Shown here: positions 1-64,000 of the stretch, piece by piece
Layout of the letters: each line of letters begins with the position of its first letter
How positions within the stretch are numbered: the first letter of the stretch is position 1
DNA from: Intestinibaculum porci
GTDB taxonomy: Bacteria; Bacillota_I; Bacilli_A; Erysipelotrichales; Coprobacillaceae
DNA: 64,000 nt
Assembly (NCBI RefSeq): GCF_003925875.1
Contig: NZ_AP019309.1
Location: forward strand, 2,852,001-2,916,000
Direction: 5' to 3'
The notes under the pieces: generated by a model
The model's input: the letters and a program-made list of their open reading frames with translations, nothing else
Database searches by the model: none
What the model was told of the DNA's origin: nothing
Made by a program: the position numbers and the translations under genes

Positions 1-44
1 AATATGATTATCAGAAATGATGTTCACATTTCATGAGCGCAATT

Positions 45-100
45 AAAAAAGCGTGAGGTATAAATCTCACGCAAAACAAAAGCACCTCATCTGAGGTGCT
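45..100 (-). terminator. Double hairpin terminator of rRNA operon 1
   Basis: Downstream of 5S on the minus strand there is a perfect hairpin (81-100, arms AGCACCTCA/TGAGGTGCT), a T-rich linker, then a second hairpin (51-72, arms GCGTGAG/CTCACGC) followed by six T. Two stacked intrinsic terminators are common after rRNA operons. Confidence 0.85.
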
Positions 101-102
101 AT

Positions 103-213
103 CGACCGGCAGCGTTCTATTGTCGCCATTTCTGACTATCGTCGACGCTGTGATGCTTAACTTCCGTGTTCGGCATGGGTACGGGTGTCTCCATCACGCC
201 ATCGCTACCGGAT
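103..213 (-). rRNA. rrf: 5S ribosomal RNA, copy 1
   Basis: Read on the minus strand this has the typical 5S core, including the segment CCGAACACGGAAGTTAAGC of loop B/helix III, and complementary ends (CCGGTAGCGA near the 5' end, CTGCCGG near the 3' end). It follows 23S by about 40 bp in the operon order 16S-23S-5S. Ends are estimated from the pairing and may be off by a few bases. Confidence 0.95.
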
Positions 214-255
214 CTCAGGATCTCCCCTGAAAACCGCACACAATCTCTTCTCTGG

Positions 256-3147
<2,892 letters not shown>

Positions 3148-3400
3148 ATATGAATAAGCTTGAGTTTACTGACTGTTATTCTTGATCTAACTGTTTCTCT
3201 TGTTTATCTTAGCTTTTGCCCACTATACCAGATTCTAGACCTTTGATGTTTCTCTGATCTTATCCTTATATAGTGTTTGCAGGAAGTCTTACTAATCTTA
3301 ATTAATAAGTCTTCTCTTTGCTTTTGATTGTATGCGGTTTTCAAGGGTCTTCCTTCTCTGCTAAGCAGAGAAAACCGAAAAGAAACACTCATTTCTCCCT

Positions 3401-4927
<1,527 letters not shown>

Positions 4928-5075
4928 TTTATGAATGGAGCTTTGAATAAGCTCTTTAAATTACTTCTGACTATTTGTTTTCGGTGTTTTGTTCACCGCT
5001 CAAAAATGAGTTCTTTGACGTGTTTCTTTTCAGTTTTCAATGTTCTGCATGCGCTCCTTACCGGAGTGCTCACTA

Positions 5076-5104
5076 AATATACCATTTTCCTTCCTGCTTG
5101 TAAA
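5076..5104 (-). promoter_or_regulatory. rRNA operon 1 promoter
   Basis: On the minus strand a -35 TTTACA (5099-5104) is separated by exactly 17 bp from a -10 TATATT (5076-5081). AT-rich sequence with A/T tracts lies upstream (5105-5160), as in UP elements. The leader contains a small GC hairpin at 5050-5070. The same promoter is at 11132-11160 for operon 2. Confidence 0.8.
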
Positions 5105-5243
5105 GTGTTTTTTAAGATTTTTTGAATGTTTCGTTAAAAAATACGGTATACAATCATAATATCCTCTTTAATTGCCTATTTTTACAATTCAGGTCATTTT
5201 TATCCTCATAGGAGAACCACAAGCATCGGACATATATTTGCCA

Positions 5244-5387
5244 TTATCTATCATCTTCTTTATTATATAAATCTTGGTCATCTTGATCTAAAGAGGAATT
5301 CCTAATCATTTGTTCAATCTTTTCAAATAAATGTGTATCATTTCGTTCAATAATACCATCGATAAATTCTAAAAAAATGTCGTCCAT
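5244..5387 (-). CDS. Small acidic protein, 47 aa, unknown function
   Basis: A short ORF of 47 codons begins MDDIFLEFIDGIIE and ends NKEDDR. A strong ribosome binding site (AGGAGGT) stands 9 bases before the ATG, which is the main reason to believe it is translated. It is very acidic with one predicted amphipathic helix, no signal peptide and no membrane segment. It lies in the spacer between two rRNA operons, on the same strand, about 140 bp upstream of the operon 1 promoter. I do not recognise a family. Confidence 0.55.
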   Translation of the reverse strand: MDDIFLEFIDGIIERNDTHLFEKIEQMIRNSSLDQDDQDLYNKEDDR

Positions 5388-5451
5388 CTCATTATTACCT
5401 CCTACCTAAAGAGTAACAGAATATTAGAGATCCTGTTTTCAAAAGAGACTT

Positions 5452-5715
5452 TTGAAAGGGATGTTTATCCCTTTCATTTCAAAAACATTAATAATCCATC
5501 AGCTCCATGTAGGGATCACCATTGAAATCATTACCAGCATCTTGCCTAAACAAGTGAAGACTTCAATAAATAGTCAACTTTCGCTCATTTCTAACCTCTT
5601 TGCATTTTCTGATATCATCCTATTAAAAGCTAAACTTCATACTTTATGTGAAGGTATTAAAAACGCAGGTGTCAACTTGATCCAAGGATTCTACTTCTGT
5701 AAGCCTGCCCATTAA
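5452..5715 (+). pseudogene. Possible decayed EAL-domain fragment
   Basis: An 87-codon ORF whose last third resembles the end of an EAL (cyclic-di-GMP phosphodiesterase) domain: LCEGIKNAG followed by NLIQGFYFCKPAH, compared with the family pattern EGVET...QGYYFSKP. The N-terminal two thirds of an EAL domain, including the EAL motif itself and the metal ligands, are missing, and there is no ribosome binding site. The opposite orientation to the rRNA genes and the compressed spacing suggest a deletion remnant. Chance resemblance is possible. Confidence 0.35.
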
Positions 5716-5748
5716 TTGATTTCTAATATATCAATGATCTTTTATCTC

Positions 5749-5980
5749 TTATTCCCATAAATGGAGACTTTCTTCTTTCTGCAAAGATCTTTTCCACCAT
5801 CATTGGGCGGATCTTCTGATTCCTTGAAGCTTATACACATTTAGGTGAATAGTTTTTCTTCTTAAATGAGTTACTCACTTTTGTTGGGGAGATTCATTCA
5901 GATGCTTATGCTTATTCACATAAATGGTGACTTTCTTCTTTGCTCAAAGCGCTTTTCCACCATCATTGTGCATTTCTCCT
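5749..5980. repeat. Imperfect direct repeat, two ~62-bp copies
   Basis: Copies at about 5749-5812 and 5912-5975 share CATAAATGG-GACTTTCTTCTTT and TTTTCCACCATCATTG with few changes. On the minus strand both keep the short frame MMVEK(I/R)F..RRKSPFM, so they may be remnants of a duplicated coding segment. Confidence 0.65.
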
Positions 5981-6100
5981 CCTTTTTTTATGTTTTTCCA
6001 CAGTGACGGTGGATATGCCTTCTTTTTTGTTTCGTTAGTCACTGCTTTGGTGGATAAATATGATTATCAGAAATGATGTTCACATTTCATGAGCGCAATT

Positions 6101-6156
6101 AAAAAAGCGTGAGGTATAAATCTCACGCAAAACAAAAGCACCTCATCTGAGGTGCT
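6101..6156 (-). terminator. Double hairpin terminator of rRNA operon 2
   Basis: Identical to the terminator of operon 1: hairpin 6137-6156 followed by hairpin 6107-6128 and a T tract on the minus strand. Confidence 0.85.
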
Positions 6157-6158
6157 AT

Positions 6159-6269
6159 CGACCGGCAGCGTTCTATTGTCGCCATTTCTGACTATCGTCG
6201 ACGCTGTGATGCTTAACTTCCGTGTTCGGCATGGGTACGGGTGTCTCCATCACGCCATCGCTACCGGAT
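6159..6269 (-). rRNA. rrf: 5S ribosomal RNA, copy 2
   Basis: Identical in sequence to the first 5S gene, offset 6056 bases. Same conserved loop and paired ends. Confidence 0.95.
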
Positions 6270-6311
6270 CTCAGGATCTCCCCTGAAAACCGCACACAAT
6301 CTCTTCTCTGG

Positions 6312-9203
<2,892 letters not shown>

Positions 9204-9456
9204 ATATGAATAAGCTTGAGTTTACTGACTGTTATTCTTGATCTAACTGTTTCTCTTGTTTATCTTAGCTTTTGCCCACTATACCAGATTCTAGACCTTT
9301 GATGTTTCTCTGATCTTATCCTTATATAGTGTTTGCAGGAAGTCTTACTAATTTGAATTAATAAGTCTTCTCTTTGCTTTTGATTGTATGCGGTTTTCAA
9401 GGGTCTTCCTTCTCTGCAAAGCAGAGAAAACCGAAAAGAAACACGCATTTCTCCCT

Positions 9457-10983
<1,527 letters not shown>

Positions 10984-11131
10984 TTTATGAATGGAGCTTT
11001 GAATAAGCTCTTTAAATTACTTCTGACTATTTGTTTTCGGTGTTTTGTTCACCGCTCAAAAATGAGTTCTTTGACGTGTTTCTTTTCAGTTTTCAATGTT
11101 CTGCATGCGCTCCTTACCGGAGTGCTCACTA

Positions 11132-11160
11132 AATATACCATTTTCCTTCCTGCTTGTAAA
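11132..11160 (-). promoter_or_regulatory. rRNA operon 2 promoter
   Basis: -35 TTTACA (11155-11160), 17-bp spacer, -10 TATATT (11132-11137) on the minus strand, identical to operon 1. Sequence upstream of 11171 is unrelated to that of copy 1 but is again A/T rich. Between 11172 and 11289 I see no gene. Confidence 0.8.
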
Positions 11161-11289
11161 GTGTTTTTTAGAAAAACTTTTAAATCCGTATTTTTCTTGA
11201 CGTATTCCTCATTTTTTGTCTCACTTGGCTTCGCTAGTGATTTTTAGGCTATTTTAATCCTCTTTCATTTACGCATGTTAAATACAAAA

Positions 11290-11311
11290 GAAAAGGCAAG
11301 CATAGCTTACC
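11290..11311 (-). terminator. Terminator of mscL
   Basis: Hairpin GGTAAGC/GCTTGCC (11295-11311) followed by TTTTCTTTT on the minus strand, just after the mscL stop. Confidence 0.75.
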
Positions 11312-11318
11312 TGATCTT

Positions 11319-11732
11319 TTACTTCTGATTTTTGAGAAGATCGCGAATTTCGGTTAACAGTTCGACTTCTGGCGATGCCTTTTCTTCTTCCACTGCTTCT
11401 TTCTTCTCTTCTAATTTGATGGCATTCTTCGCCCCGTTGATCGCCTTAACCATCGCAAAGATACAGAGTGCCAACAAAACGAAGTTAATAAATGAAGCGA
11501 CGAAAGCTCCCCATTTGATTGAGACGGTACCAACAGCTCCAACCGGGATCTTAGTGACTGCTTCATCAAGCGATGCTGGAATTTTAATGATTCCAGAGAT
11601 AATCCCCATTAACATATTGACTAATGCGGTGACAACATCTTTGAGAGCACCCCCTAAGATGACCCCGACAGCCATGTCAATGACATTGCCAGTAAAGGCG
11701 AATTCTTTAAATTCTTTCCACAAGTTTTTCAT
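11319..11732 (-). CDS. mscL: Large-conductance mechanosensitive channel MscL
   Basis: 137 aa, the usual MscL length. MscL is a homopentameric membrane channel that opens when membrane tension rises and releases solutes during hypo-osmotic shock. The N-terminal amphipathic helix and first membrane segment carry the signature GNVIDMAVGVILGGA (about residues 15-29); a second segment (SFINFVLLALCIFAMV) follows a periplasmic-type loop; the C-terminus is a charged helix ending EIRDLLKNQK, typical of the family. Start chosen by the AAGGAGAAATAG site upstream. It lies 31 bp downstream of the ZIP transporter gene and may be co-transcribed with it. Confidence 0.96.
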   Translation of the reverse strand: MKNLWKEFKEFAFTGNVIDMAVGVILGGALKDVVTALVNMLMGIISGIIKIPASLDEAVTKIPVGAVGTVSIKWGAFVASFINFVLLALCIFAMVKAINGAKNAIKLEEKKEAVEEEKASPEVELLTEIRDLLKNQK

Positions 11733-11763
11733 ATCTATTTCTCCTTCGCATATATTTGAATGA

Positions 11764-12546
11764 TTATCCTAGCGCAACGTCTAAGATCATCATTAATGCA
11801 AATCCCACGGCAAAACCTATTGTGGCGATGTTAGAGTGTTCGCCGACACTCGCTTCAGGAATTAGTTCTTCGACAACGACATAAACCATAGCCCCAGCCG
11901 CAAATGATAAGAAATAAGGAATCCATGGCAACATGATATGCGCTAATAAAATAACTAACGCACCACCGATTGGTTCGACGATTCCCGACAGTGTGCCCAT
12001 CACAAAGGCTTTGTTTTTAGATACGCCTTCCGCTCTTAACGGCATTGAAATTATGGCGCCTTCCGGGAAGTTCTGGATCGCGATTCCTAACGCTAAAGCG
12101 AAAGCTGCTGAAACACTCATGACTGAATGGGCAGCCGCCGTCGCTGCGAAAACGACACCAACAGCCATCCCTTCTGGGAAATTGTGAATAGTAACTGCAA
12201 GAATCATCATTGTTGTTTTCTTCAAATGAGAAGGACGTCCTTCAGGCGTCGTAGCCTCTAAATGTAAATGCGGCACCAACTGATCAACCACCAGCAACAT
12301 CAGGATCCCTAAAGAGAAACCGATGACTGATGGGACAAAGGCTAATTTCCCCCAGTCTTTGCTTAATTCCATCGCCGGAATCAAGAGTGACCAGACAGAC
12401 GCTGCCATCATGACCCCGCCGGCAAAACCTAACAGTATTTTTTCTAATAATTTATTGAGCTGGTCTTTCATAAAATAGACCATTGCTGAGCCTAACGTCG
12501 TTCCGATAAAAGGAATGACTAAGCCAATAATTGCACTTTTATCCAT
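11764..12546 (-). CDS. ZIP family metal transporter (ZupT/GufA-like)
   Basis: 260 aa integral membrane protein with about eight predicted helices. ZIP proteins move divalent cations, mainly zinc, into the cytosol. Two helices carry the metal-site motifs HNFPEG (residues 121-126) and QNFPEG (158-163), which correspond to the H/E ligands of helices 4 and 5. A histidine-containing loop (PHLHLE) lies between helices 3 and 4. The second motif has Q where many ZIPs have H, as in the GufA-like branch. It precedes mscL on the same strand. Substrate cannot be told from sequence. Confidence 0.92.
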   Translation of the reverse strand: MDKSAIIGLVIPFIGTTLGSAMVYFMKDQLNKLLEKILLGFAGGVMMAASVWSLLIPAMELSKDWGKLAFVPSVIGFSLGILMLLVVDQLVPHLHLEATTPEGRPSHLKKTTMMILAVTIHNFPEGMAVGVVFAATAAAHSVMSVSAAFALALGIAIQNFPEGAIISMPLRAEGVSKNKAFVMGTLSGIVEPIGGALVILLAHIMLPWIPYFLSFAAGAMVYVVVEELIPEASVGEHSNIATIGFAVGFALMMILDVALG

Positions 12547-12608
12547 AAATGCACCTTCCTTTGAACTTCATTCTATCCTAATGTATTCAATCATGCCATC
12601 GATATGCA

Positions 12609-14228
12609 TTATGCATTTGCTTTCTTAGTAAAGCCGCGTTTCATCGCAATGACAAAGGTTGTCGCATAACCATCTAAATGCCCTAAAGAGATCGTCCCGC
12701 CATGCAATTCCACAATCCGTTTCACAATGCTCATGCCAAGACCTGTCCCTTTGCCTGAGGTGCGCGCTTCATTAGTAGTCACAAAGGCTTCAAAAATGCG
12801 GTCACCGATTTCATCAGAGATGCCGACGCCATCGTCAGCCACATAGATCGTCATCTTATCATTGTGTTCCGTAACTTTCACCAAAATATGTGTTCCTACG
12901 GCATTATATTTCAGCGTGTTATTGATCAGGTTATCAAAGACTCTTGGGAAGAGATTGAGATCAATGCTTGCAAGTTCAATATCATCAGGAATTTCCGTAT
13001 CAAGGAAGAACCCTTTGAGACGAATTTCTTCTTCTCGAGATGATAAGTAAGCCGCTAGCCATTCATGGAAATCCACTTCAACACAATTGAGTTTATATTC
13101 TGGATGTTCCATACGCGCATAGGCAAATAAGGAATCCATTAATTCAGAAGCCGCAATGGCTTTCTGATTAATCGTCTGCAGATAAGATTCTACACGATCT
13201 TCGGGAACCTTATGATCCGCTAGAGCTTTTGCATACCCTTGTACAACCGTTAACGGCGTCTTTAAATCATGTGAGACATCGACAATCATCCGCTGACGGT
13301 CACGATTTGCTTTATCTTTTTCCGCTTCCGATTTAGCGAGAGCTTCCATCAGATTTTCAAAGTTCTGCACGACATCTTCAAATTCTGCCGGCATGGATTT
13401 TTTATCCACAAAAGCTGGCTGTCCTTTCGCATAGGAAAGCATCGCTTCATTTAACGGCTGCAGGGAACGTTTGATTGAACGATCAAAGATCGCCGTCTGT
13501 AATAAGATTAATAAGATGACTAAGCCAATCGGAATCGGAATGTATTTAACGATATCTCTTTCCGCTTCATCATAGGCGACTTTAGTAAACGTTGGATAAA
13601 CGTAAATAAAGGTCCGGGCTTTGCCTTTATGATTGTTATAACTATATTTCGTGACCGAAAATTCATTTTGATTGGCATCGATCAGCTTCCCGCTAAGCAG
13701 GTTTAATTCGCTTTTGGTAAGCTGATTGACCGTAAAGAGCGTTCCAGACACTCTCTTTAAATGGGCATCAACGATCAGGTGACCCGTTGAATAGATCGTT
13801 TCATCTTTTCCGGTTTCACAGCGCTGAATATAATAGCCATTTTTATAAGGACCGGATTTATATTTAGTAATACTATAATTCGCGGTAGAATTATAGTTTT
13901 CAATCATATAGGTATCGCTGCCCTTGATCTGATTTTTTAATTCTTTCTCACTGGCATATAAAACCTTATTTTTCTCATCAAAGACAATAAATGAACAGTC
14001 TTTAAAGTTACCGATCGGAATATCCGCGTAATGATCCGTTTTCATTTCTGTTTTATATTTCAGAATATCTTCCATGGTCGAAAAGGAATTATTAAGCAGA
14101 TAGGTATAAATAAAGATAAACCCTAAATACAAAGCTAATAACAAAACGGAAAAGATTGTAAAATGCACCACGCAAATCCGTAAAAAGCTATGTTCTTTAA
14201 AGGCATCTTTTGATAATGGGAATTTCAA
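12609..14228 (-). CDS. Membrane sensor histidine kinase, orphan
   Basis: 539 aa. One membrane helix at about residues 22-45, an extracellular sensor region of about 180 residues, a second helix at about 229-248, a linker like a HAMP domain, then the phosphoacceptor motif DVSHDLKTPL with His320 and an ATPase domain with N-box (FDNLINNTLKYNA), DDGVGI and GKGTGLGMSIV. It therefore autophosphorylates in response to an external cue and passes phosphate to a response regulator. No response regulator gene is adjacent: the upstream neighbour is a phosphatase gene and the downstream one a metal transporter. The partner must be elsewhere or outside the window. Confidence 0.93.
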   Translation of the reverse strand: MKFPLSKDAFKEHSFLRICVVHFTIFSVLLLALYLGFIFIYTYLLNNSFSTMEDILKYKTEMKTDHYADIPIGNFKDCSFIVFDEKNKVLYASEKELKNQIKGSDTYMIENYNSTANYSITKYKSGPYKNGYYIQRCETGKDETIYSTGHLIVDAHLKRVSGTLFTVNQLTKSELNLLSGKLIDANQNEFSVTKYSYNNHKGKARTFIYVYPTFTKVAYDEAERDIVKYIPIPIGLVILLILLQTAIFDRSIKRSLQPLNEAMLSYAKGQPAFVDKKSMPAEFEDVVQNFENLMEALAKSEAEKDKANRDRQRMIVDVSHDLKTPLTVVQGYAKALADHKVPEDRVESYLQTINQKAIAASELMDSLFAYARMEHPEYKLNCVEVDFHEWLAAYLSSREEEIRLKGFFLDTEIPDDIELASIDLNLFPRVFDNLINNTLKYNAVGTHILVKVTEHNDKMTIYVADDGVGISDEIGDRIFEAFVTTNEARTSGKGTGLGMSIVKRIVELHGGTISLGHLDGYATTFVIAMKRGFTKKANA

Positions 14229-14280
14229 TGTTCTCAGCTCCTTAAGGACATTATATAATAATTTCTTTTATTTGAATATG

Positions 14281-14306
14281 AAAAAAGCTACTGTGTAGGT
14301 AGCTTT
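14281..14306 (-). terminator. Terminator after the Cof-type phosphatase gene
   Basis: Perfect 8-bp stem AAAGCTAC/GTAGCTTT (14284-14306) followed by T residues on the minus strand, overlapping the stop codon. It separates this operon from the kinase gene. Confidence 0.75.
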
Positions 14307-15153
14307 AATCAAATAAATGTAAATATTCAAAAGCCTTGTATAAGCCATCATGATTGACATCATCAGTTATATAATCAGCCGCCGCTTTAATCTCTAGACC
14401 GCCATTGCCCATCGCCACATTATACTGACAGCAGGCAAACATTGATAAATCAATTTTCGCATCCCCAAATGCAATCGTCTCTGAAGCATCCTCATGTAAA
14501 TAATCTAATAAAACATGAATGGCATGCTCTTTTGTAATGCCTTTAGGCCCTAAGTCACCAAAGAGCGCCTGTTCATCACGACCGCCCCAGGTATTCGCAA
14601 CCAAGTTGGGAAATTCTTTGATGGAATCTAAATGATCCTGATAGCTGCGTAAGACAAAGGATACTTTATTGACATCTTCCCGATACAGATCTTCACCATG
14701 TAATAGCGTATAATCATTGACGGCATCCTGTTTGAATGCTTCAGGATGATCAATCGTCTTGCCTTTGCCAATGACATATTTATACATTGCTTCAGGGCCT
14801 TGCTTGACATAGTAATCATTAATATACAGCCCGCTGTTAGCTTCTAAGTAGAAGCCAATCTGACGCGCATTACACCAATCGACGATATGTTTGACTTCCG
14901 CTTTGCTTAATGCCTGATGCATGACCACTTTGCCATGATCTTCGACATAGCCGCCATTAGCGCCAATCATCCCATCAAGTTCCATACTGCGAAAATCGCG
15001 CATCGCAATTTCAGCTTTTGAGCAGCCCGTGCAAATATAGACGCGATGCCCGTGTGCGCGGGCTTTATTAACCGCTTCTTCCGCTGAAAGCGGCAATTTC
15101 GCTTGATAGTCGATGAGGGTACCATCGACATCTAAAAAAATAATTTTACTCAT
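14305..15153 (-). CDS. Cof-type HAD family phosphatase
   Basis: 282 aa. The N-terminus has HAD motif I (FLDVDGTLID, nucleophile Asp at about residue 8), a type IIB cap in the middle, and motif IV near the C-terminus (IAFGDAKIDLSMF) with GNGG after it. Family members dephosphorylate sugar phosphates, FMN or similar small molecules; the substrate here is unknown. The gene starts one base after the stop of the alarmone synthetase gene, so the two are very likely co-translated. Motif IV has GDAKID where most Cof proteins have GDNxND, a mild variation. Confidence 0.9.
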   Translation of the reverse strand: MSKIIFLDVDGTLIDYQAKLPLSAEEAVNKARAHGHRVYICTGCSKAEIAMRDFRSMELDGMIGANGGYVEDHGKVVMHQALSKAEVKHIVDWCNARQIGFYLEANSGLYINDYYVKQGPEAMYKYVIGKGKTIDHPEAFKQDAVNDYTLLHGEDLYREDVNKVSFVLRSYQDHLDSIKEFPNLVANTWGGRDEQALFGDLGPKGITKEHAIHVLLDYLHEDASETIAFGDAKIDLSMFACCQYNVAMGNGGLEIKAAADYITDDVNHDGLYKAFEYLHLFD

Positions 15154-15154
15154 T

Positions 15155-15820
15155 TTAACATTCCTTTTCTCGATTCATCTCATCACGGACATACTGCATC
15201 CGACGATCGAGATCCTTAGTCATATCAGCACAGGTTTTCATTTCGTCCGAAAGCATTACTAACTGCTTTGGTGACAAATTCTTTTTGTATCGTAATTTAT
15301 GTTCTAAAGAAGCCCAGAAATCCATTGCAATCGTTCTTAACTGCACTTCCACTTTCATCATTTTCTTACCGGTTGATAAAAAGATGGGTACTTCCACAAT
15401 CAAATGAAGAGAACGATAACCCGATGGTTTAGGATTTTTAATGTAGTCCTTCCGTTCAATGAGGGTGATATCATCCTGTGCTAACAGATAATCTGCCAGC
15501 ATATAAATATCTTTTTCAAAGCTGCAGATCACACGAATTCCTGCAATATCAAAAATTTCATTTTGAATAGAATCCAAATCAAAACTGATACCTTTGCGTT
15601 TCAGTTTCCGTAAAATACTGTCATAGCTTTTGATACGGGATTTGATTGATTCAATCGGATTATCATCGTACTGCAGTGAAAATTGTTCATCAAGGACCCG
15701 AAACTTCGTTTCCACTTCCATAATCGCACAGCGATAATAAGTGAATAATTCCTGAACCGGATCCATTTGTGATTTGATCGCACTGAGAAATCTTTCTAAT
15801 GCGATATCCTTTACGTCCAT
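15155..15820 (-). CDS. Small alarmone synthetase (RelQ/YjbM-like GTP pyrophosphokinase)
   Basis: 221 aa with a single RelA/SpoT synthetase domain and no hydrolase, TGS or ACT domain, hence a small alarmone synthetase making (p)ppGpp from ATP and GTP/GDP. Visible motifs are DIAGIRVICS (91-100), KNPKPSGYRSLH (128-139, substrate binding with Tyr135) and EVQLRT (158-163, with the catalytic Glu). In Bacillota these enzymes answer cell-wall and other stresses. It sits 17 bp after a histidine phosphatase gene and directly before a HAD phosphatase, in a cluster that ends up near murE. Whether it is a RelP or RelQ type cannot be fixed without alignment. Confidence 0.92.
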   Translation of the reverse strand: MDVKDIALERFLSAIKSQMDPVQELFTYYRCAIMEVETKFRVLDEQFSLQYDDNPIESIKSRIKSYDSILRKLKRKGISFDLDSIQNEIFDIAGIRVICSFEKDIYMLADYLLAQDDITLIERKDYIKNPKPSGYRSLHLIVEVPIFLSTGKKMMKVEVQLRTIAMDFWASLEHKLRYKKNLSPKQLVMLSDEMKTCADMTKDLDRRMQYVRDEMNREKEC

Positions 15821-15837
15821 GGCTGCGAAGCCTCCTT

Positions 15838-16416
15838 TTAAATTTCAAAATCTGGTTCATAATAATCAAGCAAACAGAAATGACCATCTTCAAAAGACAG
15901 TTTAAAAACAGTGCAATTTTTTATACCTTTCTTTAATTGCTTTTTATTGTAATCACCAAAAGCGCGAATAAAGTTAGCGACAGCTGCGCCATGTGAAACG
16001 GCTAAAACGCTCTGATGATCATCCTGCTCCATTACCTGCGTTAAAGTTTCAACGACCCGTTTTTGTAATTCATTCTGACTTTCTCCGCCATAAGGTACAA
16101 AGAAATCACCGTAAGGCAAAGGCGGATTTAAAAATTCATCCATGCCTTCAAAACGCCCAAAGTTCCATTCTTTTAACCCTTTTAAACGGATATAAGGATA
16201 CTGATGGTGCGTCACAATTTCGAGTGTATCACAAGCTCTTTCACTCGTTGAGCTATAACAGTGATCGAACGTGATATGGTTATCATCAAAATACTGGCTC
16301 GCCGCCTCAGCTTGCGCGATGCCTAGTGGTGTTAATGGGGAATCGCACCAGCCCTGCACTTTATGTTCGACATTAAACAAAGTCTGTCCATGTCGCATTA
16401 AATATAATATTTTCAT
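15838..16416 (-). CDS. Histidine phosphatase family protein
   Basis: 192 aa from the preferred ATG at 16416, which has a strong AGGAGGG site; an upstream ATG (16437) has none. The phosphohistidine motif LMRHGQT is at residues 5-11, and the second catalytic His is in VSHGAAV. These enzymes (phosphoglycerate-mutase superfamily) act as phosphatases or mutases on small phosphorylated compounds. Neighbours are the small alarmone synthetase and AlaX genes. Substrate unknown. Confidence 0.9.
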   Translation of the reverse strand: MKILYLMRHGQTLFNVEHKVQGWCDSPLTPLGIAQAEAASQYFDDNHITFDHCYSSTSERACDTLEIVTHHQYPYIRLKGLKEWNFGRFEGMDEFLNPPLPYGDFFVPYGGESQNELQKRVVETLTQVMEQDDHQSVLAVSHGAAVANFIRAFGDYNKKQLKKGIKNCTVFKLSFEDGHFCLLDYYEPDFEI

Positions 16417-16472
16417 AGAGCCCTCCTGTAAGTACAATCATCATAACATATTCACAAGATATCTATCTATTT

Positions 16473-17612
16473 TTACCCAAGCTGAAAGAAAGATGCGATT
16501 GTCTGACGATCCGCTTTAATAAAACCAGTAATCATTTGTGGTGAGCCGCCGCCTTTAGCGCCCTGGGTTTTTATTTGTTTAAGAAAGTCCTGCATATTCT
16601 CATGATGAGAACCGACAATATAACGGTAACCTTGCTGATCATTACCGACAAAGAAGCCGGCTTTGCCAACGCATTGATCCATCATCTTATTGACAATTGC
16701 ACGCTGAATAATGGTTTCCACACCTTCTTCAAATAACAAAAGATCATGCTTAGAAGAGAGCTGTGCCACTTTTTCTTCTAACGACTGCTGCTGGAAAGCT
16801 TTGAGCTGTGATTCTAATAAACGATTTTTTTCTTCTAACTGTTTCACATAATTGACAATAGAATCCTGATTAGCTGATAACAAGGCATACATTTCATCAA
16901 GATGCGCTGCATCCTTTTGAATATACGTTAAGGCTCTTTTCCCGCAGTGCATAAAAAGACGAGTGCCGCCTTTGTAATTCATCGCCGAAATGATTTTAAA
17001 GAGGCCAATTTCTCCCGTATGTGCCACATGTGGTGCACAGCAGGCACAGACATCATAACCTTCAATCGTCACAATCCGCACTGGTTCATGAATTTCAATC
17101 TTACTGCGGTAATCTAACGCTGTGAGTTCTTCTTCTGGCACGTAGCGACAGGTAATGGGTACATTGGCATAAATCGCTTCATTGACTTGCGTCTCTAACA
17201 TTGCGATTTGCGGCTTAGTAAGAGGACCATTTAAATCAACAGTCATTTCCTTTTCGCCTAAGTGAAAGCCAACGTTGTCATAACCAAAATAATGATGGGC
17301 TAAACCGGAGAAGATATGTTCTCCGGAATGATTCTGCATCTGATCAAAGCGATGCGACCAATCGATTTCGCCGGTGACCTGATCACCTGCATGAAAAGTA
17401 TTTGTATCAAGATAATGCGTAATGATACCGTCTTTGATTTGCACATCTTTAACGGCAATCCCATCAATCGTACCGCGATCTGACAGCTGGCCCCCTTCTT
17501 CAGGGAAAAACATCGTCTGATCTAAGATCAGTTTTCCCTTCGCACATTCCACTACTGTGGCCGTGAAATGCGTGGCATAAGGATCCTGATCATATAATTT
17601 TACTGTTTTCAT
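16473..17612 (-). CDS. Alanyl-tRNA editing protein AlaX (long form, DHHA1 domain)
   Basis: 379 aa. It resembles the editing half of alanyl-tRNA synthetase and should hydrolyse mischarged Ser-tRNA(Ala) or Gly-tRNA(Ala) in trans. The zinc ligands are visible: HSGEH (95-99) and CCAPH (191-195). A coiled region (about 230-290) leads to a C-terminal DHHA1 domain with GAKGGGSPQMITG. No aminoacylation domain is present, so it is not AlaRS itself. Its ATG overlaps the murE stop (ATGA), indicating translational coupling. Confidence 0.92.
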   Translation of the reverse strand: MKTVKLYDQDPYATHFTATVVECAKGKLILDQTMFFPEEGGQLSDRGTIDGIAVKDVQIKDGIITHYLDTNTFHAGDQVTGEIDWSHRFDQMQNHSGEHIFSGLAHHYFGYDNVGFHLGEKEMTVDLNGPLTKPQIAMLETQVNEAIYANVPITCRYVPEEELTALDYRSKIEIHEPVRIVTIEGYDVCACCAPHVAHTGEIGLFKIISAMNYKGGTRLFMHCGKRALTYIQKDAAHLDEMYALLSANQDSIVNYVKQLEEKNRLLESQLKAFQQQSLEEKVAQLSSKHDLLLFEEGVETIIQRAIVNKMMDQCVGKAGFFVGNDQQGYRYIVGSHHENMQDFLKQIKTQGAKGGGSPQMITGFIKADRQTIASFFQLG

Positions 17613-19087
17613 TTTGCTTCCTTCTTTGATGCTAAATAATCCGCAATGATCTGACGTTCATCCATTGGATATTTATGTCCTTTAATGTCCTGATAATCTT
17701 CATGACCTTTTCCGGCTAAGACGATGATATCGCCTTTTTCACCATGATCGATGGCATAAGCGATGGCTTCACGGCGATCAGGGATTTCAATATATTTTCC
17801 AGTTGTTTTCTTCATCCCAATTTCAATATCATGGATGATGTCCAGCGGTTCTTCAAAACGTGGATTATCGGAAGTAATAATCGTAAAATCAGCCAGTTTT
17901 CCAGCTACTTCGCCCATTTCAAAACGACGCAGCTTACTGCGGTTACCGCCGCAGCCAAATAAGACCACCAAACGGTGCGGCTGATAGTCTTTTAAAGTGG
18001 AAAGCAGACTTTCTAAAGCCATGGCATTATGGGCATAGTCAATCATCAAAGTAAAGTCATCAGAAACTTTAAACATTTCAATACGACCTTTCGCTTTCGC
18101 ATGTAATAAGGCTTCCTGCATATCATCAGGATGGACATTGAAATGATGACAGATCGCCATCGCCGTTAAAGCGTTGTAAACGCTGAATTTGCCTGGGGTA
18201 GGAATTTCAATATGCATCTGCATAATTCCTTCGGTATCAAAGGCGATCCCTAATTCACCAGGTTTGGTAACTAACTGTAAGTTTTTCGCGCGTAGTGATG
18301 CGTTTTCATGAAGGCCATAGGTTTCAATACTGCAGGTATGGCCTTCAATAACAGTTTTGTAATGTTCATCATCACAGTTGACAATTCCTTTTTTACACTG
18401 TTTAAAGAGTAATCCTTTACACTGCATATATTCCTCAAAAGATGCATGTTCATGAGGGCCAATATGATCAGGAGAAATATTCGTTAAAATGCCTAATTCG
18501 AACGTAAAGCCCTGGGTGCGGTGCAGCTTTAAAGCCTGCGAAGACACTTCCATAACAACGACTTCAATGCCGGCATCGACCATTTCTTGAAAACGACGCT
18601 GTAAGACATAAGATTCGGGAGTGGTATTCACCGAAGGAATATGCTTGTCGCCAATAATCGTTTCTACGGTACCAATCAAACCCACTTTATAGCCGGCGTG
18701 CTCTAAGATGGATTTCACCATATAAGACGTTGTGGTTTTGCCTTTTGTCCCAGTAATCCCAATAACTTTTAAGGCATCGGCCGGATGACCATAATAGCTT
18801 GCCGCAATAAAAGCCATCGCATAACGGGTATCATCGACGCGAATGATGGTGACATCCGCCTGGTGATCATAATCGATATCATGTTCGACAACTAACACTT
18901 TGGCGCCCTTAGAAATAACTTCCTGAGCCGCGTCATGGGAATCAAAGTTAGCCCCAACGACACAGACGAATAATGTATTTTCGGTCACTTTACGGGAATC
19001 ATAGACAACATCAGCGACCGTGATGTCGTCACTTCCCTGCTCAACGGAGTAAGATACTCCCTTTAATAATTCTTTTACATTGTACAT
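17609..19087 (-). CDS. murE: UDP-MurNAc-tripeptide synthetase MurE
   Basis: 492 aa, the usual length. MurE adds the third amino acid to UDP-MurNAc-L-Ala-D-Glu in the cytosol. The ATP-binding loop GITGTKGKT is at 110-118, the lysine-carbamate region at about 220-228, and the residue-selecting motif is DNPR at 407-410. By family knowledge DNPR marks meso-diaminopimelate-adding enzymes, while L-lysine enzymes usually have other residues there. It is not in a dcw cluster; alaX follows with a 4-bp overlap. A promoter is visible upstream (19116-19144). Confidence 0.94.
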   Translation of the reverse strand: MYNVKELLKGVSYSVEQGSDDITVADVVYDSRKVTENTLFVCVVGANFDSHDAAQEVISKGAKVLVVEHDIDYDHQADVTIIRVDDTRYAMAFIAASYYGHPADALKVIGITGTKGKTTTSYMVKSILEHAGYKVGLIGTVETIIGDKHIPSVNTTPESYVLQRRFQEMVDAGIEVVVMEVSSQALKLHRTQGFTFELGILTNISPDHIGPHEHASFEEYMQCKGLLFKQCKKGIVNCDDEHYKTVIEGHTCSIETYGLHENASLRAKNLQLVTKPGELGIAFDTEGIMQMHIEIPTPGKFSVYNALTAMAICHHFNVHPDDMQEALLHAKAKGRIEMFKVSDDFTLMIDYAHNAMALESLLSTLKDYQPHRLVVLFGCGGNRSKLRRFEMGEVAGKLADFTIITSDNPRFEEPLDIIHDIEIGMKKTTGKYIEIPDRREAIAYAIDHGEKGDIIVLAGKGHEDYQDIKGHKYPMDERQIIADYLASKKEAK

Positions 19088-19115
19088 GATTTCATCCTCA
19101 CTTTTCTACGTTTCC

Positions 19116-19144
19116 ATTATACCCAAATAATCCTTCAGACGCAA
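19116..19144 (-). promoter_or_regulatory. Probable murE promoter
   Basis: On the minus strand, -10 TATAAT (19116-19121) preceded by 17 bp and a weak -35 TTGCGT (19139-19144). The -35 lies in the T tract of the terminator at 19141-19170, so termination of upstream transcripts and murE initiation are directly joined. Confidence 0.6.
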
Positions 19145-19170
19145 AAAACCTGAAGGATGTTCCTTCAGGT
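19141..19170 (-). terminator. Intrinsic terminator upstream of murE
   Basis: Perfect 10-bp stem ACCTGAAGGA/TCCTTCAGGT (19148-19170) followed by TTTTTTG on the minus strand. Confidence 0.85.
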
Positions 19171-19291
19171 GTATTCTGAGATCCTCTTAACTCAATAGGT
19201 GTCGAAAATATTTCAAAGGGAGGATTTTAAAGGTCAGTATTTCTGACAGCTCCATCATAAGAAAATTATATGAATGGAGTATTAACACAAA
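19171..19291 (-). other. Structured intergenic stretch, no gene seen
   Basis: Part of a 407-bp gap between murE and the lipoprotein gene. On the minus strand it contains small hairpins with arms CTCCAT/ATGGAG (about 19230-19275) and GTCAG/CTGAC (about 19233-19248), and no plausible ORF. I looked for T-box and SAM-type consensus motifs and found none. Confidence 0.5.
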
Positions 19292-19399
19292 TGAAAAAAA
19301 CAGGTTTCCCACCAACCTGTTCTCTTCTGTCGAAAATTACTTTTTAAAAGAGGTTAATATTAGTTATGACAAGAGATTTGTATCTTCTTTTCTCTTGAC
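19292..19399 (-). ncRNA. Candidate small RNA (~108 nt)
   Basis: A good promoter (19406-19434) fires into a 108-nt stretch that ends in a strong intrinsic terminator, with no ORF between. The RNA would begin with a hairpin with 7-bp arms CAAGAGA/TCTCTTG and end with AACAGGTT/AACCTGTT (19299-19321) plus seven T. I do not recognise a known family. It could instead be a leader whose downstream gene (murE) is reached by read-through, but a second terminator and a separate murE promoter follow. Confidence 0.5.
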
Positions 19400-19405
19400 G
19401 AGTAC

Positions 19406-19434
19406 ACTATACAAAATAGTTACGCAAAAATCAA
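19406..19434 (-). promoter_or_regulatory. Promoter of the candidate small RNA
   Basis: -35 TTGATT (19429-19434), 17-bp spacer, -10 TATAGT (19406-19411) preceded by TG, on the minus strand. Confidence 0.6.
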
Positions 19435-19494
19435 GTAAAAGAAACTTTTTTTCTTACTTTTTCTTTAATTGAAAAAGTGAGCGTTTTCACAGTA

Positions 19495-20280
19495 TTATTT
19501 CAATTTCTCTAGATTAATAATAAAGTTATGATTGACAATAGAAGTATTCTTATAGTCATATACCAATATTCGAAGTTTAATCGCTTTCAAAGCCTTCTGA
19601 TTCACTTTAGTGATGGGCATCGACGTATACATAATCGTATGTCCATTCAAGGTCTGGCTCCACCCGCCTTGGACATGCAGATTCTTGAGCATTGCTGTTT
19701 TGAGGGAGAAAGTAAGGGCATTATCCGTTTTATTCGCCAAGGCCAGATAAAGTATCGCCTTTTTGGTACTTTGTTTAAAGCGATAAGCAAAGAGACTTAC
19801 CTGAAAACTATCTAACAGTTTCATTTTCTGGTGCGGCGCATCAATCACACTACGCTTCATCTTATGGGTTTTCAACGGATAAAGTGTTAAAGCTTTATTA
19901 AAACAGGTCACCCCACCCGCTTCTACATCACACAACAAACAGATTTGTCGTACGGCCTTGATCTGATAACGAGTAAGATCGCGGAAACGGATTTCCAGAT
20001 CCTTGGTATCTTTGGCGATGAAGCGATCATAATCAAGGCTAACCATCGCCCCATTGATACTCACATCCGAGAGATAAAGACGCATAGGCTGCTTGACTTT
20101 ATTCGTGATCTTAAGGGATAAGATATAGTTTCCCTTGCTCATGAAGCCATCATCCATCACCATCTTTAACCGGCTGTTATCACAAAGCACCGCCTTATGA
20201 AATGCATAATGCACCTTTTTTTGCGGTGTCTGGTGACAGCCGGTTAGGACAAGGCAAAGGATGAGTAAGAACTTTTTCAT
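19495..20280 (-). CDS. Predicted lipoprotein, unknown function
   Basis: 261 aa. The N-terminus MKKFLLILCLVLTGCHQTP is a lipoprotein signal with lipobox LTGC, so the protein should be anchored to the outer face of the membrane. The rest is a beta-rich, lysine-rich domain with repeated segments such as LSLKITNK and LYLALANKTDNALTF, suggestive of an immunoglobulin-like fold. The ATG overlaps the TPR-protein stop by one base (TGATG) and an AAAGGA site lies 8 bases upstream, so it is coupled to that gene. I do not recognise a family. Confidence 0.8.
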   Translation of the reverse strand: MKKFLLILCLVLTGCHQTPQKKVHYAFHKAVLCDNSRLKMVMDDGFMSKGNYILSLKITNKVKQPMRLYLSDVSINGAMVSLDYDRFIAKDTKDLEIRFRDLTRYQIKAVRQICLLCDVEAGGVTCFNKALTLYPLKTHKMKRSVIDAPHQKMKLLDSFQVSLFAYRFKQSTKKAILYLALANKTDNALTFSLKTAMLKNLHVQGGWSQTLNGHTIMYTSMPITKVNQKALKAIKLRILVYDYKNTSIVNHNFIINLEKLK

Positions 20281-23200
20281 CACTCTAATCCTTTCAAAGC
20301 TTCCAGACAGGCTTTCCGATAAGGTTCACTGCTTTTTAACTGACTGTTTTCAAAGCAGTGGATCGCCGCTAAGTAGTAATCTTTATTTTGCGTCACTTCC
20401 CCTAGCAGCCGATAAGTATTACCCAATCTAAAAAAATGATAAGGGGTTGAGGCTTCATCCTGTCTTAAGGCAATCACTTTTTCAAAAAGTTCGCGGGCTT
20501 TTTCAGGATCGTTCTTTTTCAAAATCATTCCTTTATAATTGAGGCAGCTGGCATAATCCTCTAAGTAACTCTCATCACTGGTAATAAGACCTTCTAACAG
20601 TTTCTCCTGCTTTTCATAAAGCTGCATCGCTTCTTCTAAATGACCGGCTTTTAAATACGTAAAAGCTAATTTTTGTAAGATTGTAACGAGTGAGCGATCA
20701 TTGTGCATCTTTTCTACAAAATGATAAACCTTTTCATAACAATCGATCGCTTGGATTAAGTGATGCGGATCATTAAAGTGTTTATGAACATTGCCTAACT
20801 TTTCTAATGCCACATAATAAGCCTGGCGATAGCGCGGCTGCTCGCTTAAGACCGCCATATGGTAATAGAATACGCGGTATTCGCGTAATGCTTCCAGATA
20901 CTGTTTGAGCGATTCATAATTTTCACCTAAGTGACGATGGACAATCCCTAATGCATAACGATGCGCATCGCAGTCATCTTCGTGAAAGAGCGCCATGCGA
21001 ATCTTCTTCTCCGCATTGAGATGAGCATTGGATTCCTCAATGTTTTTTAGCCGTCGTTCAATCATCCCCATGTTATGTTCGCCGACGGCCATCTCCTGAT
21101 AATACTGAACATCTGGATGCTCTTCATAAAGATCAGTGACGATCTTTAAATGTTCCTGATAACAGTCTTTCGCACTTTCTAAGTCTTTCAGTTTCTCATG
21201 AATATAGCCGCATTTCTTTTCAATACGTGAGAAATCTAAAGGATGTCCTTCAATCTTATAGTGACCAGCTTCCTGGTAACAGTGTAAAGCCTGCAAAAGA
21301 TGCTCTTTGCCATCAAGTTTACGATAAGCATCCCCTAAGCGATCAAGAATCAGGCCCCTCAAATCATCACTTAAAGCAATCGGCGCCTGGTGAATCTCCT
21401 GAAAGAGACTGATCGCTTCATGCAGGGATGTTTGACTATTTTCCAGCATATCCAATTCGGCAATCTGTCTTTTGGCGACTAAAAGATTGTAATAATCATG
21501 ATCACTGTGAGACTGCTCATACACCTTTGCAAAGACTTCCGCTTCCTGCTTATGATAAGCATAAGCCTGGCGTAAGTCCTCTTCTTCACCTAAGGACTTA
21601 TACAATCGTCCTAAGTTTTCATAAGCGCGGCCTAATTCATAGGTCGTCGTGCCCTGACGGTAATCTAACACCTCTCTAAACAAAGCCCCAGCTTCACTGG
21701 TATCTTCCTGCTTCATATACTGTAAGCCTAAGCCTTCTTTCGCATTCATTTCAATATCAGTCGCCTGCACGCTTGTGGCATAACGGATGCTTTTATTATA
21801 GGCATCAATTGCACTACGCTGGTAAAACTCACCATCCATCAGTGCATAAAAACCACCTAGTAAAAAGAGACTGCGGGCATATTCTTCAATAAATGCGGGC
21901 TGTTTGATCGCCAGATCATGAGCCCATAAAACATTTTCACTATAAATCGCATGCGCTTTTTCATAGAGATCACGATCGCCGCTATCGACATAGCGTTCTC
22001 CTAGCTGTGAGGAGACAATCAGATAATTTTTAAAATGGGATACCTTTGGATAGTCTTCAAAGAATGCTTTAAATAGCTGCATCGCTTTTTCTAATGCCGT
22101 AATCGCCTCCTGATCACTCATCAGGGCATAAGCCTTACTGATTTCATGATAAGCCACCGCCATTTCTAACCCCTGTTTTTCTAAATGGGACATCTGATAA
22201 CGATTTTTGAGAATTTCAGCATCTTTTTCTAAGTAAGCAATCCCTTCACGCAGTTCTTCCTCACCATCATAACGTAAATACATTTCTCCTAACGCATGAT
22301 AGGCATGGGCTAACGAAAGCGATGTTTCAACATGAGCATAACGTTTTTCATACTGATAGCTATAATTTAATTCTAAATGATAGTAAGTAATGGCTTTTTC
22401 TAAATCCTGGCGACTTTGACCATGACTGTAAAAGAGGGCAATATTGCGCAAGGCAATAATATAATTATGCTCATTATCCTGTTTAGGATCATTTGTCACA
22501 ACCTGCTTTAAAAGACTTTCTTCATTTTGCAGGCAGTTTTCCATCGCTTGACGATCATTTTTTTGTTCATAGCAGCGACTTAAATCCTGATATAAAGCAG
22601 CCATTTGAATCATCAGCGCTTCATCCTGGTCGTTGGACTTTTGAAAATGTTTCTCAGCCTGAAGATAAGAGGCAATGGCCTGATCATAGCGCTGCAGCTG
22701 TCGCTCTAAATCTCCGCTTTTTTCGTGAATGATAGCTAAAAAAAGATCATCTTCCTGATTAACTATCAGAGATAAAACCTGCACATAGTAATACAAGGCC
22801 ATTTCCGGATCCTTATCGCTATAGTAATCCCCAGCGATTTCATAAGCATCCGAAACCATCGTATCGACCTGTTCATGAGGAATCTTTTCCGCATATTCCA
22901 ACATTTGTCGCACAATCTCCGATAAGCGTTCATGATCATGATCAAGACGCATACAGATCATGGCCTGGGCATGGAGGAAGGCAAGACATCTTTTATAATC
23001 ATCAACGCTGATCGTAAAAGCATTCAGGTCTTCTTCCTGTAAATAACGATCAAAAATATCAAGATCCGCTTTCAATGCTTCATCGCCACTATTTATTATC
23101 ATAAAATAAACCAAGTGCTGATGATAAATAAGCGGATAATCAAAATGCACATCATAGTTTTGGGCAATCCATTTTTCTAAATCATCAATACTGAAATAAG

Positions 23201-23411
23201 ACAATTGATCAGTGATCTCTTCATAATGATCTTCACTATTAAGTAAACTGCCCTGGTGGACAAAAGCTTTTTCACTATAGAGATAAATATGGTCTTCTCT
23301 TTTCATAAGAATGAGGGAAACCAGCGCATACTCAGCTGTCTGATCCTGATCATCACGCATATAGAGCACGATATCATGTTCATCTTCGCCTGGTCCTTTC
23401 ACCTTATTCAT
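20280..23411 (-). CDS. Very large TPR-repeat protein (1043 aa)
   Basis: A cytosolic protein with no signal peptide or membrane segment. After an N-terminal domain of about 140 residues, nearly the whole chain is tetratricopeptide-like helical repeats (for example ALYYYVQVLSLIV, YEKQEKLLEGL, ELGRAYENLGRLYKSLGEE), more than twenty by eye. Such arrays bind partner proteins. Start set at the ATG at 23411, 8 bases after AAAGGTGG; the GTG upstream overlaps that site. A second, related TPR protein lies upstream, and a lipoprotein follows with an overlap. Function unknown. Confidence 0.85.
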   Translation of the reverse strand: MNKVKGPGEDEHDIVLYMRDDQDQTAEYALVSLILMKREDHIYLYSEKAFVHQGSLLNSEDHYEEITDQLSYFSIDDLEKWIAQNYDVHFDYPLIYHQHLVYFMIINSGDEALKADLDIFDRYLQEEDLNAFTISVDDYKRCLAFLHAQAMICMRLDHDHERLSEIVRQMLEYAEKIPHEQVDTMVSDAYEIAGDYYSDKDPEMALYYYVQVLSLIVNQEDDLFLAIIHEKSGDLERQLQRYDQAIASYLQAEKHFQKSNDQDEALMIQMAALYQDLSRCYEQKNDRQAMENCLQNEESLLKQVVTNDPKQDNEHNYIIALRNIALFYSHGQSRQDLEKAITYYHLELNYSYQYEKRYAHVETSLSLAHAYHALGEMYLRYDGEEELREGIAYLEKDAEILKNRYQMSHLEKQGLEMAVAYHEISKAYALMSDQEAITALEKAMQLFKAFFEDYPKVSHFKNYLIVSSQLGERYVDSGDRDLYEKAHAIYSENVLWAHDLAIKQPAFIEEYARSLFLLGGFYALMDGEFYQRSAIDAYNKSIRYATSVQATDIEMNAKEGLGLQYMKQEDTSEAGALFREVLDYRQGTTTYELGRAYENLGRLYKSLGEEEDLRQAYAYHKQEAEVFAKVYEQSHSDHDYYNLLVAKRQIAELDMLENSQTSLHEAISLFQEIHQAPIALSDDLRGLILDRLGDAYRKLDGKEHLLQALHCYQEAGHYKIEGHPLDFSRIEKKCGYIHEKLKDLESAKDCYQEHLKIVTDLYEEHPDVQYYQEMAVGEHNMGMIERRLKNIEESNAHLNAEKKIRMALFHEDDCDAHRYALGIVHRHLGENYESLKQYLEALREYRVFYYHMAVLSEQPRYRQAYYVALEKLGNVHKHFNDPHHLIQAIDCYEKVYHFVEKMHNDRSLVTILQKLAFTYLKAGHLEEAMQLYEKQEKLLEGLITSDESYLEDYASCLNYKGMILKKNDPEKARELFEKVIALRQDEASTPYHFFRLGNTYRLLGEVTQNKDYYLAAIHCFENSQLKSSEPYRKACLEALKGLE

Positions 23412-23491
23412 ATCGATCACCACCTTTCTTTTATTTTATCAAATCCTTATGTGACTTACCACTTTCTTTCATCATGATAAAAAACCTGACC

Positions 23492-25198
23492 TTAGCCAAG
23501 TTTCATCAGTGCTTCATATTCCTGCTTGATTGCTTTCTCATCAAGGACATATTCATGGACCCGGGTTTCACTTTTTTCAGCGAGATAAGCAAGAACCTGA
23601 TCATAGCCTTCTTTCGCTAACGCATAATTGCCTAATTGAAAATGGCAGTAAGCTAAGTCATGAAGTGAAACCATCAGATAATGTCTTTGTCCTTCATGAT
23701 GCCCCTGACAGTAATGCAGTGCAATCTGCACGCAAGACTTGAAATAGAGGCAGGCTTCCTCTTCATCGCCTAACGCTTCTAGGACATAGCCCATATGACG
23801 CTGCGCTAAGGATAAGGAATAATGCGAAGTGATCGTACCATAACGTTCATTAAGATGTAACCGTAAGGATAAATCTTTTTGGAAATAAGACAAAGCCTCA
23901 TCATATTTCTTTTGATCCATTGCCAGCCAGCCTAAGTTCATATAGGCAATGCCGCATTCCGCCTGTTTTTCATAATCATCGCTTTCCTTAGCAACCTCTA
24001 AAACAAGTGTAAGGGCATCCTGATAATAGCGCTGAGCTTGTTGATATTCCCGTAAAGCCTGATAGGCTTTCCCCAGTTTTTTATTGATAATAACGACACT
24101 AAAGCGATCTTCTAGCTGAGCCATCGTCTGCTGTTCAATCGCAAAGACTTCTAAGTAAGCTTGAATTGCCGCCTCAGGTTTTGATAACAGTAAATAGATA
24201 TCACCGAGATGTTCTAAAGAGATGGTGTAAAGATCTTCATATTCACTTGATGCCTGATGTAATGTCTGGGCAATGGTATAAGCCTGTTTATAATAGGTTT
24301 GGGCTTCTAAAAGAGACGCTTTATCGCCTAACGCCTCAAAGCGGCGGCCGATCTGACGCAAAGCTACATTATAGTTATAGCCTTCTTCTAAGCCATGGCT
24401 CTGATGGTAGGCTTCTCGAAAAATATCTTTCTCAATCTGATGATAGAAGATGGACATCCGCAAACGATCGGCATCATGATCGATGCCATCCATATCTTCA
24501 TTGGTATCTATTTCACTATAGAGAATACCAATCCGTTCACAAATATGTGCAAAATCATAATCGTCTACTTCATGAGCACGTTTTTTGAGATCATAAAGCG
24601 CGAGATAAAGGGCCAAGGTGTCGCTTTGAAAAGCATCACCAAGCGCTTCGTAGATACGAATAACATCATTGTAGCCAACAATCGCATTATGAATATTCTC
24701 ATCGGTAGGATGATGACTTGCGACATCTTCAAGCAGATCCTTTTCACGCCGATAGGGATCTGCGCAGCGAGAAAAGTCATAGCGTTCGAGAAAAGCGCCG
24801 TAAGCCTGACATAAAATGGCTAAGTCGACGAAATCATCTTCACTTTCTTTCTGACGATAGAGCCGCTGTAAAAGCATGATGTACTGCTGATCGATTTCTT
24901 TTAACGTTTCATCATTATGTTCATCGAGAAAATAGTCAATAAGACGGGTATTAAGCAATAAATCGGCAATCTCTAACAGATGATCAAAAGCATCATCGAT
25001 GACTTCATAAAGAGAAAGTAACGTAATAGGCGCTTCGAGCGCCAGCGTTTCCCGCATGCCATCTCCGCTGCCGTTAGGGCCAACCCAGACATAATCGATG
25101 CATAACTGACTTGTTTTTGGATCAAAGCTGATCATATCTAAATCCTTCTCAATGATGGGAGAAGGCTGTAAATCATTGATAAATAAGACAATCTCCAT
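23492..25198 (-). CDS. TPR-repeat protein (568 aa), paralogue of its neighbour
   Basis: Similar design to the 1043-aa protein that follows: an N-terminal domain of about 150 residues with IDDAFDHLLEIADLLL, then TPR-like repeats (YEDLYTISLEHLGDIYLLLSK region, AYMNLGWLAMDQKKYDEAL). Both N-terminal domains contain a short acidic beta region followed by helices and the phrase DYKRCLAFLHAQA or DLAILCQAYGAF, so I infer duplication and divergence. No catalytic motif is visible. It lies 9 bp downstream of azlD and may share that transcript. Confidence 0.85.
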   Translation of the reverse strand: MEIVLFINDLQPSPIIEKDLDMISFDPKTSQLCIDYVWVGPNGSGDGMRETLALEAPITLLSLYEVIDDAFDHLLEIADLLLNTRLIDYFLDEHNDETLKEIDQQYIMLLQRLYRQKESEDDFVDLAILCQAYGAFLERYDFSRCADPYRREKDLLEDVASHHPTDENIHNAIVGYNDVIRIYEALGDAFQSDTLALYLALYDLKKRAHEVDDYDFAHICERIGILYSEIDTNEDMDGIDHDADRLRMSIFYHQIEKDIFREAYHQSHGLEEGYNYNVALRQIGRRFEALGDKASLLEAQTYYKQAYTIAQTLHQASSEYEDLYTISLEHLGDIYLLLSKPEAAIQAYLEVFAIEQQTMAQLEDRFSVVIINKKLGKAYQALREYQQAQRYYQDALTLVLEVAKESDDYEKQAECGIAYMNLGWLAMDQKKYDEALSYFQKDLSLRLHLNERYGTITSHYSLSLAQRHMGYVLEALGDEEEACLYFKSCVQIALHYCQGHHEGQRHYLMVSLHDLAYCHFQLGNYALAKEGYDQVLAYLAEKSETRVHEYVLDEKAIKQEYEALMKLG

Positions 25199-25207
25199 AA
25201 AATCTCC

Positions 25208-25519
25208 TTAGATCATGTGTAAAACAAGATAAGCTATATAACAGGCAATCATTGATGTCATCGCCACAAAGACTAACCCTTTGCCGCGATAGGCGAAAAA
25301 CAAGGCGACGAGACCACCGGTTAAGGATTCAAGCAGGTTGGGCGTTGACGAGAAGATACCGGGGAATGTTAAAGCGCCTAAGGCTGCATAAGGCAAATAA
25401 TGCAGGAGGCTGCGGACATAACGCGAGGTAATCTTTTTACGATAAAAGGTTAATGGGATAAAACGGGGAATATAGGAAAAGGCGGCCATACATAAGACCC
25501 CAATCATGTAATATTTCAT
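25208..25519 (-). CDS. azlD: AzlD-type branched-chain amino acid transport protein
   Basis: 103 aa with three to four hydrophobic helices and the AzlD pattern of an N-terminal helix, FIPLTFYRKK, and LLHYLPYAALGALTFPG. AzlD is the small partner of AzlC in branched-chain amino acid export. Its ATG overlaps the azlC stop by 4 bp. The TPR gene follows after 9 bp. Confidence 0.9.
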   Translation of the reverse strand: MKYYMIGVLCMAAFSYIPRFIPLTFYRKKITSRYVRSLLHYLPYAALGALTFPGIFSSTPNLLESLTGGLVALFFAYRGKGLVFVAMTSMIACYIAYLVLHMI

Positions 25520-26223
25520 AGTGTATCCTCCTCAATCGGAAAGAAATAAGCCCCTAAACCTGAAGCCGCCAAAATACTGATAATGAGTTTAGCCCCCGCA
25601 GTCATAAAGCTAAAAAATGGCAGATAGATAAAACAGCTGTGCATCGCCACGGCAATAGCAACAACGATCAAAACCTGGCGCGATTTCCGGCACGCCGGAA
25701 CAATTAAAGCTAAAAACATTGCATAGAGAGCAATTCCCATCGCCCCCTGCACGCTGCCTGGTAAAAAGCCCATGATCATCTCGCCTGCCAGCGTCCCGCT
25801 AGCCCAGCCTAAATAAGGCAATAAAATCAGGCCAGCCATATAAGGGAAATTAAGTGTCCCCTCTTCTAAGGATGCTAAGGCAAAAGTTTCATCCGTTACG
25901 ACAAAAGAAATAAGCATTCTTTTGAGCGTGCTCATCTTTTCATCAATCTTCTGCGATAGTGATAAAGACATCAGAAAATAGCGCGCATTGATCATTAATA
26001 AGGTCAATGAAATTTCAAAATAGCTCGCGTGCGAACGCATGAGTGCCACGCCGGCAAACTGACCGGATGATGTGACATTCGATAAAGAAATAAAAGTCGC
26101 TAAACCTAGCGGTAAATGGGCGTTGATACATAAGACGCCAAATGAAAAAGCCACAGGGAAATAACCGATCGCAATCGGAATCCCTCTTTTTAAACCATAT
26201 TTAAAATCTTCCACATGAATCAC
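25516..26223 (-). CDS. azlC: AzlC-type branched-chain amino acid permease
   Basis: 235 aa membrane protein with about seven helices. It shows the AzlC features PIAIGYFPVAFSFGVL near the N-terminus and the SSGQFAGVALM region, and a conserved FVVTDETFALAS segment. Together with AzlD it is expected to export branched-chain amino acids and their analogues. No AzlB-type Lrp regulator is present nearby. Confidence 0.92.
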   Translation of the reverse strand: MIHVEDFKYGLKRGIPIAIGYFPVAFSFGVLCINAHLPLGLATFISLSNVTSSGQFAGVALMRSHASYFEISLTLLMINARYFLMSLSLSQKIDEKMSTLKRMLISFVVTDETFALASLEEGTLNFPYMAGLILLPYLGWASGTLAGEMIMGFLPGSVQGAMGIALYAMFLALIVPACRKSRQVLIVVAIAVAMHSCFIYLPFFSFMTAGAKLIISILAASGLGAYFFPIEEDTL

Positions 26224-26261
26224 CTAGGACAAATATATAATGGGAAAGATAATCAATCAAG

Positions 26262-26288
26262 AAAAAAACAGCTGATTTAAAGCTGTTT
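26262..26288 (-). terminator. Terminator after the 231-aa hypothetical gene
   Basis: Stem AAACAGCT/AGCTGTTT with a 7-nt loop, then TTTTTTC on the minus strand; it overlaps the stop codon. Confidence 0.75.
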
Positions 26289-26972
26289 TGTATCAAAAAT
26301 AGGGAGATCTTCAAAATAGTCATCAAGAATATTATCAATTTCAATCATCAGATGGCGGAAATCTTTCGCATTATAGTCATAAACGAATGTGTCGCCTTGG
26401 GCAATGGTAATGGAGACATAACGGCTGACGGGATAACTTGCTAAAAAGACATCCGCGTTGAAATCGTTCAAGACGCTTAAGATCGTATCAACCAATTCTC
26501 CATCATGGATTTCAAAAGCGGTGGCAAGCTTACTGCCGTGACGACGTTTATAGCTAAAAAGCTGATGATCTGGGGTGATTCGAATCATTTCCTGATCACA
26601 GACAATGAAAGCATCGATCACCGCATCTAAGTCCACTAAGGCCGCCTCGGGAACCAGACGATCCAGAAAAGCAATAAAGTCAGCATAATTGTCAGGATAA
26701 GCGCCGCGCCCCTGATAGACTTCATCATTGCGTGTAAGTTTCCAGGCTTCCCCGGGCTGACTTTCATCTAGATACTCATGCGCCCATGATGAGAGCTGTA
26801 AGTCTTCTAAGCGTTTCAGCTCCTGAGATGTTTCTTTAGGAGAAAGCAATCGTTCACTGATGATATGATCAAATAATTCGCCATAAACAATGTGCAGGCG
26901 ATCATCGACCATTTCCAATAAAATTTCCTGATTTTGACGTTCTAATTTTGTGGTTGTAAATTTTAGTTCCAT
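26277..26972 (-). CDS. Conserved-looking hypothetical protein, 231 aa
   Basis: Soluble acidic protein of mixed alpha/beta predicted structure, starting MELKFTTTKLERQ. Start set at 26972 because a GAGAGG site stands 6 bases upstream; the ATG two codons earlier abuts that site. No signal peptide, membrane segment or catalytic motif is visible. It is transcribed divergently from the 199-aa gene at 27098 with a 125-bp shared promoter region. I do not recognise a family. Confidence 0.65.
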   Translation of the reverse strand: MELKFTTTKLERQNQEILLEMVDDRLHIVYGELFDHIISERLLSPKETSQELKRLEDLQLSSWAHEYLDESQPGEAWKLTRNDEVYQGRGAYPDNYADFIAFLDRLVPEAALVDLDAVIDAFIVCDQEMIRITPDHQLFSYKRRHGSKLATAFEIHDGELVDTILSVLNDFNADVFLASYPVSRYVSITIAQGDTFVYDYNAKDFRHLMIEIDNILDDYFEDLPIFDTKQL

Positions 26973-27097
26973 AGGCATCCTCTCTTACATCTATTGTACA
27001 CAATACGAAGAATGATTGCATTAAAAAATGAAATGATTAAAAGTTCATGTACATTTCACAATTTTATGTATAATGAATAAGTGAAGGATGATGAAAT

Positions 27098-27697
27098 ATG
27101 ATTTACGAAATAATACAAACACACGCCGGGGCTGATGCCCACTTTATGATCAAGGATCATGAAAACCACCTGCTGGGGGCTATTGATTATCATAAGCAAG
27201 TCTTCAAAATATCCCTCGGTGATCAGGACTTTGAATTGCGTCGCGGCTATTCTGATGCGTTAACAGAAAAACACGAAGTCAAAAAGGCGCCCTATATTAT
27301 TTATGAGCACCACAAAGATGCCGGCGCTCTGTATGAAAGTACGATGCTTGATGATCAGCTGATTTTTGATCAGGTGCTTTATCATGGGCATCTTTATTCG
27401 CTCTTTGCGATTCATTTCAGTTCCCGCGATATGGCTCTTAATATTTTTGAAGGTTCTACGCAGGTGGGCCAGTTAGAATTAGAACGCCAGCTTACGAAGG
27501 ATGAAATGTACACCTTCCACCTCTATGTCCAGGATGAAGATGATACCCTGAAAGCTTCGATCTTTTCGATCATGTACTACTACATGCGCTATAAAGCCAA
27601 GCCGCATCAGGATCACATTTATAAAAGCGATGAAGCCCGTGACTATGCTTATTCAAAGTACGATCCCCAGTTTATTGCGACTTTAAGCACAAAATGA
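27098..27697 (+). CDS. Hypothetical protein, 199 aa
   Basis: Starts MIYEIIQTHAGADAHFMIKD after a GTGAAGGATGATGAAAT leader. The chain is rich in short beta strands with aromatic residues (YHGHLYSLFAIHF, MALNIFEGSTQVGQLELE) and could form a LURP/tubby-like beta barrel, but that is a guess from composition. A TATAAT box lies about 20 bp upstream of the start. It is one of few plus-strand genes here, and its transcript would run into the hairpin at 27736-27785. Confidence 0.65.
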   Translation: MIYEIIQTHAGADAHFMIKDHENHLLGAIDYHKQVFKISLGDQDFELRRGYSDALTEKHEVKKAPYIIYEHHKDAGALYESTMLDDQLIFDQVLYHGHLYSLFAIHFSSRDMALNIFEGSTQVGQLELERQLTKDEMYTFHLYVQDEDDTLKASIFSIMYYYMRYKAKPHQDHIYKSDEARDYAYSKYDPQFIATLSTK

Positions 27698-27735
27698 TTT
27701 GAAAACCGTATTATTCCCTTTCATTGAGGGTTAAA

Positions 27736-27785
27736 AACCTCCTGATTTTAAAGATTGTATTACAATCTCATCAGGAGGTTTTTTT
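27736..27785. terminator. Bidirectional terminator that also masks a ribosome binding site
   Basis: Arms AACCTCCTGA (27736-27745) and TCAGGAGGTT (27771-27780) enclose a second perfect hairpin AGATTGT/ACAATCT. Seven T follow on the plus strand and T residues also follow on the minus strand, so it can end transcripts of both convergent genes. The 3' arm contains AGGAGG, exactly 7 bases before the ATG of the 26-codon ORF at 27786. Confidence 0.8.
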
Positions 27786-27866
27786 ATGAAATCATTACTT
27801 TACGATTTTCTTGATGCCCTTTTTGTGGTTATCACGCTATTACTTTTCGCATTATCGATCGTTTAA
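27786..27866 (+). CDS. 26-aa hydrophobic single-membrane-span peptide
   Basis: The ORF reads MKSLLYDFLDALFVVI then TLLLFALSIV and stop: a short polar start and one membrane helix. It has a perfect Shine-Dalgarno (AGGAGG, spacing 7), but this is buried in the arm of a 10-bp hairpin. Small hydrophobic peptides with masked ribosome binding sites are typical of type I toxins and of the holin-like peptides of Bacillota; I infer such a role only as a possibility. It overlaps the convergent gene at 27863 by 4 bp. The hairpin could be only a terminator and the ORF accidental. Confidence 0.45.
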   Translation: MKSLLYDFLDALFVVITLLLFALSIV

Positions 27867-28888
27867 TGGATATATTCAAAGTTAAGCTGAGCATAACCGG
27901 TCGCATCATAAGGTGTTTTAAAATGAGCGGGACAAGAAGCATAGCGACAGTTTGAAGCATCTTCCTCAAGATCCACTTCTAACTTGTCTTCTGTGATGAC
28001 TTGGTGGTTTTGACTCTTCACGAGCAGATAAAGGCTCTTGCCTGGCATGAGAGTTATTTTCTGATCCGTCGTATAATTACGGCCATCTAATGACCAGCGA
28101 TCGAGATACAAATCACTGATTTGTTCACAAGTGAGTCTTAACCCTTGTTTAGTCAACGTAAGCGGACCATTAAAAGCGTCACTTGTAAGAGTGAGCACAT
28201 ATGCCCCTTTTTGCATTGTCACATGGCTGGTAAAAGTGCCAATAGCATGGCAGGCATACATGGTGATGGCGCTGCTCTTTGGACCAATATACGTTTTCTT
28301 GCCTTCTTTACGGTATCCGGCAAACTGATAGCTGTAGCCTTGCCCGCCTTTGACCTTTTTATCGACATAACGAAAGGCTTTCGAAGCGGCTTTAATATGC
28401 GCTAATAAAGCATATTTTTTACCTTTCTTGCGATAGACATAGTATCCTTGCGGGGTGAGACCATTTTCTACCGTTCCCTTGAGTTCAATGCTCGTTGGTG
28501 TAAATTTTGTATCACTGCGCTGATACTCAAAAAATGTGGCTTTACCGACGCCGGTATAGGCTGTCGCATCGGCACTGCTGAGTTTTTTGCCTTTGTAATA
28601 AGCTGTTAAGCGATAGCGATAACGGGTATTTTTTGTCACCTGACAATCGATGTAAGAAGGTTTCTTCAGCTTAGCGAGCAGCCGGTATGAGGCCTTCCCC
28701 TTCGCTTTCTCTAAGCGATAATAAGAAGCTTTCTTAATGTTTTTCTTAACAATTTTGCCGGTAATTTTCACCTTCGTCATCGCCAAAGGCTGCGCCTTCA
28801 AGCCTAAGGTCAGATAGCTTTTCTGCCCATGAATGGGGACTACACTGCATAAAAGCATCATCATGATGAGTGTCAATTTCTTAAACAT
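27863..28888 (-). CDS. Secreted protein with fibronectin-type-III-like repeats
   Basis: 341 aa. Start set at 28888 after GAGAGGAGGAAAATGT; the longer frame from 28924 lacks a site. A signal peptide (MFKKLTLIMMMLLCSVVPIHG) is followed by a lysine- and tyrosine-rich chain with recurring segments ASYYRLEKAKGKASYRLL, QGYYVYRKKGKKYALL and YRYRLTAYYKGKKLS, which look like degenerate Fn3 repeats as found in Bacillota cell-surface proteins. No LPXTG or lipobox. Probably a secreted or wall-associated binding protein. Confidence 0.7.
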   Translation of the reverse strand: MFKKLTLIMMMLLCSVVPIHGQKSYLTLGLKAQPLAMTKVKITGKIVKKNIKKASYYRLEKAKGKASYRLLAKLKKPSYIDCQVTKNTRYRYRLTAYYKGKKLSSADATAYTGVGKATFFEYQRSDTKFTPTSIELKGTVENGLTPQGYYVYRKKGKKYALLAHIKAASKAFRYVDKKVKGGQGYSYQFAGYRKEGKKTYIGPKSSAITMYACHAIGTFTSHVTMQKGAYVLTLTSDAFNGPLTLTKQGLRLTCEQISDLYLDRWSLDGRNYTTDQKITLMPGKSLYLLVKSQNHQVITEDKLEVDLEEDASNCRYASCPAHFKTPYDATGYAQLNFEYIH

Positions 28889-28971
28889 ACATTTTCCTCC
28901 TCTCAACACCCTTTTCAATATCATTATATCGTAGTTAAAAAAACGATCCTATTTTTTTCAACAGCTGTAAA

Positions 28972-28997
28972 TAAAAAAAGAGGTTGTGATAACCTCT
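28972..28997 (-). terminator. Terminator after the NlpC/P60 gene
   Basis: Stem AGAGGTT/AACCTCT (28979-28997) with a 5-nt loop, then seven T on the minus strand. Confidence 0.8.
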
Positions 28998-29797
28998 TAA
29001 ACGCGTGATGCATATTTTAATGAGACGTAAGCAGTCTTACCATGGTATGAGATCTTACCCCATTTACCATTTTGAATTGATGAAGCTTTTACTGTTGTGC
29101 CAGCTGGTAAAGCACCAACAACTGAGTGAGATACGCTAGGTCCGCTGCGAACTGTCATCGTTAACTGTAATTTATAAGAACCAGCGGCATAAGTTGTATT
29201 TGTGACAGATTCTTTGGTTGCGACAGTTCTTGATTCTGCTTTCTTGGCTGCACGATCAGCCTGCGCTTTTAATGAAGAAGCTGTGATCACACGACGACCG
29301 CCTCTGAATCTTGATCTCCAGTAACCAGCTAAGCTTGTTACCTTGACGCGAGAACGGCTGTTTGGTGCGTGAACCATTTTACCGTCACCGATATAAATAC
29401 CAGCATGACCGCTAAAGAGAACGATATCACCAGCTCTTAAATTATTGTAAGAAACATAGCTTCCCTTCGATGATAATGAAGATGAAGTATTGATCCCAAT
29501 GCTTGCCCCAGCCTGGTAGTAAGACCAGTTGACTAAGCCTGAGCAGTCAAAAGCACGCTGGTTTCTGTTTCTGATCTGGGCATAAGAATGACATGCTCCA
29601 TAAACATAACGAGAGCCGATTCTTGATGTTGATTTCGAAACAACAGCATTTGTAGCGGCGTCAACGCTGATAATTTTTGAAGCACTTGTTACATAACCGG
29701 CAAATGGTACAACAAGAGCTGCAATTAAGGCAATAACCGCAATTAATTTTTTATGGGATGTAAATTTCTTTTTTTCATTCTGGAACTGGTTCATCAT
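28997..29797 (-). CDS. Secreted NlpC/P60 cell-wall hydrolase with SH3 domain
   Basis: 266 aa. A positively charged start and hydrophobic helix (residues 17-40) act as a signal peptide. The catalytic NlpC/P60 domain follows directly: Cys85 in FDCSGLVNW, His131 in SGHAGIYIG and His143 in MVHAPN make up the expected triad. A linker leads to a C-terminal bacterial SH3 domain (about 205-266; VRSGPSVSHSVVG, GKWGKISYHGKTAYV). The enzyme should cut the stem peptide of peptidoglycan outside the cell. A strong promoter and a phased repeat array lie upstream. Confidence 0.93.
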   Translation of the reverse strand: MMNQFQNEKKKFTSHKKLIAVIALIAALVVPFAGYVTSASKIISVDAATNAVVSKSTSRIGSRYVYGACHSYAQIRNRNQRAFDCSGLVNWSYYQAGASIGINTSSSLSSKGSYVSYNNLRAGDIVLFSGHAGIYIGDGKMVHAPNSRSRVKVTSLAGYWRSRFRGGRRVITASSLKAQADRAAKKAESRTVATKESVTNTTYAAGSYKLQLTMTVRSGPSVSHSVVGALPAGTTVKASSIQNGKWGKISYHGKTAYVSLKYASRV

Positions 29798-29836
29798 TTT
29801 TGCTTTCCTCTCATATTCTAAAATTTCGATGACTCT

Positions 29837-29865
29837 ATTATGTCGAAGTTGGGTGCTCTTGTCAA
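29837..29865 (-). promoter_or_regulatory. Promoter of the NlpC/P60 hydrolase gene
   Basis: -35 TTGACA (29860-29865, perfect), 17-bp spacer, -10 CATAAT (29837-29842) on the minus strand. Confidence 0.75.
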
Positions 29866-29872
29866 TAGGGTT

Positions 29873-29944
29873 TTAAGAATTTCTTAAGAAATACGTAAGA
29901 TTTTTGAAAGAAATCGTTAAGAGTTTCACAAGAATTAAAAAAGA
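29873..29944 (-). promoter_or_regulatory. Phased 11-bp operator array upstream of the hydrolase promoter
   Basis: On the plus strand, TTAAGA or close variants begin at 29873, 29884, 29895 (GTAAGA), 29906 (GAAAGA), 29917, 29928 (ACAAGA) and 29939 (AAAAGA), each exactly 11 bases apart. The array begins 7 bp upstream of the -35 box. Direct repeats with 11-bp spacing are the usual binding pattern of OmpR/PhoB-family response regulators. The last copies are weak and the final one enters the next gene's terminator. Confidence 0.55.
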
Positions 29945-29964
29945 TGACATCATTCGATGTCATC
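29937..29964 (-). terminator. Terminator after the phosphoesterase gene
   Basis: Stem GATGACATC/GATGTCATC (29943-29964) with a 4-nt loop, then six T on the minus strand; it overlaps the stop codon. Confidence 0.8.
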
Positions 29965-30657
29965 CGTATAAATTTCATTTTCGATCGAAATAATATCATT
30001 ATAAAGCACCCGATAACGCCCTTCTAAGGTCGTATCTAAATGATAATGACCGCAGTACCATTTCTTAAAATGTAAGATATGGCTAATCCGCTCTAAAAAC
30101 TCCGTCAAATCATCTGGTAAAGTATATTTAGGCAGTCGCGACTGCAGTGAAGTCGGCAGACAATGGGTTAACACATAATCAACATGATTATGATGTTTCA
30201 TCAGATTAATAAGGGCCTGTTTATATTCCGTCTCATTAGGCAGTTCTCTTGCCCACCAGGATTTGCCTTCGATCCGTAAGAAACGGTCGATCGAAGTCGC
30301 CCCACCCATTGTAAAAAAAGTCTTATGTTCAATGGTAAAAATTTGACCACGCATCAGATGGTATATCGAGGGCCGGATCTGATGAGCGAGACCGCCATTA
30401 ATAAAAACCGTCGGATAATCATGATAAAGACGATAGAAATTCTCATGATTGCCATCAATAAAAAGAGTGGTATACGGGGCTTCCTCAAGAAAGTCGAGCC
30501 ACTCTTTTTCGGTTTCATCTTCATAGGTCTTCCAGATCAGACCGAAATCCCCGCAGATGATGACATAATCATCAGCGGTGACATGTTGCATAAAATTTTC
30601 ATCAAGTAATTTTGCGATATCAATGTCACCATGGAGATCGCCGGTTATATAAATCAT
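29950..30657 (-). CDS. Calcineurin-like metallophosphoesterase
   Basis: 235 aa. Metal-binding motifs are in the family order: GDLHGD (6-11), GDFG, GNHEN, then THCLP and GHYHLD near the C-terminus. The closeness to bacterial Ser/Thr-phosphatase-like YmdB/ApaH relatives cannot be resolved; the enzyme hydrolyses a phosphoester with two metal ions in the cytosol. It lies 13 bp after the HD-domain gene and is probably in the same operon. Confidence 0.88.
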   Translation of the reverse strand: MIYITGDLHGDIDIAKLLDENFMQHVTADDYVIICGDFGLIWKTYEDETEKEWLDFLEEAPYTTLFIDGNHENFYRLYHDYPTVFINGGLAHQIRPSIYHLMRGQIFTIEHKTFFTMGGATSIDRFLRIEGKSWWARELPNETEYKQALINLMKHHNHVDYVLTHCLPTSLQSRLPKYTLPDDLTEFLERISHILHFKKWYCGHYHLDTTLEGRYRVLYNDIISIENEIYTDDIE

Positions 30658-30670
30658 AAAGATCCCTCAA

Positions 30671-31096
30671 TTATCTGTGAATAGTTTCTGAAATAGCTGC
30701 CAGCTTATCGGCAATGACGATGATAAAGCTTTCGCGATAACGCGGCAGGGATAAAGTTAATGGGAACATATGTTTCACAATCATATCCTGCTCGATGGCG
30801 CCAAGCTGATAGTCCTTCCGGGCATTAGCTAAAGCAGTCGCTGGATGGGTGAAACCATGCCACGAATGTCCTGGTTCATGCCAGTCATATAAGAAGTAAT
30901 CATGCAGTAAAGCACCGCGCACAAGGGCTCTTTCATTCACTTGTAACGGTAAGACAGACGCAATTTTCAGACACATGATTGCGACATTAACGCAATGTTC
31001 ATAGACTGATACATGACCATGCTGAATAAAAAGACGCTGCGACTGATAAGTTGAAGAATGTAAGATATCTTGTCCATATAATTGTACTTTATTCAT
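30671..31096 (-). CDS. HD-domain protein
   Basis: 141 aa from the ATG at 31096, preceded by GAGAGGC; the 152-aa frame has no site. The HD pattern is visible as HVSVYEHCVNVA, LLHDYFLYDW and a later HP. These metal-dependent phosphohydrolases act on nucleotides or related small molecules; the substrate is unknown. It precedes the metallophosphoesterase gene. Confidence 0.85.
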   Translation of the reverse strand: MNKVQLYGQDILHSSTYQSQRLFIQHGHVSVYEHCVNVAIMCLKIASVLPLQVNERALVRGALLHDYFLYDWHEPGHSWHGFTHPATALANARKDYQLGAIEQDMIVKHMFPLTLSLPRYRESFIIVIADKLAAISETIHR

Positions 31097-31150
31097 TTCA
31101 TGCCTCTCTTTCACCCGATATTTTACCACGCTTGCTTAAAAAGAAAAGCA

Positions 31151-31176
31151 AAATAAGCATCAAAAGATGCTTATTT
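31151..31176 (-). terminator. Terminator after the lipoprotein gene
   Basis: Eleven-bp stem AAATAAGCATC/GATGCTTATTT with a 4-nt loop and a following TTTT run on the minus strand. Confidence 0.7.
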
Positions 31177-31800
31177 AATCACTCTGTTTAATTTTCCATT
31201 TGCCGTATGATCGTTTAAGCTTAACCCTAATGGCAGATAGTCTTTCACATTTTCCCGATCATTTAAGGTTTTAACTTTTAGCTTATTGTTTTTCAGGGTC
31301 ATCAAAGAGATTTCTTCATAGCCCATCTGCCCCATTAACATGACCATACCATTATGCTGCGGATACGCATTAAAGACACTATGACCGCAGGCGATACTGC
31401 CATCTTTGATCAGTTTATTTTTATAGCTGACCACATACATAGTCATCGATGCTTCAATTTCACCTACGACATAACATAATTCCGGCTTCCCATCATTATC
31501 GATATCATAGAGATAATAAGCGGTGACATCTTTTCCAGCAAGCAGCTTATTGTAAGCTTTCTTCATGCCTTCTGACATCGTGTATTCACTATTGAATACT
31601 TTGGAAAGACGTTTAGCACTGTCAGTCGCTTTTTTAAATTGCCCTTTTTGATAATACTGCAGGGTCTGTTTCATTAATTGACCATCATTAGTCGTAGCAA
31701 TCTTATTACTATTGATGACTGCTCCGCTTCCACAGGCACTTAAACATACACAAAGCAGGATCCCTAACATCATTTTTATACGTTTCCTCATAACTATCAT
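31171..31800 (-). CDS. Predicted lipoprotein with EF-hand-like Ca-binding loop
   Basis: 209 aa. The signal ends in a lipobox (CVCLSAC, Cys at about residue 23). The mature part has a helical region, then YDIDNDGKPELCYVV, a loop like those of FG-GAP/VCBS or dockerin-type calcium sites, followed by beta strands. This pattern is common in Bacillota surface lipoproteins of unknown function. The start is uncertain: two ATGs three codons apart, neither with a strong site. Confidence 0.75.
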   Translation of the reverse strand: MIVMRKRIKMMLGILLCVCLSACGSGAVINSNKIATTNDGQLMKQTLQYYQKGQFKKATDSAKRLSKVFNSEYTMSEGMKKAYNKLLAGKDVTAYYLYDIDNDGKPELCYVVGEIEASMTMYVVSYKNKLIKDGSIACGHSVFNAYPQHNGMVMLMGQMGYEEISLMTLKNNKLKVKTLNDRENVKDYLPLGLSLNDHTANGKLNRVIK

Positions 31801-31892
31801 CTACTTTCTACACTTCTATTATAAAAAGAAGATTTGTTTTTTAAAAGGACATTTTTCTTATTATTTCCTTAAAAAATTCTAAAGTAAATCTT

Positions 31893-31924
31893 AAAAAGAA
31901 GAATGGACATGATCCATTCTTCTT
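31893..31924 (-). terminator. Terminator after trxA
   Basis: Twelve-bp stem AAGAAGAATGGA/TCCATTCTTCTT, then a T-rich stretch on the minus strand. Confidence 0.8.
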
Positions 31925-32237
31925 AGTCTAATTCAGGAGCTAATTTTGCCATTAAAGCATCTTTAGGCATGAAACCGATTAACTGTGAAGCAGCCTCACC
32001 ATCTTTGAATAAAATCATGTTTGGAATTGACTGAACACCATAAGCACCAGCGATTTCTGGATAGTCATCAACATTGATCTGAGCCACAACTAAGCCTTTA
32101 TCATTATTGTTGTTTAAATCTTCTAAAACTGGATGCATCATTTTGCATGGACCACACCAGTCGGCATAGAAATCTACTAAGACTAAGTGATTTGAAGAGA
32201 TTGTGTTTTTAAATGTTTCGTTTGTTAATTTTTCCAT
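31923..32237 (-). CDS. trxA: Thioredoxin
   Basis: 104 aa, normal thioredoxin length. The active site WCGPC is at about residues 28-32 in FYADWCGPCKM, and the cis-proline loop SIPNM follows. It reduces protein disulfides in the cytosol with electrons from thioredoxin reductase, which is not in the window. It has its own promoter (32270-32297) and terminator, so it is a single-gene unit. Confidence 0.96.
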   Translation of the reverse strand: MEKLTNETFKNTISSNHLVLVDFYADWCGPCKMMHPVLEDLNNNNDKGLVVAQINVDDYPEIAGAYGVQSIPNMILFKDGEAASQLIGFMPKDALMAKLAPELD

Positions 32238-32269
32238 ATTTATTACCTCGTTTCTTTATTACATCTCCT

Positions 32270-32297
32270 ATTGTACTGATATTTGTATTTTGTGCAA
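32270..32297 (-). promoter_or_regulatory. trxA promoter
   Basis: -35 TTGCAC (32292-32297), 16-bp spacer, -10 TACAAT (32270-32275) on the minus strand. Confidence 0.65.
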
Positions 32298-32308
32298 TTG
32301 ATTTGCTT

Positions 32309-33223
32309 CTAATTTAAATAAGCCTGAATCGCTAAGGTTATTAAGCCCGCATCAAAGTAGGTGCCGATATTTTTTATGACCTCAACATCCGGCTGCATCA
32401 CTTCTGGAATATTTTCCAAGTGGTGGACAAATTCCAGATGGTCTAAGACCAGTGAGTGAATCAAAACCTTCTCTGGATTCAATAAGAGAATAACACGCTG
32501 CAAAGAGTCTTTTAAATAGGTAACCGCATTACCCATCTCATTTGTATGATAATACTTTAATTCTCCAGTCATGCCATTACGGCCTTTATAAAGCTGCTTA
32601 TTAATAATGATCCCGACACCAATATCAATATTGTTTGGCTGATAGATCAGCACTGCATCATCAATATCACCATGTTCACTAATATAACCAATGACCGCCG
32701 CATTGGCATCATTTTCAATCGCAGCTTTAATAGGGAAACGCGCTTCCAGCAAAGCCTTCAGATTCATGTTATCCATATAGCTGATGGCACCTGGGAAAAC
32801 TGTCCCATTATTAACCGGGGCTGTAACCGAAATGCCTAACGTTTTAATGAGTGGATCTTTTTCTAAGAATTTTTTAATTTCATTGATTAAGGCATCTAAA
32901 CGCTCATCCATATCTTCGATAAAATCATCCGCAACCACTTCATGGTGGAGATTGAAACTCTTAAATTCATAGAAAGAATAACGCTGGACATGATACATTT
33001 CGATCGTTGCCACATGAAAAAGATCTGGATTGATCTGATAGGTATTCAAACGTTCACTTTTGCCTTCCGTAACCTGTCCTTCACTAATCAGTCTTTTAAG
33101 ACACTTACTAACGGTAAACTTTGCATAACCGGTCGCTTTCGCTAAAGAATCCCTGGTATAAATCTTACCATCGTAAAGCTGTTCTAAGACAGTCTGCAAA
33201 GCTGTTTTGGGGTTTTTATACAT
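32309..33223 (-). CDS. ROK-family transcriptional regulator
   Basis: 304 aa. An N-terminal winged-helix DNA-binding part (about 1-65, with RDSLAKATGYAKFTVSKCL) is joined to a ROK domain with the sugar-binding/ATP-fold signatures IENDANAA and GVGIIINKQLYKGRNGMTGE. The usual ROK zinc motif CxCGxxGCxE is missing, and ATP-site residues look degenerate, so it is probably a sugar-sensing repressor and not a kinase. It stands just downstream of oppA on the same strand but behind a terminator. Confidence 0.85.
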   Translation of the reverse strand: MYKNPKTALQTVLEQLYDGKIYTRDSLAKATGYAKFTVSKCLKRLISEGQVTEGKSERLNTYQINPDLFHVATIEMYHVQRYSFYEFKSFNLHHEVVADDFIEDMDERLDALINEIKKFLEKDPLIKTLGISVTAPVNNGTVFPGAISYMDNMNLKALLEARFPIKAAIENDANAAVIGYISEHGDIDDAVLIYQPNNIDIGVGIIINKQLYKGRNGMTGELKYYHTNEMGNAVTYLKDSLQRVILLLNPEKVLIHSLVLDHLEFVHHLENIPEVMQPDVEVIKNIGTYFDAGLITLAIQAYLN

Positions 33224-33272
33224 TTGTCTTCACCTCGTTGAAATTTTATCACTATTGCTCACCAAACAAAAC

Positions 33273-33306
33273 AAAAAAAAGAAAGATGAGGAAAACTCAT
33301 CTTTCT
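33273..33306 (-). terminator. Terminator after oppA
   Basis: Eleven-bp stem AGAAAGATGAG/CTCATCTTTCT with a 5-nt loop, then eight T on the minus strand. Confidence 0.85.
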
Positions 33307-33316
33307 CGCGAACTGA

Positions 33317-34948
33317 TTAAGCTTTGTACATATAAGTGTATGTATAGGCAGCGCCCATCGCATTCTTATATAATAAGCCTTTCCATTCGTGGTTGTATAA
33401 TGAAGACTGTGACATCTGATAAAGTGGAACATCAACATAATCTTCATTGAACATCTTTTCAGCTTTTAATAATAACTTCCATCTAGCGCCTTTGTCAGTT
33501 GTAGCGGCAGCTTTATGTAATAAAGCATCATATTTCTTATTCTTGTAGAAACCACGGTTGTTAGAGTTATTAGATAAAGCGATATTCAGGTAAGTTGTTG
33601 GATCGTTGTAGTCAGGACCCCAGTTTAAGATTGTCATATCAAACTGTTTCTTAGCCTGTAAATCGATACGTCCCTGACGAACCGTTGCTTTCATATCAAT
33701 CTTTAAGCCTTTTAACTTAGAGAATGCATTCTGTAAGTACTGAGCAATCTGTGGACCTGGGTTTTCATTAGTAGAATATAATAACTGAATTGTTACTGAT
33801 TTCTTGCCTAATTCTTTTAACCCTTTATTTAAGTAAGCCTGTGCTTTCTTCATATCATAGTTAGTGAAGTTGCCGTTTTCATCACGGAAATCTTTACCAT
33901 TAGTAGGATCGAAGCACATATCTCTGCCGACAATACCATCCGCTTTGACAGAACCATCTTTTAAGATGTTCTTGCAGAAGTCATCACGGTTAATTGCATA
34001 AGATAAGGCGGCACGGATATTCTTATTAGCCATTGTCTTTCTTGTGAAGTTGAAGTTTAAGTAATAAACGAAGCCCTGCTTATCAACGCGATAATCTTTG
34101 GTATTCTTATATTTATCAACTAATGATGAGTTGATTGCGGTGAAGTCAATTTTACCAGATGCGAAAGAAGCACTGGCCGCTTTAACATCCTGGCCTAATA
34201 AGTACTGTACACCATCGATCTTCATAATCTTCGCATTATAATAGTTCTTATTCTTTTTGAATGTGATCTGTGATGATTTTGTCCAAGAAGTTGGTATGAA
34301 AGCCCCGCATGAAATTAAATGATCTGTATCATTAGCATAGTTTTTCCCAGCTTTTTCTACAAATTCTTCACACTGTGGATAGAAGACTGAGTAAGTCATT
34401 AAGTCTAAGAAGTAAGGACAAGGTCTTTCAAGGGTGATCTTTAAAGTCTTGTCATCAGGAGCTTTAATCCCTAAAGATGCATAATCTTTAGCAGTTGCTT
34501 TCGTTCCTTTATTAATGATCTTAGTCGCATTTTTAATGCCGGCACCATCATCAGAGATGATGTAGTTGTATTCGCCTTTTAACCCTTTTCTCCATGAGTA
34601 GACGAAGTCAGATGCTTTTAATGGATAAGTCTTACCTTTCGTATCCGTCCATTTTAAACCATCTCTTAATTTGAAAGTCCAGTGTTTCCCATCTTTACTT
34701 TCTTTGTAGCTCTTTGCGAACATTTTAACCATGTTCCCTTTAGCATCCACACCCATTAAGCCTTCATTCATCATATGGATACATTCGATTGACGTAGTAT
34801 CATAGGCCTGAGTTGAATCTAAAGTCATGATGTCACCTAATTTGGCAACTTTGAATACTTTGCTTGATGATGAGCTGCTAGAGCCGCCGCAGCCTGCAAG
34901 CAACGATACTGACATTGCTGATGCCAATACCACCTTTAAAAACTTCAT
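33317..34948 (-). CDS. Oligopeptide ABC transporter substrate-binding lipoprotein (OppA-like)
   Basis: 543 aa. A lipoprotein signal with lipobox LLAGC leads to a serine-rich tether (SSSSSS) and a family-5 solute-binding domain (YDTTSIECIHMMNEGLM, WTFKLRDGLKWTD, AALSYAINRDDF). It captures peptides outside the cell and delivers them to an ABC permease. No permease or ATPase gene is adjacent, so it is an orphan binding protein in this window. It has its own promoter and terminator. Confidence 0.93.
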   Translation of the reverse strand: MKFLKVVLASAMSVSLLAGCGGSSSSSSSKVFKVAKLGDIMTLDSTQAYDTTSIECIHMMNEGLMGVDAKGNMVKMFAKSYKESKDGKHWTFKLRDGLKWTDTKGKTYPLKASDFVYSWRKGLKGEYNYIISDDGAGIKNATKIINKGTKATAKDYASLGIKAPDDKTLKITLERPCPYFLDLMTYSVFYPQCEEFVEKAGKNYANDTDHLISCGAFIPTSWTKSSQITFKKNKNYYNAKIMKIDGVQYLLGQDVKAASASFASGKIDFTAINSSLVDKYKNTKDYRVDKQGFVYYLNFNFTRKTMANKNIRAALSYAINRDDFCKNILKDGSVKADGIVGRDMCFDPTNGKDFRDENGNFTNYDMKKAQAYLNKGLKELGKKSVTIQLLYSTNENPGPQIAQYLQNAFSKLKGLKIDMKATVRQGRIDLQAKKQFDMTILNWGPDYNDPTTYLNIALSNNSNNRGFYKNKKYDALLHKAAATTDKGARWKLLLKAEKMFNEDYVDVPLYQMSQSSLYNHEWKGLLYKNAMGAAYTYTYMYKA

Positions 34949-34978
34949 TTCATTTACCTCCTGAAAAGTCCACTCATA

Positions 34979-35006
34979 AGTTTAGCACTTTAAAAAAGTT
35001 CGTCAA
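34979..35006 (-). promoter_or_regulatory. oppA promoter
   Basis: -35 TTGACG (35001-35006), 16-bp spacer, -10 TAAACT (34979-34984) on the minus strand. Confidence 0.55.
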
Positions 35007-35213
35007 TCTCCCCTTTTTGACACAAATTTTACATTTCCTTGATTTCATCACACTTTTTCACATTTTTGCCTTATAAAAATTTTTCCATAATTTTTCTTCA
35101 ATATTTGCGATATCACTAAATAACATTTTATTATTCCCATAATTCATGAACAATGCCTAACTTTGCACGAAATATTATTTTACTTATCATTATTACCTGA
35201 CCACTATTTCGCT
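35007..35213. other. AT-rich intergenic stretch
   Basis: About 200 bp between the oppA promoter and the terminator of the next gene. Very AT rich, no ORF with a ribosome binding site and no clear hairpin; it may hold upstream control sites for oppA. Confidence 0.5.
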
Positions 35214-35243
35214 AAAAAAAAGACAGAATCAGTGATCCTGCCT
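35214..35243 (-). terminator. Terminator after the thioredoxin-like gene
   Basis: Ten-bp stem AGGCAGGATC/GATTCTGTCT (two G-U pairs) and eight T on the minus strand. Confidence 0.75.
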
Positions 35244-35264
35244 TTATAAGTCTATGCTATTATT

Positions 35265-35543
35265 TTAAGCTAAAGCAGTATCTAAGACATTCTTGACTTC
35301 TGCTTTGATCTGTTCATAAGTCATACCGATATGAGCTTCAAAAATTTTCTGGTCACCGACATAGAAAGTTGGTGTTGCATAATAATCAAACTGATCGGCA
35401 TATTCAGGTTCCTGAGATTCTTCTACTTTCTTAATCTCAATAGCTTTGTAAGCTGGGTTTTCTTCCATTAATTCATCTAAAGCCTTATGTGCTTTATGGC
35501 AGTAACCGCAGTCATCTAAATAAAACATTGTAATTTTTTTCAT
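35265..35543 (-). CDS. Small thioredoxin/glutaredoxin-fold protein
   Basis: 92 aa from the ATG at 35543, which has GAGGTG 6 bases upstream; the longer 120-aa frame has no site. The active site is CGYC in FYLDDCGYCHKA, and the cis-proline loop YATPTFYVG is present. By size and motif it is a glutaredoxin-like or thioredoxin-like redox protein of the cytosol. A promoter is at 35562-35590, downstream of the 6S-like RNA. Confidence 0.85.
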   Translation of the reverse strand: MKKITMFYLDDCGYCHKAHKALDELMEENPAYKAIEIKKVEESQEPEYADQFDYYATPTFYVGDQKIFEAHIGMTYEQIKAEVKNVLDTALA

Positions 35544-35561
35544 TGTCATCACCTCACTATC

Positions 35562-35590
35562 ATCATAGCGAAAAATTGTCTTGTTGACAA
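35562..35590 (-). promoter_or_regulatory. Promoter of the thioredoxin-like gene
   Basis: -35 TTGTCA (35585-35590), 17-bp spacer, -10 TATGAT (35562-35567) on the minus strand. Confidence 0.65.
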
Positions 35591-35616
35591 TTAATATGCC
35601 CGTTAGGCAAAAAGAA

Positions 35617-35808
35617 AAGCCCCTCATTATGAGAGGCGCGCTTTATAGTTCTACCTACAAAACTTCCTAGGCATTCATCTCCCTGTTATGTACAGGTGGG
35701 TACCTTGTGGCTGATCTTAGGATCCCCACTCATGGTGGGCTTTCAACACCATCAGTCGACAATCAGGTTCCCTTATATGGTTTGTAGGAAATACATTTTT
35801 CCTAGGCA
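35617..35808 (-). ncRNA. Structured RNA, probably 6S RNA
   Basis: About 190 nt, with a promoter at its 5' end (-10 TATAAT at 35814-35819) and an intrinsic terminator at its 3' end (stem 35619-35637, then TTTTCTTTTT). Near the ends CCTACAAA (35781-35788) pairs with TTTGTAGG (35654-35661), enclosing a large bubble and several inner hairpins (CCCAC/GTGGG, CCTGT/ACAGG). Length, closing stem, central bubble and stand-alone transcription fit 6S RNA, the decoy of sigma-70 RNA polymerase. TTCCTAGGCA occurs in both arms. No ORF is present. Family assignment is inference. Confidence 0.6.
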
Positions 35809-35825
35809 CCTAGATTATAACATAA

Positions 35826-37187
35826 TTATTTAAGACTGGTAAAGTCCTTTTCATCATCTAAGGGTAAGTGGAAGACTTTGTGATAGTAAACAAGCAGAAT
35901 AATGGCGCATATTCCCCAGGTTATTGGCCAGCCGGCAAAGACCACATTAAGCGCATGATCAAAGTGGGTCACGATCGCTAAATAAATCTGTCGTAAAAAA
36001 ACATAGCAGAAAATCAGGATGGTCATGGGGACAAAGGATTTTCCGACGCCGCGTAAAACCCCTGACATGATATTCGTGAAAGGTATGATCAGGTAACCTA
36101 TCAAGAAGACTTTAGCCATAATATAACCATCCTGAATAACCTGCTGATCATGCGTAAAAAGCCGTAAAAGATCTTTCCCAAAAAGTAAGATCATACCAAC
36201 AAAGATCAGTGAAATGATTTCGTTGAAGGCAATTGTCAGATACATCCCTTTATAAATACGATCATACTTTCTCGCACCATAGTTTTGACCAGTAAAAGTG
36301 GTTATAGCCATTGCAAGTGACTGTACTGGTAAAATGATGAAACCATCAATCTTCGTATAGGTCGTATAGCCGGCAACGGCGGCGGTGCCAAAATGATTGA
36401 TATAGCTCATGACATAGACATTCGAGAAAGAAATGACACTCTGCTGAAGCGCAGCGGGAATGCCGATACGAATGACGCGAGAGAGGATGGGACTTTCTAT
36501 TCGAAGTTTACGGACATCAAGGCGATAGCTTGCTGGTGTTGTACATAACTGGATCATCACCAATAGTGCACTCACCCCCTGGGCTATGAGCGTGGCATAA
36601 GCAGCGCCAGCGACGCCTAAATGTAAGACACAGACAAAGTAAAGATCTAATACCACATTAACTAAGGAAGAGGCAATCAGATCATAAAGCGGACGTTTGG
36701 AATCTCCGACCGCGCGCTGAATGCCGGCGCCAATATTATAAATAAGCATAAAGCTGATCCCCCAGAAATAAATCTTTAAATAGGTTGTGGCCATAGGCAT
36801 AATAGCGGCGGGCGATTTAATAAAACGGAGAATCGGGACACAGGAAACGAGCCCGATAAAAGTAAAAACAATACACAAAAGTAAAGTTAAGGCCATTGAG
36901 GTATGCACCGACAAAGAGAGACGGCGCTCATCATGGGCACCATAAAATTGTGAAACGACGACGCCTGCCCCCGTTGCTAGCCCCATAAAGAAACCAACGA
37001 TGACATTAATAATCGGCGTCGACTGGCCTACGGCCGCTAAAGCGGTGGAAGAGACATAGTTTCCCACCACATAGCTATCCACAGTGTTATAAAGCTGTTG
37101 GAAAAGATTGCCAATTAATAAGGGCATACTGAAATATAATATACTTTTAAAAACCTTGCCTTGTATCAGGTCTCTGCTGCGATCCAT
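35826..37187 (-). CDS. MATE family efflux transporter
   Basis: 453 aa, about twelve membrane helices, the usual MATE length. It begins SRDLIQGKVFKSILYFSMPLLIGNLFQQLYN region typical of MATE proteins, with a second half that repeats the design (IRIGIPAALQQSVISFSNVYV). MATE pumps expel drugs or metabolites using a sodium or proton gradient. The 3' end overlaps the -35 region of the 6S-like RNA. Confidence 0.94.
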   Translation of the reverse strand: MDRSRDLIQGKVFKSILYFSMPLLIGNLFQQLYNTVDSYVVGNYVSSTALAAVGQSTPIINVIVGFFMGLATGAGVVVSQFYGAHDERRLSLSVHTSMALTLLLCIVFTFIGLVSCVPILRFIKSPAAIMPMATTYLKIYFWGISFMLIYNIGAGIQRAVGDSKRPLYDLIASSLVNVVLDLYFVCVLHLGVAGAAYATLIAQGVSALLVMIQLCTTPASYRLDVRKLRIESPILSRVIRIGIPAALQQSVISFSNVYVMSYINHFGTAAVAGYTTYTKIDGFIILPVQSLAMAITTFTGQNYGARKYDRIYKGMYLTIAFNEIISLIFVGMILLFGKDLLRLFTHDQQVIQDGYIMAKVFLIGYLIIPFTNIMSGVLRGVGKSFVPMTILIFCYVFLRQIYLAIVTHFDHALNVVFAGWPITWGICAIILLVYYHKVFHLPLDDEKDFTSLK

Positions 37188-37300
37188 AAAAAAACGCTCC
37201 TTTTTTCTTAACCTAACCGATTCTCATCTTTTAATCAAGTCTTTTCCTTTATTCAGCTGATTATTTCTTATATAATACGATTAACGGAGGATGTATTTTT

Positions 37301-37852
37301 ATGCGCTATATTGCTTTTGATGTGGAAACCCCTAACCATTATAATGACCGCATGAGTTCCATTGGGATCGCGGTTATTGAAGGAGATAGAATTATTGATA
37401 CCTACAGTTCCTTAATCAATCCAGAAACCTTTTTCATGCAGTTTAATATTGATTTGACGGGTTTAAATACGTCTGTTGTTAGAAATGCCCCTAACTTTAA
37501 AGAGTTATGGCCAACGATTGCCCCGATTATGAAAAGCGGCGTCTTAGTCGCTCATAATGCTTCTTTTGATTTAAAAGTACTCTCTTACTGTCTCAATGCT
37601 TATAAAATTCCTCATCAGACGTTAGTACCTTATATTGATACCGTCAATTTAGGTCGTCATGTCCATCCCGATTTTTCAAATCATAAACTCAATACCATGG
37701 CGAGTCGCTTAAATCTCTCTTTAAATCACCACCGCGCGGATAGTGATGCGATTGTCTGCGGCGAAATTCTTATTGATGCGATGCATCATGGCATCAACCT
37801 TGAAGAATTTACCAGAGATTATATTTTAGATGCCCGCAAGACAAAAAAATAA
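37301..37852 (+). CDS. DnaQ-like 3'-5' exonuclease
   Basis: 183 aa with the DEDDh exonuclease motifs: FDVETPN (ExoI, Asp7 and Glu9), HNASFDLKVL (ExoII) and HRADSDA (ExoIII with the catalytic His). It resembles the epsilon/PolC proofreading and RNase T group and is a stand-alone nuclease with no polymerase domain. A TTTATT/TATAAT promoter with a 17-bp spacer (37248-37276) and an ACGGAGGATG site precede it. It converges on the hsp20 operon. Confidence 0.9.
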   Translation: MRYIAFDVETPNHYNDRMSSIGIAVIEGDRIIDTYSSLINPETFFMQFNIDLTGLNTSVVRNAPNFKELWPTIAPIMKSGVLVAHNASFDLKVLSYCLNAYKIPHQTLVPYIDTVNLGRHVHPDFSNHKLNTMASRLNLSLNHHRADSDAIVCGEILIDAMHHGINLEEFTRDYILDARKTKK

Positions 37853-37873
37853 TGTCTCGTGAGAGACATTATT
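37843..37873 (-). terminator. Terminator of the hsp20 operon
   Basis: Ten-bp stem ATAATGTCTC/GAGACATTAT with a 4-nt loop and seven T on the minus strand; the stem also separates the convergent exonuclease gene. Confidence 0.8.
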
Positions 37874-38246
37874 CAATCGCAATATGTGATTTGTTTTCAA
37901 CCTGTTTGGTTGCTTTTGGTAAGGTGATATGTAATTCACCATTATCGTATTTTGCTTTAACATCTTTTTCAGTTACGCCATTACCAACGTAGAAGCTACG
38001 CGACATACGGCCATGATAACGTTCCTGACGAATGAGATGACCTTTCTTATCCTTCTCTTCATCATTCTTCTTGTTATCAGCGGTAATTGTTAAATAACCA
38101 TTCGTTAAGTCAAGTTTAATGTCATCTTTATTGAAGCCTGGCATTGATACATTCATTTCATAATCCTTATCTGTTTCCTTGACATCGCAAAGTAAAGCAT
38201 TACTATTTCTTTCATCAAATAAATCATCAAATAAATCAAACATCAT
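37869..38246 (-). CDS. Hsp20/alpha-crystallin small heat-shock protein (third of three)
   Basis: 125 aa with an alpha-crystallin domain: MNVSMPGFNKDDIKLDL, LTITADNKK, IRQERYHGRMSRSFYVG and GELHITLPK. The C-terminal I-x-I type tail is SHIAIE. Small heat-shock proteins form oligomers that hold unfolding proteins without ATP. It is closest to the first gene of the trio (38673), sharing most of the sequence, and lies 16 bp after the middle gene. Confidence 0.94.
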   Translation of the reverse strand: MMFDLFDDLFDERNSNALLCDVKETDKDYEMNVSMPGFNKDDIKLDLTNGYLTITADNKKNDEEKDKKGHLIRQERYHGRMSRSFYVGNGVTEKDVKAKYDNGELHITLPKATKQVENKSHIAIE

Positions 38247-38262
38247 ACTTACCCTCTTTCAA

Positions 38263-38661
38263 TTACTCTATAGCGATATAGTTTCTGTTATCAATAACCT
38301 GATCATTTTTCGGCAATGTGATATGTAATTCGCCCTGATCGTAAGAAGCCTTAATGGCATCACGATCAATGCCTTCACCAACATAGAAGCTGCGCCCCAT
38401 CTTGCCGAAGCTGCGTTCCTGACGAATCACATAACCGTCTTCATCCGTTTCATCATAATCCTGATGGCTTTCAGCCGCAACATTGAGATAACCATCCGTA
38501 TAATCGATATGAATATTATCTTTATCACAGCCTGGCATGGCCATCGTTAATTCATAATCATCAGGATGTTCGACAACATCACATGCCATCATATCATGCG
38601 TGTTATCAAACATGACATCATCAAACATCTCATTTAAACTAGGTAAAAATCTCATCATCAA
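38263..38661 (-). CDS. Hsp20/alpha-crystallin small heat-shock protein (second of three)
   Basis: 132 aa. Same alpha-crystallin domain (LTMAMPGCDKDNIHIDY, IRQERSFGKMGRSFYVG, GELHITLPK) but clearly more diverged than its two neighbours, with a different N-terminus (MMMRFLPSLNEMFDDVMF). It is 11 bp downstream of the first hsp20 gene. Mixed oligomers of the three proteins are possible. Confidence 0.94.
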   Translation of the reverse strand: MMMRFLPSLNEMFDDVMFDNTHDMMACDVVEHPDDYELTMAMPGCDKDNIHIDYTDGYLNVAAESHQDYDETDEDGYVIRQERSFGKMGRSFYVGEGIDRDAIKASYDQGELHITLPKNDQVIDNRNYIAIE

Positions 38662-38672
38662 GACCTTCTTCC

Positions 38673-39059
38673 TTATTCAATTGCGATATGTGCTTTATTT
38701 TCAACCTGTTTTGTAGCTTTTGGTAAGGTGATATGTAATTCACCATTATCATATTTTGCTTTAACATCTTCACTCGTCAAATCATCACCAACATAGAAAC
38801 TTCTTGAAAGGGCTCCATGGTAACGTTCCTGACGGATCAAATGGCCTTCTTTATCTTTTTCGTCATGATCTTTGTGACTAGAAGCACTAATTGTCAGATA
38901 ACCGTTGGTTAAATCCAGCTTAATGTCATCTTTGTTGTAGCCCGGCATAGAAATATTCATTTCATAATTCTTGTCGTCTTCTTTCACATCACATAACAAC
39001 GTATCATTTTTTGGTTCTACAAAAGAATCATCAAAGAAATCATCGAACATATTAAACAT
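38673..39059 (-). CDS. Hsp20/alpha-crystallin small heat-shock protein (first of three)
   Basis: 128 aa, first gene of a three-gene operon of small heat-shock proteins. Alpha-crystallin domain motifs are MNISMPGYNKDDIKLDL, IRQERYHGALSRSFYVG and GELHITLPK. A CIRCE operator overlaps its promoter, so it is expected to be repressed by HrcA at normal temperature. The AAAGAGGGTAACAATT leader places the start. Confidence 0.94.
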   Translation of the reverse strand: MFNMFDDFFDDSFVEPKNDTLLCDVKEDDKNYEMNISMPGYNKDDIKLDLTNGYLTISASSHKDHDEKDKEGHLIRQERYHGALSRSFYVGDDLTSEDVKAKYDNGELHITLPKATKQVENKAHIAIE

Positions 39060-39123
39060 AATTGTTACCCTCTTTCTAATACTATTCTTTTATCTTCGTA
39101 ATCTCTTTTCTGATTACACCTTC

Positions 39124-39165
39124 ATTATAGTATTCTTTTTGGCACTGTCAAGTAATGAGTGCTAA
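39124..39165 (-). promoter_or_regulatory. Promoter with CIRCE operator for the hsp20 operon
   Basis: On the minus strand, -35 TTGACA (39146-39151), 16-bp spacer, -10 TATAAT (39124-39129). Overlapping the -35 is an inverted repeat GAGTGCTAA (39157-39165) and TTGGCACTG (39139-39147) with a 9-bp spacer. This matches CIRCE (TTAGCACTC-N9-GAGTGCTAA) with two changes in one arm, the binding site of the HrcA repressor. Confidence 0.85.
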
Positions 39166-39172
39166 TTCTTTT

Positions 39173-39203
39173 AAAAAAATAACATCGGGATGATCCCGAT
39201 GTT
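39173..39203 (-). terminator. Terminator after tex
   Basis: Perfect 10-bp stem AACATCGGGA/TCCCGATGTT with a 3-nt loop and a T tract on the minus strand. Confidence 0.85.
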
Positions 39204-41349
39204 ACATTTCTACCATTGTTAAAGAAACACGCTGCTTCTTGACATCTGCATCTAAAACCCAGACATCAACAACATCACCAACAGCGACAACATCTAATGG
39301 ATGTTTAATACGCTTTTTGGACATTTTAGAGATATGCACTAAACCATCTTCATGCAGACCAATATCCACAAAAGCGCCAAAGTCGACAACGTTACGGACG
39401 GTCCCCTGCAGTTTCATGCCTGGTTTTAAGTCTTCGATTGTTAAGACGTTAGATTTCAAAACCGGCGCCGCATAGTCATCACGAGGGGTACGCTGTGGGG
39501 AAATAAAGGCGGACACTAAGTCTTCCACAAGATAATGATCTAAGGCGAGATCCTCACATGCTTTTTGGATATTAAAATCCGCTAAGGCTTCCGCCATCTT
39601 CTTCGTGCCCAGCTCAGCTTTTGTTAAACCGATATAATCTAACAGCTTCGCCGCATCCTGATAGTTATCGGGATGGATGGATGTTTCATCAAAGATATTA
39701 TGGCCATTGATGATACGTAAGAAACCAACTGACTGTTCATAAGATTTCGGACCTAATTTAGAGACCTGCATAATTTCTTCACGGGATGTGAAAGCGCCAT
39801 GTTCTTCGCGGTAAGCGACGATATTTTTCGCAGTTGTTTTTGATAAGCCAGAAACATACTGCAGTAATGATGGAGAAGCGGTATTAATATTGACCCCTAC
39901 CTGGTTGACCACTTTTTCAACTACGAAGTCTAACTGTTCACCCAATTTCTTCTGGTTCATATCATGCTGATACTGACCGACAGAAATCGCTTTCGGTTCG
40001 ATCTTCACCAATTCTGCTAACGGATCCTGAAGGCGCCGGCCAATCGATACGGCTGAACGTTCCTCAACCTGGAAATCCGGGAATTCTTCCTTCGCTAATG
40101 GCGATGCAGAATAAACCGAAGCTCCGGCTTCAGAGACAATAACATACTTCACATCTAAGTGATGGTTCTTGATCAGTTTCGCCACAAAAGCTTCTGATTC
40201 ACGCGAAGCTGTCCCATTGCCGATGGCAATCAAAGAGACATGGTAACGCGTAATCAGCTGTAACAGTTTCTTTTCATCTTCAGCGTAGCTCTTTTTAGGA
40301 ATCGTAATAAACACTTTATCCTTGGCGAGGAATTTGCCGGTTGGATCCATGACCGCTAACTTACAGCCAGTTCTAAAAGCTGGGTCTAACCCTAAAACGA
40401 CCTGTCCTTTCATTGGCGGCTGCATTAATAAGTGTTCTAAGTTCACACTAAACACCTGCAGTGAAGCATCTTCGGCTTTTTCTGTTAAATCACTGCGGAT
40501 TTCTCGTTCAATCGAAGGAGCGATTAAACGTTTATAAGCATCTAAAGTCGCATTACGGATGAATTCATCTGCAATCGTCTGCTTATTTCCCATCAAACCT
40601 CTTAGAATATAGCCTAAGATAAAGCTTTCATCATAGTCAAAAGACACACTGATGACCTTTTCTTTTTCCGCTCGGTTAATCGCTAAGACACGGTGATTGG
40701 CAATCCGTTTCACACTTTCGCTGTAATCATAATATTTTTCATATGTATGCTTTTCATCTTTCGCATTTTTCTTTACTTTCGTCACAATCTTGCCATAATT
40801 AAGAATTTCTTCTTTGGCGCGCTGACGATATTTCGCACTGTCCGCAATATCTTCCGCAATAATATCACTGGCTCCCGCTAAGGCATCTTCAATCGTTGGC
40901 ACCTCTTCATTCAAATAAGGTGTCGCCAGCAGCTTTAAATCCCCGTGTCTTGGTAATTTCATAATAGCCTGAGCTAAAGGCTCTAAGCCTTTGGCTTTCG
41001 CCATCGTCGCACGCGTCTTTTTCTTTTCCTTATAAGGACGATAGTAATCTTCTACTTCCGACAGTTTTTCTGCCTTCATGATATCGGCTTTGAGCTGCGC
41101 TGTCATCATGCCCTTTTCGTCAATCAGACGAATAACATCTTCCTTACGTTTTAAAAGGTTGACACTGTATTCATAGACCTGTGAAATTTCACGGATCTGA
41201 TCTTCGTTTAGACCGCCTGTTTTCTCTTTACGATAACGGGCAATGAAAGGTACAGTAGCCCCTTCTTCTAATAAGCTTAATACGTTTTCCACCTGCGTTA
41301 CTTTGATTTTTAATAACGCGGCGGTCTGTTTAATAATATCCTGGTTCAT
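39202..41349 (-). CDS. tex: Tex family RNA-binding protein (S1 domain)
   Basis: 715 aa from the ATG at 41349, which has AGGAGG 5 bases upstream; the frame continues 7 codons further without a site. Order of domains: N-terminal helical region (VPFIARYRKEKTGGL), YqgF/RuvC-like domain (VVLGLDPAFRTGCKLAVMD), helix-hairpin-helix (LLQYVSGLSKTTAKNIVAYR) and a C-terminal S1 domain (MKLQGTVRNVVDFGAFVDIG). Tex proteins bind nucleic acids and affect transcription; the exact role is unclear. Confidence 0.94.
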   Translation of the reverse strand: MNQDIIKQTAALLKIKVTQVENVLSLLEEGATVPFIARYRKEKTGGLNEDQIREISQVYEYSVNLLKRKEDVIRLIDEKGMMTAQLKADIMKAEKLSEVEDYYRPYKEKKKTRATMAKAKGLEPLAQAIMKLPRHGDLKLLATPYLNEEVPTIEDALAGASDIIAEDIADSAKYRQRAKEEILNYGKIVTKVKKNAKDEKHTYEKYYDYSESVKRIANHRVLAINRAEKEKVISVSFDYDESFILGYILRGLMGNKQTIADEFIRNATLDAYKRLIAPSIEREIRSDLTEKAEDASLQVFSVNLEHLLMQPPMKGQVVLGLDPAFRTGCKLAVMDPTGKFLAKDKVFITIPKKSYAEDEKKLLQLITRYHVSLIAIGNGTASRESEAFVAKLIKNHHLDVKYVIVSEAGASVYSASPLAKEEFPDFQVEERSAVSIGRRLQDPLAELVKIEPKAISVGQYQHDMNQKKLGEQLDFVVEKVVNQVGVNINTASPSLLQYVSGLSKTTAKNIVAYREEHGAFTSREEIMQVSKLGPKSYEQSVGFLRIINGHNIFDETSIHPDNYQDAAKLLDYIGLTKAELGTKKMAEALADFNIQKACEDLALDHYLVEDLVSAFISPQRTPRDDYAAPVLKSNVLTIEDLKPGMKLQGTVRNVVDFGAFVDIGLHEDGLVHISKMSKKRIKHPLDVVAVGDVVDVWVLDADVKKQRVSLTMVEM

Positions 41350-41481
41350 AAAAGCCTCCTGTCGTGTCATTATATCCTATTTGCCGGATCGTTTGAAGGG
41401 GTTTTCGGTTTTGTAAGGAAATGATGAATCGCTTTGTAAAAGATGTTATAATGTGCCTATTCAAATACGAGGAGGCTTCTT

Positions 41482-42627
41482 ATGAAAATTCGCAAAGAAT
41501 GGCTGAAACAGCGCTGGGTGCCTTATACGATTGCGACCTGCAGCGCGGTTTTGCTCTATTTGTTTTTTACCAATCTCAATCACATAAACAGTGGTATTGG
41601 GGCGTTTTTTTCTTATCTTTCCCCGGTGATTTACGGTATTATTATCGCTTATGTCATCAATCCGTTAGTGGAAACCTTTGAGGAGCATGTCTTTTACAAA
41701 GTCAAAAAATACTCTCATCGGCGTCTCTATGCGGTGATTGCCTCGACAATCGTCCTGATCATTTTCTTCATTATTTTATTAGTAGCCCTGATCCCCCAGA
41801 TCGCCGATAGTGTCATGAATCTGATCACTAACTTTAAAACCTATGCGACCGGTCTCCAGGATCTCATCACCCAGGCATCCCAAAGCTTAGGCAATTCTAA
41901 TATTAATGTCTCATCGATCGCCAATGCCGGCAATAATGCGTTAAATAGTCTCACCAAAATGATCACTGGTCATACCGGTAATATTATTTCGACATCTTTT
42001 AACATCGGCACAGGAATCTTTAACGGGGTGATCTCCTGCATCCTTGCCTTATACTTTTTATTAGATGCCCGACGAATCCAGAACAACTTACGTAAGATCT
42101 TCAAAGGCATCATGGATATTCATGTCTATCATAAAGCGACCAGCTTCTGGCGTCGCTGTAATCGCATCCTTATTCGCTATATTATTTTCGATTTACTCGA
42201 TGGTCTGATTGTCGGCGTTTTGAACTTTATTTTCTTCTTAATTGTCGGCTGGCCATATAGCGTGTTGATTTCTGTCGTGGTCGGTGTCACGAACCTGGCC
42301 CCTACCTTTGGCCCGATTGTCGGCTGTGTCATTGGCGCCTTCATCTTAGTTTTGATCAACCCTTGGTATGCCTTATGGTTTATCCTCTTTACCATCGCCT
42401 TGCAGACTTTGGATGGCTACTTCATCAAGCCAAAACTCTTTGGCGATTCCTTAGGCGTACCGGCCATCTGGGTATTAGTTTTCATCATTGTCGGCGGGCG
42501 AATGTTTGGTGTCTGGGGCATCATGTTAGCGATCCCTTGCGCCGCTATTATCAATTATATTTATGAAGATGTCTTCCTCCAGCGGATGGAGAAACGCGCT
42601 TCTTTAAATGCGAAAACACCTCACTAA
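41482..42627 (+). CDS. AI-2E family membrane transporter
   Basis: 381 aa with about seven to eight membrane helices and the family's C-terminal half: LDGLIVGVLNFIFFLIVGWPY, GVTNLAPTFGPIVGC, GDSLGVPAIWVLVFIIVGG. Members (YdiK/PerM type) export varied substrates; a role in autoinducer-2 export is reported for only some, so substrate is open. Start at the ATG with GAGGAGG upstream. A TATAAT box at about 41448 precedes it. Convergent with the next gene. Confidence 0.9.
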   Translation: MKIRKEWLKQRWVPYTIATCSAVLLYLFFTNLNHINSGIGAFFSYLSPVIYGIIIAYVINPLVETFEEHVFYKVKKYSHRRLYAVIASTIVLIIFFIILLVALIPQIADSVMNLITNFKTYATGLQDLITQASQSLGNSNINVSSIANAGNNALNSLTKMITGHTGNIISTSFNIGTGIFNGVISCILALYFLLDARRIQNNLRKIFKGIMDIHVYHKATSFWRRCNRILIRYIIFDLLDGLIVGVLNFIFFLIVGWPYSVLISVVVGVTNLAPTFGPIVGCVIGAFILVLINPWYALWFILFTIALQTLDGYFIKPKLFGDSLGVPAIWVLVFIIVGGRMFGVWGIMLAIPCAAIINYIYEDVFLQRMEKRASLNAKTPH

Positions 42628-42638
42628 GAGGTGTTTTT
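42613..42638. terminator. Bidirectional terminator between convergent genes
   Basis: Ten-bp stem AAAACACCTC/GAGGTGTTTT; T residues follow on plus, A-tract before it serves the minus strand. It spans the stops of both genes. Confidence 0.8.
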
Positions 42639-43455
42639 AAGTACCGGCATTATTCATTTCTAAGCGTGCCCGCTTCGCGCAGGCCAGATCCCCGCCATAT
42701 TTGATCAGATAGACTTTTGAGGCTAAAGCCAAATCCGGACGATTAAGCTGACGGTAAATAATCGCTAACATATCATGGGCATGCACCTTTGTGAGCTGAT
42801 GAGGGGAGGCTTCAAGAAGGTCTAAATAAAAATCTAACACCTCATCAGCCTTTCCTTCTAACAGTTTGATCCATGCTTCCTTATCTTCATATAAGGGATT
42901 ATGAAAAGCTTTGATCTGACGCGAAAGGGCCGGATCATTCAAAGTTTGTTTATACATCACCATGACTTTTTTCGCAGCTTCCAGATCGCGCATATGTAAA
43001 TAGTAAGTGACCATATTATCGAAGTAGACAATCTTATTGGTATTAGCTGTATGCATGGCGAAATAGGCAGTCAATTCATCTAAGATCGCTTTGGCCTGGG
43101 CATCTTCCCCGATTTCTAAATAGCCGGTAGACATATTTAAGAGAATCCGCCGCTGACGTCGTTTCTCTTTATTTTGTGAAAGCAGGATTTCATAAAAATG
43201 CAAATAGTCCTGCAAACGACATTCATCCATGCGTAAGCGCGTCGCTGCCATAAAGCGTTCGCTACCTCGTCTTTCGACCATCGTCCGGCGAAAGATCGTC
43301 CATAAAAGCATATAGGATAAGGCAATTAATACACATGCCGCAACGGGGACAAATAACAGGCGCATAATAATGTAAGCGACGCATCCGACGACCACGCCGC
43401 CAAGCAGTGAGGAAACGATAAAATGGATGCGTAAATCTTTAAAATACAAGAACAT
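42637..43455 (-). CDS. Membrane-anchored helical-repeat protein, unknown
   Basis: 272 aa. Two closely spaced membrane helices (about 12-55) are followed by a cytosolic helical domain with TPR-like pairs (LLNMSTGYLEIGEDAQAKAIL, NMVTYYLHMRDLEAAKKV, HDMLAIIYRQLNRPDLAL). The AGGTGGG site sets the start. It stands alone between the AI-2E gene and the VOC gene. No known family recognised. Confidence 0.7.
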   Translation of the reverse strand: MFLYFKDLRIHFIVSSLLGGVVVGCVAYIIMRLLFVPVAACVLIALSYMLLWTIFRRTMVERRGSERFMAATRLRMDECRLQDYLHFYEILLSQNKEKRRQRRILLNMSTGYLEIGEDAQAKAILDELTAYFAMHTANTNKIVYFDNMVTYYLHMRDLEAAKKVMVMYKQTLNDPALSRQIKAFHNPLYEDKEAWIKLLEGKADEVLDFYLDLLEASPHQLTKVHAHDMLAIIYRQLNRPDLALASKVYLIKYGGDLACAKRARLEMNNAGT

Positions 43456-43497
43456 AAACCCACCTCAGGAAAAATGTTACCATGGAAAAGAGAATTT

Positions 43498-43521
43498 GAA
43501 AAGAGCGGACAAACCGCTCTT
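43498..43521 (-). terminator. Terminator after the VOC gene
   Basis: Stem AAGAGCGG/CCGCTCTT with a 5-nt loop and a TTTTC run on the minus strand. Confidence 0.7.
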
Positions 43522-43879
43522 AAGGAATAATTTCAATCCAGTAACCATCGGGATCAACGATAAAGTAAATCCCCATTTTAGGATTTTCAAATTCAATGAT
43601 GCCCATTTCCTGGTGTTTTTTATGAGCCGCTTCAAAATCATCGGTCTTCAGGGCTAAGTGGTATTCCTGTTCCCCAAGATCATAAGCTTCATGACGATCT
43701 TTCAGATATGTAAGCTCTAAACGAAAGTTCGTCTGATGGTCACCTAAATAAACGATTGTGAATTCATCATTGTCTTTAATATCACCGACAATATCAAGAT
43801 CTAAAGCTTCTTTATAAAACTTTAAAGAACGCTGTAAATCTAAAACGTTAAAATTAAAATGATTATATGCAAATTTCAT
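43520..43879 (-). CDS. VOC superfamily protein (glyoxalase I-like)
   Basis: 119 aa. Four putative metal ligands are in place: His7 (YNHFNF), Glu in LELTYL, His in YHLALK and the C-terminal Glu (WIEIIP). This is the usual set for lactoylglutathione lyase-type enzymes. Its ATG overlaps the stop of the hybrid kinase gene (ATGA), so it is translated with it. Glyoxalase activity needs a thiol cofactor not evident here; another VOC activity is possible. Confidence 0.88.
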   Translation of the reverse strand: MKFAYNHFNFNVLDLQRSLKFYKEALDLDIVGDIKDNDEFTIVYLGDHQTNFRLELTYLKDRHEAYDLGEQEYHLALKTDDFEAAHKKHQEMGIIEFENPKMGIYFIVDPDGYWIEIIP

Positions 43880-46227
43880 TCTCTCACCTCTGGCTCTATT
43901 TTATCATAATTTGATTCACCAAGCCAACGGCCTAATACCTTTAAAAGGTACTCAGTTTTGAATGGTTTGGTGACGTAGTCATTCACGCCAGCTTCAAAAG
44001 CCCGCCTTTTATCTTCTTCAAAGGCATTCGCACTCATCGCAATAATCGGGACATCACTGAAACTGCGAATCGCTTTCGTCGCCTGCAGGCCATCCATAAC
44101 CGGCATCATAATATCCATTAAAACACCATCGAAAGGCTGCTGCATGAGGGCTTCAACGGCTAACTGTCCATTACCGACAACGCTAGCCTTCGCATCTAAG
44201 CTTTCGAGAATCGTTTTCGTAATCTCCGCATTGAGCGCATTATCTTCAACAATCAGGATATGGCGCCTTTTGAGGCTCTTGATGGGTTGCTGTTTTTCCG
44301 GCACGCTCACCGCTAACGGTTTGTCATTCATGACTTTCAGTTCCAGTTCTACAATCACCTTCGTGCCCACATGGCTATGTGAGGTGATGGAGATATGGCC
44401 GCCAGCCATATCAATCAGATTTTTCGCAATCGTCATGCCTAAACCAGTGCCTGCGACACCGCTATTCGTGGTATTTTCTTCACGCGAGAAAGGATCGTAA
44501 ATGTTTTTGAGATATTCTTCACTCATCCCAATACCATCATCCTCAATCGTAAAGAGAAAACGCGCATACTGATATTTTGTGCCCGTTAATTCATCGATGC
44601 CAAAGAAGATGTGACCGCCTTCTGGCGTATACTGAATGGCATTCATCAGAATATTCCAAAGCACTTGTTTACATTTATTTTGATCCATGTACAAAACATC
44701 ATGGAAATAGTGTTCTTTGACCTGAAGAACCTGTTTCTTTTTCGTTAAATACGGTCTCAGTTCCCGTTTCAGCGTCTGTAATAAAACTGATAAATGCGCA
44801 CTTTTCTGATGGAGATGGACACGGCCGCTTTCAATTCGCGAAACATTGAGGGCATTATCAATAATAGAAAGCAGAGATTTTGAGGCATCCATAATACGAG
44901 ATAGCGAATACTTCAAGACACCTTCATCATCGAGATTACTTTGGGCGATCTCACAGAATCCCACAATCGCATTCATCGGGGTCCGCATATCATGCGACAT
45001 ATTGGAAAGAAAAGTTCCTTTCGCCACATTGGCATTCTCCGCCTGATTGAGGGCTTCTTTGAGTAAGTCCTGCGTTTCGATTTTACGGCGCTGATCGGCA
45101 TCAACATTCGTAAAGCCAAAGACGATCAGCGGATCATGCTCATCACCAATTTTGATAATATTGACCTCATGGTATTCCAGGCTATCCTGGGCATGTACGC
45201 GATAACGGAAGCGATAGCTTTCCCCTAAAGCGCAGTGATCAAGGATATGGTCAACATCCGTATAGGCTAAAAAAGCTTCGCGATCTTCCTGACAAATTTC
45301 CAAGGAAGCATAGGTATGAAACACCTGACTGATATCTTCCCCATTGACGAGATGCCCTTCTAACGCCGAATTCAAACGGTAAATTTCTGCTTTGCGGTCC
45401 TTTTCACATAGCAATACACTTTCATAATCCTGTGAGAGCGTCTTTAATAAGTGCAGATAACGAATCCGTTCTTCTTCTTTTTCATAACGTTTGGTGACAT
45501 CTTTAAAGACACTTAAAACGATCATATGGCCTTCCTGATTGAGCGAGAAGACACTCGAGATTTCGACATAAAGGGTCGGTTTATCATCCACATGAATCAC
45601 AAAGTTATAAACTGAGGAATATTTTCCACGATGATAGAGCGAATAAACATAGTCTGGCGAGAAATAAGAAATGAGCCCCTCCTGATCGAAATGCACATGC
45701 GTTTCCACAAAGGAACGGAGATACTGAATGCCAGATGCCGGATAGGTCTGTGGCAGCGGCTGAAAGTAAGAGGCATAGCTTTCATCGTGAAAGTCAAAAT
45801 GTTTTAGACTATCCTTTGTCAAATCATATTCACTGCCGGCAAAAGCCTGCCGATAGAGCGCCTTGAAATAAAAATCAAAGCGCTGCTTAGGGGAGATGAA
45901 CTCCTCGCCGGTAAAAGCATTTTCATTAAGAAAATAGACAAGAGCGCGGGGACTCTCGGGAATACGACGCAAAAGAGCCTGTTTCCAGAACTCCCCATGA
46001 CTAGTAAGGGCGTAAAAAGACTGCTTGGCAAGAAGCGCTTCGACATCTGCTAAGCTTTCCTCCAAAAGATGAAATTCCTGTTTGTAAAAGGCTGATAAGG
46101 AGCCATATTCATGATAAGAAAATGAAAAGTGCGGTTCATTAGAAGCAATCAGGGTATAAGTATCCGCTTGAAAATCAAACAGATAAATCGCCGCAATACG
46201 CTCGTCATATGTCATATGTTCTTCCAT
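43876..46227 (-). CDS. Soluble hybrid sensor kinase with C-terminal receiver
   Basis: 783 aa from the ATG at 46227 (GAGGTGG upstream; the GTG at 46236 overlaps the site). No signal peptide or membrane helix, so it senses in the cytosol. An N-terminal region of about 390 residues holds two PAS-like parts (about 180-250 and 265-375). Then NMSHDMRTPMNAI with His412, an ATPase domain (DDGIGM, GTGLGMTIA) and a receiver domain with Asp705 in LMDIMMPVMDG and a final TKPF. No Hpt domain or output partner is near. It overlaps the VOC gene. Confidence 0.94.
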   Translation of the reverse strand: MEEHMTYDERIAAIYLFDFQADTYTLIASNEPHFSFSYHEYGSLSAFYKQEFHLLEESLADVEALLAKQSFYALTSHGEFWKQALLRRIPESPRALVYFLNENAFTGEEFISPKQRFDFYFKALYRQAFAGSEYDLTKDSLKHFDFHDESYASYFQPLPQTYPASGIQYLRSFVETHVHFDQEGLISYFSPDYVYSLYHRGKYSSVYNFVIHVDDKPTLYVEISSVFSLNQEGHMIVLSVFKDVTKRYEKEEERIRYLHLLKTLSQDYESVLLCEKDRKAEIYRLNSALEGHLVNGEDISQVFHTYASLEICQEDREAFLAYTDVDHILDHCALGESYRFRYRVHAQDSLEYHEVNIIKIGDEHDPLIVFGFTNVDADQRRKIETQDLLKEALNQAENANVAKGTFLSNMSHDMRTPMNAIVGFCEIAQSNLDDEGVLKYSLSRIMDASKSLLSIIDNALNVSRIESGRVHLHQKSAHLSVLLQTLKRELRPYLTKKKQVLQVKEHYFHDVLYMDQNKCKQVLWNILMNAIQYTPEGGHIFFGIDELTGTKYQYARFLFTIEDDGIGMSEEYLKNIYDPFSREENTTNSGVAGTGLGMTIAKNLIDMAGGHISITSHSHVGTKVIVELELKVMNDKPLAVSVPEKQQPIKSLKRRHILIVEDNALNAEITKTILESLDAKASVVGNGQLAVEALMQQPFDGVLMDIMMPVMDGLQATKAIRSFSDVPIIAMSANAFEEDKRRAFEAGVNDYVTKPFKTEYLLKVLGRWLGESNYDKIEPEVRE

Positions 46228-46304
46228 GTCTCCCACCTCTTTTCTTTATTCTACCATGTTCTTGTGAAGACAAAAACAAATAAACGAAAAAAGGATAGAA
46301 GAAT

Positions 46305-46994
46305 TTAAACTTTCCATCCTTTGCTTTTGCCGTATTTGATAATAAAAGCGATATTCGATTTTTCAATCTTGCTCATGCGATTATAAACCGTCTCCTGATT
46401 GGTTGTTGCATCACTCTGTTTGATGCGCTGATTATACCAGTCCTTCTTTTTAAAATAAGAAGATAAATCACTATTCGAGAAAATATAGCCATTACGCGCA
46501 TAGATTTCATTTTTCGCATAGTGCAGCTGTTTTTGTGATAACCCCGCTAAGTCATCAGTGGTCAATTCCACCGATGAACTCGTCGCCAGAATATAATCAT
46601 CGAGCGCTTTCGCCTCAGTTTCCTGCTTTTGTTTTTCGACCGCCGCATGATGTGACGTTGTAATATAAGGAATGAGAAAAGCACTGCCGCCAGCAACGAT
46701 GAAAGAAATAAAGAGCGCCACAATAATAAAGCCGAATAAAGAATGGTGCTTTTCCTCAATCGGCAAAGGCTCACTGACTTTTTCTTCCTGACGCTTTGGC
46801 GCACTCATCGGCCGTATCACCGTTGTCTCTTCATCATTAAAAGTAAACGTCTGTTTGGGTTTTGGTTTGGTTTGGACAACCGTTTTTTCCGGAGCTTTCC
46901 GGACCACTTTCTGGGGATCTAATTTGGCCCCGCAGTTCGTGCAGTAAATTGCTTTATCTTTCAGTGCTGCCCCGCATTCTGGACAGTATTTCAT
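46305..46994 (-). CDS. Zinc-ribbon membrane protein with YARHG domain
   Basis: 229 aa. An N-terminal zinc ribbon (CPECG and CTNCG, four cysteines at about 4-22), a proline/threonine-rich linker, one membrane helix (about 85-112) and an extracellular YARHG-type domain (LHYAKNEIYARNGYIF, YFKKKDWYN). Proteins of this build are common in gut Bacillota and are of unknown function, probably sensing or wall-related. Next downstream on the same strand is the hybrid kinase gene, after a gap of 77 bp. Confidence 0.85.
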   Translation of the reverse strand: MKYCPECGAALKDKAIYCTNCGAKLDPQKVVRKAPEKTVVQTKPKPKQTFTFNDEETTVIRPMSAPKRQEEKVSEPLPIEEKHHSLFGFIIVALFISFIVAGGSAFLIPYITTSHHAAVEKQKQETEAKALDDYILATSSSVELTTDDLAGLSQKQLHYAKNEIYARNGYIFSNSDLSSYFKKKDWYNQRIKQSDATTNQETVYNRMSKIEKSNIAFIIKYGKSKGWKV

Positions 46995-47005
46995 GGTGAT
47001 CCCTC

Positions 47006-47287
47006 CTACACATCCTTCATATAGCCTGGTTTGATATAAATAGCGGTCCCAATCGTCACAACCACAAATTCAATCACCAGTGCTGAAAATGGCACCGTCT
47101 TCGTTTGGATGCCGAAAACCAAAGCTAACATTGCGACTGATGTCACAATCAGTCCGATAAAAGCGAGCATGCCAAAACGGCGAATCAGCCGTTCCTGCTC
47201 CTTTCTTTTGCCTTCATTGAACTTCAGGGTTCCATACCCCCAGGCCATGAGGCCAATCGCTATTGCACAATAGATCATTTTTTTCAC
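47006..47287 (-). CDS. Small membrane protein, unknown
   Basis: 93 aa with three hydrophobic segments separated by a basic loop (GKRKEQERLIRRFG). Its ATG lies directly after the stop of the PLC-like gene (47288), and the zinc-ribbon gene follows after 11 bp, so the three form an operon. No family recognised. Confidence 0.7.
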   Translation of the reverse strand: MKKMIYCAIAIGLMAWGYGTLKFNEGKRKEQERLIRRFGMLAFIGLIVTSVAMLALVFGIQTKTVPFSALVIEFVVVTIGTAIYIKPGYMKDV

Positions 47288-48049
47288 CTACTCATAATTA
47301 TGATTAAAATAGTCGCTTAAAGGCGTCCCTTGCTGATAGGCCTGAATTATTTCCTCAATCGCTTTTGCGCCATCGTTGACAGCCTGCTGATAACGCTTTG
47401 CCAGCAAAGTGATATCCTCGGCCATAACAGGATCAGGCTTTTTCATAATGAACATTTCTGAGAAACTGCCGATATGCAAGGCACGAATCAAACTTGATAG
47501 CATTTTTCTCAATAAGAGGCTATGCCCGTAAAGCAGGCGATTGAGTTTACGAAAAGTGCGAATACACGTATGAATAATCGCCGCTTCCACACCTAAGATC
47601 CGGCCGATGCGCTGACATGTTGCGGCATCGTCAGGGAAAGTCTGGGCAACTGTTTTTCGCCGCGTCGGATAGACTTCCATAAAATGCATATCGAGTTCAC
47701 GTTCTATTGCAAAATGTCCAAAATGCTTCTCTTTGACAAGCTGATTAATAAGGGGATGACAGGCATGATCCAAGCTGTAATGACAAGCAAATCCCAGCAG
47801 ATACACCAGACTCTCCTCATCTTGCATATGCGTAATCGCATCAGCAAAAAAGGGCTTAGCCTTTGCTTCATGAAGCATCCCGCCGCGACCATTAATCAGG
47901 TTCTTCTTAGTAGGATGATAATAAAACAAGAGATCTGGTCCCTGGAGACCTAAATAAAACATCTCCTGATGCTGCTGAATAAACTGCTTGTATGGTGATA
48001 TATGCATGACATCATCGCCAAAACACTGATGGGTAAAACTTGCTGGCAT
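47288..48049 (-). CDS. Zinc-dependent phospholipase C-like protein
   Basis: 253 aa from the second ATG (48049), which is better spaced from AAAGGA than the ATG at 48055. Histidine and aspartate residues of the Zn_dep_PLPC fold are visible: THQCFGDDV, GLQGPDLLFYY, FACHYSLDHACHP and the HFAIERELD segment. No signal peptide is seen. Related proteins in Bacillota are uncharacterised, so true phospholipase activity is not established. Just downstream, in gene order, is the small membrane protein. Confidence 0.82.
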   Translation of the reverse strand: MPASFTHQCFGDDVMHISPYKQFIQQHQEMFYLGLQGPDLLFYYHPTKKNLINGRGGMLHEAKAKPFFADAITHMQDEESLVYLLGFACHYSLDHACHPLINQLVKEKHFGHFAIERELDMHFMEVYPTRRKTVAQTFPDDAATCQRIGRILGVEAAIIHTCIRTFRKLNRLLYGHSLLLRKMLSSLIRALHIGSFSEMFIMKKPDPVMAEDITLLAKRYQQAVNDGAKAIEEIIQAYQQGTPLSDYFNHNYE

Positions 48050-48095
48050 AGACATTTTCCTTTCATTTTTTCATTATAATTCTCAAGCTGTAATA

Positions 48096-48203
48096 ATCAA
48101 GACAAAGAACTGAAAAAAGCTTCCGCAGAAGCTTTTTTAAACAAGTTTGACAATCAATAAGACAACTAACAGACCAACCACGGCAGTGATCGCCACTAAC
48201 GCG
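48096..48203. repeat. Left copy of a 108-bp target-site duplication
   Basis: Identical over 108 bases to 50232-50339, with no mismatch. It contains a copy of the GH3 gene terminator and the last 67 bp of that gene (48137-48203), now cut off from the rest. The duplication flanks the IS1634-type element. Confidence 0.95.
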
Positions 48204-48241
48204 GGTATTTTACAGTTGGACAACCTCATATTTTAAATTAT

Positions 48242-48268
48242 ACGCTTTAAAAAAGCGTTTTTTTGTCA
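48242..48268 (+). terminator. Terminator at the left end of the IS
   Basis: Hairpin ACGCTTT/AAAGCGT followed by eight T on the plus strand, upstream of the transposase promoter. It would stop outside transcription from entering the transposase gene. The TATAAT box of the transposase is at 48311-48316. Confidence 0.65.
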
Positions 48269-48335
48269 ACTTTTTCCATTTTTAATCTCGTAATGTTCCA
48301 TAATGTATGTTATAATGGTTTGGGAGAGGTTACAT

Positions 48336-50156
48336 ATGGCTAAACGTTTAAAATCAACCAAATCTAAAAACTCTGAATCATTCTATGTTATCGATGACTT
48401 CTATGATCCTAACACTAAAAAGAAATCTACCTTCGTAGCTGAAAAGCTGGGCAATATCAGGACTCTTATGGAAAAGTATCATACCGATTCCCGGGATGAA
48501 GTAATGAGGCAGCTTCAGCTCTATGTTGATGGACTAAGACAAAAAGACAGTGAGGACAAGGCAGACGTCAAACTAATCCTCAGTCAGGCTGATTTAATAG
48601 AAAAGGACAAGGAAAATCTCTTTAACATCGGATACATGTACATAAGAAACATATTATGCTCATTGGGCATTAAGGATATCTGCAAGGAGATATCAGACCA
48701 GTACAATTTTCAATACAATTTAGCGAGCATTATTAACGATCTTGTATCCGCTAGGGTTATTTATCCTTCATCAAAGCTGTCTACGTACAAATCAACTAAT
48801 AAATTTCTCGACTTGTCCGATTATAAGCTGGCAGATGTTTACCGTTCCCTCAAAGTTCTTTCTGAGCAAAGGTATTTCATTGAAAAAATGCTTTATAAAA
48901 ACAGCTCACAGCTTTTCAAAAAGAACACAGCGGTTCTCTACTATGACTGCACAAATTTCTATTTTGAGATTGAAGAAGAGGATGACTACAGAAAATACGG
49001 AAAAAGCAAGGAAAACAGACCAAATCCTATTGTGCAGTATGGTCTATTTATGGATGCAGATGCTCTCCCTTTAGCTGATTATGTCTTCCAGGGCAATATG
49101 AATGAGCAAAAATCCATGAGAGAGTTAGAGGCTATAGTTGAAAGAGACTTTGCAGTTTCAAAGTTTGTTGTCTGTGCTGATGCCGGACTCAACGGCTGGG
49201 AAAATAAGGTATATAATGACATGAAGAAAAATGGTGCCTATATTGTCACCCAGCCAATCAAGAAAATGTCAAAAGTAATGAAGGAATGGGCAATATCACC
49301 AGAAGGATGGAAGCTTGAGGGATATCCTGGAACTTTTAATCTTAATGATCTGGCTGATAGAGAAACTATAGAAATTGAAGGCGTAAAGAAGAAGATAAAA
49401 GATCTTGTTTTCTTCAAAAACAAATGGGAAAAAAGAACCAAAAAATCCGAATCATCAGGCGGTAAATACACTCTTGAAGAAAACTATATAGTTACTTATT
49501 CAAGAAAATTTGCCAATTACCAAAAACATATTAGAGATAAGAAACTAGAAAGAGCGAGAAAGCTTCTTGATAACCCAGGAAAACTTACAAAAACCAACCA
49601 ACGCGACCCACGCTATTATATTTCTAAAACATCTTTCACGAAGAACGGTGAAGTAGCTAGTGATGCAATTTATACAATTGATGAAAATAAGATTGCAGAA
49701 GAAGAAAAATACGATGGCTTTTATGCTGTAACTACCGATCTTGAAGACAGTGATCTCTCATTAATTATTAGCGCAAACAAACAGCGCTGGGAGATTGAAG
49801 AAAACTTTGAAATAATGAAAAGCGAACTAAAAACAAGACCTATGTATGTATCAAAAGAACATTCAATCAACGGTCACCTGTTAATATGCTTCATTGCCCT
49901 GCTGGTTTATCGTTTGCTTGAAAAAAAGTATATGAATGAAAAATATACGTGTGCAGAATTATTTGATACACTTCGCGATCTTAACCTAACCTATATAAAT
50001 GGAACAAACTATATTCCATCCTTTAAAAGGACAGAAATCGTGGATGACCTAGCTGAAGTTTTTGGATTTCAGCCCTCACGAAAAATAATTACTCAAAAAT
50101 ATTTAAAAAAATTTCAAAGGGTAGTAAATTCTAAAAAAAGTACGAAACTGATTTGA
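48336..50156 (+). CDS. IS1634-family DDE transposase
   Basis: 606 aa from the ATG at 48336 with GGGAGAGG upstream; the longer frame begins inside the promoter. It has the IS4-superfamily features of IS1634: YYDCTNFYFE (first Asp), VCADAGLNG (second Asp), then a long insertion and RWEIEENFEIMKSEL with the Glu and YREK-like region. The C-terminus (ARPMYV-like RPMYVSKEHSINGHLLICF) fits the family. Uninterrupted, so likely active. Confidence 0.95.
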   Translation: MAKRLKSTKSKNSESFYVIDDFYDPNTKKKSTFVAEKLGNIRTLMEKYHTDSRDEVMRQLQLYVDGLRQKDSEDKADVKLILSQADLIEKDKENLFNIGYMYIRNILCSLGIKDICKEISDQYNFQYNLASIINDLVSARVIYPSSKLSTYKSTNKFLDLSDYKLADVYRSLKVLSEQRYFIEKMLYKNSSQLFKKNTAVLYYDCTNFYFEIEEEDDYRKYGKSKENRPNPIVQYGLFMDADALPLADYVFQGNMNEQKSMRELEAIVERDFAVSKFVVCADAGLNGWENKVYNDMKKNGAYIVTQPIKKMSKVMKEWAISPEGWKLEGYPGTFNLNDLADRETIEIEGVKKKIKDLVFFKNKWEKRTKKSESSGGKYTLEENYIVTYSRKFANYQKHIRDKKLERARKLLDNPGKLTKTNQRDPRYYISKTSFTKNGEVASDAIYTIDENKIAEEEKYDGFYAVTTDLEDSDLSLIISANKQRWEIEENFEIMKSELKTRPMYVSKEHSINGHLLICFIALLVYRLLEKKYMNEKYTCAELFDTLRDLNLTYINGTNYIPSFKRTEIVDDLAEVFGFQPSRKIITQKYLKKFQRVVNSKKSTKLI

Positions 50157-50162
50157 ATAAAG

Positions 50163-50202
50163 AAAAGGCAAAATATATTGATGTATTCAATGTATTTTGC
50201 CT
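50163..50202 (+). terminator. Terminator after the transposase
   Basis: Arms AGGCAAAATA/TATTTTGCCT with a roughly 18-nt loop, followed by a short TTTA run. Confidence 0.7.
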
Positions 50203-50231
50203 TTATTAGCTTATCAGCTGTAAAATATGAG

Positions 50232-50339
50232 ATCAAGACAAAGAACTGAAAAAAGCTTCCGCAGAAGCTTTTTTAAACAAGTTTGACAATCAATAAGACA
50301 ACTAACAGACCAACCACGGCAGTGATCGCCACTAACGCG
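50232..50339. repeat. Right copy of the 108-bp target-site duplication
   Basis: Perfect copy of 48096-48203. It includes the functional 3' end and terminator of the GH3 gene, so the insertion left that gene intact. Confidence 0.95.
50247..50274 (-). terminator. Terminator after the GH3 gene
   Basis: Eleven-bp stem AAAAAAGCTTC/GAAGCTTTTTT with a 4-nt loop; T residues follow on the minus strand. A second copy lies in the left duplication at about 48111-48138. Confidence 0.85.
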
Positions 50340-52330
50340 AAGAGAATTTTGTTTTGTTTGCCTTCCGCAATCTGAATCAGATGCGCCTGAGCCGGCGTCA
50401 CCTGTTTACTTTCTTCCTGTAAAGGCTGCTCCTTAACCAGCGCTTTGATTTTTAAACCATAACCGCGTTTATAAACAATCGTATCGCTAAAACGTGATGT
50501 TGTCTGATTAAAAGCTGGAACATTGACCGGTAAGACGCCCTGGATCGTATGCGCGCCAAAGAGGCATTCCACCCCGGCCACAATATTAGGACCATACGCC
50601 TTTTCTGGTTTGAGGGCTTCGGTTGGATCCATCCCGGCATTGCCATAAACGGCGATCATGCCCTGCGCTTCTTTATATGAAGCAACATCATAAGGTTTTG
50701 CAATACTCATGATAATTCCCTTCTTTTTGGCGGCCGCCGCAATTTTCATCGCTAAAGCAGGTACGCGCGTCGCATAGTTAGAGGCATTCATTTGGGTATT
50801 CGTGACAATCTCGGAATTACAAATGACAATCGAGGCTTTCGCAATCTTTTGGGAAAGTTCGCTTTCCGACGTCTGCGCGCTATAGCGCATCACCTCATAG
50901 TGACTCTCTAAAGCAATCACCTTATTAGCCGTTAAGCGGCGCATCCCTAGTTTAATAGCTGGAATCTCATTATCATAAGGGGTTAAGAATAACACGTGAT
51001 CATTCTTACTTAGTTTAATTGGTAAAACATTGCCTTCATTTTTAAGACATGTGACAGCTTTATTGGTGATCTCTGCTTCAATATTGTGATGCGCATCAGA
51101 TCCCACCTGTTTTAAAGCTGAGGCTGGATACTGACTCGCTGCATAATTAAGAATCTTTTTCTTTTCCTTCAGCGTTAAAATACGTTTCACCGAAGCATCA
51201 ATCGTGGCAACATCAATCAGTTTACGATTGACTTCACTTTCGAGTTCATTGAGTAAAGTCGCAAATTTACTCATATCTTTCGTCGTATGCACTTCCATTG
51301 GCATCACCAGTAAATCATTACCGGCATTAATAGCCTTCGTCGCCGCATTGAGTTCACTTAAGTTCTCACTGATTGCGGACATATTAAGCGCATCGGTCGC
51401 CACTACGCCCTGATAGCCTAAACGCTGACGTAAGACGACATTGACCATCGTTTTCGATAAAGAGGCCGGCGTATTTATATAAGTTCCTTTTTTGGTAATG
51501 ATTTTATACGGATCAATACTCGGGTAACAAATATGTCCCGTCATCACCATATCCACGCCATTTTTAATAGCTTCCTGATAAGGCAGTAGTTCGCTTTGCA
51601 TAAGACTTTGTAAACCTTTATTCGTCACAATTGGCAAGCCGCTATGGGAATCCGTGGCAGTATCGCCATGACCTGGGAAATGTTTCACACTCGCGATCAC
51701 GCCAGTGCTATCGATCCCTTTAATCATTGCCGTACCATATTTTGCGACCGTCTTGGCATCATCAGAGAAGCTGCGTAAGCCGATCACCGGATTATTCGCA
51801 TTATTGTTTATATCGACCACCGGCGCAAAATCGGTATTAATCCCTAAGGCTTTTAATTCTTCGCCCATCACTTTGCCAGCTGCAGTGGCCTTTTGCGGAT
51901 CGTTTGTGGCAGCGGTGGCCATATTGCCGGGCATCGCACAGCCGATCTTTAACCGATTGACAATCCCGCCTTCCTGATCGGTACCAATGATCAGTGGAAT
52001 TTTATTGGTGCTTTTTAACGCAGCCGCCTGCAGATCCTTCGTCAACTTAAGGGTTTGTTCTTTCCCCTGGATATTCTCACCAAAGAGAATGACCCCGCCA
52101 AAATCATATTGTGATAAGAGACTGCTGACATCAGTATTCATTTCTGTAAAGTTCTTATTATTCCACGTTCTGAAGTCAACGACCATCATCTGCGCCAGTT
52201 TCTGTTTAAGCGTCATTTTAGATATGATCGTATCAACTGAGGACGCGGCGGACACAACGGTCACGTTAGACGCTAACATCATCAGTGAGACAAGAAACAT
52301 ACCCATTTTCTTTATTCTCATTTTTTTCAC
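50273..52330 (-). CDS. Secreted GH3 beta-N-acetylhexosaminidase (NagZ-like)
   Basis: 685 aa. A signal peptide (ending VSAASS, about residue 30) is followed by a GH3 barrel with the NagZ features IIGTDQEGGIVNRL, NTDFAPVVDIN and KHFPGHGDTATDSH, the last holding the catalytic His of these glycosidases, and VVATDALNMSAI around the nucleophile Asp. A second alpha/beta domain follows. The C-terminus is a membrane helix (KILFALVAITAVVG...LIVKLV), so it is anchored outside the cell. It likely trims N-acetylglucosamine from peptidoglycan or host glycans. Confidence 0.92.
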   Translation of the reverse strand: MKKMRIKKMGMFLVSLMMLASNVTVVSAASSVDTIISKMTLKQKLAQMMVVDFRTWNNKNFTEMNTDVSSLLSQYDFGGVILFGENIQGKEQTLKLTKDLQAAALKSTNKIPLIIGTDQEGGIVNRLKIGCAMPGNMATAATNDPQKATAAGKVMGEELKALGINTDFAPVVDINNNANNPVIGLRSFSDDAKTVAKYGTAMIKGIDSTGVIASVKHFPGHGDTATDSHSGLPIVTNKGLQSLMQSELLPYQEAIKNGVDMVMTGHICYPSIDPYKIITKKGTYINTPASLSKTMVNVVLRQRLGYQGVVATDALNMSAISENLSELNAATKAINAGNDLLVMPMEVHTTKDMSKFATLLNELESEVNRKLIDVATIDASVKRILTLKEKKKILNYAASQYPASALKQVGSDAHHNIEAEITNKAVTCLKNEGNVLPIKLSKNDHVLFLTPYDNEIPAIKLGMRRLTANKVIALESHYEVMRYSAQTSESELSQKIAKASIVICNSEIVTNTQMNASNYATRVPALAMKIAAAAKKKGIIMSIAKPYDVASYKEAQGMIAVYGNAGMDPTEALKPEKAYGPNIVAGVECLFGAHTIQGVLPVNVPAFNQTTSRFSDTIVYKRGYGLKIKALVKEQPLQEESKQVTPAQAHLIQIAEGKQNKILFALVAITAVVGLLVVLLIVKLV

Positions 52331-52379
52331 CTTCTTAAGGTTATTCTATTATGTTTAAGCCTTTTTGACAACAAATAAA

Positions 52380-52401
52380 GAGCAGGATGCAAATCCTGCT
52401 C
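52380..52401 (-). terminator. Terminator after the flavodiiron gene
   Basis: Nine-bp stem GAGCAGGAT/ATCCTGCTC with a 4-nt loop and TTTATT on the minus strand. Confidence 0.7.
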
Positions 52402-52405
52402 ACAA

Positions 52406-54199
52406 TTATTCAATGCGCACAAAGTCGCTGGCACCATGTTTACATAATGGACAAATAAAGTCATCTGGCAGTTCTTCACCTTCATAAACATAGCCGCAGA
52501 CTGTACATACCCAGCCTTTTTTGCCTTCCGTCTGTGGTTTTGGTTTAACATTTGCCTGATAGAAGCTATATGTCATTGTCTCATGATTAGAAAGCACACG
52601 CGCTTCACTAATCGTACAGATATACATATGATGCGTGCCTAAATCAACGGTCTGTTCAACCTTTAAAGACATCACCGCATTGATATACTGCGGTAAGATG
52701 ACTAAGCCGTTATCGGAACGTTTAACGTTAATACCGGCAAATTTATCAACACTGCGGCCACTCTGGAAACCATAGCGTTCGAAGACGCTAAATGGCGCAT
52801 CCACGCTTAAGCAGTTGACATTAAGTTTACCTGTCTTTTCGATGATATGATCCGTATAGTTCTTCTTATTTACACAAACCGCTAAGCGGCTAGGATTTTC
52901 GGCAACCTGAGAAACCGTATTAACGATGCAGCCATTATCTCTGGTGCCGTCATTGGTCGTCACTACATATAAGCCATAACCTAATTTAAATAAAGCGGTC
53001 ATATCATTTTTATTAGGAGCATCACTGGAAGTGCCGACATATTCCGTTGTCAATTCGTCCGCTAAAGCGACTAACTGCTTTCTTGATGTTTCGTTTAAAG
53101 CAGACTTAATGGTGACGGTGTTTTCACAGTAATCCAGTTTCTTACATTTTTCTAATTTACCTTTCATGACCTTGGCAGCCATTGGCGCCCAGGAACCATT
53201 TTCAATAAAAGCGACAGTACGGTTCTGGAAGTTACGTTCTACTAAGCCATCCAGGAATTCACGCATATAGGGGAAACAATCCGTATTATACGTTGTCGTT
53301 GCTAAAACAACCTTGCCATAATTAAATGCCTGAGAAATAGCTTCAGCCATATCACAGCGGGCTAAGTCCATGACTTTCACACTTGGCGTTTTGCGTTCAT
53401 TTAACAGTTTGACAAGTTCTTCAACCGCTGCTTTGGTATGCCCATAAACACTCGTATAAGCAATTAAAATACCTTCCTGGCAGACATCATAAGTAGACCA
53501 TTTATTATAGAGATCCAGATAATGATCTAATGGTGCTTCAAGAATAGGGCCATGTAACGCGCAGATTTTCTGGATATCTAAAGTAGCAGCTTTCTTGAGT
53601 AAAGCCTGCGCCTGCATCCCATACTTACCGACAATGCCGATATAGTAACGACGTGCTTCTTCATCCCATGGTTCATCGACATCTAAAGCGCCGAATTTCC
53701 CAAAGGCATCAGCGGAGAATAACACTTTATCATATGCATCATATGTAACCATAACTTCTGGCCAATGGACCATTGGCGCAAAGACGAAGGTTAATTCATG
53801 TTTGCCTAATGATAAAGTATCCATATTATTGACAACTAAACGCTTGTCTGTGAAGTTTTCGCCAAAGAAAGCTTCCAGCATATTAAAGGTTTTCATATTG
53901 CCAACAACCGTTGTATCGGGATAAACTTTCAGGAAGTTGGCGATATTGGCGGAATGGTCTGGTTCCATATGCTGAACAACTAAATAATCAGGCTGACGGC
54001 CATCCAAAGCTTCCGCTACATGATCTAACCACTCATGCGTAAAGTTTATATCAACGCTATCCATAACAGCGATCTTATCATCGAGGATGACATAAGAATT
54101 ATAAGCCATGCCATGAGGAACATGATAATGTCCTTCAAACAGATCAACCTGATGATCATTGACACCGGCATAAACAATTGAATCGGTAATTTTTTTCAT
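52406..54199 (-). CDS. Four-domain flavodiiron protein with rubredoxin domain
   Basis: 597 aa. Domains in order: metallo-beta-lactamase-like diiron domain (about 1-245) with ligands HMEPDH (77-82), His145, Asp164 and His216; flavodoxin domain (about 250-395; AYTSVYGHT, GSWAPMAAK); flavin-reductase domain (about 405-560; GYGLYVVTTNDGTRDNGCI); rubredoxin (about 565-597) with CTVCG and CPLCKHG. Flavodiiron proteins reduce O2 to water or NO to N2O. The fused rubredoxin and flavin reductase should supply electrons from NAD(P)H within one chain, a clear adaptation to anaerobic life exposed to oxygen. Confidence 0.95.
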   Translation of the reverse strand: MKKITDSIVYAGVNDHQVDLFEGHYHVPHGMAYNSYVILDDKIAVMDSVDINFTHEWLDHVAEALDGRQPDYLVVQHMEPDHSANIANFLKVYPDTTVVGNMKTFNMLEAFFGENFTDKRLVVNNMDTLSLGKHELTFVFAPMVHWPEVMVTYDAYDKVLFSADAFGKFGALDVDEPWDEEARRYYIGIVGKYGMQAQALLKKAATLDIQKICALHGPILEAPLDHYLDLYNKWSTYDVCQEGILIAYTSVYGHTKAAVEELVKLLNERKTPSVKVMDLARCDMAEAISQAFNYGKVVLATTTYNTDCFPYMREFLDGLVERNFQNRTVAFIENGSWAPMAAKVMKGKLEKCKKLDYCENTVTIKSALNETSRKQLVALADELTTEYVGTSSDAPNKNDMTALFKLGYGLYVVTTNDGTRDNGCIVNTVSQVAENPSRLAVCVNKKNYTDHIIEKTGKLNVNCLSVDAPFSVFERYGFQSGRSVDKFAGINVKRSDNGLVILPQYINAVMSLKVEQTVDLGTHHMYICTISEARVLSNHETMTYSFYQANVKPKPQTEGKKGWVCTVCGYVYEGEELPDDFICPLCKHGASDFVRIE

Positions 54200-54287
54200 A
54201 AGATAATCTCCTTTTGATCATAATCCTATCTATAATCATAGTAAAACCAACCGCTTACATCAACACCATTTTCTCTTTTTTTCACAA

Positions 54288-54310
54288 AAAAATTCCAGGT
54301 ACCCCTGGAA
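54288..54310 (-). terminator. Terminator after the DUF1295 gene
   Basis: Seven-bp stem TTCCAGG/CCTGGAA with a short loop and seven T on the minus strand. Confidence 0.8.
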
Positions 54311-55102
54311 CTAAGCAATCCATTTGAATGTTTTTAAAGAATAGAGCGGGACAAAAGGAATAAAGAGCGGTGTGGTACGCGCATATTCCTGATACCCTTC
54401 CTGATCTGAATAGACTTCTGCACGTCTGATTTCCATCCGTTTTGTCCGCGCTAAAGTCAGATACAAAACAAACAGGAAACCAAGGATACAGAAAAGCCAC
54501 TGACCAACGCCAAAGACTCCGCCAATACCAGAGATGAGGGTGCCAAACCAGAATAAGATCGTGCCGAAATAATTAGGGCACTGCATATACTGATACAGCC
54601 CGGTATGCACATAGCCATCCGCATTGGCTTTTTTGGCTAAAGTTCGTTCGACTTCCGCGACGGTTTCAACGATTAAACCGGCAATCATGACAAACATGCC
54701 AATAATCGTAAAAATGCCATACTCACCGCCGTTATAAGCGCGATAGAGCACTGGTAAAACCATAAACGTATAGGCAATGGATAAAACTAGCCAAACAATA
54801 ATCTTTGCATAGATCGGCATGGCACTCGCCTTAGTGATACGATTCCGATAAGCCTGGGATTTGAATTCCCGATAAATCAGGAAAGCGGTTGAACGCAAGC
54901 CATAAAGCATTAATAAGAATGCACACATAAATGTCGGAAAACTGATCATCCCGGAAAATAAACAGGCAATGGTTAAACCTGCCCCACAAATAGCCAAACC
55001 ATAGCCAATCGATGTAAAATACGCATATTTATAGAAACCAACAGCACTCGTTGCCAGTGCCACAATCAGCACTGACAGGATGCAGATCGGAAATACTGCC
55101 AT
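54311..55102 (-). CDS. DUF1295 membrane protein (steroid 5-alpha-reductase-like)
   Basis: 263 aa from the ATG at 55102, preceded by AAGGAGGACATATCT; the longer frame lacks a site. About seven membrane helices. The C-terminal signature GLYQYMQCPNYFGTILFWFG and the following REYA-like region (EVYSDQEGYQEYARTTP) fit the isoprenylcysteine methyltransferase/5-alpha-reductase superfamily. The substrate is unknown. Transcribed away from the methyltransferase gene. Confidence 0.88.
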   Translation of the reverse strand: MAVFPICILSVLIVALATSAVGFYKYAYFTSIGYGLAICGAGLTIACLFSGMISFPTFMCAFLLMLYGLRSTAFLIYREFKSQAYRNRITKASAMPIYAKIIVWLVLSIAYTFMVLPVLYRAYNGGEYGIFTIIGMFVMIAGLIVETVAEVERTLAKKANADGYVHTGLYQYMQCPNYFGTILFWFGTLISGIGGVFGVGQWLFCILGFLFVLYLTLARTKRMEIRRAEVYSDQEGYQEYARTTPLFIPFVPLYSLKTFKWIA

Positions 55103-55240
55103 AGATATGTCCTCCTTCATAGCTTCATTATAGAACAACTATTCCTTAATGTTTAGTGATTTATGATTTTCAACACGTTTCCTTATGAATGTGAAATGGC
55201 AATTCATGTATTTTATGATAGAATAGAAGAGGAGGTTCTT

Positions 55241-55990
55241 ATGGATACAAATTACGGACAATTTATTTCAAAAAAATTTATCAATACTTTATTTGCAATA
55301 ACCTTTGCTTTTTTAGTCGTTCAGTATATCAATGAATTCACGGTTGGCAATAATATCATTCGTATTATCACAACCGTGTTATTCCTGATCGCCTTACTCA
55401 TTACGTTATATTTCCACTTTGTGAATCGTGCTTTTGATTATCGTAAAGGCCATATCTTAAAACCATTGCAGAAAGATATGATGAAACGTTTAAACTTTAA
55501 TGGCAAAGGGACTGTTTTAGATGCCGGCTGTCATTTAGGCGCTTATACAATTACTTTATCGAAAACGTATAAACATGCCATGATCACCGGCGTTGATCAT
55601 GACACTAAGCTCAACTGTGAAATCAATGCGAAAGCAGAAAAAGTCAAAAAACGTACAACCTTTGTCGAGGGTTCACTTTCTGCGTTAGGTTTTAAAGACA
55701 AAAGTTTCGATGCAGTCACATCATGCCTCGCTTTTTCTAAAGCCAAAGTGAACACGCAAGGCATTACAGCAGCTTTACGTGTTTTAAAGAAAGGCGGCAC
55801 CTTCTGCTTTGTCGATGACTTTGATAATCCTAAACATTACAATATTGAGGCTTTAATCGCTGACTTAAAGAAACAGGGTTATCGTCAGGTTGAGTATATC
55901 GCTCATTTAGAAGATGAAGATTATGTACCAAAGTATGTAAGAACACCTTTTGTGTATCGTCACATTGGCATGCTCTACGGTAAGAAATAG
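55241..55990 (+). CDS. Class I SAM-dependent methyltransferase with N-terminal membrane helices
   Basis: 249 aa from the ATG at 55241 with GAGGAGGTT 4 bases upstream; the longer 275-aa frame has no site. Two hydrophobic segments lie near the N-terminus (about 15-30 and 40-58), then a Rossmann methyltransferase domain with VLDAGCHLGAYT (motif I), GVDHD (motif II) and SFDAVTSCLAFS (motif IV). The membrane anchoring is unusual and suggests a lipid or envelope substrate. A terminator follows. Confidence 0.85.
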   Translation: MDTNYGQFISKKFINTLFAITFAFLVVQYINEFTVGNNIIRIITTVLFLIALLITLYFHFVNRAFDYRKGHILKPLQKDMMKRLNFNGKGTVLDAGCHLGAYTITLSKTYKHAMITGVDHDTKLNCEINAKAEKVKKRTTFVEGSLSALGFKDKSFDAVTSCLAFSKAKVNTQGITAALRVLKKGGTFCFVDDFDNPKHYNIEALIADLKKQGYRQVEYIAHLEDEDYVPKYVRTPFVYRHIGMLYGKK

Positions 55991-56035
55991 CCTCTTCATT
56001 GTATAACTGATTACGTTATGATCCATTGCAAGGTA

Positions 56036-56065
56036 AGGAAACTGCTTCTGACAGTTTCCTTTTTA
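56036..56065 (+). terminator. Terminator after the methyltransferase gene
   Basis: Nine-bp stem AGGAAACTG/CAGTTTCCT with a 7-nt loop and TTTTTA on the plus strand. Confidence 0.8.
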
Positions 56066-56071
56066 TTTAGA

Positions 56072-56106
56072 AAACAAAAGCGGGCAGGCCAGAGGCCTCA
56101 TCCCGC
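56072..56106 (-). terminator. GC-rich terminator, probably the original one of the hbd operon
   Basis: Stem GCGGG...CCCGC with inner GGCC/GGCC (56080-56106), followed by TTTTGTTTT on the minus strand. It lies just outside the right edge of the IscB element, facing the same way as the hbd-type gene 3.8 kb away. Confidence 0.65.
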
Positions 56107-56129
56107 GTATACTTGGTCATTGATATATA

Positions 56130-56173
56130 GGCACAAGGATACCTGCGAATTCATTCGCGGGAGGAATTGTGCC
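56130..56173 (-). repeat. Right-end palindrome of the IscB element
   Basis: An outer stem GGCACAA/TTGTGCC (56130-56136, 56167-56173) encloses an inner stem CCTGCGAAT/ATTCGCGGG (56142-56150, 56153-56161). IS200/IS605-type elements are recognised as single strands through such sub-terminal hairpins. Confidence 0.75.
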
Positions 56174-56184
56174 ATCCTCCTTCT

Positions 56185-57540
56185 CTATTTAACAGGCATA
56201 TACCCACCTGCATGAATAATCTTCTCTACTTTCTTAACAGGCACTGACTTCTTGGCGTCTGTCACAACATATGTGCCTTTGTTATGAACGCCCTTTGCCC
56301 TATGCTTCTCTCCGCCAATAACAACAGTATCGCCAGGACGCAGTGTATAGTGGCTTCTTCTGATCACGCGTCTGCCTTTCGAAACTTTCCGCTCTCTGAA
56401 TACGCGAAGGTTCTTCTCGGAGTGTCTTGACTCGCTTCTGTCTGTGCGTCCGCATGACAGCTCTGCACCTTTCTTTGTCTTGCCGTCTCGTGCATCAACG
56501 TATTTTGCATCAAAGAATTTTTCAAGGATGCGGTTATTCCGTCTCAGCTTCTGAAAATGCATAAAAGGCGTCCTGCGTCTTGGATGGAATTCTCCCATGG
56601 CGTAGGCGTCATTGGCATGCGACTTTTCAAGGTGTAGGACTCTTCTTGCCTCCTGCGTAGCAGCGCCATATGTCATGTGCCATTCTAAATCAGGGTGGGT
56701 GCTTTTCAGCGTTCTGAACATCTGCCATCTGACAGCGTTCATGAAGGCTGCGCCGTTAAACGGCTTCGTCCTAGGCTTCAGGTCGTACAGCTTTCCGCCC
56801 GGCTTGTGGTTTGCCGAAGTATGGCATTTTGTGCAGACGGTCAGCAGATTGCTCATGCGGTTCGTATGATCGCCTGTTTCGAAGCCGATATGATGCACTC
56901 TCAGAATAGCGCCTTCATCCGCGGTTTCCCCGCACACCTGGCATGTGTAATTGTCACGATAGAAAACGGCTTTTCTCAGCGTGTTCATGCCGTATCGCGG
57001 CCCCTTCTGATAATCATCGCCTTTAAGCACGGTGCCTGTTGCCTCAAACTCATGCATGGCGTGGACGTCAAACGAGCCCATTTCAAACGTGGCTGAGACT
57101 ATCGGCATGACCTCAAGGAACCGCTCAAAAATACGGATATGCTGATCACGGATGTTTCTCAGCGACGGCGCCAGCCATCCTTCCTTTTTGGAAGCTGTCC
57201 GATTATCAAAACGGGGCTTTCTGTAGCGAAGCCTGTTTCTTCTTGCGCGGCGCATTTTCCGACGGTCATCGTGCCGCTTCTTCTCATCCTGAAGCATGTC
57301 AAATTGGCAGTCAAAATACTCGTGTTTTTCTGATTTGATGGATACACCAATATGTTTGTATCCCGTATCGCAGCAGTACTCGATCGGCTGCATATTCTCG
57401 CTTACGATTCTTGTAAGCATGATCGTGAACGGCTTATACTTAAAGATAACAGCCTTACCGCTTTTCAGCAGCTTTCTTGCACGGTACTCGCTTGTCGGCA
57501 TCAGCGGCTTTTTATCCGGCGCTACAACGCATACGCTCAT
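56185..57540 (-). CDS. iscB: IscB RNA-guided HNH/RuvC endonuclease
   Basis: 451 aa, the usual IscB size. The N-terminal PLMP domain is seen as PLMPTSEYRARKLLKSGKA (12-30). RuvC-I has Asp58 in DTGYKHIG; an arginine-rich bridge helix follows (87-110, RRKMRRARRNRLRYRK); RuvC-II has Glu153 (FEMGSFD); the HNH domain has CQVCG (200-204), HH at 216-217, Asn231 and CTKCH (236-240); RuvC-III has His308 and Asp311 (SHANDAYA). All catalytic residues are present, so it should nick both strands of DNA matching the omega RNA guide. A GAGGAGG site precedes the ATG. Its omega RNA is normally adjacent; here it is about 2 kb upstream, behind an IS110 insertion. Confidence 0.95.
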   Translation of the reverse strand: MSVCVVAPDKKPLMPTSEYRARKLLKSGKAVIFKYKPFTIMLTRIVSENMQPIEYCCDTGYKHIGVSIKSEKHEYFDCQFDMLQDEKKRHDDRRKMRRARRNRLRYRKPRFDNRTASKKEGWLAPSLRNIRDQHIRIFERFLEVMPIVSATFEMGSFDVHAMHEFEATGTVLKGDDYQKGPRYGMNTLRKAVFYRDNYTCQVCGETADEGAILRVHHIGFETGDHTNRMSNLLTVCTKCHTSANHKPGGKLYDLKPRTKPFNGAAFMNAVRWQMFRTLKSTHPDLEWHMTYGAATQEARRVLHLEKSHANDAYAMGEFHPRRRTPFMHFQKLRRNNRILEKFFDAKYVDARDGKTKKGAELSCGRTDRSESRHSEKNLRVFRERKVSKGRRVIRRSHYTLRPGDTVVIGGEKHRAKGVHNKGTYVVTDAKKSVPVKKVEKIIHAGGYMPVK

Positions 57541-57582
57541 GGAAATTCCTCCTCGTATAATATGTTTGTAATTTGATTAATG

Positions 57583-57735
57583 AATCATCGCTAGTAATTG
57601 ATGATTCTTTAGATTTGAATATACACTTCAAATCCAGGATAATAGATTCTGTTTTGAACCTAAGGTTGTATTCTTTCCTCCTGCGGCCCCTATGGGATGT
57701 CCGCTTCAGAAAGACTTATTCCTCAGCCAAAACAG
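57583..57735 (+). ncRNA. Candidate bridge RNA of the IS110 element (5' part)
   Basis: Three nested hairpins lie in the non-coding left end: AATCATC/GATGATT (57583-57606), GATTTGAA/TTCAAATC (57612-57634), and CTGTTTTG/CAAAACAG (57649-57656 with 57728-57735). The last encloses an internal loop (AACCTAAGGTTGTATT on one side, ACTTATTCCTCAGC on the other) capped by CTTTC/GAAAG and inner GC pairs. A stem with a two-sided internal loop is how IS110 bridge RNAs bind target DNA. A second (donor) loop may lie at 57740-57840 but I could not draw it convincingly. Confidence 0.6.
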
Positions 57736-57866
57736 TTCTTTATACCCTAATGAGTTTGTTGAAGCTTTGTTTGCATTGTCTTCTTATTTTCGAGGTCGCG
57801 TTTGTCTTGGCTTAGAGGTGCAGTTCAAAACAAATTACTATCAATTTATGAAATGAGGTACTTATC

Positions 57867-59288
57867 GTGAAAAACAATATCTTTTCAAAACAATATGATT
57901 TATTTCTCGGTTTAGACGTTTCTAAAGGCAAAGCAGACGCTGCCATTTATAAACGTAACAGAGATAGAAATGTTAAATCCAAATTTGTTCGAAAGGCGAT
58001 AAAGTTTAAATTCACCAAGCCAGGTGTCGATGAGTTCCTCGATACCGTTAGACATTACAAAGATGAAGACTGCCTGAGCGTTCTTTTCGCAATGGAAGTA
58101 ACAGGCGTGTACTCTGACAATGTCTATATGTATATACGCGATCATCTCCAGGAAAGTGAAGCAGTTAAGTTTCTGGATACTAAATTCGTTGACAGGTGGC
58201 GCGATGCACACGGATATGCCAAATCCGATCCACTTGACGCTAAGACTATTGCACAGATGTGCGCAACTGATGATGATGCACGTTATGTTGAAAAAGCTCC
58301 TAATTACAACGAAGAAAACAACAAAAAAGGACATGCGAATCTAAAACTTCTGACGCATCGCTATCAGCAGCTGAATAAACAGCTAAATGCTGAATACAAT
58401 CGACTGAGTGCACAGTGTGAAAAGTTCTTCCCGGAGCTTACCGCTGTTTTCTCAATACGTTCTGCGACTGCGCTTGCAATCTTAGAGGCATATCCTACTG
58501 CACATCATATCATTAAATCTTCTAAAAATGAAGTCTTTAATGTGGCTTACGAGGCCTCTAAGCATCGCTGTAAGGAAGCTAAAATAGACGATTTGTTCGA
58601 TCTTTGTGAAAATACCATTGTTACTCTTAATGTTCCTCAGGAAGCTGAACTGATCACCGTTGAAATGGTCAGCAGTATCAGAAATCTGCTTCAGACAAGG
58701 AGAAACTACAAGAAAATGATGGTTAATCTTGCTTCAGAACAGCCTGCATTTAAGCGTCTTCAGACATTAATCGGTGTTGGTGAAGAATCCGCAGCTATGA
58801 TTCTTGGTGAGGTATATGACATAGCTCTTTCCAAGAAAGCGGAAAACTTTGCATCATACTGTGGATTAACGCCAAGAAATAAGAAATCAGGTTCATCAGT
58901 TGATACCCATGGGAAGATTTCCAAAATGGGATCGCCTATCCTCAGACACGCTATATACCTGGCATCAGAGTATGCCAGACGGCATAATCCATACCTTGCC
59001 AACCTTTTTGCAAGGGTTAAAAATGGCAATAAGAAGCGCCATAAGCTTGCAATAGTAGCTGTTGCCAATAAGATGGCACGTTATATTTACGCTATTCTTA
59101 AGCATGATAGTGATTTCGTACTGCTTTATGAGGATCTCATGAAGCTTCCGGAAGATACCCGAGCCACGTTCTTCCAAAGTATTACTACTGACATTCCAGA
59201 AAAGACAAGAAGATGTATTTACAAATATTCTGATGAGAATGGTGTAGTACATGATTTTACCTTTACTGGAAATGACTCAGAAGAGTGA
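57867..59288 (+). CDS. IS110-family DEDD recombinase
   Basis: 473 aa, GTG start with GAGG 8 bases upstream. The N-terminal RuvC-like DEDD domain has Asp17 (GLDVSKG), Glu77 (AMEVTGVY) and Asp121/Asp124 (YAKSDPLDAK). The C-terminal Tnp_20 domain has LIGVGEESAAMILGEV and YCGLTPRNKKSGSS, including the conserved region around the second catalytic Ser. IS110 recombinases join donor and target DNA chosen by a bridge RNA. The frame is intact. It ends 278 bp before the next sequence feature. Confidence 0.95.
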   Translation: MKNNIFSKQYDLFLGLDVSKGKADAAIYKRNRDRNVKSKFVRKAIKFKFTKPGVDEFLDTVRHYKDEDCLSVLFAMEVTGVYSDNVYMYIRDHLQESEAVKFLDTKFVDRWRDAHGYAKSDPLDAKTIAQMCATDDDARYVEKAPNYNEENNKKGHANLKLLTHRYQQLNKQLNAEYNRLSAQCEKFFPELTAVFSIRSATALAILEAYPTAHHIIKSSKNEVFNVAYEASKHRCKEAKIDDLFDLCENTIVTLNVPQEAELITVEMVSSIRNLLQTRRNYKKMMVNLASEQPAFKRLQTLIGVGEESAAMILGEVYDIALSKKAENFASYCGLTPRNKKSGSSVDTHGKISKMGSPILRHAIYLASEYARRHNPYLANLFARVKNGNKKRHKLAIVAVANKMARYIYAILKHDSDFVLLYEDLMKLPEDTRATFFQSITTDIPEKTRRCIYKYSDENGVVHDFTFTGNDSEE

Positions 59289-59594
59289 TACTGTATGTAG
59301 ATTTTTGATATAAAACACATATGTTTCAATAACTTGTGACAACTTTCACATTTATACACACTAAGACGTTTTCTTTTTGCAATTTTTAATACTACATATT
59401 TGTAGTACTCACCTCTAATCCAAGACAAACTCACTTGGCTTTAGAATCAGAGTAAACAAAGATTCAATTAATTTATACAATTAACAAAATCAACTCCTTT
59501 CATATTTTCTATTGACATTTAATAGTATGTCTTTCCTGTAAAATAATAACGTTTGAATATATAAACTTAATCAGCTGAGCTAAGATTGATGAAT
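59289..59594. other. AT-rich 3' flank of the IS110 gene
   Basis: About 300 bp without a convincing ORF. It contains a small hairpin ACTAC/GTAGT near 59390-59405 and another TCCAAG/CTTGG near 59417-59437, and a TTGACA at 59512. It includes the right end of the IS110 element and the 3' flank of the omega RNA; the exact junction is not visible. Confidence 0.5.
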
Positions 59595-59904
59595 AAGTGT
59601 GCGCTTACGCACGCCTGCATACGCTTGCCAGAGGCAGTATATATGCAGTTTCTCCCTTTCAGGGTAGTTCCCATCGCCAAGGTTATCCGCAGTTGTGTAT
59701 GACATGCACACTTCTCCTGCCCGTCAGAGATGTTTAATGCATGCCCGCAGAGCGAGGGACGTGGGAAGAATCCCCAGGTGCCTGTATTTTTGCGGATAAC
59801 GTAGTGCCCGAAACACATTAGGCTAATCAGCTAGTACATATGTACCGACGCCAGTCTTAGACTTGCGCGAGACAAGCCTGCGACTTTAGTCGCGGGTAGT
59901 TGAC
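59595..59904 (-). ncRNA. HEARO / omega RNA of the IscB element
   Basis: About 310 nt of strongly paired, GC-rich RNA in an AT-rich genome. In order: left-end hairpin (59877-59896), small hairpins CTTG/CAAG, AGTCT/AGACT and GTACAT/ATGTAC, then GTTATCCGCA (complement of 59791-59800), which pairs perfectly over 10 bp with TGCGGATAAC (complement of 59682-59691). Inside are GGGGATTCTTCCC, a GTGT/ACAC hairpin; after it CCCT/AGGG, CTGCATA/TATGCAG (59642-59648 with 59615-59621) and GTGCG/CGCAC. GGGATTCTTCCC followed by GTCCC resembles known omega RNAs. The short guide would be at the 5' end, in the flanking DNA beyond 59904. Confidence 0.82.
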
Positions 59905-59906
59905 TG

Positions 59907-60791
59907 TTACTTTTTATATAAAGCCTGATAAACCTTTTGCAGCTTTTCATCGCGCTGCTTTGTGGCTTGCTCATCTTTACCATCATGATAATCATAGAAA
60001 CCCTGTTTGGTTTTGACGCCATACTCACCTTTTAAATAGTGATCTTTGAGTGATTTAGGGACCCGATGACTATCTTCCAAATCAGGCATCAGATAATCCG
60101 CAATATGGTAGAACGTATCCAAGCCGCCAAAATCCATTGTTTCTAATGGACCGATACAAGCCCAGCGGAAGCCTAAACCATATTTAATAACATCATCAAT
60201 GCCTTCTTTAGAGACAACTCCTGCTTCTACCAACGACAAAGCTTCCCGAATAACCGCTAACTGAATACGATTCGCTGCAAAGCCTAAGACATCTTTATTA
60301 ACTAAAACCGGCTTCTTATCAATCTTTAAAGCAACGTCATAAACAGCCTGAGCAACGTCATCGCTCGTGGCATCATTTTTAATGATTTCAATCAGTAAAA
60401 TCAATGTCGGCGGATTAAACCAGTGCATCCCTAGGAAACGGTTTGGATGTTTAACATGCGCTGCTAAACCATTAATGGATAAACCAGATGTATTGGTCGC
60501 AATAATGGTATGATCGTCGACAATTTGTGATAAGGACTCATAAAAAGCATTTTTAATCTCCTCATCTTCTGTCACATTCTCGACAATCAGATCAACATTT
60601 GATAAATCATTAAGATTTGTCGTGTATGCAATCTTTTCTCGTACTCCTTCACTAATATGGGTCTTGGCTTTGTCTAAAGTCGGCTGACGATGATTCCAAA
60701 GAGTGACATCAAAACCATACTGAGCAAAGATATCAGCCATTGAATAGCCCATAGTTCCGGCTCCGGCAATACCAATTCGTTTAATATTCAT
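59907..60791 (-). CDS. 3-hydroxyacyl-CoA dehydrogenase (3-hydroxybutyryl-CoA dehydrogenase type)
   Basis: 294 aa, the usual length. NAD-binding GAGTMG is at 10-15, the catalytic His is in GMHWFNPP, and the helical C-terminal domain has NRIQLAVIREALSLVE and GLGFRW. It should interconvert acetoacetyl-CoA and 3-hydroxybutyryl-CoA or related CoA esters. No thiolase, crotonase or butyryl-CoA genes are near, so its pathway is unclear. The IscB element starts at its stop codon and its original terminator now lies about 3.8 kb away. Confidence 0.9.
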   Translation of the reverse strand: MNIKRIGIAGAGTMGYSMADIFAQYGFDVTLWNHRQPTLDKAKTHISEGVREKIAYTTNLNDLSNVDLIVENVTEDEEIKNAFYESLSQIVDDHTIIATNTSGLSINGLAAHVKHPNRFLGMHWFNPPTLILLIEIIKNDATSDDVAQAVYDVALKIDKKPVLVNKDVLGFAANRIQLAVIREALSLVEAGVVSKEGIDDVIKYGLGFRWACIGPLETMDFGGLDTFYHIADYLMPDLEDSHRVPKSLKDHYLKGEYGVKTKQGFYDYHDGKDEQATKQRDEKLQKVYQALYKK

Positions 60792-60821
60792 ACGATCACC
60801 TTCTTTAGCTCTATTTTACTC

Positions 60822-61487
60822 CTATTTTTCAAACAAGTGAAATGAATCGTGGGATAGCTGTGAAAACACGTCTTCTAATGAGGCGTAAATGGCAACGTGA
60901 TCACCTGCTAAATGATCAATAGCTACTAAGTCAGGAATACCGATCACATCAATATCAGCGGCTCTGGCTGCTTTGATGCCATTAATGGAATCTTCTAGAA
61001 CTACCGCTTCTTCTTTTTTGATTTGATAATCGGCTAACGCTTTGAGATAAATTTCTGGATCAGGTTTGGTCTTTTCCACCTGATCTCCACATACATAGCA
61101 GGTGAAGAATTCATCTAATCCGGCTTTCTTTAAGGCATAACGTACATCCTGATAAGATGAGGAAGATACCACAATACATGTATCCTGGTGATTCTTAAGA
61201 TAAGTGAGTAAATGGACAGCGCCTTTTTTCGGCATTAAGCCATGCGCATCCACATAGGCGCGCATTCGTTTTTCTTTTTCCGCATTATGACGGACCATAA
61301 AGTTACGATCACCTGTATAACGCTCAGCAACATCCTTCGCCATTTCGCCATTGGTTCCTAAGGTATGATGCAGGAGTTCATCAATCAGCTTAGGATCCCC
61401 TGGTAAGACTTCTTTCCAGAAACGCACATGTAATCTTTCCGTATCAACTAATAGTCCATCCATATCAAATAGCCAAACCTTTTTCAT
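60822..61487 (-). CDS. HAD family hydrolase (beta-phosphoglucomutase-like)
   Basis: 221 aa. Motif I is FDMDGLLVDTE (nucleophile Asp at about 8), with a helical cap after it, motif II in IVVSSSSYQDV, the conserved Lys in KTKPDPEIY and motif IV in VLEDSINGI. This is the subfamily of phosphoglucomutases and sugar-phosphate phosphatases. It lies 30 bp upstream of the hbd-type gene, likely in one transcript. Confidence 0.9.
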   Translation of the reverse strand: MKKVWLFDMDGLLVDTERLHVRFWKEVLPGDPKLIDELLHHTLGTNGEMAKDVAERYTGDRNFMVRHNAEKEKRMRAYVDAHGLMPKKGAVHLLTYLKNHQDTCIVVSSSSYQDVRYALKKAGLDEFFTCYVCGDQVEKTKPDPEIYLKALADYQIKKEEAVVLEDSINGIKAARAADIDVIGIPDLVAIDHLAGDHVAIYASLEDVFSQLSHDSFHLFEK

Positions 61488-61502
61488 ATAGTCCTCCTTA
61501 TA

Positions 61503-61527
61503 AAAAGCACCCTTTTTGGGGGTGCTT
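61503..61527 (-). terminator. Terminator after the small acidic gene
   Basis: Eight-bp stem AAGCACCC/GGGTGCTT with a 7-nt loop and a T run on the minus strand. Confidence 0.8.
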
Positions 61528-61729
61528 AATCAACAATCATTAAATCGGTTAATACTTTGCCTTCATCAATCGCCTGACGTAAATCATCGATTGTCAAAGT
61601 CTGAAGACGGCCATCTTCCGCTTCAAATTCTAAGTATTCAAAATCTTCTAAATCTTCTTCTGTTTCATCATCAATTAAATCGAAGTAATCAAGCACTTCA
61701 AAGTTACTCATCTGACTTGCTTTCTTCAT
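61526..61729 (-). CDS. Small acidic protein, 67 aa
   Basis: Strongly acidic (many Asp/Glu: IDDETEEDLEDFEYLEFEAEDG), no membrane segment. Start at 61729, with GAGG 6 bases upstream; it overlaps the end of the coiled-coil gene by 26 bp in another frame, so the two are co-expressed. The C-terminal half (LQTLTIDDLRQAIDEGKVLTDL) looks like a small folded domain. Function unknown; a partner of the coiled-coil protein is a reasonable guess. Confidence 0.65.
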   Translation of the reverse strand: MKKASQMSNFEVLDYFDLIDDETEEDLEDFEYLEFEAEDGRLQTLTIDDLRQAIDEGKVLTDLMIVD

Positions 61730-64000
61730 GTAATACCTCTTTATTCATCTTTCCAAATGTATTTTGTGAGACTTCATCAAGCTGTTCATCCATAAAGTCT
61801 GAATACTTAGAATACAGTTTATTGTATTCATCATGCAGTTCTTTATACTTTGCCTGAACATCATTGACTACATCCACATATTCATCATTCTTATCAACGA
61901 CATAGTCTAAGCCTTTATGAATCTTTAAGATCGCTGCTTTATAGCCTTCATTAATTTCTTTCAGCTTATTAACGTTTTCTTTGGTCTGTTTTAATTCATT
62001 TTCTAAGTCCGTCTTCTGCATTTTCAGATGTTCATTTTCATCCTGCATCGTTGGAATAGACGCTTTTAAATCATTGTACTTTTCATTTAAGCTGTTCCAG
62101 TTCGTCTTCAGATCATTCTGGGCTTTCATTAATTCCAGATTCATTCGCTGAGACTTCTGATTGGTATCTTTTAGTTTTGTTAACTGGGACGTTAAGGCTT
62201 CTTTTTCTTTGCCTAAAGCCTGATGTTCTTCTGTCAGTTTCTGATGATCAGTTGTTAAAGCTTCATGATTCTTACTTAAATCATCTAAAGCCTGCTTAGT
62301 TGACGTATAAGAGTTTTCCAAAGAATTAAGCTGACCCGTAATATTTTCTAACTGATCTTTTAAATCCTTTTGCGAAGCGCTTAAGTCATCACGTTCTTTT
62401 GCCATTTTTGCCTGATCCGCTTCTAACGCAGAAACCTGATTTGATAAAGTTGTGGCTTTCGCTTCACTCGCTTCTTTTTCATCTGTTAACGTCGCCATTG
62501 CAGAGGCTAAAGCACTCTTTTCTTCAACCACTGCTGCCTGCGCTTTCTTTAACTCAGACACTTCTTTACGCAGTGCTTCTAAATCAGATAAATACTGCTG
62601 CTTTTCATTTTTCAGCGTATCATTTTCCTCTTCTAAACGTGAGTTATCTAAGCGTAATTCTTTGACGCCTTCTTCTAACTTATCATTGGCATTCTTTAAA
62701 CCTGTTAATTCACTATTTAAAGCATCTACCTGACTGTTAGTTTCGGTAACTGATTTATTTAACGCTTTTTTTTCCCGGCTTGCTTCTTCCACCTGATTAG
62801 CTAATTCCATCTTATCAGTCTTCAGATCTTCAACCTCTAATTCTAAAGCTGTATAGCTGTTTTCCTGATCTTTCAGTTTAGATTCGAAATAAGTAATCTG
62901 TGATTTCAGATATTTTAAGTCTTCCTGGGCTTTCTGATAGTTCGTCGTCAGTTCATCATTGGATTCCGTTAATGACTGATTCTGGGCCATTACCTGATCA
63001 TGACTTTCACTTAAAGAGGCATGGGTTTTCTTTAATTCTTCTAATTCTTTCGCTAAATTTAAAGCATTAGCGCGTAAAGTTGTAGCTTTATTCGCCGCAG
63101 TCACCTTTTCTTCATTTAACGCTGCCACATCTTTTTCTAACCCTTCAGCTTTTTCTTTTAAGCTGTCATAATCACTTTGTAAATGTTCTAAAGATGTCAC
63201 TTTCGCTTCAAATGTCTGCGCCTTTTCATAAGCCGTATTAAAGTCTTCTTCTAACGAAGAATACTTGCTTGTTAATTCATCAAAAGCTTCACTTTTAGCT
63301 GTTAAATCATCATTCAATGTTGCCTTTTCCTGTGATAAGGATGCCACATTACTTAAGGCATTGGTTAACTGATTCTTCACTTCATCTAATGATGACTGTA
63401 ATGAAGTCTTATTTTCCTGTAATTCATTAACCTGCTTTTCATAGTTTTGCGCTTTTTCATAAGCCGTATTAAAGTCTTCTTTTAATGAATCATACTTAGC
63501 TGTTAATTCATCAAAAGCTTCACTTTTAGCTGTTAAATCATCATTCAATGTTGTCTTTTCCTGTGATAAGGAAGCCACATTACTTAAGGCATTGGTTAAC
63601 TGATTCTTCACTTCATCTAATGATGACTGTAATGAAGTCTTATTTTCCTGTAATTCATTAACCTGCTTTTCATAATTCTGCGCTTTTTCATAAGCGGTAT
63701 TGAAATCATCTTTTAAGGAATCATACTTGCTCGTTAACTCATCTAAGTCCCCTGCTTTAACAGTCAAATCATCCTGTAATGATGCTTTTTCTTTCGTTAA
63801 AGAAGCGACGTTGCCTAAAGCAGTGGTTAACTGACCTTTGACTTCCTCTAATGATGACTGTAAATCATTGGTCTGATTTTCAAAACTCTGAGCTTTTTCA
63901 TAAGCAGTATTGAAATCATCCTTTAAGGAATCATACTTGCTCGTTAACTCATCTAAGTCCCCTGCTTTAACAGTGAGATCATCCTGTAATGAAGCCTTTT
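61704..64000 (-). CDS. Long repetitive coiled-coil protein (5' end outside the window)
   Basis: At least 765 aa, open through the window edge; the apparent start at 63767 is an internal TTG. Heptad repeats run for the whole length. The part from about 63220 to 64000 is made of nearly identical units of 77 residues beginning DELT(S/A)KYDSL and containing FNTAYEKAQ, LQSSL and QLT.ALSNVASL; the outermost unit has only 70. The C-terminus (residues after GLDYVVDKNDEYVD) is less regular. No membrane anchor is seen in this part. Such rods act as cytoskeletal or scaffold proteins; no family is recognised. Confidence 0.85.
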   Translation of the reverse strand, partial: KASLQDDLTVKAGDLDELTSKYDSLKDDFNTAYEKAQSFENQTNDLQSSLEEVKGQLTTALGNVASLTKEKASLQDDLTVKAGDLDELTSKYDSLKDDFNTAYEKAQNYEKQVNELQENKTSLQSSLDEVKNQLTNALSNVASLSQEKTTLNDDLTAKSEAFDELTAKYDSLKEDFNTAYEKAQNYEKQVNELQENKTSLQSSLDEVKNQLTNALSNVASLSQEKATLNDDLTAKSEAFDELTSKYSSLEEDFNTAYEKAQTFEAKVTSLEHLQSDYDSLKEKAEGLEKDVAALNEEKVTAANKATTLRANALNLAKELEELKKTHASLSESHDQVMAQNQSLTESNDELTTNYQKAQEDLKYLKSQITYFESKLKDQENSYTALELEVEDLKTDKMELANQVEEASREKKALNKSVTETNSQVDALNSELTGLKNANDKLEEGVKELRLDNSRLEEENDTLKNEKQQYLSDLEALRKEVSELKKAQAAVVEEKSALASAMATLTDEKEASEAKATTLSNQVSALEADQAKMAKERDDLSASQKDLKDQLENITGQLNSLENSYTSTKQALDDLSKNHEALTTDHQKLTEEHQALGKEKEALTSQLTKLKDTNQKSQRMNLELMKAQNDLKTNWNSLNEKYNDLKASIPTMQDENEHLKMQKTDLENELKQTKENVNKLKEINEGYKAAILKIHKGLDYVVDKNDEYVDVVNDVQAKYKELHDEYNKLYSKYSDFMDEQLDEVSQNTFGKMNKEVLHEESKSDE
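63221..64000 (-). repeat. Tandem 231-bp coding repeats
   Basis: The segment CTTTTTCATAAGC(C/G)GTATT recurs with starts near 63221, 63452, 63683 and 63893: spacings 231, 231 and 210 bp. The first three units are nearly identical in DNA as well as protein, which points to recent duplication. The array continues past the window edge. Confidence 0.9.

Follow-up and report, generated by a model that had tools for sequence, protein, structure and literature searches.

Insertion sequences of the IS1634-family clade represented in the window (the whole 64,000-nucleotide stretch of Intestinibaculum porci DNA analysed here) join their two ends to the target in unequal ways. As read from the insertion sites, one end usually meets the template strand at the downstream border of a sigma-70-type -10 box, in promoters that are predicted, and the other is joined to the opposite strand 26–831 bp upstream, almost without a sequence rule. 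The stretch between the two joints is duplicated and carries the promoter with it, thus leaving both the native promoter and the downstream gene whole. These features would be explained by a Tn5-like cut-and-paste insertion sequence with one joint at the -10 edge and the other near-random, for which an RNA-polymerase open complex and DNA synthesis are the proposed intermediates; we place the probability of this overall explanation at about 0.7. The preliminary description of the window overlooked both the inequality of the ends and the joining of one of them at promoters.

The window element and its target duplication

The ends of the element (Table 1) were fixed by aligning nine full copies within the 3.21-Mb single-contig genome, i.e., the window copy and eight further ones with DNA identities of 99–100%, 89%, or 71–72%. 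This same-genome comparison set the first bases of the window element as CGGGTATTTTACAG, with the nine copies starting as CGGG[TG]ATTTTACAG and ending as CTGTAAAATAT[GA][GA]G. The flanking direct repeats (48096–48203 and 50232–50339) are identical across 108 bp, as was first described; however, the element itself starts with the CG at 48202–48203, such that 106 bp of target duplication are certain and the "perfect 108-bp" figure includes two shared bases. The match of this CG to the right copy may be due to chance or to a weak preference for C at that position; the likelihood of a 100-bp identity falling exactly at the element ends by chance is negligible. That the insertion is recent, as originally suggested, is plausible given the identical repeats and the 98.8–99.7% identity of two other copies of the element. 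The duplication holds the last 67 bp (50273–50339) of the glycoside hydrolase family 3 (GH3) gene along with its terminator hairpin (50249–50274), and the gene itself is intact, bearing out the initial account of a host gene that stayed complete despite an insertion in its 3' end.

The joint of the window copy (48095/48096) lies inside the -35 of the likelier predicted promoter, that of the phospholipase-domain gene, and its joint hexamer (CTTGAT) has 3/6 matches to the -10 motif. As a test for membership in the class, we propose that the joint should abut the downstream side of TATAAT, with a -35 at a spacing of 16–18 bp; the clade conforms to this pattern, whereas the window copy does not. 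With respect to predicted promoters, the window copy is thus an atypical hit for the promoter-targeting class, and statements about the class rest on the other copies.

Table 1. Features of the window around the insertion sequence
Feature	Position	Strand	Remarks
Zinc-dependent phospholipase C domain gene	47288-48055	-	start 40 bp from joint
Predicted promoter of phospholipase-domain gene	48073-48100	-	TTGATT-16-TATAAT
Left copy of target duplication	48096-48201		106 bp
IS1634-family insertion sequence	48202-50231	+	2030 bp; ends set from nine full copies in genome
Left terminal inverted repeat	48202-48215	+	CGGGTATTTTACAG
Transposase gene	48336-50156	+	606 aa; DDE residues D204, D282, E488; Tn5-like fold predicted
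18-bp inverted repeat just inside right end	50164-50204		probable two-way terminator
Right terminal inverted repeat	50218-50231	-	CTGTAAAATATGAG as read on + strand
Right copy of target duplication	50232-50337		starts at the specific ("first") joint
GH3 gene, intact	50273-52330	-	last 67 bp and terminator inside duplication

Transposase and family assignment

The initial assignment of the element to the IS1634 type was confirmed by a transposase match to NCBIfam NF033559 that scored 326 bits (cut-off 100), with a further match to Pfam DDE_Tnp_1. Across an alignment of 26 diverse relatives, D204, D282, and E488 do not vary, the glutamate being preceded by a long spacer; R484, E488, and K495 are present, with N in place of Y, leaving the YREK motif incomplete. 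The family rule for terminal repeats (an initial C and YT at positions 7–8; PMC2266710) is followed by CGGGTATTTTACAG and CTCATATTTTACAG, and the 2030-bp length places the element at the upper edge of the 1500–2000 bp given for the IS1634 family. In duplication length, the element resembles IS1634 and IS1549, the type elements, and departs from the 5–6 bp figure for the family.

The predicted structure of the transposase (mean pLDDT 81) finds its best fold match in the Tn5 transposase (VIA Z 13.1, 328 residues, rmsd 7.7), in a list headed by the Tn5, piggyBac, and ISCth4 transposases. A PDB sequence search with the transposase returned no relative at E<=1. Relatives were recovered from genome contigs by a scan with the alignment; a scan with the single protein gave no confirmed relative. 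In the G034 copies (e.g., L124-L127 and L179-L182), one or more in-frame TAA stops occur inside the transposase match in all matched copies, although these are flanked by long repeats and several of them are nearly identical; this transposase is possibly expressed through frameshifting.

Duplication length across the family

Comparison with other copies in the genome, as had been proposed at the outset, revealed long duplications in all 16 IS1634-family copies (91–694 bp), which belong to several sub-types, including a 609-bp repeat with five mismatches. Among relatives of the same class, a repeat of at least 20 bp was found in 80/110 copies examined, with many of the others located at contig ends. 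For the GTDB loci, mostly from Clostridia, a long repeat was present in 38/77 and absent from 17 others whose flanks were adequate. When pooled without the mycoplasmas (n=104), lengths span 26–831 bp with a median of 117 bp, in a continuous and roughly log-normal distribution; a 10.5-bp helical periodicity was sought in this set and not seen. Long duplications are the rule in the clade of the window element.

Further afield, long repeats were detected in Persicobacter (33 bp), Aliarcobacter (682 bp), Rhodococcus (104 bp), and Mycobacterium riyadhense (610 bp), and the mycoplasma relatives (loci L206-L212, L227, and L311-L327) have duplications of 18–253 bp. Four plasmid copies, from Microbacterium, Streptomyces, Alicyclobacillus, and Geobacillus, have a duplication of 5 bp; in the transposase tree, these occupy two places outside the Bacilli/Clostridia/mycoplasma clade. 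The original statement that long and variable duplications typify relatives of IS1634 thus holds for this genome, but not for most described members, as 5–6 bp is usual among those listed (PMC2266710). That same summary gives IS1549 and IS1634 as the long-repeat exceptions, at 8–514 bp, and the mechanism of long duplication is stated to be unknown, with no mechanistic model offered (PMC2266710). Two full G084 copies (L107 and L108) have no long repeat; in these, as in the 17 GTDB loci, the repeat may have been lost through recombination or the duplication may have been short. A flank swap between the G084 copies without repeats was looked for and not found.

That the long repeats pre-existed the insertions, or arose from later duplication or recombination between copies, would accommodate those multi-copy elements that have no repeats, as if rearranged (the G084 copies). 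It would not account for the repeats that exactly abut the element ends in 16/16 family copies in this genome, and it is at odds with the empty site of a relative, making it extremely improbable. The latter site is the counterpart, in the related strain OBRC5-5, of a Lachnoanaerobaculum gingivalis copy (L256); its flanks are contiguous (92–93% identity) and the 112-bp stretch occurs once, a result that pertains to the relative's copy and not to that of the window, for which no sufficiently close strain was present among the collections searched.

The right-end joint and the -10 box

At the right-end joint, i.e., on the downstream side of the transposase gene, the first target bases are ATTATA, the reverse complement of TATAAT. 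Base counts for the main group of the discovery set (Bacilli) were A46 T42 T33 A32 T42 A41 of 48 joints, and two groups whose elements end in other sequences show the motif shifted by one base; the joint hexamer of an independent set, composed mostly of Clostridia, gave A33 T30 T29 A23 T31 A32 of 35. Across the pooled 106 sites, the mean number of TATAAT matches was 4.88/6 at the joint, compared to <=3.1 at any other offset, and at least 5/6 matches were present at 73% of joints vs 1.1% of background positions (the remaining 27% having fewer than 5/6). The second joint of these 106 sites has no -10 motif, and a search there for a sequence rule yielded only a weak C preference. Joints of the mycoplasma relatives are A-rich and do not carry the -10 motif; promoter targeting is thus not required for long duplications, and variable length and promoter preference are separable traits.

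Such joint sequences could also be produced by a transposase that merely favours the AT-rich word ATTATA, with transcription being irrelevant and selection retaining those insertions that spare genes. The joints are AT-rich, in-gene insertions would be lost, and the mycoplasma relatives do favour A-rich joints. What makes this reading improbable is the sequence context beyond the word itself, as judged against controls consisting of other occurrences of the hexamer within the same loci. In the discovery set, the -35 match peaks at a spacer of 17 (4.85 vs 3.98 in same-hexamer controls); in the independent set, spacers of 17 and 18 give -35 scores of 4.43 and 3.69, respectively, vs ~2.4, with a mean score of 6.03 vs 3.96 in controls (p<5e-5). 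An extended TG is enriched approximately fourfold in both sets (17/71 vs 43/738 controls in the discovery set, and 10/35 vs 38/596 in the independent one). Both the -35 at its exact spacing of 17–18 and the TG extension fall outside the word and exceed the same-word controls. Even when the same-hexamer controls were drawn from intergenic sequence upstream of genes, the -35 excess persisted (5.40 vs 4.55, p=0.001).

Selection for harmless sites would likewise leave unexplained the base-exact alignment to the -10 box, as well as the orientation of adjacent genes: the nearest gene points away from the joint in 78/87 cases, with a sense:convergent ratio of 78:9 vs 206:145 in controls (p=9e-9). An intergenic position with a sense gene downstream was found for 74% of sites vs 16% of same-hexamer controls, and the median distance from joint to start codon was 45 bp in the discovery set and 62 bp in the pooled one.

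In the I. porci genome, the same -10 box (TATTATAATGG) has been used by two different IS1634-family elements, which are nested there (L187, G000:C1:957400-970000); copies of the motif lie at 4094, 6307, and 8681 of L187 on the reverse strand, and the predicted promoter is now present in three copies. On the Ligilactobacillus salivarius plasmid NZ_CP089852.1 (L331, ~3355-3368), an IS1634-family copy lies at the erm(C) leader promoter, hit at TGCTATAAT; the site of this copy reads TGTGCTATAAT and precedes the leader by 28 bp. The duplication at this site is 13 bp, such that the native -35 has been replaced by the left end of the element.

Proposed mechanism of insertion

In DDE transposition, the transferred strands are joined to target 5' ends. 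As applied to the clade, this places the specific end on the template strand at approximately -7, within the stretch melted by RNA polymerase, suggesting use of the open complex. The 3' end freed at this first cut would then point back through the -10 and -35, from which position it could prime displacement synthesis away from the promoter, with a host polymerase copying the stretch that becomes duplicated. After this first transfer, the second end would join the other strand anywhere upstream; the second strand transfer would thus not be locked at a fixed distance, affording a duplication of any length. In this full form, i.e., with a large IS1634-family clade recognising promoters opened by RNA polymerase, joining an end to the exposed template strand at ~-7, priming synthesis from the freed strand, and placing the second end arbitrarily, the model is put forward tentatively, at somewhat short of even odds. 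The reported binding of a family transposase to the replication sliding clamp (PMC4549789) fits the model, but in the 26-relative alignment the clade does not conserve the corresponding clamp motif, a point against the model.

Alternatively, promoter targeting may be real with the long duplication stemming from looping, in which two distant sites are captured at once instead of through sequential transfers separated by synthesis. The same products would be expected from such capture, and a nearly random second joint would be in keeping with it. Two weak arguments speak against looping, namely that duplication lengths have no 10.5-bp periodicity and that lengths of only 13–30 bp occur; we consider it rather unlikely.

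Relation to known systems

IS1634 from Mycoplasma mycoides and IS1549 from Mycobacterium smegmatis share with the window clade both the transposase family and long variable repeats. They differ from it in their terminal sequences, and the first joint at -10 boxes seen in the window clade is absent from the mycoplasma relatives tested. ISGka5 from Geobacillus and an Acidiphilium element belong to the same family and, like the window element, have ends that start with C; their duplications are 6 bp in each case (PMC8024623 and PMC4549789, respectively). With respect to fold, the window transposase is predicted to be closest to that of Tn5/IS50 (IS4 family), from which it is set apart by an extra N-terminal β-domain (residues 1–75) outside the Tn5-aligned part. 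Tn5 duplications are 9 bp. Membership in the IS4 family itself, which entails a full YREK motif and a duplication of ~9–12 bp, does not suit the window element, given its incomplete YREK and 106-bp duplication.

For most bacterial insertion sequences, target choice is considered to be short or loosely defined. In yeast, Ty3 integrates beside the transcription start via the polymerase machinery, thereby sparing the gene; this involves RNA polymerase III and a 5-bp duplication. The likeness to Ty3 is one of analogy only, as that element is unrelated to the window insertion sequence. Base-exact -10 targeting would constitute a bacterial counterpart to the promoter-seeking elements of eukaryotes, and it offers a concrete first step towards the puzzle of duplication length. 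The full open-complex model, if true, would account for the long variable duplications, for which an explanation has been wanting since the 1990s, as well as for the sparing of adjacent genes. Insertion sites would also become predictable, with genes left intact while copies of promoters are moved around, and the position of a promoter would be naturally recorded at every insertion site. The family itself and the long repeats of a few members were already known; base-exact promoter targeting and so wide an occurrence of long repeats are apparently new, with no earlier report of either in the IS1634 family found in the literature searched, the coverage of which was incomplete.

Terminal hairpins and orientation to replication

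Strong hairpins were detected at the right end of 41/70 elements, compared to 8/70 for shuffled sequences. The idea that the right-end terminator guards against the captured promoter was considered and dropped, as hairpins are found at the left end too (36/70). Finally, the transposase gene opposes the replication fork in 34/49 copies from eight complete genomes (p=0.009). Replication as a separate cause of this orientation was also set aside, as most genes run with the fork and promoter targeting alone thus predicts a transposase gene that runs against it.
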